NCBI RefSeq assembly: GCF_018140925.1 | Contig: NZ_CP073315.1 | Coordinates: 1,364,001-1,428,000, forward strand | Origin: Psychrobacillus sp. INOP01 | GTDB lineage: Bacteria > Bacillota > Bacilli > Bacillales_A > Planococcaceae | DNA length: 64,000 bases | Direction of reading: 5' to 3' | Notes under the pieces: model-generated | The model's database searches: none | Told to the model about the DNA's origin: nothing | The model's input: the letters and a program-made list of their open reading frames with translations, nothing else | Part shown: positions 1 to 64,000 of the stretch, in pieces | Position numbering within the stretch: position 1 is the first letter of the stretch | How the letters are laid out: each line of letters opens with the position of its first letter | Position numbers and translations under genes: made by a program

Positions 1-1104
1 ACGAGCTAAGCCTTTGTCGATTAACGCAAGTAACACACGTTGAGAGTAGATTAAACCAAGAGTTGAATCCATATTGCGTTTCATATTCTCTGGGAAAACA
101 GTTAAGTTTTTCACAATATTCCCAAAGCGATTCAGCATATAGTTAAGTGCAATCGTTGCATCCGGTAAAATAACACGTTCTGCAGATGAGTGAGAAATAT
201 CTCTTTCATGCCATAATGCTACATTTTCATATGCTGTCATCATGTAACCACGGATAAGTCTAGATAGCCCAACCATGTTTTCAGATCCGATAGGATTCCG
301 TTTATGTGGCATAGCAGAAGAACCTTTTTGACCTTTTGAGAAGAACTCCTCTACTTCACGTGTTTCTGATTTTTGAAGACCACGAATTTCTGTAGCAAAT
401 TTCTCAATAGAAGTAGCAACTAATGCGATAACACTTAAGTATTGTGCATGACGATCACGTTGTAATGTTTGAGTAGAAATTGGTGATGCAGCTAAACCTA
501 ATTTTTCACATACATATTGCTCTACAAATGGATCGATGTTTGCATATGTTCCAACAGCACCGGACATCTTACCTGTTTCAATTACTTTTGCAGCAGCTTC
601 AAAACGTTCTAGGTTACGTTTCATTTCCTCTGTCCATAGAGCTAGCTTTAATCCGAAAGTGGTTGGCTCTGCATGAACTCCATGCGTACGTCCCATCATT
701 ACTGTGTATTTATGTTCTTTTGCTTTGTTTTCTAAGATTTCGATAAAGTTTTCAATATCTTTACGCAAAACAACGTTTGCTTGCTTAATGATATAAGAAA
801 GAGCTGTATCTACTACATCCGTAGAAGTAAGTCCGTAATGCACCCACTTACGCTCTTCTCCTAATGTTTCTGATACGGCACGAGTGAACGCCACTACGTC
901 ATGTCTTGTTTCTTTTTCAATTTCTAAAATACGTTCTACATCAAAGGAAGCATTTTTACGAAGAAGAACTGTATCTTCTTTTGGAATGTCTCCAATTTCA
1001 GCCCAAGCCTCACAAGCTAGGATTTCTACTTCTAACCATGCATTGTATTTATTTTGTTCTGTCCAAATTGCTCCCATTTCTGGGCGAGTATAACGTTCTA
1101 TCAT
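1..1104 (-). CDS. purB: Adenylosuccinate lyase, 3' end cut by the window edge
   Basis: Adenylosuccinate lyase acts twice in purine synthesis, releasing fumarate from SAICAR and from adenylosuccinate, in the cytoplasm. The reading frame opens at an ATG at 1104 behind an AGGAGG site and stays open for 368 codons to the left edge. It begins [20 protein letters not shown] and carries the fumarase/lyase superfamily signature [11 protein letters not shown], plus GRTHG and TSTDVVD active-site segments. The family is about 430 residues long, so roughly 60 C-terminal residues are missing. It follows purK by 16 bp, so it is third in the purE-purK-purB operon. Identification is secure. Confidence 0.96.
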
Positions 1105-1120
1105 TTAATTTCCTCCTAGT

Positions 1121-2242
1121 TTATAACCAAATTTTAGATTGTTCTATTTCATTTAATGTCTGTTCTATATCTGTTGATAGGATTGTTACATGTCCCATCT
1201 TTCTATTCTCTTTCGCTTCGCTTTTGCCATACAAGTGAACTGACCAGTTTGGATATTTGGCAAGATTATTTGTTACAGGAATGACATGCTGGCCTAATAT
1301 ATTCACCATGACTGTTTCTATCCAAAGCTTTGGTTCTCTTAGAGGCCACCCACAGATAGCTCTCACATGCTGATGAAATTGAGAAATATTACACGTTTCG
1401 ATTGAGTAGTGTCCTGAATTATGTGGTCTCGGTGCTAATTCGTTTATTAATAGTTCATTATTCTCTAAAACAAACATTTCAACCGCAAGTGTGCCTATTA
1501 AATTTAGACGGTTGGCAATTTTTTTAGCGGACTCTATTGCTTTTGAAGAAAGTGATTCATCAACACGAGCTGGCACAATCGTTTCATGTAAAATGTGATT
1601 TACATGAATATTTTCACCAATCGGTAAGCAATACGTGTCACCACTTCCATTACGCTGTACTATGACCGATATTTCCTTCGTAAATGGAACAAAGGCTTCA
1701 GCGATACAAGCAGAATGAGCAAACAAAGATTTTGCTAAAGATAGTTGCTCTTTTGTTTGAATTATTTGCTGCCCTTTGCCGTCATATCCTCCACGAGAGG
1801 TCTTAACTACACATGGAAAGCCTACTTTATCAATTCTTTGCTCTAACTCTTCATACGTACTAGCTTCGACAAATTTCGCAATCGGTACACCAGCTGACTG
1901 GATTTCTTTTTTTTCAAGAATACGATCTTGAGTGATTCTCACTAATTCCGCTCCTTGAGGAACATAAGCAATCTCTGATAATCTCTTTAAACCAGCATAA
2001 TCAATATTTTCAAACTCATAGGTTATAACATCGCTGACCTCTGCTAACTCCTCTAACGCCGTTTCATCATTGTACGGGGCAACAATTTGTATATCGGAAA
2101 CCTGTCCGCAAGGTGAATCTATCGTAGGATCTAAAACCGCTACCTTAAATCCAGCTTCCTTTGCAGCTAGTGCCATCATTCGACCAAGCTGCCCGCCACC
2201 AATAATTCCTATCGTCTGTCCTGGATAAATTACTTTTGTCAT
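1121..2242 (-). CDS. purK: N5-carboxyaminoimidazole ribonucleotide synthase
   Basis: PurK is an ATP-grasp enzyme that joins bicarbonate to AIR to give N5-CAIR, the substrate of PurE. The 373-residue product has the N-terminal nucleotide-binding [11 protein letters not shown] motif, the ATP-grasp core with [12 protein letters not shown] around residue 150, and the metal-binding [11 protein letters not shown] segment around residue 270. The length is normal for the family. Its ATG overlaps the purE stop codon as ATGA, which indicates translational coupling. It is controlled with purE by the upstream guanine riboswitch. Confidence 0.96.
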
Positions 2243-2727
2243 TGAAGTTCACCATTGCTTTCAAATACTTTGTTTTTCGTATCTTCTCTTCGCTTTTCAA
2301 GACGTTCTGCTAACTCATGATCTAGGATAGAAAGGATTTGAGCGGCAAGTAATCCTGCATTTGTAGCTCCAGCCTTTCCTATTGCAACAGTTGCCACCGG
2401 TACTCCACCTGGCATTTGAACAATCGATAATAATGAATCTAATCCGTTTAGTGCTTTAGATTGAACTGGCACCCCGATAACCGGAAGTGTTGTCTTAGCT
2501 GCAACCATACCTGGTAAATGTGCTGCGCCACCAGCTCCTGCAATAATCACCTGTATTCCACGTGATCTTGCTTCCTCTGCATATTCAAACATTAAGTCTG
2601 GTGTTCGATGTGCAGATACTACTCGTTTTTCATAAGGTATATGAAGCTCCTCAAGAATCTCGCAGCTATATTTCATTGTCTCCCAGTCACTAGAGCTACC
2701 CATTATCACACCAATTTTTGTATTCAT
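2239..2727 (-). CDS. purE: N5-carboxyaminoimidazole ribonucleotide mutase
   Basis: PurE moves the carboxyl group of N5-CAIR to carbon 4, giving CAIR. The 162-residue protein shows the class I PurE signature [13 protein letters not shown] at its start, then SAHRTPD and the [12 protein letters not shown] loop that forms the active site. It is the first gene of the pur operon in this window. Its start is preceded by GAAGGGA and lies about 105 bp downstream of the riboswitch terminator. The order purE-purK-purB is that of Bacillus subtilis. Confidence 0.97.
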
Positions 2728-2831
2728 TATTTATCGTCCCTTCTGTCAAATTCACCTCGGCATCGAAACTAAAACTCAGGCGATTACATCGAGCTTAATG
2801 GATTAACCTAAGGTATAAATGTTGTAAGCAT

Positions 2832-2890
2832 AAAAAATTCCCCAAATAAACTACTCTCTCTATGAAAGAAAAGCAGTTTACTTAGGGAAC
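2832..2890 (-). terminator. Riboswitch-controlled terminator in the purE leader
   Basis: Read on the minus strand, a long stem pairs TTCCCTAAGTAAACTGCT with AGTAGTTTATTTGGGGAA and is followed at once by six T. It lies between the guanine aptamer and purE, the position expected of the expression platform. Guanine binding should favour this hairpin and stop transcription. Confidence 0.88.
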
Positions 2891-2960
2891 ATAATTGCCC
2901 AGTTTGTGTCGGAAATAACATAAACAAACACATCCTTTTGCAGTATCCATAAGTCGCTTT

Positions 2961-3041
2961 CCCTCATAGTCCAGTCATTACGGTGACTTGGTAGAGACGC
3001 TAAAGCCAATCCTTTAGCATATATGGGGATATAATCGTCTA
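2961..3041 (-). promoter_or_regulatory. Guanine-class purine riboswitch upstream of purE
   Basis: On the minus strand the aptamer shows P2 as GCTAAAG pairing with CTTTAGC, the junction GTCTCTACC, P3 as AGTCA pairing with TGACT around the L3 loop CCGTAA, and the J3/1 segment GGACTATG. The C in GACTATG is the base that pairs with guanine or hypoxanthine; adenine riboswitches have T there. Loop L2 reads GATTGG, slightly shorter than the usual GATATGG. The P1 stem has one bulged A. The match to the family is strong. Confidence 0.93.
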
Positions 3042-3052
3042 TTTCTATTCAT

Positions 3053-3081
3053 ATTTTAACAACTTAAATGGAAGACGTCAA
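3053..3081 (-). promoter_or_regulatory. SigA-type promoter of the purE operon
   Basis: On the minus strand, -35 TTGACG (3081-3076) and -10 TAAAAT (3058-3053) are separated by 17 bp. They sit just upstream of the aptamer, so the transcript would begin a few bases before P1. Confidence 0.8.
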
Positions 3082-3086
3082 CGCTT

Positions 3087-3130
3087 AAATACGAACGATT
3101 AATTTTCAGATAACTTTATTGTTCGGTTTT
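3087..3130. promoter_or_regulatory. Inverted PurBox pair (PurR operator)
   Basis: Two inverted copies of the PurR box AWWWCCGAACWWT are visible. The plus-strand copy AAATACGAACGAT is at 3087-3099. The minus-strand copy AAAACCGAACAAT is at 3118-3130 and matches perfectly. They are 18 bp apart, directly upstream of the purE promoter. The same 18-bp gap recurs before the purine permease at 12.6 kb. By analogy with B. subtilis PurR, this operator represses when PRPP is low. Confidence 0.82.
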
Positions 3131-3147
3131 AGGTCAGATTATCGCTA

Positions 3148-3333
3148 TTAAGTTTCTTTAATTCCTTTCAACATAATTAATTGTCTTACCGGTACAGGTT
3201 GACCGTCAACCTCTGCAAAAAGCGGCTCCTCTCTCCGTCCTGCAATCTGGAAACCATCTTTAGTCATTCTTTCTAAACACTCAGTAATACTTTCATTCTC
3301 TCCAACTTCAAACCATTTTGTTTCTTTCTTCAT
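3148..3333 (-). CDS. yebG: YebG-like NETI-motif protein
   Basis: A 61-residue cytoplasmic protein of unknown function, with an NESITE segment where the family has its NETI motif. The start ATG overlaps the stop of yebE as ATGA, so the two are translationally coupled. In B. subtilis yebE and yebG also precede purE. Position and sequence agree, but no biochemical role is known. Confidence 0.82.
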
Positions 3334-3872
3334 TTAAATAATTTTCCTTTCTTAATGGATTTAACCCAAAATCCACCGTGAATTGACTTAGGTTCATACG
3401 CAATTATGAAAATTTTCGGATCAAGATCTTTAAGTCTCGCATACAGTTTTAACTCATATTTTCGTGGTGTTAATATTTGAAGGGCTTGTCTCTCACCTTG
3501 TCGACCATTTGCATGCCAATCAGTAACCCCATACCCTTCTTCTCTTAATATTACTGGTAAGTTTAATTTCGTATCTGTGGAGATTGCATTAACCATAATA
3601 TACCCAAGCGCCATTTTTTCTTCAATTTTCGTTCCGATAACAACTCCAGTCCCATACCCTACCGCATAAGCAACCAAATTTTGAATCTCATTTAAGTTAT
3701 CTAAAACTAGACCTAGTCCTACTATATATATTACCACTTCTACCATGCTTATTAATGCAGCGATATAGCGGTATCCTTTTAATGTAAGAATCATTCGCAA
3801 AGTAAAGAAAGTAACGTAGACAATATTAATAGAAAAGATAATAACTACCATTAAGATTGCAGATGAATCCAT
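3330..3872 (-). CDS. yebE: UPF0316 membrane protein, YebE family (DUF5698/DUF2179)
   Basis: A 180-residue protein with three predicted N-terminal membrane segments (about residues 5-25, 35-57 and 62-80). A C-terminal soluble DUF2179 domain begins around residue 105 ([13 protein letters not shown] and [16 protein letters not shown]). Function is unknown; a small-ligand sensor is sometimes supposed for DUF2179. The start has an AGGAG site. The neighbours yebG and purE match the B. subtilis order. Confidence 0.85.
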
Positions 3873-4316
3873 CCAATCAACTCCTAATATGTTTTTATAT
3901 TGTTCCTCATTATCGCATATAGTGACACAATTTCAAGGAATTCAAGCTTGCTTTAATTAGAAGAATATCTTAAGCCCTAACAACAATCTTCTGCGACGAA
4001 GTTTGCGTAGGAGCAAGCAAAGGAAGAACTTCACTTAAGACTCTTTTGCCTTTACATAAATTCTCAAAGTTAGACAGCTACTGTGAAAAAAGGTATATAC
4101 TTTCTAAACTTTTATATAATCGCAAGCGCTCTAAATATTACTTAGAAAATTTAATTATTTATTGAATTTAAATTTTCTAATATCTAAATGACAAATAGCA
4201 TTAAAGATAGTACAATACACTAATTGAGTGAAGTATTTAAATGTAAGAATTATTCTACTCTATTTCATGAGTGCTAGTAACAAATTTAACCAGTTTCTAA
4301 ATAGGGGGATCAGTCA
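3873..4316. other. Intergenic stretch without a recognisable gene
   Basis: About 440 bp between divergent genes. It is AT-rich from 4080 on. The segment 3970-4030 is GC-richer, with short imperfect repeats of a GCGTAGGAGCAAGC type that look like a degraded interspersed repeat. No start with a ribosome binding site, RNA gene or terminator was seen, apart from the TAGGGGG site of the next gene. Confidence 0.5.
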
Positions 4317-4643
4317 ATGCATGGACAAGCTAGGAAAAGATATACGCAAACAACACAAGAACAAAAAAAGTATGCAGTACAAGAAGTTCTTAAAAATGGA
4401 CGAGGACGCAAAGCAGTAGCAGAAGAATTGAATGTGAGTGTCAATTCAATCACGACATGGATAAGAAAATTTAAAGAAGCTGGTGAAAACGGTCTCTCCT
4501 CCTATTCTCAAGAAGAAATAATGCGTCTTAAAGAAATAGAAAAAAAATATAATGAACAGCAAGAATTGGAGTTGCTTAAAAAGCTCCCCATTTATATCCA
4601 CTTAAAAAAGCTTCCCTACCCTCAAAAGTTAAAGAAGCTTTAA
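4317..4643 (+). CDS. Helix-turn-helix transposase-like protein (IS3 OrfA type), likely remnant
   Basis: The 108-residue product has an N-terminal basic region and a helix-turn-helix around residues 30-60 (GRKAVAEELNVSVNSITTWIRKFKEAG), as in the first ORF of IS3-family elements. A short coiled coil EEIMRLKEIEKKYNEQQ follows, where OrfA proteins carry a leucine zipper. The last 20 residues are lysine/leucine/proline-rich and do not look like a normal OrfA end. No OrfB or terminal inverted repeats were found nearby, so this is probably a decayed element. A TAGGGGG site lies 8 bp upstream of the ATG. A free-standing regulator is possible. Confidence 0.55.
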   Translation: MHGQARKRYTQTTQEQKKYAVQEVLKNGRGRKAVAEELNVSVNSITTWIRKFKEAGENGLSSYSQEEIMRLKEIEKKYNEQQELELLKKLPIYIHLKKLPYPQKLKKL

Positions 4644-4795
4644 AAATTTTTTAATGTATTTTAGCAACGACCACATAAATATACTTTTCTTAACGTTACC
4701 TGAACAGAGTGGGCAAGTTAGAATTGAACCAGTCTAATTGTCTGCGAGCGAGACAATGCACCAAATTTTTCTCCTTTCTTTTCAACAAAATATAC

Positions 4796-4835
4796 AAAAA
4801 AAGCCGCTACCGATAACTCGGTAACGACTTTTTCT
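4796..4835 (-). terminator. rrn terminator, distal copy
   Basis: On the minus strand GTCGTTACCGA pairs with TCGGTAGCGGC around GTTA (two G-U pairs), followed by at least six T. Nearly identical terminators follow each of the three 5S-like genes. Confidence 0.88.
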
Positions 4836-4840
4836 TTGAT

Positions 4841-4959
4841 GCACAGCGACGTCCTACTCTCACAGGGGGAGACCCCCAACTACCATCGGCGCAAGAGCTT
4901 AACTTCCGTGTCCGGGGCTGCGAATGCAGATGGGCCGCAGATTTCTTCGTCAGCTGCAC
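4841..4959 (-). rRNA. Divergent 5S-like rRNA, distal tandem copy (possible pseudogene)
   Basis: The 3' two-thirds, from the ACGGAAGTTAAGCTCTT segment to the end, match the true 5S gene of this operon almost base for base. The 5' 45 or so bases are unrelated. Total length is still about 119 nt. The new 5' end can still pair with the 3' strand as helix I (GTGC, AGC and GACG with their complements). Helix II is reduced to AAGA/TCTT, and the usual helix III partner CCGT is absent. A spacer homologous to the 23S-5S spacer precedes it and a terminator follows. It is therefore a whole duplicated module rather than a random fragment. Confidence 0.6.
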
Positions 4960-5098
4960 TCGTTCGATTCTCGCGTATGTTATACGCTCTGAGCCTCTCT
5001 CCATTGCTTCCTTGAACTCTTTGCCCTCTACTTTCTCGCACACTTTCTTATGGAGAAAGACTGCCTACGGCTTATTTGTTCGGATCTAGTATAGACAG

Positions 5099-5135
5099 AA
5101 AAAGCCGTTACCGATAATTCGGTAACGACTTTTTC
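5099..5135 (-). terminator. rrn terminator, middle copy
   Basis: Same stem as the copy at 4796 (CGTTACCGA pairing with TCGGTAACG), followed by a T-run on the minus strand. It ends the middle 5S-like module. Confidence 0.88.
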
Positions 5136-5141
5136 TTTGGT

Positions 5142-5260
5142 GCCCAGCGACGTCCTACTCTCACAGGGGGAGACCCCCAACTACCATCGGCGCAAGAGCT
5201 CAACTTCCGTGTCCGGGACTGCGAATGCAGATGGGCTGCAGATTTCTTCGTCAGCTGCAC
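5142..5260 (-). rRNA. Divergent 5S-like rRNA, middle tandem copy (possible pseudogene)
   Basis: A near-identical sister of the distal copy, offset by about 300 bp. It shares the same non-5S 5' half, including a CTGC-ATTC-GCAG mini-hairpin, and the same upstream spacer with the GCGTATAACATACGC hairpin. The 3' part matches true 5S, with one change (GAGCTCAAC for GAGCTTAAC on the plus strand). The paired 5' and 3' ends, constant length and private terminator argue that the module duplicated as a unit after the 5' half diverged. Confidence 0.6.
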
Positions 5261-5399
5261 TCGTTCGAGTCTCGCGTATGTTATACGCTCCGAGCCTCTC
5301 TCCATTGCTTCCTTGAACTCTTTGCCCCTCTACTTTCTCGCACACTTTTTTATGGAGAAAGACTGCCTACGGCTTTATTTATTCTGTTTTATTATAGAC

Positions 5400-5437
5400 A
5401 AAAAAAGTCGCTACCGATAACTCGGTAACGACTTTTT
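5400..5437 (-). terminator. rrn terminator after the canonical 5S gene
   Basis: On the minus strand CGTTACCGA pairs with TCGGTAGCG around GTTA, followed by a T-run. It lies immediately after the 5S 3' end. Read-through here would be needed to transcribe the two extra 5S-like modules, unless they have promoters of their own. Confidence 0.88.
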
Positions 5438-5444
5438 CTATGGT

Positions 5445-5560
5445 GCCCAGCGACGTCCTACTCTCACAGGGGGAGACCCCCAACTACCATCGGCGCTGAA
5501 GAGCTTAACTTCCGTGTTCGGTATGGGAACGGGTGTGACCTCTTCGCCATCATCACTAGA
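5445..5560 (-). rRNA. rrf: 5S ribosomal RNA
   Basis: A 116-nt gene with the standard Bacillus 5S landmarks CGAAGAGGTCACACCCG, CCGAACACGGAAG, TTAAGCTCTTCAGCGCC and GTGAGAGTAGGACG. The 5' TCTAGTGATG pairs fully with the 3' strand as helix I, which fixes both ends. It lies about 190 bp downstream of the 23S gene. Confidence 0.97.
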
Positions 5561-5747
5561 CTCTTCGGCTTTCAATATACTTCGCATTGCGTTGTCAACT
5601 TCATTCGTTCCGTCAGTCACGTACGTTAGTACGCTCCTTCCTTCTCTCAATCGTTTCCTAGCACTGCTTGTATCTTGAAACCCTCTTATAACAGAGTGCT
5701 TGTTCACTCAAAACTGGATAAACGACATTGTTACGTTAAACAAATTT

Positions 5748-8674
<2,927 letters not shown>

Positions 8675-8865
8675 TAAAAGTTAAAAAGTCTTACACATCA
8701 TGATTACCGAAGTAATCACAACTTGAATTTCTTGTTGTTTATTGTTTCAATGTCGTTTTATCCAGTTTTCAAAGAACAAGTATCGAATCTTCATATAAAA
8801 ATGAACATTCAAAACTGAACTGCAAAACGTTAAGATACAGATAAAAATCTGTATTCCGATATTAT

Positions 8866-10427
<1,562 letters not shown>

Positions 10428-10599
10428 GAGAACTTAAAAAGCTCATTTGTTTTGCTGGCATCATCATTAAATGATGTCAAAATTGTTTTGCTATCAAACT
10501 AACTAAGTTAGTTGATAAGCTGTATGTCTTAACGTTTTGCATGTTCAGTTTTCAATGTTCATGTTGTTTAAGTTGTCGTCTTGTTTCAGCGACCTTTGT

Positions 10600-10629
10600 A
10601 TCTTAACACCCTTTTAACGACTTCGTCAA
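10600..10629 (-). promoter_or_regulatory. Proximal rrn promoter
   Basis: On the minus strand, -35 TTGACG (10629-10624) and -10 TAAGAT (10605-10600) are 18 bp apart, about 170 bp before the 16S gene. The leader in between contains imperfect inverted repeats, as expected for precursor processing. Confidence 0.75.
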
Positions 10630-10658
10630 CACCTTTTTAAAAAGTATGTGTGTGAAAT

Positions 10659-10687
10659 ACAATAACATTTTATTCAGATAAATGCAA
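10659..10687 (-). promoter_or_regulatory. Possible distal rrn promoter
   Basis: TTGCAT (10687-10682) and TATTGT (10664-10659) with 17 bp between them, in AT-rich DNA that could act as an UP element. Tandem promoters are usual for Bacillus rrn operons, but the hexamers here are only moderate. Confidence 0.45.
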
Positions 10688-10689
10688 CT

Positions 10690-10982
10690 ATTAACGAATT
10701 ATTATATAACTCCTTGAAAACACTAGCTTTAAGTCAATAAATTGATTCTATTATTAAACTTACATCTATTAATATTCCTCGTTTTGATAATACTTTAAAG
10801 TCTAGTTTACGTAAGTATATATAACTTCTACTATATATTTCATCATCAATTTTAATATTTAGAACGAACTCTAAGTAGATAAGGTTATAATTTATATTAT
10901 CCAATTCATCCGCATGACAACCAATCCCCCAATAAATAACTCCTTTTTTTATTTCAATTAAAATACCTCTATATAAAATAAA
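10690..10982. other. AT-rich gap between the permease and the rrn promoters
   Basis: About 290 bp of AT-rich sequence. A 110-codon minus-strand frame runs through it but starts inside the permease gene, crosses the permease terminator and has no ribosome binding site. I treat the region as non-coding. Confidence 0.5.
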
Positions 10983-11018
10983 CAAAAAAGAGAGGCAAGT
11001 CGCCCCTCTCTGTCTATA
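10983..11018 (-). terminator. Terminator of the purine permease gene
   Basis: On the minus strand AGAGAGG pairs with CCTCTCT across GGCGACTTG, followed by a T-run. It begins a few bases after the permease stop codon. Confidence 0.8.
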
Positions 11019-11022
11019 CATA

Positions 11023-12354
11023 TTATAGGAAGATAAAATAACAAAGGAATATGACCCATAAACCATACATTATTGGATGTATTTCTTTAATGCGTCCTGC
11101 AACGATCATTGTAATTGGGTAGAATAAGAATCCAATTGCGATACCAGTTGCAATAGAATAAGTTAATGGCATTGCAATAATTACGAAGAAAGCAGGCACT
11201 GCAATTTCAAATTTTCTCCATTCTATATTGCCAAGAGAAGATACCATTAATACTCCAACTATAATTAACGCTGGCGCAGTAACATAAGAAGTAACTACAC
11301 TTAATATTGGATAGAAGAATAATGCCAATAACATTAGTACTCCTGTTACTACTGCTGCAAAACCTGAACGTGCCCCCGCTGCAACACCTGCAGTCGATTC
11401 TACATAACTAGTAGTAGTTGAAGTTCCCGCTACCGCTCCAGCTGTTGTAGCGATTGCATCAGCTAATAATGCTTTACCCGCACGCGGTAATTTGTTACCT
11501 TTCATCAATCCAGCCTGGTTTGCTACAGATATTAATGTTCCAGCTGTATCAAAGAAGTTTACAAATAAGAAAGTAAGTACTACAACTAAAAATTGAGTTG
11601 TCAATAAAGAAGATGGATCATTAAAAATCGGATCAAGTGCAGCTCCAAATGTCGGGCTGATATCTGGAATCTTACTTACGACTCCGGTTGGTAGTGGTAC
11701 TAGGCTGAAGATCATCCCAACGATAGCAGTAATTAGCATACCATAGAAAATTCCACCTTTAACGCCTTTCACCATCATAATCACTGTAATTACAAGTCCA
11801 AAAATTGTTAATAAAATATTTGGATCCGTTAAGTCTCCTAGTCCAACGATTACAGAAGGATCACTCACGATAATTTTAGAATTTTGCAAACCTACGAAGG
11901 TTATGAACAAACCAATTCCAGCGCCCACTGCATATTTTAGCTCCGTTGGAATTGCATTAATGATTGTTTCACGAATACCGGTTAATGAAAGAAGAATAAA
12001 GATAATACCTGCCACAAAAACCCCGGTTAAGGCAATTTGCCATGATATCCCAAAATCCAATACTACTGTAAAAGCAAAAAATGCATTTAATCCCATTCCT
12101 GGTGCTAGTGCAATTGGGTATTTCGCTAATACTCCCATTAATATAGAACCAAGACCTGCTGCAAGGGCAGTAGCCGTAAACACAGCACCTTTATCCATAT
12201 GCATAAAGTCAGGTAATCCTTCTACTGATTCAAGCGATAGTATCATCGGATTTACTACGAGGATGTACGCCATTGCTAGGAATGTCGTTAAACCACCAAT
12301 AATTTCACTGCGGTAGTTAGTACCTAATTCATCAAACTGAAAATATTTTTTCAT
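11023..12354 (-). CDS. pbuG: Purine permease of the NCS2/AzgA type (hypoxanthine/guanine)
   Basis: A 443-residue integral membrane protein with about 12-13 hydrophobic segments. It starts MKKYFQFDELGTNYRSEIIGG, the N-terminus of the AzgA-like branch. Conserved transport segments are MAYILVVNP, GMGLNAFFAF, FVNFFDTAGTLISVANQAGL and GTSTTTSYVESTAGV. PbuG of B. subtilis takes up hypoxanthine and guanine and sits next to guaA, as here. A guanine riboswitch and a PurR box pair precede it, so it is co-regulated with purE. The exact substrate is inferred from family and context. Confidence 0.9.
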   Translation of the reverse strand: MKKYFQFDELGTNYRSEIIGGLTTFLAMAYILVVNPMILSLESVEGLPDFMHMDKGAVFTATALAAGLGSILMGVLAKYPIALAPGMGLNAFFAFTVVLDFGISWQIALTGVFVAGIIFILLSLTGIRETIINAIPTELKYAVGAGIGLFITFVGLQNSKIIVSDPSVIVGLGDLTDPNILLTIFGLVITVIMMVKGVKGGIFYGMLITAIVGMIFSLVPLPTGVVSKIPDISPTFGAALDPIFNDPSSLLTTQFLVVVLTFLFVNFFDTAGTLISVANQAGLMKGNKLPRAGKALLADAIATTAGAVAGTSTTTSYVESTAGVAAGARSGFAAVVTGVLMLLALFFYPILSVVTSYVTAPALIIVGVLMVSSLGNIEWRKFEIAVPAFFVIIAMPLTYSIATGIAIGFLFYPITMIVAGRIKEIHPIMYGLWVIFLCYFIFL

Positions 12355-12383
12355 AATTTCCTCCAGTTATTGTCTGTATAACA

Positions 12384-12421
12384 GAAAAAAGCATACGACT
12401 AGTCAATCAGTCGTATGCTTT
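12384..12421 (-). terminator. Riboswitch terminator before the purine permease
   Basis: On the minus strand AAAGCATACGACT pairs with AGTCGTATGCTTT around a 7-nt loop, with a T-run directly after. It lies between the aptamer and the gene. Confidence 0.92.
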
Positions 12422-12460
12422 AGTATCTCAAGTAAGGGAAGAACTATTCTTCTTCCTCTT

Positions 12461-12533
12461 AATCGTAGTCGAATCATTTACGGTGATTCGGTAGAGACTT
12501 TTGGGCCATATTCCCAACGTTATACGACGACAT
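12461..12533 (-). promoter_or_regulatory. Guanine-class purine riboswitch upstream of pbuG
   Basis: On the minus strand: P1 TCGTA/TACGA, P2 TTGGG/CCCAA with L2 AATATGG, the junction GTCTCTACC, P3 CGAATCA/TGATTCG with L3 CCGTAAA, and J3/1 GACTACG. The C in GACTA marks guanine specificity. All kissing-loop bases are present. Confidence 0.95.
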
Positions 12534-12550
12534 AATTAAATTATGTAAGT

Positions 12551-12579
12551 AATATAACATCATTATTTTAGAAAATCAA
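12551..12579 (-). promoter_or_regulatory. SigA-type promoter of pbuG
   Basis: TTGATT (12579-12574) and TATATT (12556-12551) on the minus strand, 17 bp apart, about 20 bp upstream of the riboswitch. Confidence 0.72.
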
Positions 12580-12583
12580 TACT

Positions 12584-12627
12584 AAATCCGAACATTATTC
12601 AAATAAATTGCAAAATAGTTCGTTAAT
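12584..12627. promoter_or_regulatory. Inverted PurBox pair (PurR operator) before pbuG
   Basis: AAATCCGAACATT at 12584-12596 is a perfect PurBox. The inverse copy at 12615-12627 reads ATTAACGAACTAT on the minus strand, with one mismatch. The gap is 18 bp, the same as before purE. The pair lies directly upstream of the -35. Confidence 0.82.
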
Positions 12628-12736
12628 ATGACAATTCCACCGATACAAAACTCAAAACACGAAAGCACATTTGAGCCATAGTATAATAAAAGAATCTAAT
12701 CGATAATTTCGTTTTCATATAGAAGGAGTGTGCATA

Positions 12737-13663
12737 ATGATAAAAATCGAACGACTATTATCTATACTAGTCGCTTTATTAAATAAAGAAATAGTATCAG
12801 CTGATGAACTAGCCAAAAAACTAGAAGTTAGTAAAAGAACGATTTATAGGGATATTGAATCATTAGGATTATCAGGGCTTCCAGTCATAACAATTCACGG
12901 TCGAAATGGAGGCGTAGGATTAATGCCTTCCTACAAGATGGATAAATATTTGTTCTCTGATGAGGAGAAACAAAAAATTATAGAATCTTTAAGAATGCAA
13001 CATAATATGTTACAAGAGGATAACCAAGTTCTCATAGAAAAGTTGGAGAATCTAAAGGGAAATGATGAATCTTTTAGTAACCTTTCCTTTTACTCCCCTA
13101 CCATACATAGAACAGAAATAGAAAAGGAAACCAAAGTAAAGTTATCAGCTTTAAGAGAAGCTATAGCACAGAAGAAAAAGCTGGAAATAAAGTATACCTC
13201 TTTAAATGGGGAGATTACTATACGTGTTATTTCTCCCAGCAACATTGTTTTAACAGATGGTAGTTGGTATATAAATGCATATTGTGAAAAAAGAAAAGAT
13301 AGAAGAATGTTCAAGCTTACCCGAATTAGAGAACTCCTCTTAATAGATGAAGAATTAATCCCATTAGAGGCAAAGGAAATTGGGGAAACAATTATTTACA
13401 AGCAGGCTGAATTAATTTTCCAAAGAAATCAATTAGGCAAGTTATATGATTTTTTCTTAGAAGAAGAAATTCAAATACATAACAATACTATTAAGGTCAC
13501 TTTTAAATATGATAGCAATAGAAAACTAATACCATTTTTATTAATGTTCGGCAGCACTGTTAATGTGATAAAACCACATATATTGAAACAAGAATATTAC
13601 AATGAACTAAACAAAATCTCCAAAAAAATAAATGATGACAATCAGTTGTCATATATACCATGA
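12737..13663 (+). CDS. yobV: HTH/WYL transcriptional regulator, YobV/YafY type
   Basis: A 308-residue DeoR-like regulator. Residues 1-65 hold a winged helix-turn-helix (ADELAKKLEVSKRTIYRDIESL), and the C-terminal part from about residue 130 is a WYL ligand-sensing domain. The gene is followed 31 bp later by a small GyrI-like effector-binding protein, the same pair as yobV-yobU in B. subtilis. I chose the ATG at 12737 because AGAAGGAG lies 8 bp before it; the GTG at 12728 sits inside that site. The ligand and targets are unknown. Confidence 0.82.
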   Translation: MIKIERLLSILVALLNKEIVSADELAKKLEVSKRTIYRDIESLGLSGLPVITIHGRNGGVGLMPSYKMDKYLFSDEEKQKIIESLRMQHNMLQEDNQVLIEKLENLKGNDESFSNLSFYSPTIHRTEIEKETKVKLSALREAIAQKKKLEIKYTSLNGEITIRVISPSNIVLTDGSWYINAYCEKRKDRRMFKLTRIRELLLIDEELIPLEAKEIGETIIYKQAELIFQRNQLGKLYDFFLEEEIQIHNNTIKVTFKYDSNRKLIPFLLMFGSTVNVIKPHILKQEYYNELNKISKKINDDNQLSYIP

Positions 13664-13694
13664 TATATTCCTTTTAGAAGGGTGGAGATTTAAA

Positions 13695-14078
13695 GTGAAA
13701 GATACTAAAGTGATTTACGGAAATAAAGTTAGAACAAACAATAATGATAGTAGTATATTCTCGAAGAAGTGGGAGGAATTTTTACAGAATAAAGTAAATA
13801 GCGATATTTATGCAATCTATAGTAACTATGAAAGTGACTATACCGGTGACTTTGACTTTATGATTGGAACGGAAGAAATGGCAGGAGAAGATAGCATCAC
13901 TATCGAAAATGGAGATTATTATGTTTGGGAAGTGGAATCTAATGGCCTAAATAGTGTTGGTAAGGCCTGGAGAGAAATTTGGGAAAGTGATTTACCTAGA
14001 GCTTATAAAACGGATTATGAAATTTATAAACAAAACGGAAGTATAGCCATTTATTTATCCGTTTTACCTAAGTCTTAA
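13695..14078 (+). CDS. yobU: GyrI-like effector-binding domain protein, YobU type
   Basis: A 127-residue protein formed by a single GyrI-like/AraC effector-binding domain. The central acidic/aromatic stretch DYTGDFDFMIGTEE and the closing IAIYLSVLP strand are typical. The best start is the GTG at 13695, 5 bp after GGTGGAG; an upstream in-frame ATG has no such site and would overlap the regulator gene. It probably binds a small molecule or partner for the upstream WYL regulator. That role is inferred from the pairing. Confidence 0.75.
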   Translation: MKDTKVIYGNKVRTNNNDSSIFSKKWEEFLQNKVNSDIYAIYSNYESDYTGDFDFMIGTEEMAGEDSITIENGDYYVWEVESNGLNSVGKAWREIWESDLPRAYKTDYEIYKQNGSIAIYLSVLPKS

Positions 14079-14080
14079 AA

Positions 14081-14124
14081 AATAGCCTTGCGTCCTTTTA
14101 CAATAAGGACACAAGGCTATTTTT
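14081..14124. terminator. Bidirectional terminator between yobU and guaA
   Basis: AAATAGCCTTG pairs with CAAGGCTATTT, and GTCCTT with AAGGAC inside it. A-runs and T-runs flank both sides, so it can serve both convergent genes. Confidence 0.9.
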
Positions 14125-14130
14125 AATTAA

Positions 14131-15684
14131 CTATTCCCACTCAATCGTTGCTGGTGGTTTACTCGTAATGTCATACACTACGCGGTTAATATGTGGCACT
14201 TCATTTACCAAACGAACACTTACTTTTTCTAGAACGTCCCAAGGGATACGTGCCCAGTCAGAAGTCATTCCGTCGATAGAAGTTACTGCACGAATACCGA
14301 TTGCGTAATCGTATGTACGTGCATCACCCATTACTCCAACGCTGCGGATGTCAGGAAGCACTGTGAAGTACTGCCAAATATCACGGTCAAGTCCAGCTTT
14401 TGCAATTTCTTCACGAAGGATGAAATCAGATTCACGAACGATTTCTAATTTTTCTTCTGTAATTTCACCTAACACACGAATTCCTAGACCAGGACCTGGG
14501 AATGGTTGACGCCAAACGATTTTTTCATCTAAACCAAGTTCTAATCCTAATGCGCGTACTTCATCTTTAAATAAAGTTTTTAATGGCTCAATTAGTTTAA
14601 ACTGCATATCTTCAGGAAGTCCACCAACATTATGGTGAGATTTGATCGTTTGAGCTGTTGCAGTTCCAGACTCAATAATATCTGTGTAAAGAGTTCCTTG
14701 TGCTAGGAAGTCCATACCATCTAACTTAGAAGCTTCTTCATCGAATACATAAATAAACTCGTTACCGATAATTTTACGTTTTTTCTCTGGATCTGAAACG
14801 CCAGCTAATTTATTCATGAAGCGCTCACGAGCATCAATTTTAATGACGTTCATGTTAAAGCCTTCTGTGAAAGTCTTCATAACTTGTTCCACTTCACCTT
14901 TACGGTTTAAGTTATGATCTACGAACATACAAGTTAATTGGTCACCAATTGCTTTATGGATTAATACCGCAACTACAGAGGAATCCACTCCACCACTTAA
15001 TGCACAAAGAACTTTTTTATCACCGACTTCTTGACGAATGTTTTGAAGTTGCATTTCAACAAAGCTTTCCATCGACCAGTCACCTTTAGCATGACAAACA
15101 TCAAATACGAATTGACGAATTAACTCAATCCCGTAAATAGAATGTCTAACTTCAGGATGGAATTGTACAGCATAGAAATTTTTCGCTTCATTTGCCATTG
15201 CAGCCACTTCACAAGATGGACTAGTCGCAATAACTTCAAAGCCTTCAGGCGCTACTGTTACATGGTCTCCATGGCTCATCCAAACAACTTGGTTTTCCGG
15301 AAGTTGTCCAAATAAAGGCGTTGCATTTTTCACATTGATCTCTGCTTTACCATATTCTCTATGAGAAGCTTTTTCTACTTTCCCACCGAAATGCTGCGAC
15401 ATTAACTGCATACCGTAACATATACCTAAAATTGGCACACCTAAGTCATAAATTGCTGAGTCGATATGGAATGCATTTTCATCGTAAACTGAATTAGGAC
15501 CACCTGAGAAGATAATTCCTGTTGCATTTATTTTTTTCAATTCTTCTGCTGTAACTGTATGTGGAAGTAGTTCACTGTATACTCCAAATTCACGGATACG
15601 ACGCGTAATTAGTTGGTTATATTGACTTCCGAAATCTAGAACGACAATTTTTTCTTGTTCTTTTAACAATGGTGTTAAAGACAT
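14131..15684 (-). CDS. guaA: GMP synthase (glutamine-hydrolysing)
   Basis: GuaA converts XMP to GMP using ATP and glutamine. The 517-residue protein has the class I amidotransferase domain (catalytic Cys in GICYGMQ near residue 85, His-Glu in FHPEV near residue 175). The ATP pyrophosphatase domain has the P-loop SGGVDSS near residue 230, followed by the dimerisation domain ending [10 protein letters not shown] chose the ATG at 15684 because AAGAGGTGG stands just upstream and overlaps an alternative GTG nine bases earlier. A guanine riboswitch precedes it and a hairpin repeat lies in its leader. Confidence 0.97.
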
Positions 15685-15737
15685 TAGCTCCACCTCTTCT
15701 TATTAGTAATCCAATTTGTTACCTCAGTCTCATTGAA

Positions 15738-15850
15738 TGATAAAGTGAAACTTCCATCAGTGGGGATTTACAGGCCGTTTATACCCACCTATTATCTTTG
15801 ATTTTTTCTCAAAAAGGTGAGGTGGGAGGGTTACAGCCTGTTAAACCAGG
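15738..15850 (+). repeat. Hairpin-forming interspersed repeat, copy A (guaA leader)
   Basis: It begins AAAGTGAAACTTCCATCAG, contains an imperfect long stem (CAGGCC...ACCCACCT with AGGTGGG...CAGCCTG), and ends CAGGATAAA. The same start, stem layout and end recur at 49.6 kb between kynB and kynA. This copy lacks the first small hairpin seen in the other. It lies between the riboswitch terminator and the guaA ribosome binding site, so it is transcribed as part of the guaA leader. Confidence 0.7.
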
Positions 15851-15852
15851 AT

Positions 15853-15893
15853 AAAAAAACGCGTTAGAAAGCATACCTCTTTCTACGCGTTTA
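15853..15893 (-). terminator. Riboswitch terminator before guaA
   Basis: On the minus strand AAACGCGT pairs with ACGCGTTT, and GAAAG with CTTTC inside it, followed by seven T. It is placed between the aptamer and guaA. Confidence 0.92.
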
Positions 15894-15949
15894 TGTTTTC
15901 TACATCAAAAAGGTGAATGCATATGCCTGAAAAAGACATGACTGCATCC

Positions 15950-16022
15950 ACCTTCATAGTCAAGTTGTTAATGGCAACTTGGTAGAAACATCCGAACCAT
16001 ATCATCGGACATATACGAGGGC
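15950..16022 (-). promoter_or_regulatory. Guanine-class purine riboswitch upstream of guaA
   Basis: On the minus strand: P2 GTCCGA/TTCGGA with L2 TGATATGG, the junction GTTTCTACC, P3 AAGTTG/CAACTT with L3 CCATTAA, and J3/1 GACTATG with the guanine-type C. P1 is weaker than in the other two copies, and L3 has A in place of the usual G. It is still a clear member of the family. Confidence 0.9.
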
Positions 16023-16047
16023 AACATTGGTCATTTTATTTGACTTC

Positions 16048-16076
16048 AGTTTACAGGTTGTTGCCCTCAAAATCAA
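16048..16076 (-). promoter_or_regulatory. Promoter of the guaA leader
   Basis: TTGATT (16076-16071) and TAAACT (16053-16048) on the minus strand, 17 bp apart. The -35 overlaps the last codons of yebA, so guaA has its own start even though it follows the yeaC-yeaD-yebA operon closely. Confidence 0.65.
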
Positions 16077-18277
16077 CCGCTAAGCTGATTGATTAAATTT
16101 TCCCAACTTTCTCTCATCGACAAATAATTTATACCTTCTCGATTATTACCATATAAACCTTTTTCGTATTCAGCCGTTAATTTGCGCATATGCGAATCTC
16201 CAAAGCTTGCATCTACATATTTTGCATATGCAGATAACGTCTGTCCTTGCTCTCTTGTCATTCCATATGCATCTAATTGTTTTAAAAGCTGATGATACAT
16301 TTTTTCAAACGTATCCCAATCGTTTTTCCGCATTCGGTTAACCGGTATCAATACTTTTGATAACCACTTTCTCCGATGGCGATATGCAATCATAGATAAT
16401 AAAGCCAAACCAAATATCGTCCAAAAAATTAGCGCTTTATGATCAGATACCCATTTGGCAATTTTACTCAAGATTTCTGTGAAACCTTTAGAAACTTCCT
16501 TCTCTTCTTTATCTGCTTGAGGTTTTTTTGGAGTTTCCTCTGGAGTATTTTCAGGTGTTTCCAATTCATCTTTTTCAGTGTCTACATCATAATTTAAATT
16601 GACAGCATTCGAAAATCCAATAGTTGGCTCAAACGTCATCCATCCTACACCCGGGAAATAAGCTTCTACCCATGAATGGGCATTATTATTTGTCACCTCA
16701 TAAACCGGAAGACCATTTTGACGTTCGACTACCTCTCCTGGAGCAAAGCCCTTCACCCAACGTGCAGGAATTCCTTCAGACCGCAATAACACAACCATCG
16801 AAGTCGAGAAGTTATCACAGTAGCCTATCTTTGTATCAAATAAAAACTGATCAACATAGTCGGTATCGTCCTCTGGAATCGCAGCCATATCCTGATTATA
16901 ACTGAAGCCACTTAGACTGAAATACCGTTCAATTGCTTTAGCTTTATCATATAAACTATCACTTCTTGAAGTAATAGTACTTGCCAAATCTTTTACCCTA
17001 GTAGGTAATGTTTCTGGAAGCTGCAAATAGCGATCGAATTCACTAGATAGTCCTTCTAAGTTGGTAGGCACTGTCTCCCTAAGTGCTTTTAAGCTATACA
17101 TCGGCTCATTGTAAGTTACATCATAAGTTCCAACAGGTACTTCAATGCCCTGATTAACCGAATACAGCTTTTGGTTTCTATCATTCATCGATAAAGTAAT
17201 TGGCTCCTCTGAGTCCACCTGCTCGATTCCATATGGTTGCATTATAAAAGGATAAGCCTGGGACATATAAATACTTGCCACTAACGATGCATCTTCTGTT
17301 CCAGGTGCTATATCAGATTCAATCGTCTCTCCTAACTCATAAGGCCTATGAATTGAAGGCTCCGTTGCTGAATTGACCCAACCTTTCGAAGTATATGTAT
17401 CCTTCGTTTCAATTTTCCAATATTGCTTCGTTGGAGCAGTTGCATAAAATACTGGAGTATCATCGCTCGCGAAAGCTCCGCCTAACCGCTCGTCATTTTC
17501 CCCGTACCCAACTTTTTGGGTAGCTCCACCCATACCGCTTCCATCATCACCATTCGACGCATTTGGACTAGTAGATAATAGAAAAGGCACTGGATCTGGC
17601 CAGCTTGGACCTGCTTTTGGCAACGCATAGGCAAGGGTACTACTAATAACCACGATACAGCACAAACTTCCAATACCTGCCACAAAAAACGCCCCATGAA
17701 GCTTACCTTCTTGCTCATGTATCATTTTTTGTGCATATAACAAGCCTAAAATGATAAACCCAGAAGTTAATACGATAACGATACTTTTCTCGCCACTATA
17801 TGGACTAAACGTATCTAAAATCGTTATAAATAAAACCGTAAATAAAAAGAATAACATCAAGTTTTTACGCTGCCGCATCCAATAGTTTAGTAAATAAGTA
17901 GTCATCCATAGTAAAACAAAAAACAAAAATGTTCGAAAGGGATTCGTAACCTCTACCCAGTCTTGACTTAAAAGAGAAGCAATATTTTCTACGAACATCC
18001 CCCAAATTAACTTAAAAGTATCTATTGATAAGAAAGCTAAATCTGTATAGATATGTACAATTACCCAAAAAATATAAACTAACTTAATGGGAAATACATA
18101 TACCCATTTCAATTTTAATAGATAAAATGCAAAGGAGATAGCTAAATACCAACCAAATAAGTCTAAGAAACCCGTATCTGTTAGTTCAATTACTGGCTTT
18201 AACCATTCCAACATTAGTAAAAAAACAAATGAATAAATAAATACAGATAGTATGGTTTGCTGTGTTTTTTTACTCAT
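16073..18277 (-). CDS. yebA: TgpA-like membrane transglutaminase-domain protein, YebA
   Basis: A 734-residue membrane protein. The N-terminal half (about residues 10-215) holds 6-7 membrane segments, and an extracellular transglutaminase-like domain follows. The cysteine-protease-like triad is visible: Cys in KIGYCDNFSTSM, His in NNNAHSWVEAYFPG and Asp/Glu in MTFEPTIGF. A further membrane helix lies near residue 605, before a cytoplasmic C-terminal DUF4129-like tail. ATGA overlap couples it to yeaD. The trio MoxR ATPase, DUF58 and transglutaminase is widespread, but its substrate is not established. Confidence 0.88.
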   Translation of the reverse strand: MSKKTQQTILSVFIYSFVFLLMLEWLKPVIELTDTGFLDLFGWYLAISFAFYLLKLKWVYVFPIKLVYIFWVIVHIYTDLAFLSIDTFKLIWGMFVENIASLLSQDWVEVTNPFRTFLFFVLLWMTTYLLNYWMRQRKNLMLFFLFTVLFITILDTFSPYSGEKSIVIVLTSGFIILGLLYAQKMIHEQEGKLHGAFFVAGIGSLCCIVVISSTLAYALPKAGPSWPDPVPFLLSTSPNASNGDDGSGMGGATQKVGYGENDERLGGAFASDDTPVFYATAPTKQYWKIETKDTYTSKGWVNSATEPSIHRPYELGETIESDIAPGTEDASLVASIYMSQAYPFIMQPYGIEQVDSEEPITLSMNDRNQKLYSVNQGIEVPVGTYDVTYNEPMYSLKALRETVPTNLEGLSSEFDRYLQLPETLPTRVKDLASTITSRSDSLYDKAKAIERYFSLSGFSYNQDMAAIPEDDTDYVDQFLFDTKIGYCDNFSTSMVVLLRSEGIPARWVKGFAPGEVVERQNGLPVYEVTNNNAHSWVEAYFPGVGWMTFEPTIGFSNAVNLNYDVDTEKDELETPENTPEETPKKPQADKEEKEVSKGFTEILSKIAKWVSDHKALIFWTIFGLALLSMIAYRHRRKWLSKVLIPVNRMRKNDWDTFEKMYHQLLKQLDAYGMTREQGQTLSAYAKYVDASFGDSHMRKLTAEYEKGLYGNNREGINYLSMRESWENLINQLSG

Positions 18278-19479
18278 GAACGTTTCACCTCCAAAAAGGC
18301 TTGGGCAAAGCGGTCTTTCGTAATGGACTGTACTCGAAAGCCTCTACTTGCTGCATACTTGTACATAGCATTCTCTTCACTGGTAGTTTTTTCAGTTTTA
18401 GTTTTTATGATAAAACAAGTACAAGCTCGGAGGTTTGTTGCATTTTTTTGTACACTATCCATCCATTCATAAGTTAGGTTGCTAGTCACATATAAAAGTG
18501 TTGTAGCATTAGAAAGCGATCGGTCATGTAAAACTACCTGTTCTAGTGGTTTTTTTAAGTCATCTCTTACTTTTGTTAAATGGTATAACACTCGCTGTAG
18601 ATGTTGATCAGTCTGAACTTCAGGTAAAAACATTCGATCCTCTCCGACTGACAGAAATGCAGAGGAAGCTTGGTGCCTGACGATTGCTTGCATTATGGAA
18701 GCCGTTAAATCGACAACTTCTTCAAACAAGGATGAGGGAGTTCGATCGATCATGACGAACATGTCCTGAGATTGCCGATCTTCAAATTCTTTTGTTTTTA
18801 AAGTTTGCGTTCTCGCAAAGGACTTCCAGTGAATCCACGATACTCGGTCACCAGGTTGGTATGATCTAACTCCAGTCGCCATCGATGTATCTTTCATTGC
18901 TTGGATTCTAGACGCAGCTGCTCCTTGGTCATATCTCGTTTCAATTGGTATGTACACCATCTCCGTCAAATTAGGAAATACTAGAATTGTTTTAGGATTG
19001 GCTAAAAATATTTCCTTTTTCACCCACCCAAACAAGTCACTTACCCAAATGCTCGTCCCCTCTAAAACATGCTCACCACGTGGAATATGCTCTATTTCAT
19101 AGGTCCATGTAAATTCTTTTTTCATGCCCCAAAAAGTAAGCTGTTTCCAAGAAGCTTCTGTCGCAAGGGAAGGACTCACCTTCTCCTCCAACTGAACGTA
19201 CATAAGCGGAAAACGACTTTTCCTCGTCACGCGAATTGTCGCCGAGAACCTACCACCACTTTGAACTTTACGCGTTTCAATTATTCGCTCAACGACGATA
19301 TCGGCTAACGAATTCATAAATAACATCAACGAATATAAAGAAATAGGGACGATCAAATAAAACAAAAACCAGCTAACAAATCCCCCTTGAAACATTGCAT
19401 ACACAAATGCTACTACTAGCAGAAATAGCACGCCTACTACTCCTTGAATCTTCTTCCATCGATTAAGCAATCGCTTCAT
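18274..19479 (-). CDS. yeaD: DUF58 domain protein, YeaD
   Basis: A 401-residue protein with two membrane helices near the N-terminus (about residues 12-30 and 34-56). The DUF58 signature GVRSYQPGDRVSWIHWKSFART lies around residue 210, and a vWA-like fold (MFVMIDRTPSS) follows. It overlaps both neighbours by ATGA junctions, so yeaC-yeaD-yebA is translated as one coupled unit. DUF58 proteins usually partner a MoxR ATPase in assembly of cell-envelope or metal-dependent complexes; the precise role here is unknown. Confidence 0.88.
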   Translation of the reverse strand: MKRLLNRWKKIQGVVGVLFLLVVAFVYAMFQGGFVSWFLFYLIVPISLYSLMLFMNSLADIVVERIIETRKVQSGGRFSATIRVTRKSRFPLMYVQLEEKVSPSLATEASWKQLTFWGMKKEFTWTYEIEHIPRGEHVLEGTSIWVSDLFGWVKKEIFLANPKTILVFPNLTEMVYIPIETRYDQGAAASRIQAMKDTSMATGVRSYQPGDRVSWIHWKSFARTQTLKTKEFEDRQSQDMFVMIDRTPSSLFEEVVDLTASIMQAIVRHQASSAFLSVGEDRMFLPEVQTDQHLQRVLYHLTKVRDDLKKPLEQVVLHDRSLSNATTLLYVTSNLTYEWMDSVQKNATNLRACTCFIIKTKTEKTTSEENAMYKYAASRGFRVQSITKDRFAQAFLEVKRS

Positions 19480-20426
19480 TGACTTACTTTCCTCTTAATA
19501 GGGACCGGTGTTCGCTTCACAATTCGAGCTAGCACTTCTTCGGAAGAAATCCCATCATATCGTGCTTCCGGGCGTAAAATGACACGATGTCCAAATACAT
19601 AAGGCATCAAATACTGAATATCATCTGGAGTAACATAATCTCTACCATGAAGCATGGCAAGCCCCTGTGATGCGCGCATCAGTGCAATAGATGCACGAGG
19701 ACTAACCCCTAGATAAATATATGTATCTTGTCTTGTACGATTAGCCAGGTCAACAATGTAGTTCTTCATCGTTTCATCTACTTTTACTTGTTTCACTCGT
19801 TTTTGTAGTTGGATCAATTCCTCTAAGGAAATGACGGGCACTAATGTATCAATCGGTGACGCATGCTCTAATCTATTTAATACTTCAATTTCTTCACTCG
19901 GATGTGGGTAGCCCATCTTTAATTTTAATAAGAACCGGTCTAACTGCGCCTCTGGTAACGGGTAGGTTCCTTCATGTTCAATTGGATTTTGTGTTGCCAT
20001 AACAAAAAATGGCTTCGGAATTGGTATCGTCACTCCATCAATCGTAACAGAAGCTTCCTCCATCCCTTCTAAAAGCGCAGATTGCGTTTTAGGAGATGTC
20101 CGATTGATTTCATCAGCAAGAACAATATTTCCTATAATCGGTCCTGGTCTAAATTCAAATTCCATTTCCTTTGGATTGTAAATAGATACCCCTAATACAT
20201 CCGAAGGTAATAAATCCGGTGTGAATTGGATTCTTTTAAAGTCTGCTCCGATAGATTTGGCAAGTGCTCGTACCATCATCGTTTTCCCTACACCTGGTAC
20301 ATCCTCTAATAACACATGCCCTTGAGCCAATAATGCAACTACAGCGAGCTGGGCAATATTTTTTTTACCAATCATTACTTTTTCTATGTTCTCAATAATT
20401 GCATCTATCTGTGCTTGTTCTCTCAT
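19476..20426 (-). CDS. yeaC: MoxR-family AAA+ ATPase, YeaC
   Basis: A 316-residue AAA+ ATPase with Walker A DVPGVGKTMMV near residue 40, Walker B VLADEINRTSPKTQSALLEGMEE near residue 105, sensor I ATQNPIEHEGTYPLPEAQLDRF, and sensor II SPRASIAL. MoxR ATPases act as chaperones for partner complexes, here probably the DUF58 and transglutaminase proteins encoded behind it. A promoter with TTGTAC/TATGAT lies about 60-90 bp upstream. Confidence 0.92.
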   Translation of the reverse strand: MREQAQIDAIIENIEKVMIGKKNIAQLAVVALLAQGHVLLEDVPGVGKTMMVRALAKSIGADFKRIQFTPDLLPSDVLGVSIYNPKEMEFEFRPGPIIGNIVLADEINRTSPKTQSALLEGMEEASVTIDGVTIPIPKPFFVMATQNPIEHEGTYPLPEAQLDRFLLKLKMGYPHPSEEIEVLNRLEHASPIDTLVPVISLEELIQLQKRVKQVKVDETMKNYIVDLANRTRQDTYIYLGVSPRASIALMRASQGLAMLHGRDYVTPDDIQYLMPYVFGHRVILRPEARYDGISSEEVLARIVKRTPVPIKRKVSQ

Positions 20427-20487
20427 CCATTTTCCCCCTTAATACCTTATATATAGACTTGCGCGAAAATTTATACAATACAGTATA

Positions 20488-20516
20488 ATCATACCCAAAA
20501 TTTGCCTTAAGTACAA
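20488..20516 (-). promoter_or_regulatory. Promoter of yeaC-yeaD-yebA
   Basis: TTGTAC (20516-20511) and TATGAT (20493-20488) on the minus strand, with 17 bp between, shortly after the nadE terminator. Confidence 0.68.
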
Positions 20517-20520
20517 ATAG

Positions 20521-20567
20521 AAAACAAAAAGTCGAGCTGTCTTTTAATCAGCTCGACTTTTTGTTTT
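20521..20567 (-). terminator. Terminator after nadE
   Basis: AAAGTCGAGCTG pairs with CAGCTCGACTTT around a TCTTTTAAT-type loop, with A- and T-runs on both sides. It ends the pncB-nadE transcript. Confidence 0.92.
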
Positions 20568-20585
20568 ATTATTGTGGTCTTGGTA

Positions 20586-21413
20586 TTATTTCCAAAAGTC
20601 ATCAAAAATGGTGATTGGCAAATGACGCTTATGCATGGATCTGTTATAAAATCCTTCAATTTTTTCTTGAGATTCCTTCGATACCGTTTTACCCTCTAAA
20701 TAATCATCAATTACTTCATATGTTACGCCAAGCGCTACTTCATCTGGTAGTGCAGGTCTGTTTTCTTCCAAATCAGCAGTAGGGATTTTCGTATAAAGAT
20801 GCTCAGGACAACCTAATTCCTTCAATAATTGCTTACCCTGCCGCTTGTTTAAACGGAAGATTGGGGTGATATCCACCCCACCATCCCCGTATTTTGTATA
20901 GAAACCAGTTACAGCCTCAGCTGCATGATCCGTACCAAGAACGACCCCATTATTCATAGCTGCAATAGAGTATTGGGCTTTCATTCGCTCTCGTGCCTTT
21001 TCATTTCCTTTAGCAAAATCAGATAGGACGATACCTGCTTCTTCTAAAGCCTTATCGCTAGCATCTACCGCTTCTTTTATGTTGACCGTCACACGTTTAC
21101 TCGGCTTTATGAAATCCAGTGCATCCTGACGATCTGTTTCATCAAATTGAACACCATACGGTAAACTTACTGCTATAAATGAATATTTTTCCTCACCAAG
21201 CTCTTTATTTAATTCGTCTATTGTAAGCTGTGCAAGTTTACCAACTAACGTAGAATCCTGACCACCAGAAATACCTAAAACCATACTTGTCAAAAATGGA
21301 TGTTTCTTTAAATAGTCCTTCATAAAATTAATACTAATACGTATTTCTTTTTGTACATCAATGGTCGGCTTCACTTTTAACTCCGCTATAATTTCTTGTT
21401 GGTTAGCTGACAT
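20586..21413 (-). CDS. nadE: NH3-dependent NAD+ synthetase
   Basis: NadE amidates nicotinic acid adenine dinucleotide to NAD+. The 275-residue protein has the PP-loop [15 protein letters not shown] near residue 48 and the synthetase segments [20 protein letters not shown] and [17 protein letters not shown]. Its length equals B. subtilis NadE, and no glutaminase domain is attached, so it uses ammonia. The start overlaps the pncB stop as TAATG, coupling two consecutive Preiss-Handler enzymes. Confidence 0.96.
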
Positions 21414-22897
21414 TAATACCTACCTCCATTTTGATCAATAAAATGATGTTCCATCTCTTTAATCTCTTGAATATTACGCATTTTATTATCCCAACATTTT
21501 TGACTTAAATCCACTGGATACTCCTCTGGATTTAAAGAGCGTTTATACTCCTCCCACAACAAATCAAGGTTATCATGCGCATATTGACGAACCTTAGATA
21601 ACTCAGGGATTTCGTAGACTATTTGACCATTTTCTATCACTTTTTTATGTAAATCCCTTGCTTCAAAATTAGTCACAAATTTAGAGACAAATGTATGCAC
21701 TGGATGGAACATCTTTAAACGTTCCTCATGCGTAGGATCTTCATCATACATCGTGATATAGTCGCCTTCTGCTTTGCCATTTTCTTTATCGATAATTCGA
21801 TATAGTTTTTTCTGACCAGGAGTCGTAACTTTTTCAGTAGTGGAAGAAATCTTAATCGTATCTTCCATTACCCCAGCTTCATTTTCTATCGAAACAATTT
21901 TATATACAGCTCCAAGTGCCGGCTGATCATACGCTGTGATTAGTTTCGTCCCGATACCCCAGCTATCAACCTTGGCCCCCTGTGCTTTTAGGTTTAGAAT
22001 CGTATATTCATCTAAATCATTGGAAACAACAATTTTTGCATCATGGAAACCGGCTTTATCTAACATTTTTCTTGCTTCCTTCGATAAAAACGAAATATCA
22101 CCTGAATCTAGACGGATACCGATAAAGTTAATCTTATCGCCAAGCTCTTTTGCTACTTTTATCGCTGTAGGTACTCCCGTTTTCAATGTATTATATGTAT
22201 CCACTAAAAATACGCAATCTTTATGGCGCTTCGCATACGAATGAAAAGCTTCATATTCATCTTTATAGGCTTGTACTAACGAATGAGCATGCGTACCCGT
22301 CACAGGAATCCCAAACATTTTCCCTGCACGAACATTACTAGTTCCATCTATTCCACCTATGTATGCAGCTCTAGTTCCCCAAATGGCCGCATCCATTTCT
22401 TGTGCACGTCTAGAACCAAATTCCATTGCGACCTCATCTTTTATCACCTGTTTGATACGAGATCCTTTAGTCGCTATTAACGTTTGATAATTGACGATAT
22501 TAAGTAAGGCCGTTTCTACCAATTGCGCCTCCGCAAGCGTCGACTCAATTCTAATAATTGGTTCATTTGGGAAAACAAGCTCCCCTTCAACCATCGAATA
22601 CACATTTCCAGTGAAACGAACAGTACGCAAATACGCTATAAAATCTTCTCTATATCCAAGCTCATCTTGTAAGTAAGCTAAATCACTATCGGTAAAATGA
22701 AAATTCCGCAAATAATCAAGACATCTTTCCAAACCAGCAAAAATGCCATAGCCATTGCCAAATGGAAGTTTACGGAAGAATAATTCAAACACCGCTTTTC
22801 GCTCATGCATATTATCTGCCCAATAGGCTTCCACCATATTTATTTGATATAAGTCAGTATGTAATGCTAAACCGTCATCTGGATAATGTTTTTTCAT
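21413..22897 (-). CDS. pncB: Nicotinate phosphoribosyltransferase
   Basis: PncB makes nicotinate mononucleotide from nicotinate and PRPP, the first step of NAD salvage. The 494-residue product shows the substrate-binding N-terminus [16 protein letters not shown], the EFGSRRAQ segment, and the phosphoribosyl-binding [14 protein letters not shown] and GIGTKL segments. I start it at 22897 because AGAAGGGG lies 6-7 bp before that ATG; an ATG six codons earlier overlaps the same site. It is coupled to nadE. Confidence 0.95.
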
Positions 22898-23146
22898 AAA
22901 TATCCCCTTCTCCATAACTATTGAACTTAGTATACACTATTTACCCTTTTTCTTGGCAAGTAATCCTAACCGGGAAGTGGCTGCTAATCATCCGGAAGAA
23001 CCTTGCTTTGAAAAGTTCCAAATGGGTTTGAAAATGTTGCAAGTATTTCGGTATATATTGCACATATTTTTCTATTGTTGCTAGTAGCAAGTAGAATGTA
23101 GTACATAATTATATCAACTATGTTTCTACAACAATCCTCCATCACA

Positions 23147-23186
23147 AATAGAACCAGCCATCCAAGGAAGGCTGGTTCTAATTTTA
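23147..23186 (-). terminator. Terminator after the PQQ dehydrogenase gene
   Basis: AGAACCAGCC pairs with GGCTGGTTCT around a 10-nt loop. The following T-run on the minus strand is short (ATTTG), so it may be leaky. Confidence 0.75.
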
Positions 23187-23188
23187 TA

Positions 23189-25372
23189 TTAATCGCCCAA
23201 CGGAGAAACGACAGTAGCTACGTATTCCGCTATTGCATCTATTTCTTCTGCTGTAAGTGTATCCTTAAATGCTGGCATTGCACCTTTACCATTTGTAATG
23301 CGGTCAATTACATCTTCTTTGTTTTCTGCTACTGTACTATTTTGCAAGTTTGGACCATTGTGTCCGTTTGCTCCTTGATCTCCATGACAAGCTATACAGC
23401 TATTTTTGTAGCCTGTAAGCCCTGCATCAACACTTACGGTTACTCCTGTTTCTTCTTTATCTTCTTTAGGAGCTTTATCTTTAGCAGAGGCATCAATAAC
23501 TTGCCCTTCTGGTAAAGATCCTCCTAATTTAAATGTGTAAATTTTGTCGCCATGTTTCGTTCCAGCGAGCGCATTACCAGCAGCATAAATAGAAATATAC
23601 TGTTCACCATCAATTTCATAAGTAACAGATGGGGCATTCGCACCTGCATCCATCATATATTCCCAAACTTGCTCTCCTGTTTTTGCATCGAAAGCTATTA
23701 AGCGTCCATCGTTATGACCAACAAATACTAGATTTCCAGCAGTTGTTAATACACCACTATAAGCTAGAGCATCCCATTTTTGTTGCCAAGCTATTTTATT
23801 CGTTTTTACATCAATTGCAGTAACCGTTCCTCTTGTAGGCGCATTTTGAACTGGCCCAAAAACACTTCCAAAATACGCGTCTCCTTCCTTAAACTCACTT
23901 AATTCACTTCTTTCAAATGACATGTAGTGATCATTGCCTAATACATAAAAATACTCAGTATCAGGATTGTATGCAGAAGGTGGCCAGTTTGCTCCTCCAA
24001 ACGGTCCAGGTTTAATTGTTACTGGTACATCCCAAAATGGTGTAAAAATACTACCAATTTCACCCGTAAATGCTGGTTCTAAATCGTTTTTCACGTCTTC
24101 TTCTGTTACACCTTGTGGGACAAATGAATCCCCAACTGGAAACGGTTGAGTTGCAGCCGTTTTTTGACGATCATCTTGTGGCACTGGTTTTTCATCAATC
24201 CCTACTAATGGTGTTCCATCCGCACGATCTAAGAGATAAACCCAACCAGTTTTACCTGCTTGCCCAAGACCTTTACGCATATCTCCGTCCATTTCTACAT
24301 CAAATAAAATAACTGGGTTAGTAGGATCCATATCCCAAATATCATGGTGCACTTCCTGGAAGTGCCATACATAATCTCCGTTTTCTGCATTCACTGCAAC
24401 AATAGAGTTGGCATATAGGTTATCCCCTTCACGATTACTTCCGTCTAAATCCGGAGCTGTATTACCAGTAGCAAAATAAATGTATCCTAGTTCCGGATCC
24501 ACCGCTGGTGTATTCCATACTGGCCCTCCACCTGTTAACCAAGCATCATTATCAGATGGCCAAGTATCCCCATTAATATCCGCTGGACCTGGTATTGTAT
24601 AAAAACGCCATACTTCAAAGCCTAAATCAGCATCATATGCCATCACACGACCTCGAATTCCATACTCTCCACCAGAAACGCCTGTGTAGACTTTACCATT
24701 ATAAAAAAGTGGTGCACTGGTAATGGTATAACCCTCTTCCCACTCTGCTACCACTGTTTCCCATACTAATTCGCCTGTTTTTTGGTCAAGTGCAATTAAG
24801 CGAGCGTCAAGTAATCCCACGTATACTTTACCATCACCAACAGCAACACCTCGTGTTGTCCATCCGCAACATACTGTATCCATCTCTTGTGGGATATCTG
24901 GTTTATATGACCAGATTTGTTCCCCTGTTTTGGCGTCGATAGCAAATACGTCGTTTGCCCCTGTCGCAATATACATTACACCATTCACTACTAGTGGAGT
25001 TGCTTCACCAGAGTATTTACCTTCTGCGCCAGATCCTCCTAAGCTACTAACCCAAGTTGGTTTTAAATCCCCTATATTTTCAGTAGTAATTTGGTTTAGC
25101 ATAGAATAACGTCTGTTGTAGTAATCTCCACCATGTGTTGTCCATTCTGTTGAAGCATATTTTACATCTCCATCATGACTTGATGGACTAGGTTCAACTT
25201 GGGTTTCTTTCTCTGGTTCTTCTTTTACTGATATGCTGGCATATGGAACTTCTTCGTCCCCTTCATCCAAGTTTTCAAAATTTATTACTAGATATATCAT
25301 AAAAAAAGCTACAAAAGTAATTAATGAACCTATAAAGATTAGTGCGGAAACCGATAGCCCTCTATTTCGCAT
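23189..25372 (-). CDS. Membrane-anchored PQQ-dependent quinohaemoprotein dehydrogenase
   Basis: A 727-residue alcohol-dehydrogenase-like quinoprotein fused to cytochrome c. One membrane helix (about residues 8-30) anchors it outside the cell. An eight-bladed PQQ propeller follows, with W-motif repeats such as DAKTGEQIWSYK, and the rare vicinal disulfide DTVCCGWTTRG next to the cofactor. The C-terminal cytochrome c domain has CIACH near residue 655 and the distal Met in GAMPAF. Electrons would pass from the oxidised substrate through PQQ and haem to the respiratory chain. Substrate unknown. It is monocistronic here, and no pqq biosynthesis genes are in the window. Confidence 0.88.
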   Translation of the reverse strand: MRNRGLSVSALIFIGSLITFVAFFMIYLVINFENLDEGDEEVPYASISVKEEPEKETQVEPSPSSHDGDVKYASTEWTTHGGDYYNRRYSMLNQITTENIGDLKPTWVSSLGGSGAEGKYSGEATPLVVNGVMYIATGANDVFAIDAKTGEQIWSYKPDIPQEMDTVCCGWTTRGVAVGDGKVYVGLLDARLIALDQKTGELVWETVVAEWEEGYTITSAPLFYNGKVYTGVSGGEYGIRGRVMAYDADLGFEVWRFYTIPGPADINGDTWPSDNDAWLTGGGPVWNTPAVDPELGYIYFATGNTAPDLDGSNREGDNLYANSIVAVNAENGDYVWHFQEVHHDIWDMDPTNPVILFDVEMDGDMRKGLGQAGKTGWVYLLDRADGTPLVGIDEKPVPQDDRQKTAATQPFPVGDSFVPQGVTEEDVKNDLEPAFTGEIGSIFTPFWDVPVTIKPGPFGGANWPPSAYNPDTEYFYVLGNDHYMSFERSELSEFKEGDAYFGSVFGPVQNAPTRGTVTAIDVKTNKIAWQQKWDALAYSGVLTTAGNLVFVGHNDGRLIAFDAKTGEQVWEYMMDAGANAPSVTYEIDGEQYISIYAAGNALAGTKHGDKIYTFKLGGSLPEGQVIDASAKDKAPKEDKEETGVTVSVDAGLTGYKNSCIACHGDQGANGHNGPNLQNSTVAENKEDVIDRITNGKGAMPAFKDTLTAEEIDAIAEYVATVVSPLGD

Positions 25373-25405
25373 CTGACTCTCCCTCCAACCTATTGAAATG
25401 TCCTG

Positions 25406-25550
25406 ATTAAATAGTTTATGTTTCGAATTTTAAAGAAATGTCGTCTCTTTCAAATTCTGAGTAAGAAAATCGCAAGAGCCCTTTAAGATCAAAACCTAAT
25501 TCCTTCTGTTTCCGGATTGCTTTGGACTGACTTAGGCTACATCATTACCG
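25406..25550. other. Upstream region of the PQQ dehydrogenase gene
   Basis: The gap 25373-25977 is about 605 bp. This first part should hold the dehydrogenase promoter, but no pair of good -35/-10 hexamers could be settled on. The rest of the gap is taken by the long hairpin, a GC-rich repeat and the aminotransferase terminator. Confidence 0.4.
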
Positions 25551-25605
25551 AGAACCTTAAGTAGAGGGTCGTGACGAAGTCACGACCCTCTATTTAAGGT
25601 TCTCC
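25551..25605. repeat. Long near-perfect inverted repeat (26-bp stem, 3-nt loop)
   Basis: GAGAACCTTAA and GTAGAGGGTCGTGAC run into a GAA loop and are mirrored by GTCACGACCCTCTA and TTTAAGGTTCTC. The single mismatch is a G against T. There is no T-run on either side, so it is not a typical terminator. It could be a cruciform or RNA stem, or a miniature element. Confidence 0.8.
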
Positions 25606-25724
25606 AGTGGCGCTTTCCCTCGCCCTCCTACAAAGGTCAAGGGCGTACCCTTAACTTAAACTAATACTATTATCTTAACGATAGGCTATGCTAAATCTTA
25701 TTCTTAGTACTACTCACTTAATTG

Positions 25725-25855
25725 ATTGCAGTGAAAGGCGGCGACTCCAGCGGGATGAGTGAGACAACACAACGAACGCGGAGCGGCGGTGATTGCTCAT
25801 CGCTCACCCAGTGGAAAGCGTCCGCCTGAAACGGAAATCCTGCGGTAACTTTTAA
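25725..25855 (+). repeat. GC-rich interspersed repeat of Bacillaceae type
   Basis: The stretch starts GTGAAAGGCGGCGACTCCAG and ends GAAAGCGTCCGCCTGAAACG plus GAAATC. Its two ends can pair (GGCGGCG with CGTCCGCC). It is much more GC-rich than its surroundings. From memory this ending is common as a dispersed repeat in Bacillaceae and Planococcaceae genomes. A truncated copy in the opposite orientation lies at 63468-63500 in this window. Confidence 0.7.
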
Positions 25856-25925
25856 TAGCTACTCTTCAAGGTACCAGGAACACTGGATTCATAAGAAGCA
25901 AAATTTCATATCCTCTGATTCTTAC

Positions 25926-25965
25926 AAAAAAACTGTTCCAGAGTTTAGACTCTTGAACAGTTTTC
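25926..25965 (-). terminator. Terminator after the aminotransferase gene
   Basis: On the minus strand AAACTGTTC and AGAGT pair with ACTCT and GAACAGTTT, followed by a T-run. Confidence 0.9.
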
Positions 25966-25977
25966 TTTATCGAACTC

Positions 25978-27258
25978 TTATTTAGTTAAATCCTTGCAAC
26001 CTTCATAGATTAGATCAAATAACTCTTGAATATCATTTTCTTCTACACAGGAGAATGCTACTCGGATGTCTGTTTTGTTGCTTGCGATTACACCTACACC
26101 GTATTGATCGAGTAAATGTAGTCGTAACGTTTCAGCATCTAGGGTATTTAACTTCAAGCACATAAAGTATCCTGAGTTAAATGGATAATAAGTCCAATGC
26201 TGTGCGTATTTTTCATCCGCTAAGACTTGCTTCGTTTTTACAGCTCTTCCTTGCATGATTTGGAATTTCTCTTCTTTTTCTTGTAAAAAATCTTCGGATT
26301 GAAGTGATTCCAAAAGAATTGTCTGAGAAATATGAGACCCACTTGAAACAGTACCACGAATGATGCCCTTCGTTTTTTGCTCTAAAGCATCTAGTGTGTC
26401 TGGAGCCGCTGCGTATGTGATGAACCCAACGCGTAATCCCCAAACGTAGTTTTCTTTCGTGGCACCATCAATTTTTACTGGCAAAATATTCACATGGCTG
26501 TCTGCAAGTAAACCGAACAATGATTCTTTAATAGAATCCTCATAGAATAGCCCGAAATAAGCATCATCTAGTAAAACAACTAATTTCAAGCCACCTTCAG
26601 CAGTATCCTTCAACACTTGGACGATTGCTTCTGCTTCTTCTACAGAAGGAGTAAAACCAGTAGGATTGTTAGGGAAGTTCAACAAAACAATCGCTTTTTC
26701 CGTTTGCTTAGCAAGTGTTTCACGGAAAGCTTCCACATGGAAACCACCAGCCTCGTTGAATAGAGGGAAAGTTTCGACACGTCCTCCTCTTCTTATTTGG
26801 AATACTGTATTGTAATTACCCCAGTATTGCTGCGGTGTTACTAACACGTCTCCAGCGTCCATGAACAAATCTGCCGCGATACTTAAACCATGTGTTAGTG
26901 CACTAGTTATAATCGGTGTACCAATCGATTTACCTTTCATTGAAGGGTTGTCTACTAAAAGCTTTTCCTTCCATAAAGACCGTAAAGTCTCCTTACCCTG
27001 TGGAGCGGCATATGGATATATATCATTTGGTTTATAATCTAATTTCTTTTGTATATGGCGAAAATGCATTGGTTCACCATTTTCTGTTGCGATTCCAATG
27101 GTAGCATTAAAACGATGTGCTTTTTTCCCTGCTTCTGCACTTTGACTTAAAATACCTTTTGGATAATACAAGTTTTTCCCTAAGTCCGATAACATATTAT
27201 AAATAACTGGATTTTCTTTTTGTATTTTCTCGTTTAATTGCGTTGCTAAAGCATTCAT
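25978..27258 (-). CDS. PLP-dependent aminotransferase, class I/II
   Basis: A 426-residue fold-type I aminotransferase. Visible are the substrate/cofactor segments NFPNNPTGF (PLP-contact Asn) and LLDDAYFGLFYED (Asp holding the pyridine nitrogen). The Schiff-base Lys is in DGATKENYVWGLRVGF, with the phosphate-binding Arg in the same run. It resembles aromatic amino-acid aminotransferases, but the substrate cannot be read off. It stands alone between its own terminator and exoA, with a GGAGG site before the ATG. Confidence 0.82.
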   Translation of the reverse strand: MNALATQLNEKIQKENPVIYNMLSDLGKNLYYPKGILSQSAEAGKKAHRFNATIGIATENGEPMHFRHIQKKLDYKPNDIYPYAAPQGKETLRSLWKEKLLVDNPSMKGKSIGTPIITSALTHGLSIAADLFMDAGDVLVTPQQYWGNYNTVFQIRRGGRVETFPLFNEAGGFHVEAFRETLAKQTEKAIVLLNFPNNPTGFTPSVEEAEAIVQVLKDTAEGGLKLVVLLDDAYFGLFYEDSIKESLFGLLADSHVNILPVKIDGATKENYVWGLRVGFITYAAAPDTLDALEQKTKGIIRGTVSSGSHISQTILLESLQSEDFLQEKEEKFQIMQGRAVKTKQVLADEKYAQHWTYYPFNSGYFMCLKLNTLDAETLRLHLLDQYGVGVIASNKTDIRVAFSCVEENDIQELFDLIYEGCKDLTK

Positions 27259-27360
27259 CTATTGGTACCTCCAAAATAATTGATTTAAAAGTATTGTACT
27301 CTATTTGACTAAAGTATTATACCCCTTCATAAAATATATTAACATCGCAGAATTTAGCCC

Positions 27361-28113
27361 TTACTTTAGCTCCAAAATAACCGGACAATGATCACTTCCG
27401 AATACTAGAGAGTCAATGGAAGCATCCTTCAATAATGGAGTTAGCTTATCAGAGGCAATGAAGTAATCGATTCTCCAGCCAATGTTACGTTCCCTTACAG
27501 TATTCATATAGGACCACCAGCTATAGGCACCTTCTGCTTCCGGATAAAAATAACGATATGTATCTACGAATCCCTCTGCAAGTAAATCCGTCATCTTGCC
27601 ACGTTCCTCATCCGTAAATCCAGAGTTCCCTCTATTAGATTTTGCGTTTTTCAAATCTATTTCGCCATGAGCCACATTTAAATCCCCACACATAATTACA
27701 GGTTTTATAGCATCTAGCGTCTTCAAGTATGTCCGCATTTCGTCTTCCCAATCCAGTCGATACGGAAGTCTTGTTAGATCTCGTTTAGCATTTGGCGTAT
27801 ATACATTCACCAAATAGAATTGGTCATACTCAAGCGTAATAATTCTACCTTCGTCCTCTGAATCATTATCTCCCACACCATATTTCACAGAAAGTGGTTT
27901 TACCTTCGTAAACACTGCTGTTCCAGAATACCCCTTTTTCAAAGCATAGTTCCAGTACTGTTCATACCCATCTAATGAGAGCTCTATTTGACCTACCTGC
28001 AGCTTCGTTTCTTGCAAACAAAAAATGTCAGCGTTTACTTCATTAAAGTATTCTAGAAATCCTTTTTTCACGCAGGCTCTTAAGCCATTCACATTCCATG
28101 AAACCAACTTCAT
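27361..28113 (-). CDS. exoA: Exodeoxyribonuclease III / AP endonuclease
   Basis: ExoA cuts DNA at abasic sites and trims 3' blocked ends in base excision repair. The 250-residue protein has all EEP-nuclease motifs: SWNVNGLRA (Asn), LQETKL (metal-binding Glu), GDLNVAHGEIDLKNAK (Asp/Asn), and GSDHCPVILEL at the C-terminus (catalytic Asp-His). The length equals B. subtilis ExoA. The start is preceded by GGAGG. Confidence 0.95.
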   Translation of the reverse strand: MKLVSWNVNGLRACVKKGFLEYFNEVNADIFCLQETKLQVGQIELSLDGYEQYWNYALKKGYSGTAVFTKVKPLSVKYGVGDNDSEDEGRIITLEYDQFYLVNVYTPNAKRDLTRLPYRLDWEDEMRTYLKTLDAIKPVIMCGDLNVAHGEIDLKNAKSNRGNSGFTDEERGKMTDLLAEGFVDTYRYFYPEAEGAYSWWSYMNTVRERNIGWRIDYFIASDKLTPLLKDASIDSLVFGSDHCPVILELK

Positions 28114-28316
28114 ATTACTTCCTCCAAAATTGAAACCTATGTAACTAGTTTTATGTTAATCATAACAAAATCTAAGTTCAATGAAAAATTGCGAATAGCC
28201 AAATAAAAAATACGCAGAATGAAATGAGCAAACAATTAGACATATAGCTTAGATTGGAGTATATTTATCTCGTATTCAAGATATTCACATTATAGGCACA
28301 AGAGAGGGAGATTATA

Positions 28317-29102
28317 ATGAGTAAACGTTTTGAAGGTCAAGTTGTTTTAATAACAGGAGCAGGTTCTGGATTAGGACGAGCTGCAGCACTACAAGTAGCT
28401 CAAGAAGGAGCAAATCTCTCATTAGTAGATTTAAACCAAGAGGCTTTAGAAGAAACTAAAAAACAAATCTTAGAAGCTGCACCAGAAGCAGAAACACTAT
28501 TAATCACTGCAAACGTAGCGGATGAAGCAGCTGTAAAAAGCTATGTAGATGAAACAGTTAGTAAATTCGAGCGCATTGATGGGTTCTTTAACAATGCAGG
28601 GATTGAAGGAAAACAAAACCTTACTGAAGATTTCAGCGCCGAAGAATTTGGAAAAGTTGTTAGCGTAAACTTAAATGGTGTATTTTATGGTATGAAATAT
28701 GTATTAGCCGTAATGAAAAAACAAGGATCTGGATCAATCGTAAACACTGCTTCAGTTGGTGGTATCCGTGGAGTTGGCAATCAATCCGGATATGCAGCAA
28801 GTAAGCACGGTGTTGTTGGCTTAACACGAAACTCAGCAATCGAGTACGGTCAATATGGTGTCAGCATAAAAGCAATCGCACCTGGTGCAATAATGACTCC
28901 AATGGTAGAAGGCTCCTTAAGACAAATAGGTGGAGACAATTGGGAAGAAGTAGGTAAAGAATTTGTTCAACCAAATCCAATGAAACGCTTCGGAAAACCT
29001 GAAGAAGTTGGATACTTAGTAGCCTTTTTACTATCTAACCAAGCAAACTTTATCAATGCCGCAGTTATTCCGATTGATGGTGGCCAATCTTATAAATATT
29101 GA
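28317..29102 (+). CDS. Short-chain dehydrogenase/reductase
   Basis: A 261-residue classical SDR. It shows TGAGSGLG (NAD(P) loop, residues 13-20), Asp at the end of strand 2 (LVDLN, favouring NAD), NNAG, catalytic Ser (TASVGG), YAASKHG (Tyr-x3-Lys), PGAI, and the closing DGGQS. The substrate is not identifiable; similar proteins are annotated as glucose or 3-oxoacyl reductases. It has an AGAGGGAG site and ends in a strong terminator. Confidence 0.88.
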   Translation: MSKRFEGQVVLITGAGSGLGRAAALQVAQEGANLSLVDLNQEALEETKKQILEAAPEAETLLITANVADEAAVKSYVDETVSKFERIDGFFNNAGIEGKQNLTEDFSAEEFGKVVSVNLNGVFYGMKYVLAVMKKQGSGSIVNTASVGGIRGVGNQSGYAASKHGVVGLTRNSAIEYGQYGVSIKAIAPGAIMTPMVEGSLRQIGGDNWEEVGKEFVQPNPMKRFGKPEEVGYLVAFLLSNQANFINAAVIPIDGGQSYKY

Positions 29103-29115
29103 TTTGAATTAATTT

Positions 29116-29155
29116 GAAAGAGTGAGTCACAAAAGTGACTCACTCTTTCTTTTTA
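29116..29155. terminator. Terminator shared by the SDR gene and a convergent small ORF
   Basis: GAAAGAGTGAGTCAC pairs perfectly with GTGACTCACTCTTTC around AAAA, followed by a T-run on the plus strand and an A/T-rich stretch on the other. The last codons of the small minus-strand ORF lie within the stem. Confidence 0.93.
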
Positions 29156-29247
29156 CTAAACCTCAATAATACAAATATCGCGAGTGCCAGTACAAATAAC
29201 CCAAACAAAATAACCAATGAGATAGCTCCAAATACAAGTAAACTCAT
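29140..29247 (-). CDS. Small single-span membrane protein (35 aa)
   Basis: The ATG at 29247 stands 6-7 bp after a strong AAAGGAGGA site. The product is MSLLVFGAISLVILFGLFVL followed by ALAIFVLLRFSKKKE: one hydrophobic helix and a positively charged tail, so the tail should face the cytoplasm. The stop codon lies inside the convergent terminator stem. Too short for most gene callers. No relative is recognised, but the strong site and clean helix-plus-tail composition argue for a real gene. Confidence 0.62.
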   Translation of the reverse strand: MSLLVFGAISLVILFGLFVLALAIFVLLRFSKKKE

Positions 29248-29367
29248 AAACATCCTCCTTTGGTGCTTTCATTCCTTTAATTATATTTCTTTATCGGAAA
29301 TGTGCAAGGAGCCATGAGAAATAAGCGTCTGTTTTAGTTATTAGCCCGAGAACCATGCAACCTCTAA

Positions 29368-30723
29368 TTAGCTACCAAATAAATCATTCAAGGATTCGCT
29401 CATGGTTGGATGGGTAAAGATTGTGTCACGTAAAAATGTGGAGGGCAATCTCGCCTCCATTGCCACTTTTACTACATTAATCATTTCACTTGATTCAGCA
29501 CAAAAAAGTGTGCAGCCAAGTATTTCATTTGTTTTTGGATCGATTAAAGCCTTTAACAGTCCTTCTGTTTTCTCCAAAATTCGAGCTCTTGGAATTCCAG
29601 CTGCTGGTATTGACAATACTTTGTATTCAATTCCTTTTTCCTTTGCCATTTTTTCATTGAGCCCGACATGAGAAAGTATAGGATCAATGAAAACGGAGTA
29701 TGGGATGTTAGTACGATCTTTTTTTGTATAGGAGCCATCTCCGAAAAGCTGATCCTTTACAATTCGGAAGTCATCTAGTGAGATATAGGTAAATTGTGGT
29801 CCCCCATTGACATCACCCAAAGCCCAAATATTTTTAGCTGTCGTTTTTAATGCGTCATCCACTACAACAGCTCCACGATCATTCACTTCCACTGAAGTGT
29901 TTTCTAATCCTAAGTTTTCCGTGTTTGGCTTTCTCCCAGTCGCAAGAAGTATAGCATTCCCATACACTTCACGATTCGAATCGCCTTCTTTGTATGTGAC
30001 AATTACTCCTCCGTCTTTATTTTTTACGGACTTTACTTTACTATTTGGCACAATTTTAACACTTTTTGCTTCTAATACTTTTTTAGCTTCTTCCGCAATA
30101 TCCTTATCTTCTTTCGGTAGAAACTCTTCATTGCCATCTATGACTGTCACCTCTGACCCAAAATTTGCGTACATCGATGCAAACTCTAATCCTATGTACC
30201 CACCACCAATAATAATTAGTTTTTCAGGAAGCTGCTCCAACTCTTGTAAAGTTGTGGAATCGTATATAAAATCAGTATTTTCCAATCCGTCGATTGGCGG
30301 CACAATTGGTGATGCACCAGTGTTTATGAAAATCTGTTCTGCGATAATTTCAATTTGTTCCTCTTCTGTTTTCACTTGTATTTTTTCATCATTTAAGAAA
30401 GTTGCTTCTCCCGTAATTACCATTATATTCTGCTGGTCATCCAGCATATGAAAGTTTTTATTTCGCAATAAAGAAGTCAGCTCATCTTTTTGATGAACCG
30501 CATTTGTAAAATATTCCTCTCTAGCTGTGTTGGAATATTTTCTGTTATCCGCAGAATGAACAAGCGATTTGGTTGGTATGCACGCAATATTTATACATGT
30601 TCCTCCATACATTTTTGAGGACTTCTCAATCACCGCAACCGTCTTATCATTTTTTGCAAGCTCAGTTGCTAAAGTTTTCCCACCTTTACCAAAGCCAATA
30701 ATAACTGCATCAAATTTTTTCAT
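29368..30723 (-). CDS. RclA/MerA-type flavoprotein disulfide reductase
   Basis: A 451-residue pyridine nucleotide-disulfide oxidoreductase. It has the FAD motif GFGKGGKTLA, the redox pair in YGGTCINIACIPTKSL, the NAD(P) motif IIGGGYIGLEFASMY near residue 165, the second FAD segment WALGDVNGG, and the C-terminal THPTMSESLNDLF. The spacing and C-terminus resemble E. coli RclA (YkgC), a hypothiocyanous acid reductase, better than lipoamide or mercuric reductase. An oxidant defence role is inferred. Start chosen at 30723, six bases after GGGAGG. Confidence 0.82.
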   Translation of the reverse strand: MKKFDAVIIGFGKGGKTLATELAKNDKTVAVIEKSSKMYGGTCINIACIPTKSLVHSADNRKYSNTAREEYFTNAVHQKDELTSLLRNKNFHMLDDQQNIMVITGEATFLNDEKIQVKTEEEQIEIIAEQIFINTGASPIVPPIDGLENTDFIYDSTTLQELEQLPEKLIIIGGGYIGLEFASMYANFGSEVTVIDGNEEFLPKEDKDIAEEAKKVLEAKSVKIVPNSKVKSVKNKDGGVIVTYKEGDSNREVYGNAILLATGRKPNTENLGLENTSVEVNDRGAVVVDDALKTTAKNIWALGDVNGGPQFTYISLDDFRIVKDQLFGDGSYTKKDRTNIPYSVFIDPILSHVGLNEKMAKEKGIEYKVLSIPAAGIPRARILEKTEGLLKALIDPKTNEILGCTLFCAESSEMINVVKVAMEARLPSTFLRDTIFTHPTMSESLNDLFGS

Positions 30724-30867
30724 TATAAAACCTCCCATTTAATCTATTTCCTTCATCCGCTCTATGTAAACTCAACGATTATAACTATTAGAGATAAAAA
30801 AGGATTGTCCTCTTGGCTAGACAACCAAAAAGACAGTCCATTCTCATCAAATACGCCTCGGCGTATT

Positions 30868-30941
30868 GCTTCCGCTTCACCTTGTTCAGCTCCGCAGAAA
30901 AAATAATGCTTCCGCTTCACTTTGTTCAGCTCCGCAGAAAA
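30868..30941 (+). repeat. Tandem direct repeat of about 32 bp
   Basis: GCTTCCGCTTCACCTTGTTC plus AGCTCCGCAGAAAA is followed six bases later by GCTTCCGCTTCACTTTGTTC plus AGCTCCGCAGAAAA, with one difference. The block is preceded by a small palindrome ATACGCCTCGGCGTAT at 30851-30866. It leads directly into the multi-hairpin element. Confidence 0.8.
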
Positions 30942-30944
30942 CAG

Positions 30945-31185
30945 TGCGCCCAGATTTTTATCGAACTCGCTCGATAAATTCCTCTAAAAATCTGTGGCAT
31001 CCCCCGGAGGCTTTGGGCCAACAGGAAGTTGGTCACTCAGGCGTTGCCGCAGGGTGCGGTGAACTTAGCCAGAGTTCCTCGTTCAGCAGGGGTTTGTAGA
31101 CCCCACTGATTTGTATACATACTTTGCATTCATCTCATCACTTATAAGAAGTGGGAGACTTCTGCTCCTGTGTAAGATCGTCGCA
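30945..31185 (+). repeat. Multi-hairpin non-coding element, possibly a transposon end or guide-RNA remnant
   Basis: Successive hairpins on the plus strand are: CAGATTTTT...AAAAATCTG, CCAAC-AGGAA-GTTGG, CCGCA-GGG-TGCGG, GGGGTT-TGTA-GACCCC inside CAG...CTG, and finally AGAAGT-GGG-AGACTTCT. There is no open gene. The series resembles the structured 3' end of IS200/IS605 tnpB elements, where the guide-RNA scaffold overlaps the end of tnpB. No tnpB body is present, however. A dispersed structured repeat is the alternative. It fills the centre of the gap 30724-31725. Confidence 0.45.
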
Positions 31186-31435
31186 AAAAAACATTTGCTG
31201 AATGAAATTAGACGTTTACTTTAGAATTAGTATTTATACTACTGCATCAAAGTAAAATCAATGAGTTAATTTTCAAAAAAATAAATTAGTTTTCCCTTTG
31301 TAGTAAACAGTAATAAAAAAAAGCAAGATTTCCTTATGGATTTCTCGCTTTTTTATTCTTTCCTAGGAATAATGTGGGATTAGTTATTGAAACATATTTG
31401 TTACACTCTAACCTCCAAGGGAAAAGTCCTATAAA

Positions 31436-31543
31436 AAGCTAACCATTGTTCCAACGATTATTAGCATCGTTGAAGGACAATATGGTCAAGAACTAGAAAT
31501 ACTAGAAAACTTATCATATAGATTTGATTTAACTCAGCCATAG
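31436..31543 (+). pseudogene. Possible 3' fragment of a lost gene
   Basis: An open run of 35 codons ending in TAG encodes KLTIVPTIISIVEGQYGQEL followed by EILENLSYRFDLTQP. The composition is protein-like, but it has no start codon or ribosome binding site and is closed upstream by TAA. It may be the decayed end of a gene. No family was recognised. Confidence 0.25.
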
Positions 31544-31687
31544 GAATTGTAATATATCAACTGAAAGGGCATGACTTCAAAAGTTATGTTCTTTTTCAAT
31601 ATAATTTCCCCCACTCAAACGATACGAACGCCCTGATTAGGTATCAAGCGAAAAAATTTTAGTGATTCACTCGCAAGTGAACGCTAC

Positions 31688-31724
31688 AAACCCCACTTCT
31701 AGTCGTTAGAAGTGGGGTTTTACT
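31688..31724 (-). terminator. Terminator after the catalase gene
   Basis: On the minus strand AAACCCCACTTC pairs with GAAGTGGGGTTT around TAACGACTA, directly after the stop codon. The T-run is short. Confidence 0.85.
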
Positions 31725-31725
31725 A

Positions 31726-33321
31726 TTAATACGGTTCTGCTTCATGGCTTTTATTGACTGCTTGTTCTGGTGCTTTATCTCCGTCTTTATTCCCCAACGG
31801 TTTTTGAGAGGAATTATTACTTTTAGCGTGAGCAAGTCCTTCCCTTAAATGTCGACCATAGTCTTCATCTGCTTCCTCCGCTAAGGCAATCATTTTCTCT
31901 TGAATTCGTGGATCACATGCAGAGAGGTCATTAACTAAATTGGAGATGAGCTCAGTTTTTTCCCACTGCTCAAATTGGCGATAGGTTTCTCCTGCTTGCT
32001 TTGTATTGTTTTGGCGCTCGATGGACTCACGCACTAAGTTTCCTTTTATCATTGGAGTATACTCTTTACCTAACTGTGTTGCTTCCTTTAAGCCGTCTAA
32101 TATAGACGGTTCGTAGTTGATATGTGGATTCTGGAAGGGTCCTCTATCTAATCGATATGCCATTTGACCGCCGCTTTGATTGGTTGCTACTCTTTTTTTC
32201 GGTGCATTGATCGGAAGCTGTAAATAGTTCGCTCCAACACGGTGTCGCTGTGTATCGGAATACGAAAATGTGCGCCCCTGTAGCATTTTATCGTCTGAAA
32301 AGTCCAGGCCATCTACAAGCACGCCAGTACCAAATGCTGCCTGCTCCACTTCCGTAAAGTAATCTTCAGGGTTTCGATCTAACACCATTTTTCCAACGGC
32401 TTTCCAAGGAAATAAATCTTCTGGCCAAAGCTTCGTATCATCTAACGGATCAAAATCTAGCTCTGGATGATCATCATCACTCATCGTTTGAACTAGTAAC
32501 TCCCATTCAGGGAAATCGCCTTTTTCAATCGCATTATATAAATCTTGTGTGGCATGATTAAAGTTTTTAGCTTGTATTTCCTCTGCTTCCTTTTGGGTTA
32601 AGTTACGAATACCTTGCTTCGGCTCCCAGTGATACTTGACGAGAACTGCTTTTCCTTCGTTATTTACCCATTTGTACGTATTCACACCAGACCCTTGCAT
32701 CATTCGATAGTTTGCCGGAATTCCCCATGGAGAATAGACGAAAGTCACCATATGGAATGACTCAGGAGAACTAGCACAAAAATCAAAAAAGCGCTCGGAA
32801 TCTTGGATATTCGTTACTGGATCTGGTTTAAACGCATGAATCATATCTGGGAACTTTATCGCATCGCGAATAAAGAAAATCTTCAAATTGTTCCCTACTA
32901 AATCCCAGTTGCCATCCTCTGTATAAAACTTCACAGCAAATCCACGGGGATCACGTAATGTTTCGGGGGAGTGTCCTCCATGAATTACGGAGGAAAAGCG
33001 AACAAATACAGGAGTTTTCTTCCCCTTTTCCTGGAATAATTTAGCTCGAGTATATTTAGACACTTTCTCATCCCCAACAGCACCATACGCTTCGAAATAA
33101 CCATGCGCACCTGCTCCACGTGCATGTACGACACGCTCCGGCACTCGTTCCCTGTCAAAGTGACTAATTTTTTCAATAAAATCATAGTTTTCTAAAGTTG
33201 CTGGACCTCTGTTTCCTACCGTCCTCATATGCTGATTATTCGTTACAGGATGCCCCTGTCTATTCGTGAGCGTATCTTCATTTTCCACATTTGTATCGTA
33301 ATTTGGCTGTTCTTCTGTCAC
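31726..33321 (-). CDS. katA: Haem catalase
   Basis: A monofunctional catalase (2 H2O2 to water and oxygen) of 531 residues. Seen are the catalytic His segment [15 protein letters not shown], the catalytic Asn in [11 protein letters not shown], and the haem-ligand Tyr in [18 protein letters not shown] polar C-terminal tail of about 45 residues exceeds the usual small-subunit length. I chose the GTG at 33321 because AGGAGG lies nine bases before it. The upstream ATGs either overlap that site or have none. No PerR box was found between it and the next gene. Confidence 0.93.
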
Positions 33322-33402
33322 TCTCTTCATCCTCCTAAACATTCAAAATAGAATTTACATTCTTCTATATACTGTCCAGAACGTTGAGTAAATATTCCAA
33401 TA

Positions 33403-33999
33403 TTACATAAAGCTTGCAATCGAAAAGGCATATTTTCTCCAAACTGATACATGAATCGGTTGCTCTACTTTCCTTTTACTACTTACATATGTTTGCAGAT
33501 TCCCTTTAAATTTTAAGGTTAATGCTGAAAGTTGTTCAAAGTGATGCGGTTGAGCCAAAGGGGGGGCAACCTGTAGTCGTGAAGATGGACATTCTTTCAT
33601 AATTGTTGCGACAAATTGAGAGCAAAAGTAAGCATTCTCACGCTCCATTTCAATATTTATGGCAACTAACACCAAACCTATTAAATTATATTTATATAAT
33701 TGTTTTTGTTTTTCCATTTGGCTAATTTTGCTTTTCATCCGCATATATTCGGAATTTGTCACCTCGCACTCATAAATAGCACAGGTTGCTCTTTGGAACA
33801 GTCCTTCAATAGGATTCTCCTTAATGAACCCCCCATTGAATGGATTATGACTACTTTTCCTACCAAAGCTATACATCTCATTTAATTCTTCATCAAAAGC
33901 AATGGAGGCATGGTTTAAATCTTTTTTTGTATACATACCAATCGCCTTTGAAAATAATGTACCGGTATTACTAAGAATTATATAAATCTTTTTCCCCAT
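33403..33999 (-). CDS. Permuted papain-like (NlpC/P60-type) protein of unknown role
   Basis: A 198-residue protein with the order of a circularly permuted papain fold: an N-terminal His in LNHASIAFDEEL (about residue 30) and a later Cys in NAYFCSQFVATIM (about residue 125). This is as in the YiiX/YaeF group. No signal peptide is visible. Such proteins include amidases and acyltransferases, so a hydrolase is likely but the substrate is unknown. A GAGGTGG site precedes the ATG. It lies upstream of katA in the same direction, 81 bp away. Confidence 0.62.
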   Translation of the reverse strand: MGKKIYIILSNTGTLFSKAIGMYTKKDLNHASIAFDEELNEMYSFGRKSSHNPFNGGFIKENPIEGLFQRATCAIYECEVTNSEYMRMKSKISQMEKQKQLYKYNLIGLVLVAINIEMERENAYFCSQFVATIMKECPSSRLQVAPPLAQPHHFEQLSALTLKFKGNLQTYVSSKRKVEQPIHVSVWRKYAFSIASFM

Positions 34000-34334
34000 T
34001 TTTCCACCTCGTTCATTAGAGACATTTTTGCCTCAATTCTATTATTTTAATCATGCTCTATTCGCTGATTATTCCATACGTACTTAAGGTGGAAAATAAC
34101 TACGACCTAAGGCGTAGTTGATTGATATAATACGATTCTTAGCGAGATAGATCGGAAAAGTAATCATCTTTTTAAAACTATACTGTCCATTCATTTTATA
34201 TAACTTTTCTAAATAATGGAAGATTCAAAATAAACTTTTCTATTAAACACTTCTAATATGTGTGTTGGGTGAGTAGTCGTTTAGCCTTGCATTAATGATT
34301 GTGGACATATTACAAAATTGTTACACTGTCATTG
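34000..34334. other. Divergent intergenic region
   Basis: About 395 bp separate the divergently transcribed papain-like gene and the GMC operon. The part up to 34334 has no gene-like frame. A candidate promoter for the operon, TTGTGG with TACACT 17 bp later, lies at about 34301-34329, immediately upstream of the 7-1-7 palindrome. Confidence 0.4.
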
Positions 34335-34351
34335 TTTGTAATAATTACAAA
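34335..34351. promoter_or_regulatory. Fur-family 7-1-7 operator before the GMC dehydrogenase operon
   Basis: The 17-bp sequence TTTGTAATAATTACAAA is a perfect inverted repeat around one A. Its core TTGTAAT-A-ATTACAA has the 7-1-7 layout of Fur-family boxes: PerR TTATAATNATTATAA, Zur TCGTAATNATTACGA, Fur TGATAATNATTATCA. It lies between PerR and Zur in sequence and 45 bp before the first gene. Which regulator binds cannot be decided by reading. Confidence 0.55.
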
Positions 34352-34395
34352 ATAATTATTATTCCACAGAAATAAAATATAACAGGAGAGATATT

Positions 34396-34653
34396 GTGAC
34401 CCAATATAATTTAGAAGAATTAAAAATATTGAATCAGTTTTTATTTGCATTATTTATCGTTGCCGATTTTGCACTTTTTCTTCATTTTAATAATACTGTT
34501 TTTCCTTGGTTCGCACTGTTTGGCGCAGGGATTGGCTTGTCCATTATCGTTGCTTGTTGGACAGGAAAAAAATACTTATGCTTTATCGCAGCTTTATTAG
34601 TAAGCACGGCAGTATTTTCAATCGTTTATAATTGGCAAGCTATTGTACATTAA
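34396..34653 (+). CDS. Small membrane protein of the GMC dehydrogenase operon
   Basis: An 85-residue protein with three hydrophobic segments (about residues 12-30, 34-52 and 57-78) and a short charged N-terminus. The start is GTG, five bases after AGGAGAG. It lies 29 bp before the Tat-signal subunit gene. It may anchor the dehydrogenase or help electron transfer to the membrane; this is inferred from position only. Confidence 0.68.
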   Translation: MTQYNLEELKILNQFLFALFIVADFALFLHFNNTVFPWFALFGAGIGLSIIVACWTGKKYLCFIAALLVSTAVFSIVYNWQAIVH

Positions 34654-34682
34654 TACTTTTTACATAATTGGAGGATTTGAAT

Positions 34683-35435
34683 ATGACAGAGCAAGAAAAA
34701 AATAATCCTATTTTAGATAAGCGTTCATCTAGACGCACATTTATCAAAAATTCTGGGTTAACTGTAGGTGGTCTTGTTTTAGGAGGAGCCATCGGTTCTT
34801 TAGTTGGTGGAAAAACAGAAACTACTACTCATACAAAAACAAGCGGAGCTACTCATACTGCAATCGATTATAGTGATACACGTCAGTTTTTTGTACGTCA
34901 AAAAGATTTTGACGCACTTAGCACAGCTGCTGAACTAATTTATCCAGAGGATGAGCAGGGACCAGGTGCTATAACTCTAGGAGCACCTTATTTTATTGAT
35001 AAACAGTTAGCTAGCCCTTGGGGGATCAGTACGGATGATTATAAAAAAGGTCCTTTCCAACCTGGAGAAGTTCCACTCGACAAAGCTGAGATTATGCTAC
35101 AGGGGGTTCGCAAGCTAAATGAGGTTGCGGAAAAAGAGCATGATGGAACAGTCTTTAAAGATTTAACGGAAGAGCAACAAATTGTCATCCTTACTTCTTT
35201 CCAAGCAGGAGAAGTCGAAATGGACTTAGTAAATTCAGCAGCATTCTTTGCGTTGCTGAGAACCCTTACTTTGCAAGGTTGCTTCTCAGATCCACTTTAC
35301 GGGGGAAACAAAAACATGGCCGGCTGGAAAATGAAAGAATTCCCAGGAGCTCAAATGTCTTATACATCCTATTTAGAAGAAGAGGAATTTGTATTAATAG
35401 AGCCAATCAGTTTAGGCGGACACAAACATTCATAA
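34683..35435 (+). CDS. Gluconate 2-dehydrogenase subunit 3 family protein with Tat signal
   Basis: A 250-residue protein starting at an ATG just after GGAGGATTTGAAT. The N-terminus has a twin-arginine signal (SSRRTFIKN followed by the hydrophobic stretch GLTVGGLVLGGAIGSLVGG, residues 14-45). The rest is the small subunit of membrane FAD dehydrogenases (DFDALSTAAELIYPEDEQGPGA and DPLYGGNKNMAGW). The partner flavoprotein is the next gene and has no signal of its own, so it is probably carried out by this subunit through the Tat pathway. Confidence 0.87.
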   Translation: MTEQEKNNPILDKRSSRRTFIKNSGLTVGGLVLGGAIGSLVGGKTETTTHTKTSGATHTAIDYSDTRQFFVRQKDFDALSTAAELIYPEDEQGPGAITLGAPYFIDKQLASPWGISTDDYKKGPFQPGEVPLDKAEIMLQGVRKLNEVAEKEHDGTVFKDLTEEQQIVILTSFQAGEVEMDLVNSAAFFALLRTLTLQGCFSDPLYGGNKNMAGWKMKEFPGAQMSYTSYLEEEEFVLIEPISLGGHKHS

Positions 35436-35461
35436 GTTGAAACAACACGAGGAGGATTACA

Positions 35462-37186
35462 ATGGTTACAAAATTACCTAAAGTTGATGTAGTAACAACA
35501 GGTATGGGTTGGACAGGCGGTATTGTTGCTGCTGAACTAACGAAAGCCGGCTACCATGTTGTGGGATTAGAACGTGGAGTAGAAAGATCAATCGAAGATT
35601 ATTTACATGGTCATGATGAACTAAAATATAATATTCATAAAGAATTAATGCAAAAGTTAACAAAGGATACTATTACATTCCGTAATACATTAAACGACAC
35701 AGCAAAACCAATACGTGATGAAGGTGCTTTTGTAGTAGGAACAGGTACTGGTGGTGGTGGTGCTCACTGGGGTGGTCAAACATATCGCTATTTCCCATAC
35801 GATTTTCAAATTCGGAGTAAAACGATTGAAAAATATGGAGAAAGTAAAATACCTTCAGGAGTTACTATTCAAGACTGGGGTATTACTTACGATGAAATCG
35901 AACCATATTACTCTAAGTTTGAACAAATGGCTGGTATTTCTGGGGAACCCGATCCATTAGCTGGACATCGTTCAATCGATTACCCAACACCAGCATTAAA
36001 AAAATTACCTCAAATGAAAATGTTCCATGAAGCAGCTGAGAAACTTGGGTATCACCCTTTCGTAGTTCCAACAGCAAACGTTTCGCAAAGCTATACAAAT
36101 CCAGATGGAGAGACGTTAAATGCATGCCAATACTGTGCATTTTGTGGTAACTATGGCTGTGAGTATGGTGCAAAAGCAGACCCAATCGTAACCGTTATCC
36201 CAACTGCGAAGAAAACCGGAAACTTTGAACTACGCACAAATTCTATTGTTACTCGTGTATTATACGATGGAACAAAAGCTACTGGGGTTTTATATAAAGA
36301 TACGAGAACTGGTGAGGAATTCGAACAACCAGCGGACCTTGTTGTTTTAACTAGCTATATCTTTAACAATGTTCGCTTATTATTGTTATCCGGTATTGGT
36401 AAACCATATAATCCAAAAACTGGCGAAGGAATTATCGGAAAAAACTATACAGATCACCATACTATTACTGGAGCAATCGGTTATTTTGAAGAGAAGAAAT
36501 TCAATAGTTACATTGGAACAGGTTCTCTAGGCTCTGCTTTCAATGACTTTAATGCTGATAACTTTGACCACGCTAACCTTGATTTCATCCATGGCGGTCA
36601 GATTGAAATGCATTTAATGGGAAATGAACCAATTGCTAATAACCCTGCTCCTTTTGGAACACCGACCTGGGGTAAAGAATTTAAGAAAAACTCTTTGCAT
36701 TACTTCTACCGAAATGTAACTGTTGTATCCCAAAGAGCTATTTTGCCGCATAAAGATCATTATCTAGATTTAGATCCAACGTATACAGATGATTATGGTG
36801 ATCCATTAATTCGCGTAACATTCGATTATACTGAGATGGACCATAAACGTAATGAATTTCTAGTAGAAAAATGTAATGAAGTAGTAAAAGAAATGGGAGC
36901 CGACATTATCGACACAATCCCAATGGCTGAGCATTTCGGTGGAAGATTCACGTTCCAACATGATGGTGGAGGTGTAATTATGGGAGATAGCCCAGATAAC
37001 TCTGCTGTCAACAATTACATGCAAATGTGGGATGTAGATAACTTATTCGTTTGTGGAGCGTCGGCATTCCCTCACTTTGGTCCAACGAACCCAACCCCCA
37101 CTGTTGGCGCTTTAGCTTACCGAGCAGCTGAAGGTATGATCGAGTACTTGAAAAACGGCGGCGGTCCACTAGTTTCTAAAAAATAA
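35462..37186 (+). CDS. GMC-family FAD dehydrogenase large subunit
   Basis: A 574-residue flavoprotein with an FAD-binding GMGWTGGIVAAELTKAGY at residues 14-31, the GMC segment GTGTGGGGAHWGGQTYR, and the C-terminal GMC catalytic region ending FGPTNPTPTVGALAYRAAE. A cysteine run NACQYCAFCGNYGCEYGAK around residue 220 is like the iron-sulfur binding region of fructose and glucose dehydrogenase large subunits. The natural substrate (gluconate, sugar or polyol) is unknown. No cytochrome c subunit follows. Confidence 0.87.
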   Translation: MVTKLPKVDVVTTGMGWTGGIVAAELTKAGYHVVGLERGVERSIEDYLHGHDELKYNIHKELMQKLTKDTITFRNTLNDTAKPIRDEGAFVVGTGTGGGGAHWGGQTYRYFPYDFQIRSKTIEKYGESKIPSGVTIQDWGITYDEIEPYYSKFEQMAGISGEPDPLAGHRSIDYPTPALKKLPQMKMFHEAAEKLGYHPFVVPTANVSQSYTNPDGETLNACQYCAFCGNYGCEYGAKADPIVTVIPTAKKTGNFELRTNSIVTRVLYDGTKATGVLYKDTRTGEEFEQPADLVVLTSYIFNNVRLLLLSGIGKPYNPKTGEGIIGKNYTDHHTITGAIGYFEEKKFNSYIGTGSLGSAFNDFNADNFDHANLDFIHGGQIEMHLMGNEPIANNPAPFGTPTWGKEFKKNSLHYFYRNVTVVSQRAILPHKDHYLDLDPTYTDDYGDPLIRVTFDYTEMDHKRNEFLVEKCNEVVKEMGADIIDTIPMAEHFGGRFTFQHDGGGVIMGDSPDNSAVNNYMQMWDVDNLFVCGASAFPHFGPTNPTPTVGALAYRAAEGMIEYLKNGGGPLVSKK

Positions 37187-37269
37187 TACAGTCGCAAGTT
37201 TAGAACCATCATTTTTCCACAGAATATGTTATATTAATAACGACTCTATATATAGAAGGAGGAGATTCT

Positions 37270-37473
37270 ATGCCAAACATAGGAGTACCTGGTTTAATAC
37301 TTGTATTAATTATTGCTTTGATTATCTTTGGTCCATCTAAATTACCTCAACTCGGCAAAGCAGTTGGACAAACGTTAAAAGAATTCAAAACCTCAACTCG
37401 AGATATTATAAATGATGAAGAAAAAGATGATAAGAAAGTCGAAGCATCTGAAGTAGATTTAGACAAGAAATAA
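37270..37473 (+). CDS. tatA: Twin-arginine translocase subunit TatA
   Basis: A 67-residue TatA: one membrane helix (residues 4-20), the hinge [14 protein letters not shown], an amphipathic helix and a charged tail. A GAAGGAGGAG site precedes it. It follows the Tat-dependent dehydrogenase by 83 bp, which suggests a dedicated pore component. No tatC is in the window. A terminator closes the group. Confidence 0.92.
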
Positions 37474-37479
37474 TTTTGG

Positions 37480-37511
37480 TTGGTCCTGACATCTGTCAAG
37501 ACCAGCTTTTT
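37480..37511 (+). terminator. Terminator after tatA
   Basis: TGGTC-TGAC pairs with GTCA-GACCA around ATCT, followed by GCTTTTTTC. Confidence 0.85.
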
Positions 37512-37703
37512 TCATATTATATTTGAGTCAATTCATAATAAGGTAATTAGTAATAAACACTCAACACTGACCAAAGTTGATTTTCGCTCCAATCGCTACG
37601 CTAGATTTGAAACATGAAAGTACGTTAATAGCTCATAAATACTCGTGTTTTATGAAACAAGTAATAATGAAATTGACTCATTCATTTAACAACCCTTAAA
37701 AAG

Positions 37704-38309
37704 CTAGCTTTTCTTATTGAATCGAAATGAAATGGAATTGGTTTTAAATATTTCTAACAGATTATCAGCGATTTCCTCTGGTGTCTGTATACAACCACCG
37801 TTTATCCATTCCAGAATAACTCCGTAAGAACCATACATTTTATACGTATTAAAGTGCTCTAGCACAATGCCCTCATTTGCTTCATTTAAATATGTGATTC
37901 CTTCGAATACCTCTTTAAATTTCAAAAAGAATTTTTCTTTAAATCTAGGAATGGTATCTTCCAAGTTTAATAAACTATAAAAATTTCTATTATTATAAAA
38001 ATGCCTAAAGAAAGTATTGGATGATGGTAAAATTAGGTCATACTCTACAATTTTCGTATCTATAAAAGGTTGATGAAATGCCACTTCTAAACCTTTTAAA
38101 ATTTCCGCAACCAATTCTTCTGCTATATCTTCCTTATCCTTAAAATGTAAATAGAAGGTGCTTCTATTATAGTCAGCCTTTTCAACGATATCCGTGACCG
38201 TTACATTTTTGTATCCTTTTTCTTTCACAAGCTGCACAAAATGCTCCTTTAAGAGATTTTTTGTTCTCCGAATTCTTCGATCCCCCATCGAATGATTTTC
38301 TGAATTCAT
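37704..38309 (-). CDS. TetR/AcrR-family transcriptional regulator
   Basis: A 201-residue regulator with the N-terminal TetR helix-turn-helix (VTVTDIVEKADYNRSTFYLHFKDKEDI, about residues 30-57) and an all-helical ligand domain. The start at 38309 follows GGGGG at a good distance; an upstream ATG would overlap it. No obvious target gene is divergent from it. The 21-bp array lies about 140 bp upstream, so it may affect this promoter. Confidence 0.85.
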   Translation of the reverse strand: MNSENHSMGDRRIRRTKNLLKEHFVQLVKEKGYKNVTVTDIVEKADYNRSTFYLHFKDKEDIAEELVAEILKGLEVAFHQPFIDTKIVEYDLILPSSNTFFRHFYNNRNFYSLLNLEDTIPRFKEKFFLKFKEVFEGITYLNEANEGIVLEHFNTYKMYGSYGVILEWINGGCIQTPEEIADNLLEIFKTNSISFRFNKKS

Positions 38310-38448
38310 GAGCAATCCCCCTTGTTTTTTATACATAGTAAAAATTATACATGATTAGTCACCCTTGAACCAAACTCTTTGTGAGTGTCCTATATATTCC
38401 TAAGTTTGTTGTCTGCTAGATTCATCGATTATTCTGTCCGATTGAATG

Positions 38449-38553
38449 ATTCGACCGATGTTGAGTGTTATTCGACCGATAATATTATATATTCGATCGA
38501 TTATCACTAACATTTAACCGATTTCTCTCCTTATTCGACCGATTCGCCATTTT
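38449..38553. repeat. 21-bp periodic repeat array 1 (five units)
   Basis: Units start at 38449, 38470, 38491, 38512 and 38533. Each opens with ATTCGACCGAT or a one- to two-base variant (ATTCGATCGAT, ATTTAACCGAT), followed by 10 variable bases. A degenerate unit ATTCTGTCCGATT lies 18 bp before the first. The array sits between the tetR promoter region and the metH terminator. Four of its five units have a counterpart in the array at 44158. Confidence 0.9.
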
Positions 38554-38558
38554 CTACA

Positions 38559-38588
38559 AGAAAACACTGCCAAGATGGCAGTGTTTCA
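38559..38588 (-). terminator. Terminator after metH
   Basis: On the minus strand AAACACTGCC pairs with GGCAGTGTTT around ATCTT, followed by TTC T; it begins within five bases of the stop codon. Confidence 0.85.
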
Positions 38589-38590
38589 TT

Positions 38591-41500
38591 TTAGTCTACG
38601 ACGAAATACCTTGCGTCAGGATGAGCAAATACGATAGCAGAAACAGATGCTTCGGGTTCCATCATAAATTCCTCTGTAAGCTCTACTCCAATTACCTCCG
38701 GTTTTATAAGGCCAAACAGTTTTGCTTGATCATCTAAATTCGGGCAGGCTGGATAGCCAAAGGAGAAGCGTTGTCCTTGGTATTTTGCAGCAAAACGGTC
38801 GCGCATTGTGAAATCCGTTGCATCTGGGAATCCCCATTGGTCTCTAATTTCTTGATGAATGCGTTCGGCAAATCCCTCAGCTAATTCTAGCGCAGTCGCT
38901 TGCAGTGCGTGGCTTTCTAAAAATTTTCCTTTGTCTTTTAGTTTTGCTGCTGCAGCACGAACTCCATGTCCTGCAGTTACCAGCATCAACGCAACATAGT
39001 CCATTTCCCCACTGTCCACAGGCTTTAAATAATCTGCTAAACAAAGGAATGGCAGGGCGGATTGGCGTGGGAATGTGAATCGCTCGATTACTGTTTTCGC
39101 GTCGGTTGGGTCATAGATAATTACATCATCTCCATCCGCTTGCGCAGGGAAAAATTGATATACCCCTTGTGGCTTCAAAATATCCGATTGTAAGTACCCT
39201 GTGACTAATTCATGTAACCCAGTTGCACGCTCGTCACTCTCCGCTAATAGTTTTTCACTATACCCTTTTAACCCTAAATGATGACCGATTAGCGTGCGCA
39301 TATTCACATATGGATGCAAATGGGAGACCGAATAGTCTTTTAATACATGTCTACGAACATCTTTTGGTATATATACCTGAACATCTTCACGTACGGTTTT
39401 CACTGGTTTTTCTAAAATGGCTACGGCCTGCTTAGCTGAGCGATTAGCTTCTGCAATTTTTCGTTTTTCCTGTTGAATACCAAGTTCGACTAATAAAGTC
39501 TCTTTATCCACTTCATTTTGCAAACGATTGGCAAGGTCAAGTCCCTGCATCGCATCTTTCGCATATAATACTGGGCCATCATATTCTGCCGAAATTTTCG
39601 TTTCTGTAAAACGACGAGAAAGTGCTGCTCCACCTACTAGTATAGGCACATCAATACCTGCTTCTTTAAAATCCTGCGCAGTGATGACCATTTGCTGTGC
39701 TGATTTTACAAGTAGTCCAGAAAGTCCGATCATATCCGGCTTTTCCTTCCGAATAACCTCTATTAACGTGGCTGGAGTTACTTTAATTCCAACATCGATT
39801 ACTTTATAACCGTTGTTGCTCAATATAATATCTACAAGATTTTTTCCAATATCATGCACATCGCCTTTAACAGTCGCAAGGACGATTTTACCTTTACCCG
39901 AATCATCCTCTTTTTTCTCCATATACTGCTCCAAGTATGCAACAGAGGCTTTCATTACCCCTGCACTTTGAAGAACTTCGGCAACTATTAACTGATTGTC
40001 ATTAAACAGTCGCCCTACCTCGGCCATACCCTTCATCAATGGACCATTTATGACGTCTAGTGGTGCATCATACATTTGAAGTGCGGCTTCTAAATCTGCG
40101 ATAAGCCCTTCCTTAGTTCCTTCAATAACGTAATAGGCAAGACGCTCGGGGACAGTTTTTGGAATATCATCCTCAGTCTTTTCTTTCTTTTTGTCCCGGT
40201 AAAAATCTGTGAAATCAGCAAGTGTTTGATCAGTCGTTGTAAATAATAGCTCATTAGCCATATCGATTTCCTCTTTAGGAATAGAAGCATATCTTTCAAG
40301 CTTTTCTGTATTTACAATTGCGTAATCCAGTCCCGCCTGTGTGCAATGGTATAAGTAGACAGCATTCAATACTTCACGACCAACAGGTGGAAGACCAAAT
40401 GATACATTACTTACTCCTAAAATAGTTAGAGCTCGTGGCAATTTTTCTTTTATTAGACGAATACCTTCGATCGTTTCTACTGCCGACCCGATATATTGTT
40501 GGTCCCCTGTTCCGACTGGGAATACAAGTGGATCAAAAATTATATCCTCAGGCGCAAGTCCCCATTTATTTACTAATAAATCATAAGAACGCTGTGCGAT
40601 TTCAAGCTTCCGCTGTCTCGTAACAGCCATTCCTAATTCATCGATCGTTCCAACTACTACTGCCGCACCGTATTTTTTCACTAGAGGCATTACTGCTTCA
40701 AATCGCTCTTCCCCATCCTCTAAGTTAATCGAGTTAATAATTGTCTTTCCTTGGGAATATTTAAGTGCTACTTCGATTACCTTTTCATCCGTCGAATCAA
40801 TAACAAGAGGTACTTTAACTTTTTTTACTACTTCTTTCATGAAGTTAGTCATGTCCTCTAGTTCATCACGGTCAGGATTTGCAAGGCAAATATCAATAAC
40901 ATGCGCCCCACCTTTAACCTGTGCTCGCGCAATTTCAGATGCTTCTTCAAACTTTTCATCTACGATTAATCGTTTAAACTTTCGAGAGCCAATTACATTT
41001 GTACGCTCCCCGATGAATAACGGACGCATCGATTCATCGTATTGAAGGGGTTCTATACCGGAAACGACGTGCCCTTGACGACGCCCCGTCTCTACCGGTT
41101 TCCGCGGAGCAAGATCCTTCACTTCTTCACGTACTGCCCTGATATGAGCAGGAGTCGTGCCACAGCATCCACCTACTACATTCAACCATCCTTTTTCCGC
41201 AAAGCCACGGAGCTTTTTAGAAAGTGATTCTGGCGATTCATGATAATGCCCTTCTTCGTCTGGCAAGCCTGCATTTGGATAACAGCTAACATACCCGTCC
41301 GATAACTCAGATAGCGACCGAATATGATCTGTCATAAATTCTGGCCCTGTCGCACAATTCAAGCCAACTGAAAGTGGTTTAATATGTTCGATTGAAATAT
41401 AAAAGGCTTCAATGCTTTGCCCTGCAAGGGTCGTTCCCATTGGTTCGATGGTTCCTGAAATCATAATAGGTAGCTCTTTCTTCAGCACCTCAAATGCCTG

Positions 41501-42034
41501 TTTGATACCTATTGTTGCAGCTTTAACGTTCAGCATATCCTGGCTTGTTTCCAGTAGGATAACATCTACTCCACCTTCTACTAAAGCCTTCGCCTGCACA
41601 TAAAAATCGTTAGTAAGTTCATCAAATGTTATACCACCAGTGACCGACAATGTTTTTGTCGTCGGTCCAATTGCCCCTGCTACAAACCGTGGCCAATCAG
41701 ATGTAGAGAATTCCTTTGCACATGTTTTAGCAAGTTTTGCTGCACAAAAGTTGATATCATGTGCTTGATCACCTAGATCATATTCATTCAATACGACCGG
41801 GGTTCCACCAAATGTATTCGTACAAATAATATCAGCACCAGCCGCTAAATATTCACGATGGACTTGTTCAATAACATCCGGTTTAACGATATTTAAATAT
41901 TCATTACAGCCGTCGTATTCTTCTCCACCGAAATCTTCGGGACTAAGATCCGCATTTTGAATCATCGTTCCCATCGCACCATCAATAATTAGAATTCTCT
42001 CATGGAGTTGCTGCTCAATTAGATGTTTGGACAT
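38591..42034 (-). CDS. metH: Cobalamin-dependent methionine synthase
   Basis: MetH transfers the methyl group of methyltetrahydrofolate to homocysteine through cobalamin. The 1,147-residue protein has all four modules: the homocysteine domain (zinc Cys in GGCCGTTPAHIRAV), the pterin domain (FIGERTNVIGSRKFKRLI), the B12 domain with KGDVHDIGKNLVD (the His is the cobalt ligand), and the AdoMet reactivation domain ending HPDARYFVVD. I use the ATG at 42034, overlapping the yitJ end by 20 bp. It is under the same SAM riboswitch as yitJ and depends on a supply of cobalamin. Confidence 0.95.
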   Translation of the reverse strand: MSKHLIEQQLHERILIIDGAMGTMIQNADLSPEDFGGEEYDGCNEYLNIVKPDVIEQVHREYLAAGADIICTNTFGGTPVVLNEYDLGDQAHDINFCAAKLAKTCAKEFSTSDWPRFVAGAIGPTTKTLSVTGGITFDELTNDFYVQAKALVEGGVDVILLETSQDMLNVKAATIGIKQAFEVLKKELPIMISGTIEPMGTTLAGQSIEAFYISIEHIKPLSVGLNCATGPEFMTDHIRSLSELSDGYVSCYPNAGLPDEEGHYHESPESLSKKLRGFAEKGWLNVVGGCCGTTPAHIRAVREEVKDLAPRKPVETGRRQGHVVSGIEPLQYDESMRPLFIGERTNVIGSRKFKRLIVDEKFEEASEIARAQVKGGAHVIDICLANPDRDELEDMTNFMKEVVKKVKVPLVIDSTDEKVIEVALKYSQGKTIINSINLEDGEERFEAVMPLVKKYGAAVVVGTIDELGMAVTRQRKLEIAQRSYDLLVNKWGLAPEDIIFDPLVFPVGTGDQQYIGSAVETIEGIRLIKEKLPRALTILGVSNVSFGLPPVGREVLNAVYLYHCTQAGLDYAIVNTEKLERYASIPKEEIDMANELLFTTTDQTLADFTDFYRDKKKEKTEDDIPKTVPERLAYYVIEGTKEGLIADLEAALQMYDAPLDVINGPLMKGMAEVGRLFNDNQLIVAEVLQSAGVMKASVAYLEQYMEKKEDDSGKGKIVLATVKGDVHDIGKNLVDIILSNNGYKVIDVGIKVTPATLIEVIRKEKPDMIGLSGLLVKSAQQMVITAQDFKEAGIDVPILVGGAALSRRFTETKISAEYDGPVLYAKDAMQGLDLANRLQNEVDKETLLVELGIQQEKRKIAEANRSAKQAVAILEKPVKTVREDVQVYIPKDVRRHVLKDYSVSHLHPYVNMRTLIGHHLGLKGYSEKLLAESDERATGLHELVTGYLQSDILKPQGVYQFFPAQADGDDVIIYDPTDAKTVIERFTFPRQSALPFLCLADYLKPVDSGEMDYVALMLVTAGHGVRAAAAKLKDKGKFLESHALQATALELAEGFAERIHQEIRDQWGFPDATDFTMRDRFAAKYQGQRFSFGYPACPNLDDQAKLFGLIKPEVIGVELTEEFMMEPEASVSAIVFAHPDARYFVVD

Positions 42035-43874
42035 AGCTGAATTCTCTCTCTTTCTTACGATCAATTTCTTGAATATAATGAATTAACTCGAGGGACATAT
42101 CGTATCTGAAAAATGGCGTAATAATATAAATGCCGTTAAATAGTTCTGCTGCTGTATCAATTAATTCCTTCGATATTTGGATACCTTCTGCAGTAGCACG
42201 CTCTCGATCTTCTCCACATAAACGCATACGTTCCAGCACTTCTTCGGACAATTTAATGCCCGGCACTTCATTGTGAAGAAATTCTGAATTTCGACTATTA
42301 GTCAGTGGCATAATGCCGATGAAAATAGGAGTCGATAAATGCTTGGTCGCTTCATATATTTCATGAATTTTTTCTTTCGAGTACACAGGTTGTGTGATGA
42401 AATAATCCGCTCCACATTCGATTTTCTTCTCTAGTCGCTTCACAGCGCGGTCAAGCACTCGAACATTTGGATTAAACGCGGCAGCTACAGAGAAGTTAGC
42501 TTTTTTACGAAGTGACTTTCCTGAGAAAGAAATACCTTCGTTTAATTGTTTTATTAGCTGAAGTAGTTCTAGACTAGAAACATCATAAACACTCGTTGCA
42601 CCTGGGAAATCACCAATTTTCGTTGGGTCTCCTGTTACAGCAAGAATATCACGAATCCCAAGCGCATCCAGTCCCATTAAATGAGATTGGAGACCGATTA
42701 AATTACGGTCACGGCATGTAATATGAGCAAGGGGACGAATATTTTTTTCATACTTTAACATTGAACCCATTGCCATATTGCTAATACGTGGGGAGGCTAA
42801 TGAATTGTCCGCCATCGTCACTGCATCAACTCCAGTAGCGTATAGCTGTTCCGCACCTTCCATAAACGTTGCCGTATCAAGATGACGAGGGGTGTCTAAT
42901 TCAACAATAATCGTCCGTTCTGTTTTAGCTTTTTCATGAAGGGGTTGTGTGTTAGTCGGCTTGGCATCTTGAATAATAATAGGCTTTCTTGTCTCTACAA
43001 CCTTACTAGTAATAGGTATTAAATGACCAATATGTTTTTTCACTGCTTCGATATGCTTTGGTGTCGTCCCACAGCAGCCTCCTATTAAGCGGACTCCCGC
43101 ATCCCTTAGGTGCAATGCTGCTTTACCGAAATAATCGGCATCGGACTCATAGACAATCCGTCCTTCATCTATATCAAGCAGACTCGCATTCGGATAAGCT
43201 GATAGGAATGCTTTTTCTGGAAGCTTTACTCCTTCAAATGCTTGAATTGTATGATGGGGACCTAGTCGACAGTTGACTCCCACGACATTTGCTCCGATTG
43301 ACTCGAGCTGATGTAGCGCATCATTCAGAGGTAAGCCATTTTGCAAAATACCAGGCTCATGCATAGATACTTGGGCAATGATTGGAATATCAGTTAGTGT
43401 ACGAAGATGAGTCACAGTAGTCTTTAATTCTTCCAAGTCATAATACGTTTCAAGTAACAAACCATCTGGATCTCCCGCTAACAACTGGATTGCCTGCTGA
43501 TCGAGTGAATGGATAATCTCCTGAAGCGAGGCATCACTTTTCCGAATTCCTAGAATACCCCCGATCGTACCGAGGACAAATTGATTGCCTGGTGCAGCAG
43601 CTTTTTTGGCAATTTGGATTGCCGCTTCATTTATTTCTTTCACTTGGTTTTCTAATCCATAGCGTGCCAGCTTAATGGCATTCGCCCCATACGTATTCGT
43701 TTGAATAATATCCGCTCCGGCCGCAATATAGTCTTGATGAATCTTCTCAATAATTTCCGGCTTCTTAATATTCAATTCCTCATTGCAATAGTCAATTCCA
43801 TACGAATAAAGAAGTGTTCCCATTGCCCCATCCGCTGTCAGTATAGACGTCTGTAATTTCTCTAATAAACCCAT
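42015..43874 (-). CDS. yitJ: Bifunctional homocysteine S-methyltransferase / methylenetetrahydrofolate reductase
   Basis: A 619-residue YitJ-type fusion. The first half is a homocysteine methyltransferase barrel with zinc Cys motifs VGVNCRLGP and GGCCGTTPKHIEAV. The second half is a MetF-like FAD reductase (TCRDRNLIGLQSHLMGLDALG, AVTGDPTKIGDFPGATSVYD, CGADYFITQPVYS). The reductase makes the methyl-folate used by MetH, encoded next. The start at 43874 follows GGGAGAGGATGG. A SAM-I riboswitch with terminator controls both genes. Confidence 0.93.
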   Translation of the reverse strand: MGLLEKLQTSILTADGAMGTLLYSYGIDYCNEELNIKKPEIIEKIHQDYIAAGADIIQTNTYGANAIKLARYGLENQVKEINEAAIQIAKKAAAPGNQFVLGTIGGILGIRKSDASLQEIIHSLDQQAIQLLAGDPDGLLLETYYDLEELKTTVTHLRTLTDIPIIAQVSMHEPGILQNGLPLNDALHQLESIGANVVGVNCRLGPHHTIQAFEGVKLPEKAFLSAYPNASLLDIDEGRIVYESDADYFGKAALHLRDAGVRLIGGCCGTTPKHIEAVKKHIGHLIPITSKVVETRKPIIIQDAKPTNTQPLHEKAKTERTIIVELDTPRHLDTATFMEGAEQLYATGVDAVTMADNSLASPRISNMAMGSMLKYEKNIRPLAHITCRDRNLIGLQSHLMGLDALGIRDILAVTGDPTKIGDFPGATSVYDVSSLELLQLIKQLNEGISFSGKSLRKKANFSVAAAFNPNVRVLDRAVKRLEKKIECGADYFITQPVYSKEKIHEIYEATKHLSTPIFIGIMPLTNSRNSEFLHNEVPGIKLSEEVLERMRLCGEDRERATAEGIQISKELIDTAAELFNGIYIITPFFRYDMSLELIHYIQEIDRKKEREFSYVQTSN

Positions 43875-43894
43875 TTGTATCCATCCTCTCCCAT

Positions 43895-43925
43895 ATAAAA
43901 AAGCCTTCCATGAAAAGAAGGCTTT
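43895..43925 (-). terminator. SAM riboswitch terminator before yitJ
   Basis: On the minus strand AAAGCCTTCTTTTCATGGAA plus GGCTTTTTT forms a stem AAAGCCTTC/GAAGGCTTT (one bulge) with a T-run, placed between the S-box aptamer and the gene. Confidence 0.92.
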
Positions 43926-43946
43926 ACGAGTATGCAAGATACCACC

Positions 43947-44056
43947 TTCTCATCTTTCAAACTTTTGCAAAGTCTGCTGGATTTAGCACCTGACCAATTA
44001 ATTGGCTGGTTGCTGAAGCGTCGTAGGGCCAGTCCCTCGGCTTCTCTTGATAAGAA
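43947..44056 (-). promoter_or_regulatory. SAM-I (S-box) riboswitch
   Basis: On the minus strand: P1 TTCTTATC/GATGAGAA, then AAGAGAAGCCGAGGGACTGG, CCCTACGACGCTTCAGCAACC, AGGTGCTAAATCCAGCAGAC, and TTTGAAAGATGAGAA. These are the conserved S-box blocks, including the k-turn and the SAM-binding GCTAAATCC segment. High SAM should shut down yitJ-metH. Confidence 0.96.
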
Positions 44057-44084
44057 TTTCACTATTCAATTTTCTATTAGACAT

Positions 44085-44113
44085 ATCGTACCTTTATTCA
44101 ACTAAAGCGTCAA
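44085..44113 (-). promoter_or_regulatory. Promoter of yitJ-metH
   Basis: TTGACG (44113-44108) and TACGAT (44090-44085) on the minus strand, 17 bp apart, about 25 bp upstream of the riboswitch. Confidence 0.78.
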
Positions 44114-44157
44114 GATATGTTTTGAATTTTCTATACACTTCGAGCGAGAAAATAATG

Positions 44158-44283
44158 ATTCGACCGATGTTGAGCGTTATTCAACCGATAATATTATATA
44201 TTCGACCGATATGACCAACTATTCGACCGATTATCACTCACATTCAACCGATTCTTACTCGTATTCGACCGATTCCTGCTTTT
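44158..44283. repeat. 21-bp periodic repeat array 2 (six units)
   Basis: Units begin at 44158, 44179, 44200, 44221, 44242 and 44263, exactly 21 bp apart. Each starts ATTCGACCGAT (or ATTCAACCGAT) and ends in 10 variable bases. The last unit runs into the stop codon of the NERD gene. The first two variable parts (GTTGAGCGTT and AATATTATAT) equal those of array 1 with at most one change. The third unit (ATGACCAACT) is absent from array 1. Confidence 0.92.
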
Positions 44284-45226
44284 ACTTCCACTTCCATGTA
44301 TAAATTGTGTTTTTACCATTTCCACTTTTCACTAAATTCATTGAGTTTAAGATTCGACAAGCAGATTGTGAAGTATCCAGATGAAGAAATTTCTTACATT
44401 GCCGATTCTTAATTGTCTTCCCAATTAAAACAAACCACTCTCGAATCGCTTTCTCATGTGCTAGCCTGTCTACATGACCACAACGCTTACAGTTCCAACC
44501 ATTCTTCTTTTTCTCTATGCCAAACACTCCACATTTTTCACAGCACACTCCAGTGTGTAAATCATTTGGATGGATGCCCCACCGACTACACATTGGATAT
44601 GGAAAGTAAGGTTTGTGACTTGTAACGATTTCTTTACTCAATGCATGCATATCATTGCTAGACATACACTGTTTTTCGAGAGGAATTTTACGTAAATAGA
44701 CAGGAATTGTTTGATGAAGAATAGCATTATATTTTGTGGGAGGTTCTATAACTCTAACTTTGAAGTTTGTTAATACAATTACTCCGTAAATAGGAATTGT
44801 CACACTTCGTTGTTTCATCCATTCGTCGAGTAAATAAATATTACGTTCAATCTGTATCTCGGGACTCTCAAATACATCCACTTTACCTTCTTCATTTTCT
44901 CTTTCTAATTGATAAGGATTTTCCTTAAAGCTCAACTTCCCTCCTATATTCTTACTCTCTAAAACCACTGCAAAATGCTGCGTCAAAAACACTGTATCAA
45001 TCTGAAATTTCCCATACGATTCCAAACTTACATCGTGCAACACCACATATTCAAACGGAAATGAATACTTATGAAACACCTCGTCCACTCGAAATTCCCC
45101 ATGAATCCCTGCCATCGCCAAATGCATTTTCGAACGAATTAATTCCTTCAACTCATGCATCTCTGGCAATCGCCGATCCAATAGTTGCAACCCAAAATAG
45201 CTATACTCTTCAGTACGCACTTTCAT
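44282..45226 (-). CDS. NERD domain protein with a C-terminal zinc ribbon
   Basis: A 314-residue protein. The NERD (nuclease-related) domain spans about residues 35-150, with GIHGEFRVDEVF, FQIDTVFLTQHFAVVLESKNIGG and the Glu-x-Lys pair of the nuclease core. A zinc-ribbon-like module CCEKCGVFGI plus WNCKRCGHVD follows near residue 235, then a short winged-helix-like end. NERD proteins are thought to process DNA or RNA; targets are unknown. I prefer the ATG at 45226 after GGGGTGA over the longer frame. Array 2 touches its 3' end in place of a terminator. Confidence 0.75.
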   Translation of the reverse strand: MKVRTEEYSYFGLQLLDRRLPEMHELKELIRSKMHLAMAGIHGEFRVDEVFHKYSFPFEYVVLHDVSLESYGKFQIDTVFLTQHFAVVLESKNIGGKLSFKENPYQLERENEEGKVDVFESPEIQIERNIYLLDEWMKQRSVTIPIYGVIVLTNFKVRVIEPPTKYNAILHQTIPVYLRKIPLEKQCMSSNDMHALSKEIVTSHKPYFPYPMCSRWGIHPNDLHTGVCCEKCGVFGIEKKKNGWNCKRCGHVDRLAHEKAIREWFVLIGKTIKNRQCKKFLHLDTSQSACRILNSMNLVKSGNGKNTIYTWKWK

Positions 45227-45312
45227 TATCAATAGATCACCCCATCCGCATCGTATCACAACCTTAATAATTGTAAATTCCACCAAATAAGCAACTATTT
45301 CATTTTCCCCAT

Positions 45313-45345
45313 AAAAAAAAGGACCAAAATTAAATTTTGGTCCAA
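45313..45345 (-). terminator. Terminator after the HemY-type oxidase gene
   Basis: GGACCAAAATT pairs with AATTTTGGTCC, followed by eight T on the minus strand; it starts four bases after the stop codon. Confidence 0.93.
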
Positions 45346-45349
45346 AAAC

Positions 45350-46741
45350 TTATTCAACTATTGAATTTACGATTTTTTCTGCAGTTTCTTTACCGTTTTT
45401 AATACAAGCGACAATTCCAACTCCGTAATAAGAACAGCCTGCCAGTACTACGTTTGGCATTGCATCAGTCATTTTAGCTGATAATGATTGAATTGCCTCA
45501 CCGTGTGCTAAATGATAGTTTGGCATTTGATCGTTCCATTTCGTTACTTCTATTACTTTAGGCTTGCCCGTTAATTTCAAGCTCATTTCAATGTCTTGGA
45601 GTGCAACTTCTACTAGCTCGTCCTCCGTCATATTTTTCATGCTCTCGAAGAATGGGCTTGAGCTCTTGTAGAACATACGTACAAGTAATTGATTGTCCTT
45701 TGATGTATGTGTCCATTTACGGCTTGTCCACGTGCATGCATTACATTTCACATCACTATTTTCGGACACGATAAAACCAGTGCCCTCTGCTGGAAGCTGC
45801 CCGTCTGGTATATCAAAACCAAGATATACACTAATAAGTGATGAATTTTTCAGGCTGTTGAAATCAGTATCCAACTCTTCGTCTTGAAGAATTGCCTGAG
45901 CTACATGATGAGGAGTAGCAAGCACTACACTATCTGCTTCAATCGTGTCTCCATTAGTCAATAAAACGATATAACGGCCATCCTTCTTTTCAACTTTCTT
46001 CGTTGCCACACCCTTAATTATCGTTGTTTCACTAAGTACTTCCTCTAAGCGGTCAATCAGTGTAGAAAGTCCATTCTGAAAAGAGATAAATTTTTTATTT
46101 GCATTAGCTTGAAACTTCGCTTTATTTTCTTCAAGACCCTTAATAATACTGCCATACTTATTTTTGTAATCAATCAAATAAGGCAATGTTGTAGCAATAG
46201 TAAGCTTATGTAAATCTCCAGAATACACACCAGATAACACAGGCACAATTTGTTTTTCAACTAATTCTTTCCCTAAGAAATATTCCAAAAATGACCCGAC
46301 TGAGCTTTCTTTAGTGAAGGTTTCATTTGGTAATTCCAAATCTTTTAATGCTTCTTTTTTCCCTCCTTCTGACACTAGAGTGCTGCTATTTAACGACTCA
46401 ATACTTGTGGGAATACCGAATACAGTATCTGCCGGAATTGCATGTAACTCATTGTTTGTGTAAATGTATGAAATGCCCGTAGAGTTGTACACCTTTTCAT
46501 CTTCTAGCTGTAGCTCTTCAATTAATTTTGTGATGGCTTCGTTTCTTGCTACGATTGAATCAGCTCCAACCTCCATAATGAAGTCATCCTCCTGCATCGT
46601 ATGAATCTTGCCGCCTAAATACTCGTTTGCTTCAACTAATACTAACTCTATATCTAAAGACCTTTCGTTTTTAAGTTTTTGCAAATAATGCATAGTAGAA
46701 AGTCCTGTAATTCCCCCACCAATAACCACTACTTTTTTCAA
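45350..46741 (-). CDS. hemY: Coproporphyrinogen III oxidase (HemY/CgoX)
   Basis: A 463-residue FAD enzyme of the Gram-positive haem pathway that oxidises coproporphyrinogen III to coproporphyrin III. It has the dinucleotide motif VVVIGGGITGLSTMHYL at its start, the LVEANEYLGGKIHT segment, and the C-terminal LAGCSYYGVGIVACIKNGKE, all typical of HemY. Two starts are possible: GTG at 46750, which lies in the AAGGAGTG site, or TTG at 46741 at good spacing. I prefer the TTG. The gene is far from other hem genes in this window. Confidence 0.88.
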   Translation of the reverse strand: MKKVVVIGGGITGLSTMHYLQKLKNERSLDIELVLVEANEYLGGKIHTMQEDDFIMEVGADSIVARNEAITKLIEELQLEDEKVYNSTGISYIYTNNELHAIPADTVFGIPTSIESLNSSTLVSEGGKKEALKDLELPNETFTKESSVGSFLEYFLGKELVEKQIVPVLSGVYSGDLHKLTIATTLPYLIDYKNKYGSIIKGLEENKAKFQANANKKFISFQNGLSTLIDRLEEVLSETTIIKGVATKKVEKKDGRYIVLLTNGDTIEADSVVLATPHHVAQAILQDEELDTDFNSLKNSSLISVYLGFDIPDGQLPAEGTGFIVSENSDVKCNACTWTSRKWTHTSKDNQLLVRMFYKSSSPFFESMKNMTEDELVEVALQDIEMSLKLTGKPKVIEVTKWNDQMPNYHLAHGEAIQSLSAKMTDAMPNVVLAGCSYYGVGIVACIKNGKETAEKIVNSIVE

Positions 46742-46957
46742 CGTAACCACTCCTTATTTCAATTCATACAACTAGTATAAGCGTTTTTGAAAATATCGGA
46801 TATGATTTACATCACTGCTAGAAGGTAAATTATGTACAAATGGAGAAGTTAGCTCTAATGATATCGTTCAGTAGTAAATCTGTATAGGAGGAGATAATAC
46901 GGATTCGTTGTCAGTATTACATTTCTAGGTTCTATCATTTTTAGTATTCTTAATCTT
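46742..46957. other. Intergenic region upstream of the hemY-type gene
   Basis: The gap between hemY and the next gene is about 580 bp. An AGGAGGAGAT ribosome-binding-like site at 46888-46897 leads into a short hydrophobic frame (FVVSITFLGSIIFSILNLK) just before the hairpin at 46958, but no start codon is available. It could be a dead small gene. The rest is AT-rich with nothing recognisable. Confidence 0.35.
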
Positions 46958-46991
46958 AAATAAAAGGACCAATTAGAGGGTCCTTTTATTT
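46958..46991 (+). terminator. Orphan terminator-like hairpin
   Basis: AAATAAAAGGACC pairs with GGTCCTTTTATTT around a 7-8-nt loop. It is symmetric, so it could act in either direction. The only upstream candidate is the startless small hydrophobic frame. Confidence 0.7.
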
Positions 46992-47319
46992 GAAAGATAT
47001 CTCTCATCTAACTTTTTTCTCAACATAAAGATAGGTAGAACTTTTTCATTTGCTACAACTTCTAAAAAAATTCAAATACTTAGTCAAAAACCCTTATATA
47101 TATATTTAACTTTACATATACTAAAATATAATTTAGTTAAAAATATTGGCTATGTTAAAGGTGCGGGTTGATTTTTCTTAGTTTGTGAAGTGTTACACTT
47201 AAACTAACGCAGCAGTTTAGTCGAATAAATAAAATTAGAAAAAAGCGGAACTCTAGTTTGTTTATATTCGTATAATTATTATGATTTGATTATTATGACA
47301 CTTGAAAGGTGGATTTTTT
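46992..47319. other. AT-rich gap before the paralogue pair
   Basis: About 330 bp. Poly-AT runs at 47090-47140 may be an UP-like promoter region for the following gene. No frame or RNA gene was seen. Confidence 0.4.
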
Positions 47320-47661
47320 ATGTACAAAGTGAATGGTATAGAAGCTTATGAAGCACATAATCGAACTGAGTTATTAGCAGGTTTAGAGGCAAAATCTGAA
47401 TATATCCTTATTAAAGGAGACTATTATAAAGAAGTAAGAAAGATTATGGATACTCATCTTCCAGAGAACGAAAGTATAGGAGTGGCATTAGGAAGCGCAG
47501 GTGTGTTATCAATTCTTAATTATGCAATAGATGCAGTAAGAAATTCATTCAGTAATGCAGATAAAATGGATAAAAAAATTGACAGAAAGTTAAATTCATT
47601 CAAGGTTAAAAAGATTACAGATGATGGTTTATTATTGAGCTTAAAGCAGTTAGATTATTAG
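47320..47661 (+). CDS. Unknown protein, paralogue of the second half of the next gene
   Basis: A 113-residue protein starting at an ATG six bases after GAAAGGTGG. It has a polar N-terminal part (SEYILIKGDYYKEVRKI), a Gly-rich hydrophobic centre (IGVALGSAGVLSILNYAIDAV), and a basic end (FKVKKITDDGLLLSLKQLDY). The downstream locus encodes the same domain (YIVIKGEYKKE, LELGSAGTVTIL, KYKIKKINENELLLYLRQLDY). No known family was recognised. A small single-helix membrane or pore-like protein is conceivable from the centre. Confidence 0.6.
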   Translation: MYKVNGIEAYEAHNRTELLAGLEAKSEYILIKGDYYKEVRKIMDTHLPENESIGVALGSAGVLSILNYAIDAVRNSFSNADKMDKKIDRKLNSFKVKKITDDGLLLSLKQLDY

Positions 47662-47859
47662 AACTTGCATACATAGAACTATTTTTGATAGTTCTATGTG
47701 AATAAATACACTTAAACAAACGGGTGCTTTAGTAAAAACATACACCAAAGTAAAATGAGCGTGGAGATATATTTTCCAGCTCATTTTTTTATGTGCATTT
47801 CAAATCAACCTTTGCCTTTAACATAGCCAAAATATTTTATTAATTGGAGGGTATAGGAA

Positions 47860-48388
47860 ATGAGCCTTTTAGATATTTATTTACAAAAAAACGGGAAGAA
47901 ACGGTACGATGTATTCAAAAAAACGGGAATAAGTCAGCAAATGCTCGCAAGTGTAAACAAAAAAGATATAAGCAGTTATTCAGTTAAGACGATACAGGCA
48001 ATCGCAAAAACAGTAGAGAAGAGTGTAGGTACTGTCTTAGAAGAGTTAGTACGGTTAGAACAAGAAAATGCATACTTTGAAGCATTTAATGTAGATGACT
48101 TACTATTAGCTTTAAAATAAAGAAACTTATATTGTAATCAAGGGTGAATATAAAAAGGAAATAGATCAATTTGCTGAAGCCCAGCTTTCAGAAACAGAAA
48201 CTTTAAGGTTGGAATTAGGTTCTGCTGGAACAGTAACAATTTTAGCAGAAGCGATTTTTCAATTAGCAAACCTATTCAGTAATAAAGATGCTGAGCAAAA
48301 GAAAATTGAAAGCCAAATCCGTAAGTACAAAATAAAAAAAATTAATGAAAATGAACTACTATTGTATTTGCGTCAATTAGATTATTAA
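47860..48388 (+). pseudogene. HTH protein fused to the same unknown domain, split by a frameshift
   Basis: The first frame (47860-48120, 86 residues) has a GGAGGG site and an XRE-like helix-turn-helix (YDVFKKTGISQQMLASVNKK, YSVKTIQAIAKTVEKSVGTVLEELV). Its end AFNVDDLLLALK aligns with AHNRTELLAGLE of the preceding gene. After the TAA at 48118 the homology continues in the +1 frame (KETYIVIKGEYKKEIDQFA, then LELGSAGTVTILAEAIFQLA) to a stop at 48388. A one-base change in the A-rich run at 48114-48121 would restore one protein of about 176 residues. Sequencing error, decay and true frameshifting cannot be told apart here. Confidence 0.72.
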
Positions 48389-48433
48389 TTTTTCTGTAGC
48401 ATGCCTTTATTTTCTCCTGAATGCTCTATTCTA

Positions 48434-48865
48434 CTAAAGCGCCTTGTTAGTAGAGGAAGTGTTACTTTTTAAGCTATCTAACAAAACATAGCCAAATATA
48501 ACCCCAGCTATTGATGTGAATGTTATATCTCCTAACAACATAACCGCATTTGAAAACAACAAGTTAGTTCCGTAAGCAATAGCAAGAAGTGGAATCATTG
48601 CTATATAGAGAGATGGGATTCCAATTACGATGACCTTAATCCAATCAAACGACCATCTCTTTTTATCTTTAATTTCTAAAATCAATTTAGGTAATCGTAA
48701 CAACATTCCAATAAAAATAGAGAAAAAACTTGCAAATGTTATATACGGTTTAAGATCAAATATAATTGCAGATTTTTCTCTTAATCTCATTTGATAATCC
48801 ATACCAAAATAAAAAATAAATCCAATTACTACTGTGGAAAAGAAAATAAATAAAAACCTTTTCAT
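48434..48865 (-). CDS. Membrane protein of unknown function
   Basis: A 143-residue protein with four predicted membrane helices (about residues 3-20, 44-60, 75-98 and 108-130) and a short charged loop DKKRWSFDW. A GGAGGAG site precedes its ATG. No family recognised. It lies between the frameshifted HTH gene and the kyn operon. Confidence 0.65.
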   Translation of the reverse strand: MKRFLFIFFSTVVIGFIFYFGMDYQMRLREKSAIIFDLKPYITFASFFSIFIGMLLRLPKLILEIKDKKRWSFDWIKVIVIGIPSLYIAMIPLLAIAYGTNLLFSNAVMLLGDITFTSIAGVIFGYVLLDSLKSNTSSTNKAL

Positions 48866-48915
48866 TCTAGCTCCTCCTTCATTTTTGTACTTAAGCTACT
48901 TACCTTTTAAAACAG

Positions 48916-48953
48916 AAAAGGATAGACAAGCATATCAAAGTGCTATCTATCCC
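48916..48953 (-). terminator. Terminator after kynB
   Basis: On the minus strand GGATAGA-AGCA pairs with TGCT-TCTATCC, followed by TTTTC. It closes the kynurenine operon. Confidence 0.8.
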
Positions 48954-48958
48954 GTTTA

Positions 48959-49585
48959 TTATATTTTTTTTAGCACAGCACGTATGGGACTTCCATCTGC
49001 TCCTTCAATTTTCAAGGGTAGAGCGATTAAATCGTAATCACCAGGCTCCACATTTTCCAACAAGAGATTTTCTATAATATGCACATCATTATTAAACAGG
49101 GAATGATGGGCTAATAGCTCCTTACTTTCTATATCATCAACTGATGGTTGATCCGTGCCGATTAGAAAAATACCCCTTTCCTTTAAAAAGGGTCCAATAT
49201 TCTCCTTCAAAATATTAATCTTTTCAGGAAATTTTTCAGGTGATGCAGTGTTCGTCGTTTTTAAAAGTAAACGCTCTACACCCGTTAAATCAAATCCTTC
49301 TAATTCCTCTCTGCCAATTTCAGTGGCACCAACGACACTCACCACTTTTGCACGTCCAATATACATATTCACGTCAAGCATATCTAGTGTTTTTCCTTCA
49401 CTTACATAGTGAAATGGTGCATCTGCATGAGTTCCAGTATGCAAACTTGCTTTAATCGTCCCAACATTTGCAGCACCACCCTCTTCCTTTGTAGCGGTTA
49501 GTTCATATGCAAACGGAGTATCCCCTGGCCATGTTGCTATTCTAGTAGAAATAGTTTGTGTAATATCAATCCATTCTTTGTTCAT
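48959..49585 (-). CDS. kynB: Kynurenine formamidase
   Basis: KynB hydrolyses N-formylkynurenine to kynurenine. The 208-residue cyclase-family protein carries the metal-binding HTGTHADAPFHY near residue 50, the ATWPGDTPF segment at the N-terminus and IGTDQPSVDD later. The ATG at 49585 follows GGGGAGG. It is the last gene of kynU-kynA-kynB but separated from kynA by a 143-bp gap made almost wholly of a hairpin repeat. Confidence 0.93.
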   Translation of the reverse strand: MNKEWIDITQTISTRIATWPGDTPFAYELTATKEEGGAANVGTIKASLHTGTHADAPFHYVSEGKTLDMLDVNMYIGRAKVVSVVGATEIGREELEGFDLTGVERLLLKTTNTASPEKFPEKINILKENIGPFLKERGIFLIGTDQPSVDDIESKELLAHHSLFNNDVHIIENLLLENVEPGDYDLIALPLKIEGADGSPIRAVLKKI

Positions 49586-49601
49586 TTTCCTAACCTCCCC
49601 T

Positions 49602-49745
49602 ATAAAGTGAAACTTCAATCAGTGGGGATTCATCTCACTGATTGTTAGTTGAACCATTCGGGCATTTACGGGCAGTTGATCTCCCACAAATACTTTAGTT
49701 CTTTGGCTGAGCATTACAGTGTGGGATTTTACTGCCCGTTAATGC
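49602..49745 (+). repeat. Hairpin-forming interspersed repeat, copy B (between kynB and kynA)
   Basis: It begins TATAAAGTGAAACTTCAATC, as in the guaA leader copy. Its first hairpin is ATCAGTG...CACTGAT. Its second, longer stem is ACGGGCAGT..TCCCAC with GTGGGA..ACTGCCCGT. It ends GCGGGATAAA. The right end overlaps kynA: the final codons LSRINGQ and the stop of kynA are repeat sequence. The element is therefore transcribed and partly translated. Confidence 0.72.
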
Positions 49746-50577
49746 GGGATAAATTGGTACGCAAATCCCAAAGCTCTGGAAAGAAACGATGGTCTAATAC
49801 ATGTCGTAAGTAGTTCACACCAGATGATCCTCCAGTGCCCTTTTTAAATCCTATAATTCTTTCTACTGTTTTCATATGACGGAAGCGCCACTGCTGAAGC
49901 CAGTCCTCCACATCTACTAACTTTTCTGCTAATTGATACAAATTCCAGTGTTGATCGACATTCTGATAAACTTCCTTCCATGCATTTGCCACAGATTCAT
50001 CCCCAACATACGTAATGGAATAATCTCGATTCAATAAATCAGGATTTATCGGAAACCCTGCTCTCGACAAAGCTTGAATCGAAACATCATAGATACTCGG
50101 TGCATAAAAGGCAACTTTTAAATCCTCATACAATTCTTTCTCTTGCTCATAAATCTTTAGTATATGCTTCGTTTTATAGCCAAGTGCAAATTCGATTTGT
50201 CGGTATTGAAAAGATTGAAAGCCAGACGCCTTACCTAGCTTATCTCGAAACTCTAAATACTCGGCAGGGGTTAATGTTGAAAGAACATCCCATGCCTGAA
50301 TAATTTGTGTTTGAATTTTCGTGACTCGCGCTAGCATTTTAAAGGCTGCTTGCATTTTATCCGCTTGAATTGCATGAATTGCACTAGTCAACTCATGCAA
50401 TATAAGCTTCATCCAAAGTTCACTAACCTGGTGGATAATAATGAAAAGCATTTCATCATGATGTCCAGATAACCTTTTTTGACTGGACAATAAATTATCC
50501 AGTTGCAAGTATTCACCATACGTCATATCTTCTCGAAAATCTGTGTGGATTCCACTTTCCTTTATATCTTCTGGCAT
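49729..50577 (-). CDS. kynA: Tryptophan 2,3-dioxygenase
   Basis: The haem enzyme that opens the indole ring of tryptophan to N-formylkynurenine. The 282-residue protein has the conserved start [34 protein letters not shown] (active-site His), and [28 protein letters not shown]. The last residues SRINGQ are not part of the usual family end and come from the adjoining repeat. An AGGAGGG site precedes the ATG, 15 bp after kynU. Confidence 0.95.
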
Positions 50578-50592
50578 GCTATCCCTCCTAAT

Positions 50593-51867
50593 TTAAGCAA
50601 CAACATCACGTTTATTTTCATATTTTTTATAAAGCTCTTCCTCCATAATCATCTTTAAAATCTGCACAGTCTTCCACACATCCTCAAACGAGTTATACAG
50701 TGCAACTGGCGCTAGACGAATGCCGTTTGGTGAACGAAAATCAGGAATGACTTGGTGCACTTTTAATGCTTTGCATATACGAGCTGCCTCTTCATGTACT
50801 AAAAAGATATGTCCTCCTCGCTTCACCGATTCACGTGGATTGGCAATTACAAAATTATATTCACCTAACACCAACTCGATTAACGTCATCATATAATCTG
50901 TCAGCTTCAACGACTTCTCACGAATAGCATCAATTCCAACCTCTTCAAACATTTTCAGCGAACCAAGTAGCGGAGCACTGCTTAGAATATTTGGAGTTCC
51001 AATTTGATAGGCACTGGCATCAGCCGCTGGAATCATATGGGTAGATAAATCGAACTGTTTCTCCTTATCTGAGCCGAACCACCCTGCAAGTCCAGGCTTT
51101 CCTCCAAAATGCTTACGGTTTACATATAAGCCCCCTGTTGCTCCAGGTCCACCATTCACATGCTTGTAGTTACACCAAAAAGCAAAATCTACATCCCATT
51201 TATCCAGTTCATGTGGTACAGAGCCAATCGAATGACATAAATCAAAACCAATAATAATATTTCGCTCATGCGCGGCCTTGGTAAGCATCTCAATATCTAA
51301 TACCTGACCACTTCGATATAGCACACTAGGTAGTACTATTAAAGCCACATCATCCGTCATTGCCTTTATAATATCTTCCTCCTGTAAAGTAAAGCCATCA
51401 CGACTTTTTACCAGTTTCATATTTTCCTCAGCATCAAATCCATGCAACGCTAGCTGACTACTAATTGCATATAAATCGGATGGAAAATTTAGTTCATCCG
51501 CTACTATTTTCGTACGTACTCCTTCTGGTCGATAAAAGCTAGCTACTAATTGATGTAGGTTTGCCGTTGTAGAGCCTGTTATGATAATTTCATCCTTTAA
51601 AGCACCCACCAGAGGAGCACACATCTCACTTAAAGTTTCTGGGAAGTAAAACCATGGATGCTCCCCTTGTGTCCATCCGTCTATTCCGTATTGTTTCCAT
51701 GAATCTAGTAACGTCAATACTGACTTTTCTGCTCGCTTAGATAGTAATCCCAGTGAATTTCCATCCATATAAATGATATTCCGTTGGATATAAAATTCAT
51801 CTCGATACATCCCCAAAGCATCTTGATCATCTAATTTTTTCGCATATTCCAACATGGTATTCTTCAT
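50593..51867 (-). CDS. kynU: Kynureninase
   Basis: A PLP enzyme that cleaves kynurenine to anthranilate and alanine. The 424-residue protein shows [13 protein letters not shown] at the N-terminus, [41 protein letters not shown] (Lys in NYKHVNGG binds PLP), and [15 protein letters not shown] near the end. It is the first gene of the operon behind a consensus promoter. With kynA and kynB it converts tryptophan to anthranilate. Confidence 0.95.
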
Positions 51868-51918
51868 CTAAAACATCACCAGCCTATTAAAAACTAAATT
51901 TTCATTCTATTTACATAA

Positions 51919-51947
51919 ATCATATGTTTTAAGAGAACAAGTGTCAA
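51919..51947 (-). promoter_or_regulatory. SigA promoter of the kyn operon
   Basis: TTGACA (51947-51942) and TATGAT (51924-51919) on the minus strand, exactly 17 bp apart, about 50 bp before kynU. It is the best-matching promoter noticed in this window. Confidence 0.85.
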
Positions 51948-52115
51948 TGAATGAAAGAGTAATTTGGCAAACGTTGAATTATATAATTCAGTGGAAGTAA
52001 TTTTGTTTCTGCTAGAAAGAGCCGCCAATCCGCAAAAACATATGGCATATATAGTAATGATGCATTCCCTTCCATGTCCATGTATTAAAGAATTTATATC
52101 TAAGTTAATTAAATG

Positions 52116-52430
52116 CTATGAAAGCAATTTTAATCCTACGGCTGCACCTAACACCATTGCGATAAATATAATACGCTTCCAATCTTTTGATTCATTGTAA
52201 AAAAGCATCCCTATTATGGCGCCTCCTGAAGCACCAATTCCCGTCCAAATTGCATAAGCCGTTCCCATAGGCAATGTCTTCATCGCAAAGGCGAGAAAGC
52301 AAAAGCTTGCACCAAAGCCAATGAATAGTAGAACGGCTGATTGCCAGTTCCTATCCTTATGCAACTTGTTTATCATTGCAACTCCAAACATTTCAAACAA
52401 CCCTGCAATAATTAAAGAAATCCATGCCAT
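52116..52430 (-). CDS. gdnD: Guanidinium exporter SMR subunit GdnD (YkkD)
   Basis: A 104-residue small multidrug resistance protein with four membrane helices. It carries the essential Glu in LFEMFGVAMINK (residue 13) and the signature PMGTAYAIWTGIGASGG. It closely follows YkkD of B. subtilis throughout. The true start is the ATG at 52430, overlapping the gdnC stop as TGATG. It forms a heterodimeric exporter with GdnC. Confidence 0.92.
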   Translation of the reverse strand: MAWISLIIAGLFEMFGVAMINKLHKDRNWQSAVLLFIGFGASFCFLAFAMKTLPMGTAYAIWTGIGASGGAIIGMLFYNESKDWKRIIFIAMVLGAAVGLKLLS

Positions 52431-52771
52431 CAAGATTCCACTCCTTTTTCCTGCTTATCATCTGTCACTAATTTCAAACCTATTACACCTGCCAATAATA
52501 TTAAAATCATTAAGATCTTAGCTACTTGAAAAGATTCCCCAAAAAAGATAATTTCCGATAAAACCGTTCCCCCTGTGCCCATTCCTACAAAGACAGCATA
52601 AACCGTTCCTACAGGCAGTTTCCTCCCAGCCATAATCATGAGGTAAAAGCTAATAATTATAGCAAGAACAGTTCCTGTCCAAGTCCAGCCGTCATCAGCA
52701 TGTTTTAACCCAATCACCCAAAAAACTTCAAAAAATGCTGCCACGTAAACTTTAATCCACTCGATTTTCAT
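52430..52771 (-). CDS. gdnC: Guanidinium exporter SMR subunit GdnC (YkkC)
   Basis: A 113-residue SMR protein with four helices, the conserved Glu in [16 protein letters not shown] (residue 15) and [21 protein letters not shown]. The pair is preceded by a guanidine-I riboswitch, which identifies the substrate as guanidinium rather than drugs. Translation is coupled to gdnD. Confidence 0.92.
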
Positions 52772-52803
52772 CCTAATAATGCCTCCTATTCATATTTTTA
52801 TAT

Positions 52804-52852
52804 AAAAAAAGCCTGGAAGAAAACTGTTAAACAGTTTCTCCCAGGCTTTTAT
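52804..52852 (-). terminator. Guanidine riboswitch terminator
   Basis: On the minus strand AAAGCCTGGGAGAAACTGTT pairs with AACAGTTTTCTTCCAGGCTT, then a run of T. Its 5' strand includes the last conserved piece of the aptamer (AAAGCCTGGGAGA), so ligand binding would prevent the terminator. Confidence 0.92.
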
Positions 52853-52930
52853 CCTTCCGTGACACAGCAAAGCTGCGAGTTTTCTCTCGGACCAGGCCAA
52901 CCCCAATGGTTGCGGAACCCTAGAAAACAT
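52836..52930 (-). promoter_or_regulatory. Guanidine-I (ykkC) riboswitch
   Basis: Conserved blocks on the minus strand are TCTAGGGTTCCGC, GGCCTGGTCCGAGAG, ACTCGCAG...CTGTG, TCACGGA and GGATAAAAGCCTGGGAGA. These are the hallmarks of the ykkC RNA that senses guanidine and turns on exporter genes. Confidence 0.94.
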
Positions 52931-52952
52931 TTTTAATATCCAGTTAGCTAAA

Positions 52953-52980
52953 ATTATACACAAACTTAAAAATAATTCAA
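52953..52980 (-). promoter_or_regulatory. Promoter of the gdnCD leader
   Basis: TTGAAT (52980-52975) and TATAAT (52958-52953) on the minus strand with 16 bp between. Confidence 0.72.
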
Positions 52981-53053
52981 TTAAAAACATTCGAAGTAAC
53001 GGTGGGGATTGCATTAAATTGGTAACATGGTCTAATAGAATAAGTATTGTAAA

Positions 53054-53089
53054 CAAAAAAAGAGTAATCACTATTCAAGCAATTACTCC
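53054..53089 (-). terminator. Terminator after nagB
   Basis: On the minus strand GAGTAAT pairs with ATTACTC across a 13-nt loop, followed by a T-run. Confidence 0.8.
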
Positions 53090-53097
53090 TCTAATTT

Positions 53098-53796
53098 TCA
53101 ATTCATCTTCAAATCTGTTAACACGATGACATTGGGATGATTGCAAAGTCTTGTAACTGGAATATCCTCCGTTACATCTCCTTTTATCAACGCTTCAATG
53201 GCAGTTCTTTTCTCTTCTCCTACCGCTATTAAAAGAATGCATTTTGCTCTCATTATAGAGGCAATCCCCATCGTAATGGCTTGCTTTGGAACCTCATCCA
53301 TTGTGTCAAAAAATCTTGCGTTTGCAGATCTTGTGGAAACTGTTAATTCGACCACATCTGTTTCACTTTGGAAGGACGTACCTGGTTCATTGAAACCTAT
53401 ATGGCCGTTCAATCCGACACCAAGTAATTGCATATCGACGGTTAGTGATTTTAACAAGTTTTCATATCTCAACGCTTCGGCATGTACATCTTCTGCTACT
53501 CCATTTGGAATATATGTATCTTTAAATGGTTTTGCTTCAAAGAGATGCTGTTGCATAAACGTATAGTAGCTTTCGGGATGTCCTTGTGGAATTCCCACAT
53601 ACTCGTCCAAATTCACACTCTTACAATTAGAAAAATCCAAAGAACTATTTCGTAGTTTTTCATATAGCGGTATCATAGTCCCGCCCGTTGCCAATCCAAA
53701 TGTACTTGCACCATTCTCTAATTCTGTTGAAAAGATTTCTTGTGCACGACTATATAATGCATCCTTATCTTCCCATACTTCTAAATTTAATGTCAT
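53098..53796 (-). CDS. nagB: Glucosamine-6-phosphate deaminase
   Basis: NagB converts glucosamine 6-phosphate to fructose 6-phosphate and ammonia, the last step of GlcNAc use. The 232-residue protein has the phosphate-binding LATGGTMIPLYE, the catalytic region SVNLDEYVGIP, and GVGLNGHIGFNEPGT with the general-base His. It is the short monomeric Gram-positive type. The ATG at 53796 follows AAGGTGG. Confidence 0.94.
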   Translation of the reverse strand: MTLNLEVWEDKDALYSRAQEIFSTELENGASTFGLATGGTMIPLYEKLRNSSLDFSNCKSVNLDEYVGIPQGHPESYYTFMQQHLFEAKPFKDTYIPNGVAEDVHAEALRYENLLKSLTVDMQLLGVGLNGHIGFNEPGTSFQSETDVVELTVSTRSANARFFDTMDEVPKQAITMGIASIMRAKCILLIAVGEEKRTAIEALIKGDVTEDIPVTRLCNHPNVIVLTDLKMN

Positions 53797-53943
53797 TACT
53801 AAACCCACCTTTTTCCCTTAATTGCACTCAATCGTTAAATACTAGCATGCTTCGCCTATTTAAATTATAAGTTAGTGAAATTATCATTATATTCAATTTG
53901 AACATTTGATGCAAATGGAGAAGCCACTGACACTAATAATTAC

Positions 53944-54663
53944 TCAATTAAAATCAATTCGATTCTTATATTTCTCCATCAAAGCTTCATTATGAAGGTG
54001 GCTATCCGATAGATTTGCGCTTTTAAAAACAGGCATTTCTTCTGCCTCCTTACTTATCTCCACGATTACTTGACATATGAGTGCATTGAGAAGTGCAGCA
54101 CCAACAACTGTGGATGCCGGTCCATATTGCAGTCCCTTGTTACTTAATAGACCATCACCAACAGGGACATGTGTATTTAATACGATATCAACAACTTCCT
54201 CAAGTCGTTTTCCACTTGCATGACGACCTTCCTGATCACTGTACAATAAAGACTGAAGTGAAATGACCAAGATCCCAGCTTCCTTTCCCAAGTAAGCCAT
54301 ATCTATTGGTGCTGGATTGCGACCAGAAGTAGAAATAACGATCAAAATGTCATTTGGTTCAAAGCTTATTTGATCCTTATTTTGCCCGATGAATGTAGGA
54401 TCTTTCTCGTTCTGTGAAGAAGTCAGTGCTCCTTTATGTAGCATTAAAGGTTCTAACGTAATGGGAGCAACCGGCACTAACCCACCCGCCCGGTAATATG
54501 CTTCCTGAGCCAAAAGATGAGAATGTCCGCATCCAAACAATTGTATTATTCCACCCTTTTTAATGCGGTCTACCATTAACTTAGAAGCATACTCTATATT
54601 CTCATTTTCTTGTTCTGCAACTTGTTCTAGTAATATATTTATTTCCTTCCAATAGGACTGCAT
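53944..54663 (-). CDS. SIS-domain sugar isomerase-like protein
   Basis: A 239-residue SIS domain protein (FGCGHSHLLAQEAYYRAGG, then VISTSGRNPAPIDMA). It resembles the UPF0309/COG4821 group of phosphosugar-binding proteins. It sits between nagA and nagB, so a role with amino-sugar phosphates is likely, for example handling a related isomer. No catalytic assignment is proven. A GAGGTGATC site precedes the ATG. Confidence 0.8.
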   Translation of the reverse strand: MQSYWKEINILLEQVAEQENENIEYASKLMVDRIKKGGIIQLFGCGHSHLLAQEAYYRAGGLVPVAPITLEPLMLHKGALTSSQNEKDPTFIGQNKDQISFEPNDILIVISTSGRNPAPIDMAYLGKEAGILVISLQSLLYSDQEGRHASGKRLEEVVDIVLNTHVPVGDGLLSNKGLQYGPASTVVGAALLNALICQVIVEISKEAEEMPVFKSANLSDSHLHNEALMEKYKNRIDFN

Positions 54664-54683
54664 TTGATCACCTCAAATTTCTA

Positions 54684-55838
54684 TTAATTTTCAAATACAA
54701 TATTTCCACGACAGATTGTTTTTTGTACATTCAATTCCATATCCAATATAACTAAATCTGCATCAAAGCCTTCACCAATATATCCTTTGTGGGATAAATT
54801 CAATTGCTTCGCTGCATTTGAAGAGGACATCGACACGAGTTCCTTCAATGAGCAACCCGTCGACTGTTTTATATTGCGAACGGCCTGATCCATTGTAAGT
54901 ATACTTCCCGCTAAAGAACCATTAGGAAGATGGGCACCTTTTTCAGTGACATGAACTGTCTGTCCACCAAGATCATACTCCCCGTACTCTAATCCTTTAG
55001 CACGCATAGCATCTGTTATTAATATAATTCCTTCTGCACCCTTCAAACGGTATGCAAAACTCACTGCCTTTGTATGACTATGTATATAATCGACGATAAT
55101 TTCCACTTGCATACGGTCTTCCATCAGAACAGATCCGACTACACCTGGTTCACGATGATGGAATGGACGCATTTGGTTATATAAATGAGTGGCCTGCTTA
55201 GCTCCTAATTGAACCGCCTTTTCTACTTCTTCTGAACTGGCATCTGAATGTCCAATAGAAACGACAATACCTTCCTTACTCACGGCTTGTACAAATTCCA
55301 AACCACCCGCTATTTCAGGGGCAACTGTAACTTGTTTAATACGATTACCACTTAGCATCTGCCACTTTAAAAATTGTTCAATAGATGGCTCGGTAATATG
55401 CTCGACTGGCTGTGCCCCAGCCCATTTTGTAGATATATATGGACCTTCTACATGAACGCCTAAAATCTCTGCTTCATCTTCATTATTGACAAAGTCATTT
55501 ACATTTTGGAGTGCTGCTTCAATCGCATCCACTGCCTGAGTGATTGTCGTCGGCAAATAGCTAGTAGTTCCTTCTTTTACTAATGAACGTGACATTCCTC
55601 TAAGGGCTTCTTCCGTGGCATCCATCATGTCAAAACCAGCTGATCCATGAATATGCATATCGATAAAACCTGGCATAACTATCCAGTTCTTTGAAGTTCC
55701 ATCTATATAGACATCAGCCTCTACTTGTAGAGCTTGTCCCATTTTTTCAATCTTGCCGTTTTGAATAAATATATTTCCCATACTTTCTTTGTCATGATTC
55801 ACAATAATCACATTCGATATGAGTATACTTTTTTTCAT
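54684..55838 (-). CDS. nagA: N-acetylglucosamine-6-phosphate deacetylase
   Basis: NagA removes acetate from GlcNAc-6-P. The 384-residue amidohydrolase shows the metal-binding DMHIHGSAGFD, Glu in GVHVEGPYIS, IGHSDASSEE, and ATHLYNQMRPFHHREPG with the catalytic Asp in ILITDAMRA. It starts after GGAGGGG and follows a strong terminator at the end of the PTS gene. It may therefore have a promoter of its own or depend on read-through. Confidence 0.95.
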   Translation of the reverse strand: MKKSILISNVIIVNHDKESMGNIFIQNGKIEKMGQALQVEADVYIDGTSKNWIVMPGFIDMHIHGSAGFDMMDATEEALRGMSRSLVKEGTTSYLPTTITQAVDAIEAALQNVNDFVNNEDEAEILGVHVEGPYISTKWAGAQPVEHITEPSIEQFLKWQMLSGNRIKQVTVAPEIAGGLEFVQAVSKEGIVVSIGHSDASSEEVEKAVQLGAKQATHLYNQMRPFHHREPGVVGSVLMEDRMQVEIIVDYIHSHTKAVSFAYRLKGAEGIILITDAMRAKGLEYGEYDLGGQTVHVTEKGAHLPNGSLAGSILTMDQAVRNIKQSTGCSLKELVSMSSSNAAKQLNLSHKGYIGEGFDADLVILDMELNVQKTICRGNIVFEN

Positions 55839-55901
55839 TTACTACACCCCTCCGCAGTTTGCTTATTTACAGTATAGATTAATATTACCTAAAAATATAA
55901 A

Positions 55902-55943
55902 GAAAAGCCGTTTAATGTGGAATCCCATATTAAACGGCTTTTT
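55902..55943 (-). terminator. Terminator between the PTS gene and nagA
   Basis: AAGCCGTTTAAT pairs with ATTAAACGGCTT around a loop that itself pairs TGG/CCA, with T- and A-runs flanking it. It separates the uptake genes from nagA-SIS-nagB. Confidence 0.92.
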
Positions 55944-55953
55944 CAATTATTAA

Positions 55954-57396
55954 CTATTTACGAATCTTTTCAATTTCATCTGCGACAAATTGTACACTTG
56001 TTCCAACAATAACTTGAATACTTTTCGGTCCTACTACATTAATACCCGGAACACCAGTGTCTTTAATTTTCTTTTGATCGACCTTATCCATGTCTAAAAC
56101 CTCTACACGCAAACGAGTTGTACAGTGATCTACTGAAGCAACATTCGCATCTCCACCTAGACCCTCATAGATTCTAGCTGCCATATTTGAAAATTTATCA
56201 TCACTTGAAACTACAACTGTTTCTTCAGTCTCGTCTGTGTCGTCTTCTCTACCTGGAGTTTTTAAGTTAAACTTCACGATTAAGAAACGGAATAAGAAAT
56301 AGTAAATAACTGCAAATACTAACCCTTGAAGTAATAGCATAAGTGGGAAATTTGCTATAGGAATACGTAAACTTAAAACGTAATCTACAAACCCTGCACT
56401 AAATCCAAAACCAGCTGTCCAGTTAAAGGAGGCTGCAATGAATAAAGATAAACCTGTTAATGCTGCGTGAACAACATAAAGAGCTGGAGCTAAGAACATA
56501 AATGCAAATTCAAGCGGCTCAGTTACACCTGTAAAGAATGCCGCAAAACCAGCTGCAAGCATAAGAGATGCTGCTTGTTTTTTTCTTTTCGTTTTAGCTG
56601 TATGATACATCGCAAGAGCTGCTGCCGGTAATCCGAACATCATAATCGGGAAGAATCCAGCCTGGTACATACCAGTTACACCCTTAACACCCTCACTTGC
56701 CCAGAATTTACCGATATCGTTAATGCCAATAGTATCAAACCAAAACACCGCGTTTAATGCATGATGTAAGCCAGTTGGTATTAGAAGTCTATTAAAGAAT
56801 CCATAAAGACCCGCACCTGCTGCTCCCATACCACTAATTGTTTCACCAAAGTTAACTAGACCACCAAAAACGATTGGCCAAATATAAAATAGTGCTGCAG
56901 AAGCAACTAACATTGCAACAGCTGACATGATAGGTACTAAACGTTTTCCACTAAAGAAGGCTAAGAAGTCAGGTAATTTCACGTGACTGAAGCGATTATA
57001 CATTACTGCAGCGACAATACCAGAAAGAATACCTATAAATGCATTATTAATTTTTCCAAATGCTGGATCGACATTCTCAACGTCAATTCCTTGCAATAAA
57101 GAAACAGTGCCAGATGAAAGCATAGTTGTAACAACTAGGAATGCAACTAATCCACTTAAAGCAGAAGCTCCATCCTTTTCCTTGGACATTCCTATGGCTA
57201 CCCCTACTGCAAATAGAATAGGAATATTATCTATAATAGAGCCACCAGCTTTTATCAAAAAGGCCGCAAGTACGTTTCCAGATCCCCAACCAGTCGGGTC
57301 AATCCAGTATCCAATACCCATTAATATAGCAGCTGCAGGTAAGACAGCTACTGGTAGCATTAAAGAACGCCCCAGCTTTTGTAAATATTTCATCAT
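55954..57396 (-). CDS. nagE: PTS N-acetylglucosamine-type permease IIBC
   Basis: A 480-residue membrane transporter of the glucose/GlcNAc PTS family. The IIC domain (residues 1-370, about ten helices) has GMSKEKDGASALSGLVAFLV and the family segment LLIPTGLHHALNAVFWF. A linker follows. The IIB domain carries its phosphocysteine in DHCTTRLRVEV near residue 420. No IIA is attached; the separate IIA gene two genes upstream should phosphorylate it. GlcNAc specificity is inferred from nagA and nagB downstream. Confidence 0.9.
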   Translation of the reverse strand: MMKYLQKLGRSLMLPVAVLPAAAILMGIGYWIDPTGWGSGNVLAAFLIKAGGSIIDNIPILFAVGVAIGMSKEKDGASALSGLVAFLVVTTMLSSGTVSLLQGIDVENVDPAFGKINNAFIGILSGIVAAVMYNRFSHVKLPDFLAFFSGKRLVPIMSAVAMLVASAALFYIWPIVFGGLVNFGETISGMGAAGAGLYGFFNRLLIPTGLHHALNAVFWFDTIGINDIGKFWASEGVKGVTGMYQAGFFPIMMFGLPAAALAMYHTAKTKRKKQAASLMLAAGFAAFFTGVTEPLEFAFMFLAPALYVVHAALTGLSLFIAASFNWTAGFGFSAGFVDYVLSLRIPIANFPLMLLLQGLVFAVIYYFLFRFLIVKFNLKTPGREDDTDETEETVVVSSDDKFSNMAARIYEGLGGDANVASVDHCTTRLRVEVLDMDKVDQKKIKDTGVPGINVVGPKSIQVIVGTSVQFVADEIEKIRK

Positions 57397-57459
57397 AATC
57401 TTTTATCCCCCTTTTTCATGCTTATAAATAAAAATATAATAGTATAAAATAATGCCGAA

Positions 57460-58284
57460 TTATGAAGCTTGTGTTCTTAAACGTTCAATATGCAGTGCAA
57501 TATAGCCTAACTCTTCTTCAGGAAACTCAATTCCATGCTCTTCCTTTAGTTCTTTCGCTATTTCGGTTGCACAACTATAGCCAACCGGGAATTTCTTTTG
57601 AATCATCACTAACATTTCTTCATCCATCATATGAAGCTCAGACTGATTTAACCTTGTTAAAGCAAAACGCAAATGGGTAATCAATCGATGATAAGAAATA
57701 TCATTTTCTTCAATCTCAATGTTCAAGTACCGTTTAATCGATGAAACCATGCCCTTTATTAAATTCGTTTGCCTTATTGTCTGATGTAAATCCCCCCCTT
57801 GAATTTTCATCGTGTGTATGTGAAGCGCTATGTAAGCCGCTTCATCAACAGGCATTTCTACCTGACACGTATTATTTATATGCTTGACTGCCCAAAGACC
57901 TATTTCAAACTCTGCTCTATAGAGAACGCGAATCTCATGGAGTAGTCTGTTATTTAGATTAATGCCATCCTTAGCCCGTTCAATTGCAAAAGAGATATGG
58001 TCTGTCAAAGCTATATGAATATGCTCATTTAATCTTGTATTTAAATACGTTTCTGCGTAGGTGATTATTTCTTCTGAGATAGTAAAATGCTCTTCTGGAA
58101 TTCGACTTAATAATTGCTCCAGCTTGTCATTTTCCTGCATGACAAAAATCTTTTCAATCTTGGAACCAATGACAATATCATTTCGTTTCTTTTGAAAAGC
58201 TATGCCCGAGCCAATTGCTATTTTCTCGCGTCCATCTTGTAGAACAATCACCGCATTATTATTAAGTACCTTTGTGATCTTAAT
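57460..58284 (-). CDS. BglG/LicT-family transcriptional antiterminator, AUU start
   Basis: A 274-residue antiterminator with an RNA-binding domain (residues 1-60, KVLNNNAVIV, IGSGIAFQKKRNDIV) and two PTS regulation domains. PRD1 has NEHIHIALTDH and EAAYIALHIH; PRD2 has ELGYIALHIERL. The homologous first residues MKITKVLNNN are encoded ATT AAG ATC ACA AAG, with ATT (58284-58282) exactly where the family has Met1 and AAAGGAG 10 bases before. No ATG, GTG or TTG is in frame upstream. The only alternative is the GTG at 58251, which has no site and would delete part of the RNA-binding domain. Its target is the leader at 58.95 kb. Confidence 0.85.
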   Translation of the reverse strand: MKITKVLNNNAVIVLQDGREKIAIGSGIAFQKKRNDIVIGSKIEKIFVMQENDKLEQLLSRIPEEHFTISEEIITYAETYLNTRLNEHIHIALTDHISFAIERAKDGINLNNRLLHEIRVLYRAEFEIGLWAVKHINNTCQVEMPVDEAAYIALHIHTMKIQGGDLHQTIRQTNLIKGMVSSIKRYLNIEIEENDISYHRLITHLRFALTRLNQSELHMMDEEMLVMIQKKFPVGYSCATEIAKELKEEHGIEFPEEELGYIALHIERLRTQAS

Positions 58285-58322
58285 GGAAAGCCAGCTCCTT
58301 TCACATACTTTCCCACTTGTGC

Positions 58323-58805
58323 TTACTTAGAAGAAACAGTCATTACTAACGTCTCACCCGCAACACTAGATGTCGCATCAACATACTCTACAGATCTCTC
58401 TGCACTATTCGTAATTACTATTGGAGTAATAATACTTGGAACTTTATCTTTTATAAAATCCCAATCCACTGCCATGAGCTTTTGCCCCATAGAAACAACG
58501 TCGCCTTCGTTTACAAATAGAGTGAACCCTTCACCCTTTAATGTAACCGTTTCCAATCCGACATGAATTAGCACCTCAGTATCATCTTTTGTACGAATAC
58601 CTATAGCATGTTTTGTTTTGGATATTAACACAACCGTACCATCAATTGGCGCAACTACATCTCCTCCTGTCGGCATAATAGCTACTCCCTCACCCATCAT
58701 TTTTTGGCTGAAGACCGGATCTGGAACCTGTTCTAAAGGAATAACTTGACCATTTAATGATGAGAATACTTGTACTTTGTTTTTTTTCATAAATTTAGAA
58801 AACAT
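58323..58805 (-). CDS. PTS glucose-family IIA component
   Basis: A 160-residue IIA-Glc-like phosphocarrier. It carries the phosphorylated His in EVLIHVGLETV, the second active-site His in TKHAIGIR, and the GEGVAIMPTGGDVVAPIDGTV fold start. It hands phosphate from HPr to the IIB domain of the nearby permease and may phosphorylate the PRDs of the antiterminator. It is the first gene after the antitermination leader, with an AAAGGAG site. Confidence 0.92.
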   Translation of the reverse strand: MFSKFMKKNKVQVFSSLNGQVIPLEQVPDPVFSQKMMGEGVAIMPTGGDVVAPIDGTVVLISKTKHAIGIRTKDDTEVLIHVGLETVTLKGEGFTLFVNEGDVVSMGQKLMAVDWDFIKDKVPSIITPIVITNSAERSVEYVDATSSVAGETLVMTVSSK

Positions 58806-58893
58806 TAGTAGAACTCCTTTGTATAGATGTTTTTTCTAGTTGTAAAAAATCGTCTTATTAAAATATATTGCTTCATGAAACCAATAAGAACAT

Positions 58894-58950
58894 AAAAAGG
58901 GATGGGGTAAAGAAAAAGAATAATAATATTCTCTCTCATTTTACCACCAT
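58894..58950 (-). terminator. Leader terminator of the GlcNAc PTS operon
   Basis: On the minus strand ATGG-GGTAAA pairs with TTTACCCCAT, and AGAGAATA with TATTCTTT inside, followed by CCCTTTTT. Its 5' edge shares bases with the antiterminator target, so the two structures exclude each other. Confidence 0.72.
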
Positions 58951-58973
58951 GCCTGAAAAGTTCAGTAACATGT
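58949..58973 (-). promoter_or_regulatory. Ribonucleic antiterminator (RAT) target
   Basis: On the minus strand CATGTTACTGAACTTTTCAG plus GCATG folds as CATG/CATG and CTG/CAG with internal loops. The GTTACTG...CAGGCA bases are conserved in LicT/SacT/BglG-type RAT sites. It overlaps the terminator's left arm. Binding of the antiterminator encoded two genes on should let transcription through. Confidence 0.8.
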
Positions 58974-58998
58974 GACCAATATGTGTATTTATAATCCG

Positions 58999-59027
58999 AT
59001 AATATCATCAAAGGTTCAAAAAAGCAA
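58999..59027 (-). promoter_or_regulatory. Promoter of the GlcNAc PTS operon
   Basis: TTGCTT (59027-59022) and TATTAT (59004-58999) on the minus strand, 17 bp apart, about 25 bp upstream of the RAT. No clear CcpA cre site was found. Confidence 0.65.
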
Positions 59028-59069
59028 CGTAAATTTCTATGGTCGAAAAATATTTTGAGCGTTTATATA

Positions 59070-61298
59070 TTAATAAGGAAAAGCTCTTCCTTTATCTGAA
59101 ATTTTATGAGCAAGTTTAATCGTTGAAACCGCTAGCTCTGCATATGTTACTTCTTTTTTAGGATTGAATGTACCTTGATCCGCCTCTAATAATTCTAAAG
59201 AGTTAGCTAATGCAACATAACCTAATAATTCCTTTTGTACCTTATCGGTATCTGTAAATGGCAGTTTATAAATAGTAGAATGTTTGGCTGCCTGTTCTAA
59301 TCCTAATGTACGTATATACCAAACAGCTAGCTGTTCTTTACTAATTGGTTCATCTATTGCGAAGTTCTTCGTATCAGGTTTTATCACACCCATTTCAACA
59401 GCACGTTCAACAGATTGATATAAAGGATGTTTAGGGTCGATATTTTCGAATGATTGGTTCTTATTTTCCTGTTCAGGATAATAATAGTCAGAATACATAT
59501 ACGTTAGGGATTTCATAAGTACTTGAAGAGCTTCTCCTTTGGAAATAGCAGCATCTCCATTAAACTTTTTGGGATCTTTTATATCAAGGATTTTTGCATT
59601 AATAAAATAATTTAGCTCCTCTTCTGCCCAAGGATGTGAAACAACAGGTGAATTATTTTCTCCATTTAGTGCTTGCCATTCTCCTGTTAGAGCATCTAAA
59701 GTACTAAAAGATCTCTCATTAAATAAAGTGGAGTAGACAAGGTCATAATGGTTATTTTCTTGTTTATTATCGGTCTTCATGTAGTTGAGTCTTAAACTTA
59801 AAGACTTCGTTAAAATTTCCCTAGCTTGTTTTTCTGATATAGCTTTATCTAGTGATGGCCAATTTTCTACCTCTTGATAATTTACATAAAGATTATTTAA
59901 CGAGCCATCCTTCGCTACTCCAACACTAATATAGTCACCCGAAACAATTACTCCGTTTACAACTCGTGGGAAATTAAACATATAGCTTCCTTGCATTTCA
60001 TCCAAATATGCCGCCTCCATAGGTTTTGCATATTTATGAAGGTAGGATGGAACCCATTTTTTTATATGTCCAATTGCTTTTTCGAGTGCCTGTTTTTCTG
60101 ACAGAGGTTTCGCTTCACTTGGTTTTTCTCCTAGTTGCTCTAAAATTTGACTCTTCATATTATAGTACTGAATGACTTCGCCTGTTTGTTTATTTATTTC
60201 TAGACTTGCGCCAGAACCACCATTTGGATAACTGTACATATATTGAATACTATAAACTTCCTGCCCATTATAGTTGTTTATTTCTCTAATAGACTCGATA
60301 TTGGATTTAACATCTTTCAAATCGATCTTCAGTAATTGTTCTGCTATTTTTTTTGCCTCTTCTATAGTTACCCCTCCCTCATTCTTGGATGGGATTGGTT
60401 TTGAAGCTAGCATAGATATGGTTGATTTCTTAGGGAAATCTGCTGAGTATCCGTTTAAAGTTAGGTATTTTCCAGATGAAGCATGAACACCAAGTAAACT
60501 TGGTATCGGTTGATAAACGAGTCGAACATGGCGTTCACCAGTTTGGTAATCTGTTTCTATTTGATATTGCTTTTCCACGTATAGATTTTCTTTTACCTTT
60601 TTCAATATGGCATCTTTCGCTTTTACTTGTTTCACATCATCAAAGGTGGAAGCTTTGTTAGCGTCCGGATTTCTATAAAAGCCAACTATCTCTCCGTTTC
60701 CTAAAACAGAAACTTCTATTCGTTGATCAGCAATGGAAACTTTGTTTTTCAAGCGAGTGTACGAAAATGAGTATCGGATTGGTTCAGTTAGTATTTGTGT
60801 TGGGTAATATCCATAAGAATCCGTTTCTAATTGATATTCTCCACCATCAAGATATTTTTTCATAAAATCTCCAGCAATTTTCTTTGCCTCATCTTTGGAA
60901 ACTTTAGCTGGAAAAAGCGCTTCTGTTACTGATGCCGGTTGATAAGAAAAATTTTCTATTTGTAAATCCTTACCTACAAACGAAACATTTCCATATAATT
61001 GCTTTCCACTGATGGTTTTTGTAAAGAATAAATCGTAACGCATTGTCTCCTCACCAGGATAATAATAGCCACCGTTCATTTGAAAATCAGCATTCGTTAA
61101 GAAATCAAATTGCTTCGGAAAAAATGCACGAAACTTCTTTATCAAATCTTCTTTTGTGAAAACATTCTCTGTTGATGCCGCTTGAATTTGTACAGGGGGT
61201 TGTTCATTCAAAGTTGTAGTTGCATTTACGTTCGCCGAAAAAAGTCCAAGTGATAATGCTGAAGCTCCTAATATGATACCAACATGTTTAAAATCCAT
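59070..61298 (-). CDS. Secreted YcdB/YcdC-repeat protein with S-layer homology domains
   Basis: A 742-residue exported protein. It has a signal peptide (residues 1-26, cleaved near VNA-TT), two YcdB/YcdC-like units with PepSY-type alpha-beta elements (for example SKDEAKKIAGDFMKKYLDGGEYQ and TIEEAKKIAEQLLKIDLKD), and three C-terminal SLH repeats from about residue 565. SLH repeats bind pyruvylated wall polymers, so it should sit on the cell surface. The function is unknown; peptidase inhibition has been suggested for PepSY domains. An AAGGAGAG site precedes the ATG. Confidence 0.82.
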   Translation of the reverse strand: MDFKHVGIILGASALSLGLFSANVNATTTLNEQPPVQIQAASTENVFTKEDLIKKFRAFFPKQFDFLTNADFQMNGGYYYPGEETMRYDLFFTKTISGKQLYGNVSFVGKDLQIENFSYQPASVTEALFPAKVSKDEAKKIAGDFMKKYLDGGEYQLETDSYGYYPTQILTEPIRYSFSYTRLKNKVSIADQRIEVSVLGNGEIVGFYRNPDANKASTFDDVKQVKAKDAILKKVKENLYVEKQYQIETDYQTGERHVRLVYQPIPSLLGVHASSGKYLTLNGYSADFPKKSTISMLASKPIPSKNEGGVTIEEAKKIAEQLLKIDLKDVKSNIESIREINNYNGQEVYSIQYMYSYPNGGSGASLEINKQTGEVIQYYNMKSQILEQLGEKPSEAKPLSEKQALEKAIGHIKKWVPSYLHKYAKPMEAAYLDEMQGSYMFNFPRVVNGVIVSGDYISVGVAKDGSLNNLYVNYQEVENWPSLDKAISEKQAREILTKSLSLRLNYMKTDNKQENNHYDLVYSTLFNERSFSTLDALTGEWQALNGENNSPVVSHPWAEEELNYFINAKILDIKDPKKFNGDAAISKGEALQVLMKSLTYMYSDYYYPEQENKNQSFENIDPKHPLYQSVERAVEMGVIKPDTKNFAIDEPISKEQLAVWYIRTLGLEQAAKHSTIYKLPFTDTDKVQKELLGYVALANSLELLEADQGTFNPKKEVTYAELAVSTIKLAHKISDKGRAFPY

Positions 61299-61420
61299 AA
61301 AAAAATCTCTCCTTATTTTGCAGTCTTTGAATTCTATGATTGCAGGAGAGAGAAAATACCAATTATTTGATATTGAATCTAATTCATCCGATTAAGGTAC
61401 AATGGAGCTATAAATAGGAG

Positions 61421-62212
61421 GTGAGTAAATTCACATTCATACGTTCAATTCGGAAAATGTACCAGTTTGTTGTAGATAAACCTCTCCAGCAGGGTACTAT
61501 TATAAATAATCTTTATAAGATTAAACATGTAATAGGCTCTGGTAGTTACGGGATTATTTATAATTGTAAAGAAATACAAACTAATGAAATAAGAGTACTT
61601 AAACAACTGCGACCTAGTAAGCAACGAACAAAAAGCGAAGTATCTTTATTTGAAAATGAAATTTCGATTATTAGTAAGTTACAGCACGCTAGCATGCCAC
61701 AGTTTTACGAAGCTTTTTCAGTAAATGGTTCTCTTTTTTATTCGATGAATTACATAGAGGGTATAAATATGGAGGATCTTATCTTTTCAACGAATAGAAA
61801 ATACGTTGAAAAGGATGCACTAGCATTTATTTTAGATTTACTTCCTTTAGTAGATCACTTACACAAAAAGAATATTTTTCATGGAGATATACGTATTTCA
61901 AATATTTTAATAAACAAGGGTAAACTATTCCTTATTGATTTTGGATTGTCAAAGATAGAACAAAATGACTCCAAATTCCTAGAGTTGAGGCAATACGACT
62001 ATTATGATTTAGGGGATGTACTTCTATATTTACTATACACGAACTATTCCTCTAAAAATAAAAAAGCCCTTCCTTGGACAGAAGAACTTTCTTTAGAAAT
62101 GGAAACTGTTCATTTACTAAAAAGATTATTACAAATTGATGAAGCCTATTCCACCTTAGAGAGCATTGCACAAGATATAGAAACTGCACTTTTAGCAGTC
62201 ACTAAAAAATAA
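61421..62212 (+). CDS. ybdM: Hanks-type serine/threonine kinase, YbdM-like
   Basis: A kinase of about 263 residues with a Gly loop VIGSGSYGIIYNC, ATP-binding Lys in EIRVLKQLRP, helix-C Glu in FENEISIISKL, the catalytic loop HGDIRISNILIN (HGD in place of HRD), and DFG in LIDFGLSK. All key catalytic residues are present. Similarity to B. subtilis YbdM runs from PLQQGTIINNLYKI onward. The start is unclear: the GTG at 61421 overlaps its own AGGAGG, and the next ATG (61457) has no site. It has no membrane or sensor domain. It converges with a Ser-rich small gene one base away. Confidence 0.85.
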   Translation: MSKFTFIRSIRKMYQFVVDKPLQQGTIINNLYKIKHVIGSGSYGIIYNCKEIQTNEIRVLKQLRPSKQRTKSEVSLFENEISIISKLQHASMPQFYEAFSVNGSLFYSMNYIEGINMEDLIFSTNRKYVEKDALAFILDLLPLVDHLHKKNIFHGDIRISNILINKGKLFLIDFGLSKIEQNDSKFLELRQYDYYDLGDVLLYLLYTNYSSKNKKALPWTEELSLEMETVHLLKRLLQIDEAYSTLESIAQDIETALLAVTKK

Positions 62213-62213
62213 C

Positions 62214-62405
62214 TTAGCTACTACTACGTCCTTTACGTTTGTAGTAGCTACTTCCGCCTAGTGGATTACGTTTATGGTGGTTACTGCTGCTACTTCCACG
62301 TTTATAATAATGATTGCTGCTGCTCCCTTTACGATAGTGACCCTGCCTATGCTCACTACTCCCTCTGGATGCATTTTTGATTTGTTTCATTATTTTCTTA
62401 AACAT
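62214..62405 (-). CDS. Small basic Ser/His/Tyr/Arg-rich protein
   Basis: A 63-residue low-complexity protein. After MFKKIMKQIKNASRG come repeated patterns of RKGSSSNHYYKRGSSSSNHH and KRNPLGGSSYYKRKGRSSS. An AGAGGAT site lies five bases before the ATG. Its stop codon is one base from the end of the kinase gene on the other strand. The many Ser and Tyr next to basic residues suggest a phosphorylation substrate or nucleic-acid binder. Both ideas are inference. Confidence 0.6.
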   Translation of the reverse strand: MFKKIMKQIKNASRGSSEHRQGHYRKGSSSNHYYKRGSSSSNHHKRNPLGGSSYYKRKGRSSS

Positions 62406-62504
62406 AAAATCCTCTTTTCCTATTTTAAAGTAGTCTAATATGGCTATTCAACCTGGCTCACTCAAACTGCCTTTTTGTCTTTGGAAAACGAACGACCATT
62501 CTCT

Positions 62505-63227
62505 TTAGTTTTCCTTATTTAAAGATAATAAACGTAATCGATATGAATTCATCGCTGTTTCACCAAGTTGATCGAGTAAATTATAATTAGCAACAGCTCC
62601 TACCATAGCTCCAATGCCAGGTAATAGTTGGAACATTTTAACTAGATCAATATAATCCCGGTATTCCTGTTGAAAGTCTCGCCAATCCATCTCACCAATT
62701 AAGTACTTTTGTTGTTCCCAATTTTCCATAATTTCTAACGTTTCTTTTCGTTTTTCCTCACTAGAAAAAGCTAGAAGAAATATATGCAAAATATAAAGTC
62801 GTTCCTCGTATTCATCCGTATCAAATCCATAAGTTGCTGCCGCTTCAAATAGGAATTTCATTTTAATAGATAATAGTAGTGGAAAGTCAGCGAGTCCCAG
62901 AAGAATACCCCCCGCTCCCGTTCCTGCTCCTTCTACTACAGCTGTTTTCCGGAACGTAGTGAGTTTTTCCTTTAAAAGTTCATCCCGCTCCTGAAGGCTA
63001 AGTTTTAGTGCCAATCTTTTTTTTAGCTTTATATTCGACCCAACGAGCGTCGCCTTCACCATATTTTTAATGCTCTCCGTCATCACTTGATGGACCTTTT
63101 CAGGGATAAGTCCGTTAATCTTTGTTTGTACATTTTTAGACGTACGACCTATTAATCCTGTTCGTTTAGTCATTTTCCTCTTCCAAAGAAATAGTTCCTC
63201 CTCAACCTTCCATCTATACGCATCCAT
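62505..63227 (-). CDS. EcsC family protein
   Basis: A 240-residue EcsC-like protein. The family core is AVVEGAGTGAGGILLGLADFPLLLSIKMKFLFEAAATYGFD (about residues 93-133) with a second hydrophobic stretch LLPGIGAMVGAVANYNLLDQLG near the end. EcsC accompanies the EcsAB ABC transporter in some bacilli, but the biochemical role is unknown and no ecsAB is here. An AAGGGG site precedes the ATG. Confidence 0.83.
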   Translation of the reverse strand: MDAYRWKVEEELFLWKRKMTKRTGLIGRTSKNVQTKINGLIPEKVHQVMTESIKNMVKATLVGSNIKLKKRLALKLSLQERDELLKEKLTTFRKTAVVEGAGTGAGGILLGLADFPLLLSIKMKFLFEAAATYGFDTDEYEERLYILHIFLLAFSSEEKRKETLEIMENWEQQKYLIGEMDWRDFQQEYRDYIDLVKMFQLLPGIGAMVGAVANYNLLDQLGETAMNSYRLRLLSLNKEN

Positions 63228-63629
63228 CTTTTAACCCCTTATCTATTACTATTATGATTCATTATATCTTATTACAGCTGCGTTCAAATGAGCCTTGAGT
63301 TCGGCTGTATCTCCGCCTGAAGATGTATTTACGAAAAAGTACAAACGCTATATTCTTTGCCCACCTGGAAATGTTTATAGAGCTTAGCGCAAGCTCCATT
63401 CTACTAAAAACTATTCTAAATCGTTTCTACACGCTGTCAGCTGTAATTAGAAAATTATTATAAGATACCGCTGATTTCCGTTTCAAGCGGACGCTTTCTA
63501 CTACAATCACAAATAATGTAGCAACTAAGTACTAATTTAAGTTGAGCCTTACCATTAAACATGATGAACATTACTCATATTATTTCTTAAAAACCAGGAA
63601 CACTGTGTTCACAACAGGATATAATTGTT
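63228..63629. other. Repeat-bearing intergenic region
   Basis: About 400 bp with no gene. It includes the GC-rich repeat fragment at 63468-63500 and, at 63593-63605, the string ACCAGGAACACTG, which also occurs at 25873-25885 near the other repeat copy. Otherwise AT-rich and unremarkable. Confidence 0.5.
63468..63500 (-). repeat. Truncated copy of the GC-rich Bacillaceae repeat
   Basis: On the minus strand it reads GAAAGCGTCCGCTTGAAACG plus GAAATCAGCGG, matching the right end of the repeat at 25814-25846 with few changes. Only this end is present. Confidence 0.7.
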
Positions 63630-63672
63630 AAAAAACATGATACCTATTGTGTCAGGTACCATGTTCTAATTT
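63630..63672 (-). terminator. Terminator after the DUF1292 gene
   Basis: On the minus strand AACATG-TACCT pairs with AGGTA-CATGTT (one mismatch) around GACACAAT, followed by six T. Confidence 0.88.
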
Positions 63673-63681
63673 TATAAGTTA

Positions 63682-63981
63682 TTATCTTTTTTTCTGTTTA
63701 GTAAAGTTATTTTTCTCTAGTTTGATATACGCTGCTGTTACATTTTCAAACTCTTCTTCGCTTTCCATCATGACAAAGTTATTATCATTCTCTACTCGGA
63801 AGAAGAAAATCCCAATTTCATCTTCTGAATCTTCTTTTATATCTTCTATAAAGCTAACTGCTACGTATTCGGTGTCATCTACACTTAAATAGCCTAAAAC
63901 CTTCAGTTCCTGCTCTTGGTCATTTTCGTCTAACACCTTAAACGTACCGCCAACTTCCAGTTTACCTTCATTTTGTAACAT
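63682..63981 (-). CDS. DUF1292 domain protein
   Basis: A 99-residue acidic cytoplasmic protein of the DUF1292 (YrzB) family, with the typical EGTFKVLDEN-like opening (GGTFKVLDENDQEQELKVLG) and DEIGIFFFRVENDN. An AGGAGG site lies nine bases before its ATG at the right edge of the window. In B. subtilis yrzB follows yrrK near udk, but here the neighbours are different, so it may be a paralogue. Function unknown. Confidence 0.8.
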   Translation of the reverse strand: MLQNEGKLEVGGTFKVLDENDQEQELKVLGYLSVDDTEYVAVSFIEDIKEDSEDEIGIFFFRVENDNNFVMMESEEEFENVTAAYIKLEKNNFTKQKKR

Positions 63982-64000
63982 TCCATTTACCTCCTAGCAA

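What the first reader, a model, noticed from the sequence alone, without database searches (positions are those of the whole stretch)
38449..44283. Two related arrays of an 11-mer repeated every 21 bp exactly, flanking yitJ-metH
Five units at 38449-38553 and six at 44158-44283 each begin ATTCGACCGAT (small variants) and carry 10 variable bases. The period is 21 bp with no slippage, two turns of B-DNA, so all motifs face the same side. The variable parts also correspond between arrays in order, with one extra unit in the second. The arrays thus share descent while only the 11-mer and the spacing are kept, which suggests selection by a DNA-binding protein or an RNA structure. Both lie just after the 3' end of a minus-strand gene, and array 2 runs into a stop codon.
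Basis: partly seen in the sequence, partly recalled or inferred. Interest (0 to 1): 0.78.

Follow-up and report, generated by a model that had tools for sequence, protein, structure and literature searches.

The report
Nuclease paired with phased DNA arrays
Two short DNA arrays whose motif recurs every two turns of the double helix belong to a genome-wide set of such arrays, and one of them abuts a nuclease gene whose relatives in many other Bacilli usually also sit beside such an array, often with a different motif, which suggests an undescribed nuclease-and-repeat system.

Summary
Confirmed to the base: five units at 38449-38553 and six at 44158-44283, every step 21 bp. They are two of 8 array sites with this motif in a Psychrobacillus genome. 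In orthologous arrays of sister species the motif is kept and the spacers are not (28 of 240 against 74 of 180 positions differ, G000-G007). Arrays sit at gene 3' ends, often between convergent genes.

The telling neighbour is not yitJ-metH but the gene array 2 runs into (44282-45286, minus): a NERD nuclease with a zinc ribbon and a predicted winged helix. Relatives occur in 236 of 261 family genomes, often as several paralogs. In a scan that assumes no motif, 68 of 83 such loci have a 20/21-bp array in the flank, against 4 of 40 control chunks. In those 68 the catalytic residues are nearly invariant.

Reading: a nuclease with cognate arrays that works like REP/RAYT but has unrelated parts. 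Binding and cutting are inferred. Against: in G007 the array beside the best NERD hit has another motif than the dispersed arrays; motif and protein similarity correlate only among close homologs. My paper searches (open-licence PMC) found no description.

The parts
38449..38553 (+). Array 1: five 21-bp units, 11-mer ATTCGACCGAT (0-2 changes) plus 10 variable bases
   Evidence: orthologous array with four units in G007
44158..44283 (+). Array 2: six 21-bp units of the same motif; the last unit overlaps the stop codon of the NERD gene
   Evidence: orthologous array with six units in G005
44282..45286 (-). NERD nuclease - zinc ribbon - winged helix protein, 334 aa from a TTG start. The true start may be the ATG of residue 21 (45226): residues 1-22 have pLDDT below 50
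   Evidence: PF08378 E 4.7e-13; cysteines 249, 252, 266, 269; AlphaFold mean pLDDT 85.5; homologs beside arrays
38562..38586 (-). Hairpin after metH, between the metH stop and array 1; probable terminator, a neighbour and not part of the system
   Evidence: read from the sequence

Best explanation
The arrays are the cognate DNA sites of the adjacent NERD-zinc ribbon-winged helix nuclease, one member of a multicopy family of nuclease-plus-array pairs in Bacilli. Shown here: phased arrays in many places of the genome; constraint on motif and spacing; placement at gene 3' ends; a 20/21-bp array beside most members of this protein family, with motifs that differ between lineages and paralogs; conserved catalytic residues. 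Inferred: the protein binds the 11-mers side by side on one face of the helix (21 bp is two turns), probably through its winged helix; cutting at arrays followed by recombinational repair renews, swaps and spreads them; copies remain where they do least harm, at gene ends; protein and motif change together. In outline it works like REP sequences with their RAYT nuclease.
For: Constraint on the motif. Spacing: (629 of 730 steps in 68 NERD-adjacent loci are 20 or 21 bp). Place: 25 of 45 array sites convergent against 18 of 102 other intergenic regions, 2 of 45 against 35 of 102 divergent. Partner found by comparing all genes near arrays. Scan that assumes no motif, score 7 or more at period 20 or 21: 27 of 30 best NERD hits, 20 of 23 further paralogs, 21 of 30 loci from other families, 4 of 40 control chunks. 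Two of the four control hits carry the motif found beside a NERD paralog of the same genome (G012 L248, G178 L242). Two-sided arrays are in direct orientation in 17 of 17 countable loci. E64, D97, K112 in 68 of 68, E110 in 67 of 68. Among 16 Psychrobacillus genomes whose best NERD locus was scanned, the three with ATTCRACCGAT beside NERD are all rich in that class, against 1 of the other 13 (p 0.007); the two with RACCGACCGAT beside NERD are the only two with that class, 2 of 2 against 0 of 14 (p 0.008). Where NERD has another motif, four orthologous ATTCRACCGAT arrays (G003, G004, G008, G015) are shorter or worn.
Against: No binding or cutting was tested. G007 is rich in ATTCRACCGAT arrays, yet the array beside its best NERD hit is ATCGATCGATT-like with a single ATTCGACCGATT unit; its other paralogs were not examined. 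Motif and protein similarity correlate weakly over all pairs (rho 0.13) and not significantly below 60% identity, and no domain stands out. 15 of 83 loci have no array at this threshold. The loci are not independent: 16 of the 30 best hits are Psychrobacillus and at least nine share both flanking genes. Two control arrays in G130 could not be assigned to a paralog. Step sizes other than 20/21 give little further support for helical phasing (36 of 101 near a multiple of 10.5, 22% expected by length alone; 19 and 40 are common).
Confidence: 0.6

Rival explanations
1. Host-serving operator or insulator arrays: a chromosomal protein (NERD or another) coats them to stop read-through at convergent genes or to shape the nucleoid; no selfish spread is involved.
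For: Enrichment between convergent genes and depletion in divergent ones; constraint on motif and spacing; long retention at orthologous sites, including one site with different motif versions in two clades.
Against: Does not explain the nearly invariant nuclease residues, the many paralogs with different motifs, or the blockwise replacement of arrays with flanks 93-99% identical. Avoidance of promoters is also expected for tolerated selfish DNA.
Confidence: 0.22
2. Plain minisatellites that copy by slippage and unequal crossing-over; the NERD gene is only a frequent neighbour.
For: Several differences in unit number between orthologous arrays are 21 or 42 bp; alternating spacers suggest 42-bp duplications.
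Against: Motif far more conserved than spacers; tight 21-bp spacing despite diverged spacers; association with one protein family, 68 of 83 against 4 of 40.
Confidence: 0.08
3. A 7-codon coding repeat or an RNA element in 3' untranslated regions.
For: 21 is a multiple of 3; in G012 one strand folds better than shuffles (mean z -2.16).
Against: No ORF of 80 aa or more covers either window array; steps of 20 bp here and of 19, 20 and 40 in other classes; no strand preference relative to transcription; no Rfam match at the arrays.
Confidence: 0.03

Closest known systems
REP/BIME repeats with RAYT transposases (PMC2817692; abstract and outline seen)
   Same: Dispersed extragenic repeats with a cognate nuclease-type gene flanked by them; lineage-specific sequences; proposed coevolution of protein and repeat; per the abstract, presence of a rayt correlates with abundance of its REPs.
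   Different: RAYTs are IS200/IS605-related and flanked by REPs in inverted orientation (abstract). Here the protein is NERD-zinc ribbon-winged helix, the repeats are phased direct arrays with variable spacers, and two-sided flanks are in direct orientation.
TAACTGA direct repeats of Beggiatoaceae, Cyanobacteria and Bacteroidetes (PMC4679880; abstract and outline seen)
   Same: Short intergenic direct-repeat sets spread through a genome.
   Different: One heptamer shared across taxa, mostly just upstream of start codons, thought to act on translation. Here motifs vary, sites are at gene 3' ends, and a nuclease gene is associated.
BldC on direct repeats in Streptomyces (PMC5859096; abstract and outline seen)
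   Same: A model for head-to-tail cooperative binding of one protein to tandem direct repeats.
   Different: MerR-like regulator at promoters; no nuclease; no dispersed arrays at gene ends.
SmdA, a NERD-domain protein of S. aureus (PMC9040797; passages seen)
   Same: Has a partial NERD domain; the authors say NERD function in bacteria had not been studied before.
   Different: A membrane protein of cell division; no array is mentioned in the passages seen.
Homing endonuclease genes and STAR-type dispersed repeats (both recalled, no call)
   Same: A nuclease gene sitting within copies of its target; short motif repeats dispersed between genes.
   Different: Here the presumed target is a long array still present on both sides in 18 loci, and the motifs differ from the staphylococcal STAR core as I recall it.

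Membership tests
REP/RAYT system | Associated protein is an IS200/IS605-related tyrosine transposase | tested here: not met
   Pfam gives NERD (PF08378) for the window protein and three homologs, no transposase family
REP/RAYT system | Gene flanked by two repeats in inverted orientation | tested here: not met
   Direct orientation in 17 of 17 loci that could be counted
REP/RAYT system | Cognate repeats dispersed in extragenic DNA | tested here: met
   8 sites in the own genome, intergenic placement; motif match to a paralog for 2 of 4 control arrays
REP/RAYT system | Protein and repeat coevolve | tested here: inconclusive
   Similar motifs among close homologs (7 of 7 pairs at identity 0.8 or more, 23 of 42 at 0.6-0.7), no significant correlation below 0.6; G007 does not fit
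NERD-domain proteins (PF08378) | Match above the Pfam gathering score | tested here: met
   50.1 bits against 22.1
Active PD-(D/E)XK-type nuclease | Conserved acidic residues and lysine | tested here: met
   D97, K112 and E64 in 68 of 68, E110 in 67 of 68. That these are the catalytic set is recalled. Foldseek's best hits are nucleases but none reaches E 0.001; activity was not tested
CRISPR array | Cas genes beside the array | tested here: not met
   Window neighbours are metH, yitJ-type, NERD and protoporphyrinogen oxidase genes; spacers of about 10 bp; one of the four NERD proteins has only a sub-threshold match to a Cas12f-like domain (0.14)
Known anti-phage defence system | PADLOC model match | tested here: not met
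   0 families for four NERD proteins. NCBIfam gives only matches far below cut-off to a defence kinase (16.4 against 460 bits)
Transcription-factor operator array | Placement in promoter regions | tested here: not met
   2 of 45 sites are divergent and 25 are convergent; the 18 co-directional sites do lie upstream of one gene
Homing endonuclease | Gene inserted into its own recognition site, with empty sites elsewhere | tested here: inconclusive
   Arrays on both sides in 18 loci; empty sites not resolved

The most novel reading that the evidence does not exclude
An undescribed class of nuclease-repeat systems, widespread in Bacilli: each NERD-zinc ribbon-winged helix paralog reads its own helically phased array, and array-directed cutting and repair lets the arrays, and at times the gene, spread and renew themselves. 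One genome then holds several orthogonal protein-DNA pairs whose specificity changes quickly, in effect a natural library of retargeted DNA-binding nucleases.
Probability: 0.42. Interest if true: 0.9.

Novelty: categorically new. Interest (0 to 1): 0.8.

Why it matters
If true, it accounts for a whole class of dispersed intergenic arrays in Bacilli, gives a role to a large orphan branch of NERD proteins, and offers many natural pairs of a DNA-reading nuclease and its target for learning how specificity evolves. It would be a second, unrelated case of a chromosomal nuclease-repeat partnership beside REP/RAYT, so that the question why such pairs persist can be tested on independent examples.

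Tried and rejected
Coding heptad: no ORF of 80 aa or more over the window arrays, and 19/20-bp steps in related classes. RNA element. Spo0A box: considered from memory because of TTCGACC, dropped because the versions in other lineages lack it. Phage or plasmid origin: the window NERD protein has no match in the plasmid or phage collections at E 1e-5, and the two-unit pattern none in viral contigs. Which domain reads the motif: Mantel tests by domain do not differ. Empty sites: the printed part (its output was cut) has four rows without NERD between the flanks; the two that hit the window involve the 5S rRNA region and are ambiguous; the other two hit one locus of G043 where the two flank genes are 16-19 bp apart, but that locus has its own NERD gene beside them. 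Helical multiples beyond two turns: weak. A match of the G000 array at 1029528 to paralog L241 is suggestive only (shared core CGCAAGT).

Controls and their limits: the controls were biased (four of the loci had been chosen by the pattern) and were replaced by 40 chunks at round coordinates. In one search the reversed pattern also hits several genomes; such hits have the same 21-bp period by construction, so that control is not clean there. The 80 genomes were picked by hand and include pattern-positive ones, so 27 of 80 is not a prevalence. One search printed 40 matches, of which 30 had loci and 23 of these were new. The G012-G018 part stopped with an error after 12 pairs, so no total is given. 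Dropped before counting: L102 and L190 as weak; L102 and L084 do not appear among the 45 sites, where G000/G007 orthologs count twice, four arrays in one gap of L109 count once and the orientation of the palindromic G130 motif is arbitrary. In one search I compared 3 of 3 with 1 of 16 and 2 of 2 with 0 of 17 genomes, but only 16 genomes had been scanned; one search gives the corrected tests. A search of papers for six motif strings listed 20 of 21 papers; none was opened.
Full report
OBSERVATION. Both arrays are present as described. The window is G000:C1:1364001-1428000 of a 4.30-Mb single-contig genome. The own genome has 8 sites of this motif: the two in the window and those at 1069354, 1182157, 1730424 (two units), 3185217, 4039082 and 4066564. 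At up to 2 mismatches the two-unit pattern is in 9 of 61 genomes, own genome included, all of this genus. A sequence-only profile of four units matches 18 of 19 genus genomes at E 0.1, many weakly, and 34 of 200 family genomes at E 0.001, in 10 of 19 genera. In the 85,000-species collection the exact pattern has 12 stretches: seven in named Psychrobacillus, one in an unnamed MAG, and single matches in four unrelated bacteria.

ANATOMY. The fetched arrays keep the period while the motif changes by lineage: ATTCRACCGAT in G000, G005, G007 and G010; RACCGACCGAT in G012 and G018; AATCGAACGAT in G130; a GGCCGAT version in G178; ACACGATCGAT in G134. Of 232 steps in five genomes 226 are 21 bp and 6 are 20 (only 20-22 allowed). 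With spacing free from 4 to 34 there are 133 matches in the genus, nearly all printed rows being two 21-bp steps. The first 12 positions of a unit hold 18-20 bits and the last nine 1.9-3.5 bits.

SELECTION. In arrays with orthologous flanks, motif positions (12 per unit) differ at 28 of 240 and spacers (9 per unit) at 74 of 180 for G000-G007 (4 array pairs); 41 of 216 against 68 of 162 for G000-G005 (3 pairs); 19 of 120 against 53 of 90 for G005-G007 (2 pairs). Several differences in unit number are 21 or 42 bp. Two G012/G018 sites with flanks 93-99% identical differ at 1 of 72 and 7 of 60 motif positions but at 21 of 54 and 24 of 45 spacer positions, as if arrays are swapped as blocks. One site, with the same genes on both sides, has the G000 version of the motif in G000, G005 and G007 and the other version in G012 and G018 (L104 and L094).

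PLACE. 25 of 45 array sites lie between convergent genes, against 18 of 102 other intergenic regions of at least 100 bp in the same loci (p 8e-6); 2 of 45 against 35 of 102 are divergent (p 6e-5); co-directional sites are 9 in each orientation (with crude gene calls). So 43 of 45 sites have at least one gene 3' end facing them and there is no strand preference, which argues for a DNA-level element. RNA folding gives little for the window's genome.

THE PARTNER. When all genes near arrays were compared across loci, one family recurred in unrelated surroundings: the gene that array 2 runs into. Homologs lie next to arrays in G004, G005, G007, G010, G012 (48% identical), G130 (27%) and G178 (34%). 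It has a NERD domain and four zinc-ribbon cysteines. In the AlphaFold model (mean pLDDT 85.5, pTM 0.77) the C-terminal part runs helix, strand, helix, helix, strand, strand, as in a winged helix (the name is my reading). Foldseek's best solved folds are nucleases such as the BspD6I subunits, R2 endonuclease and Bax1, but none reaches E 0.001. A profile of eight such proteins matches 236 of 261 family genomes at E 1e-10, often several times.

TEST. I scanned NERD loci (gene plus up to 1.5 kb on each side) for periodic arrays at periods 14-32 without giving a motif. Score 7 or more at period 20 or 21: 27 of 30 best hits (one per genome), 20 of 23 further matches from 7 genomes, 21 of 30 loci from other families. 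Chunks of 4 kb at round coordinates: 4 of 40. Fisher p against these controls: 9e-12, 1e-9, 2e-7; loci related by descent make these too small. The control hits are informative: one in G012 has TTTATGGG, the complement of the motif beside G012 paralog L248; one in G178 has a 20-bp array with the complement of the motif beside G178 paralog L242. The two in G130 were not assigned. Three hits with NERD but no zinc ribbon or winged helix in the matched stretch have no array. Arrays lie on the 3' side only in 35 loci, on the 5' side only in 15, on both in 18, and 15 have none. Two-sided arrays are in direct orientation in 17 of 17 countable loci; similar motifs keep their orientation relative to the gene in 40 of 42 pairs, both exceptions involving the palindromic G130 motif (pairs not independent). 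E64, D97 and K112 are present in 68 of 68, E110 in 67, each zinc cysteine in 67 or 68.

LIMITS AND RESULTS AGAINST. G007 is rich in ATTCRACCGAT arrays, but the array at its best NERD hit is ATCGATCGATT-like with one ATTCGACCGATT unit. Motif and protein similarity correlate over all pairs (rho 0.13, 0-2 of 500 permutations as high) but not significantly below 60% identity, and no domain is favoured. The share of pairs above the 95th percentile of motif similarity is 25 of 1080 at identity 0.2-0.3, 23 of 42 at 0.6-0.7 and 7 of 7 at 0.8 or more. Sixteen of the 30 best hits are Psychrobacillus and at least nine share both flanking genes, although among those nine the array motifs differ. Steps other than 20/21 add little for helical phasing.

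MECHANISM. Most likely the protein recognises its own phased motifs. The conserved active site, the blockwise turnover of arrays and the many paralogs suggest that cutting and repair renew and spread the arrays, as has been proposed for RAYT and REP (PMC2817692, abstract). Binding, cutting and spread are inferences. A host role at convergent gene ends is the main rival.

KNOWN OR NEW. Not REP/RAYT (other protein, direct instead of inverted flanks), not CRISPR, no PADLOC match for four of the proteins, no Rfam match at the arrays. I found nothing in print that links NERD proteins to repeat arrays, nor a description of such arrays; these hold open-licence PMC papers only, and listings were seen, not whole papers. 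I call it categorically new as a combination of parts, while it works like a known kind.

Noticed in passing
G000:C1:1029528-1029595 (L158): A second class of array in the own genome, AATCGCAAGTT every 21 bp (four units); its core CGCAAGT resembles the array beside NERD paralog L241 at 2934203.
   Followed up: partly
G010:C1:3515281-3515930 (L109): Four arrays in one intergenic gap, at intervals of about 200 bp, with pieces of the NERD gene's 3' end repeated between them.
   Followed up: no
G000:C1:3261550-3262463 (L258): A broken NERD paralog in two pieces; the same two flank genes hold a NERD gene in G549 of another family.
   Followed up: partly
window 4860-5320: Two stretches that repeat the sequence of the 5S rRNA region (5445-5560) upstream of it; Rfam reports only the one 5S at gathering score.
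   Followed up: no
window 52836-52934, 2947-3046, 12446-12547, 15937-16038, 43947-44056, 31018-31084: Guanidine-I, three purine and one SAM riboswitch, and a Bacillaceae-1 RNA; the SAM riboswitch lies between array 2 and the yitJ-type gene.
   Followed up: no
L305 (G130:C3, near 1006700) and L306 (G130:C3, near 505000): Two 21-bp arrays met by chance in control pieces, motifs GAATGTTAAGCAAAC and AGCGGCTCACTC, not assigned to a NERD paralog.
   Followed up: no
L195 (G007:C11:44100-50200): Two arrays of this class in opposite orientation in one convergent gap.
   Followed up: no
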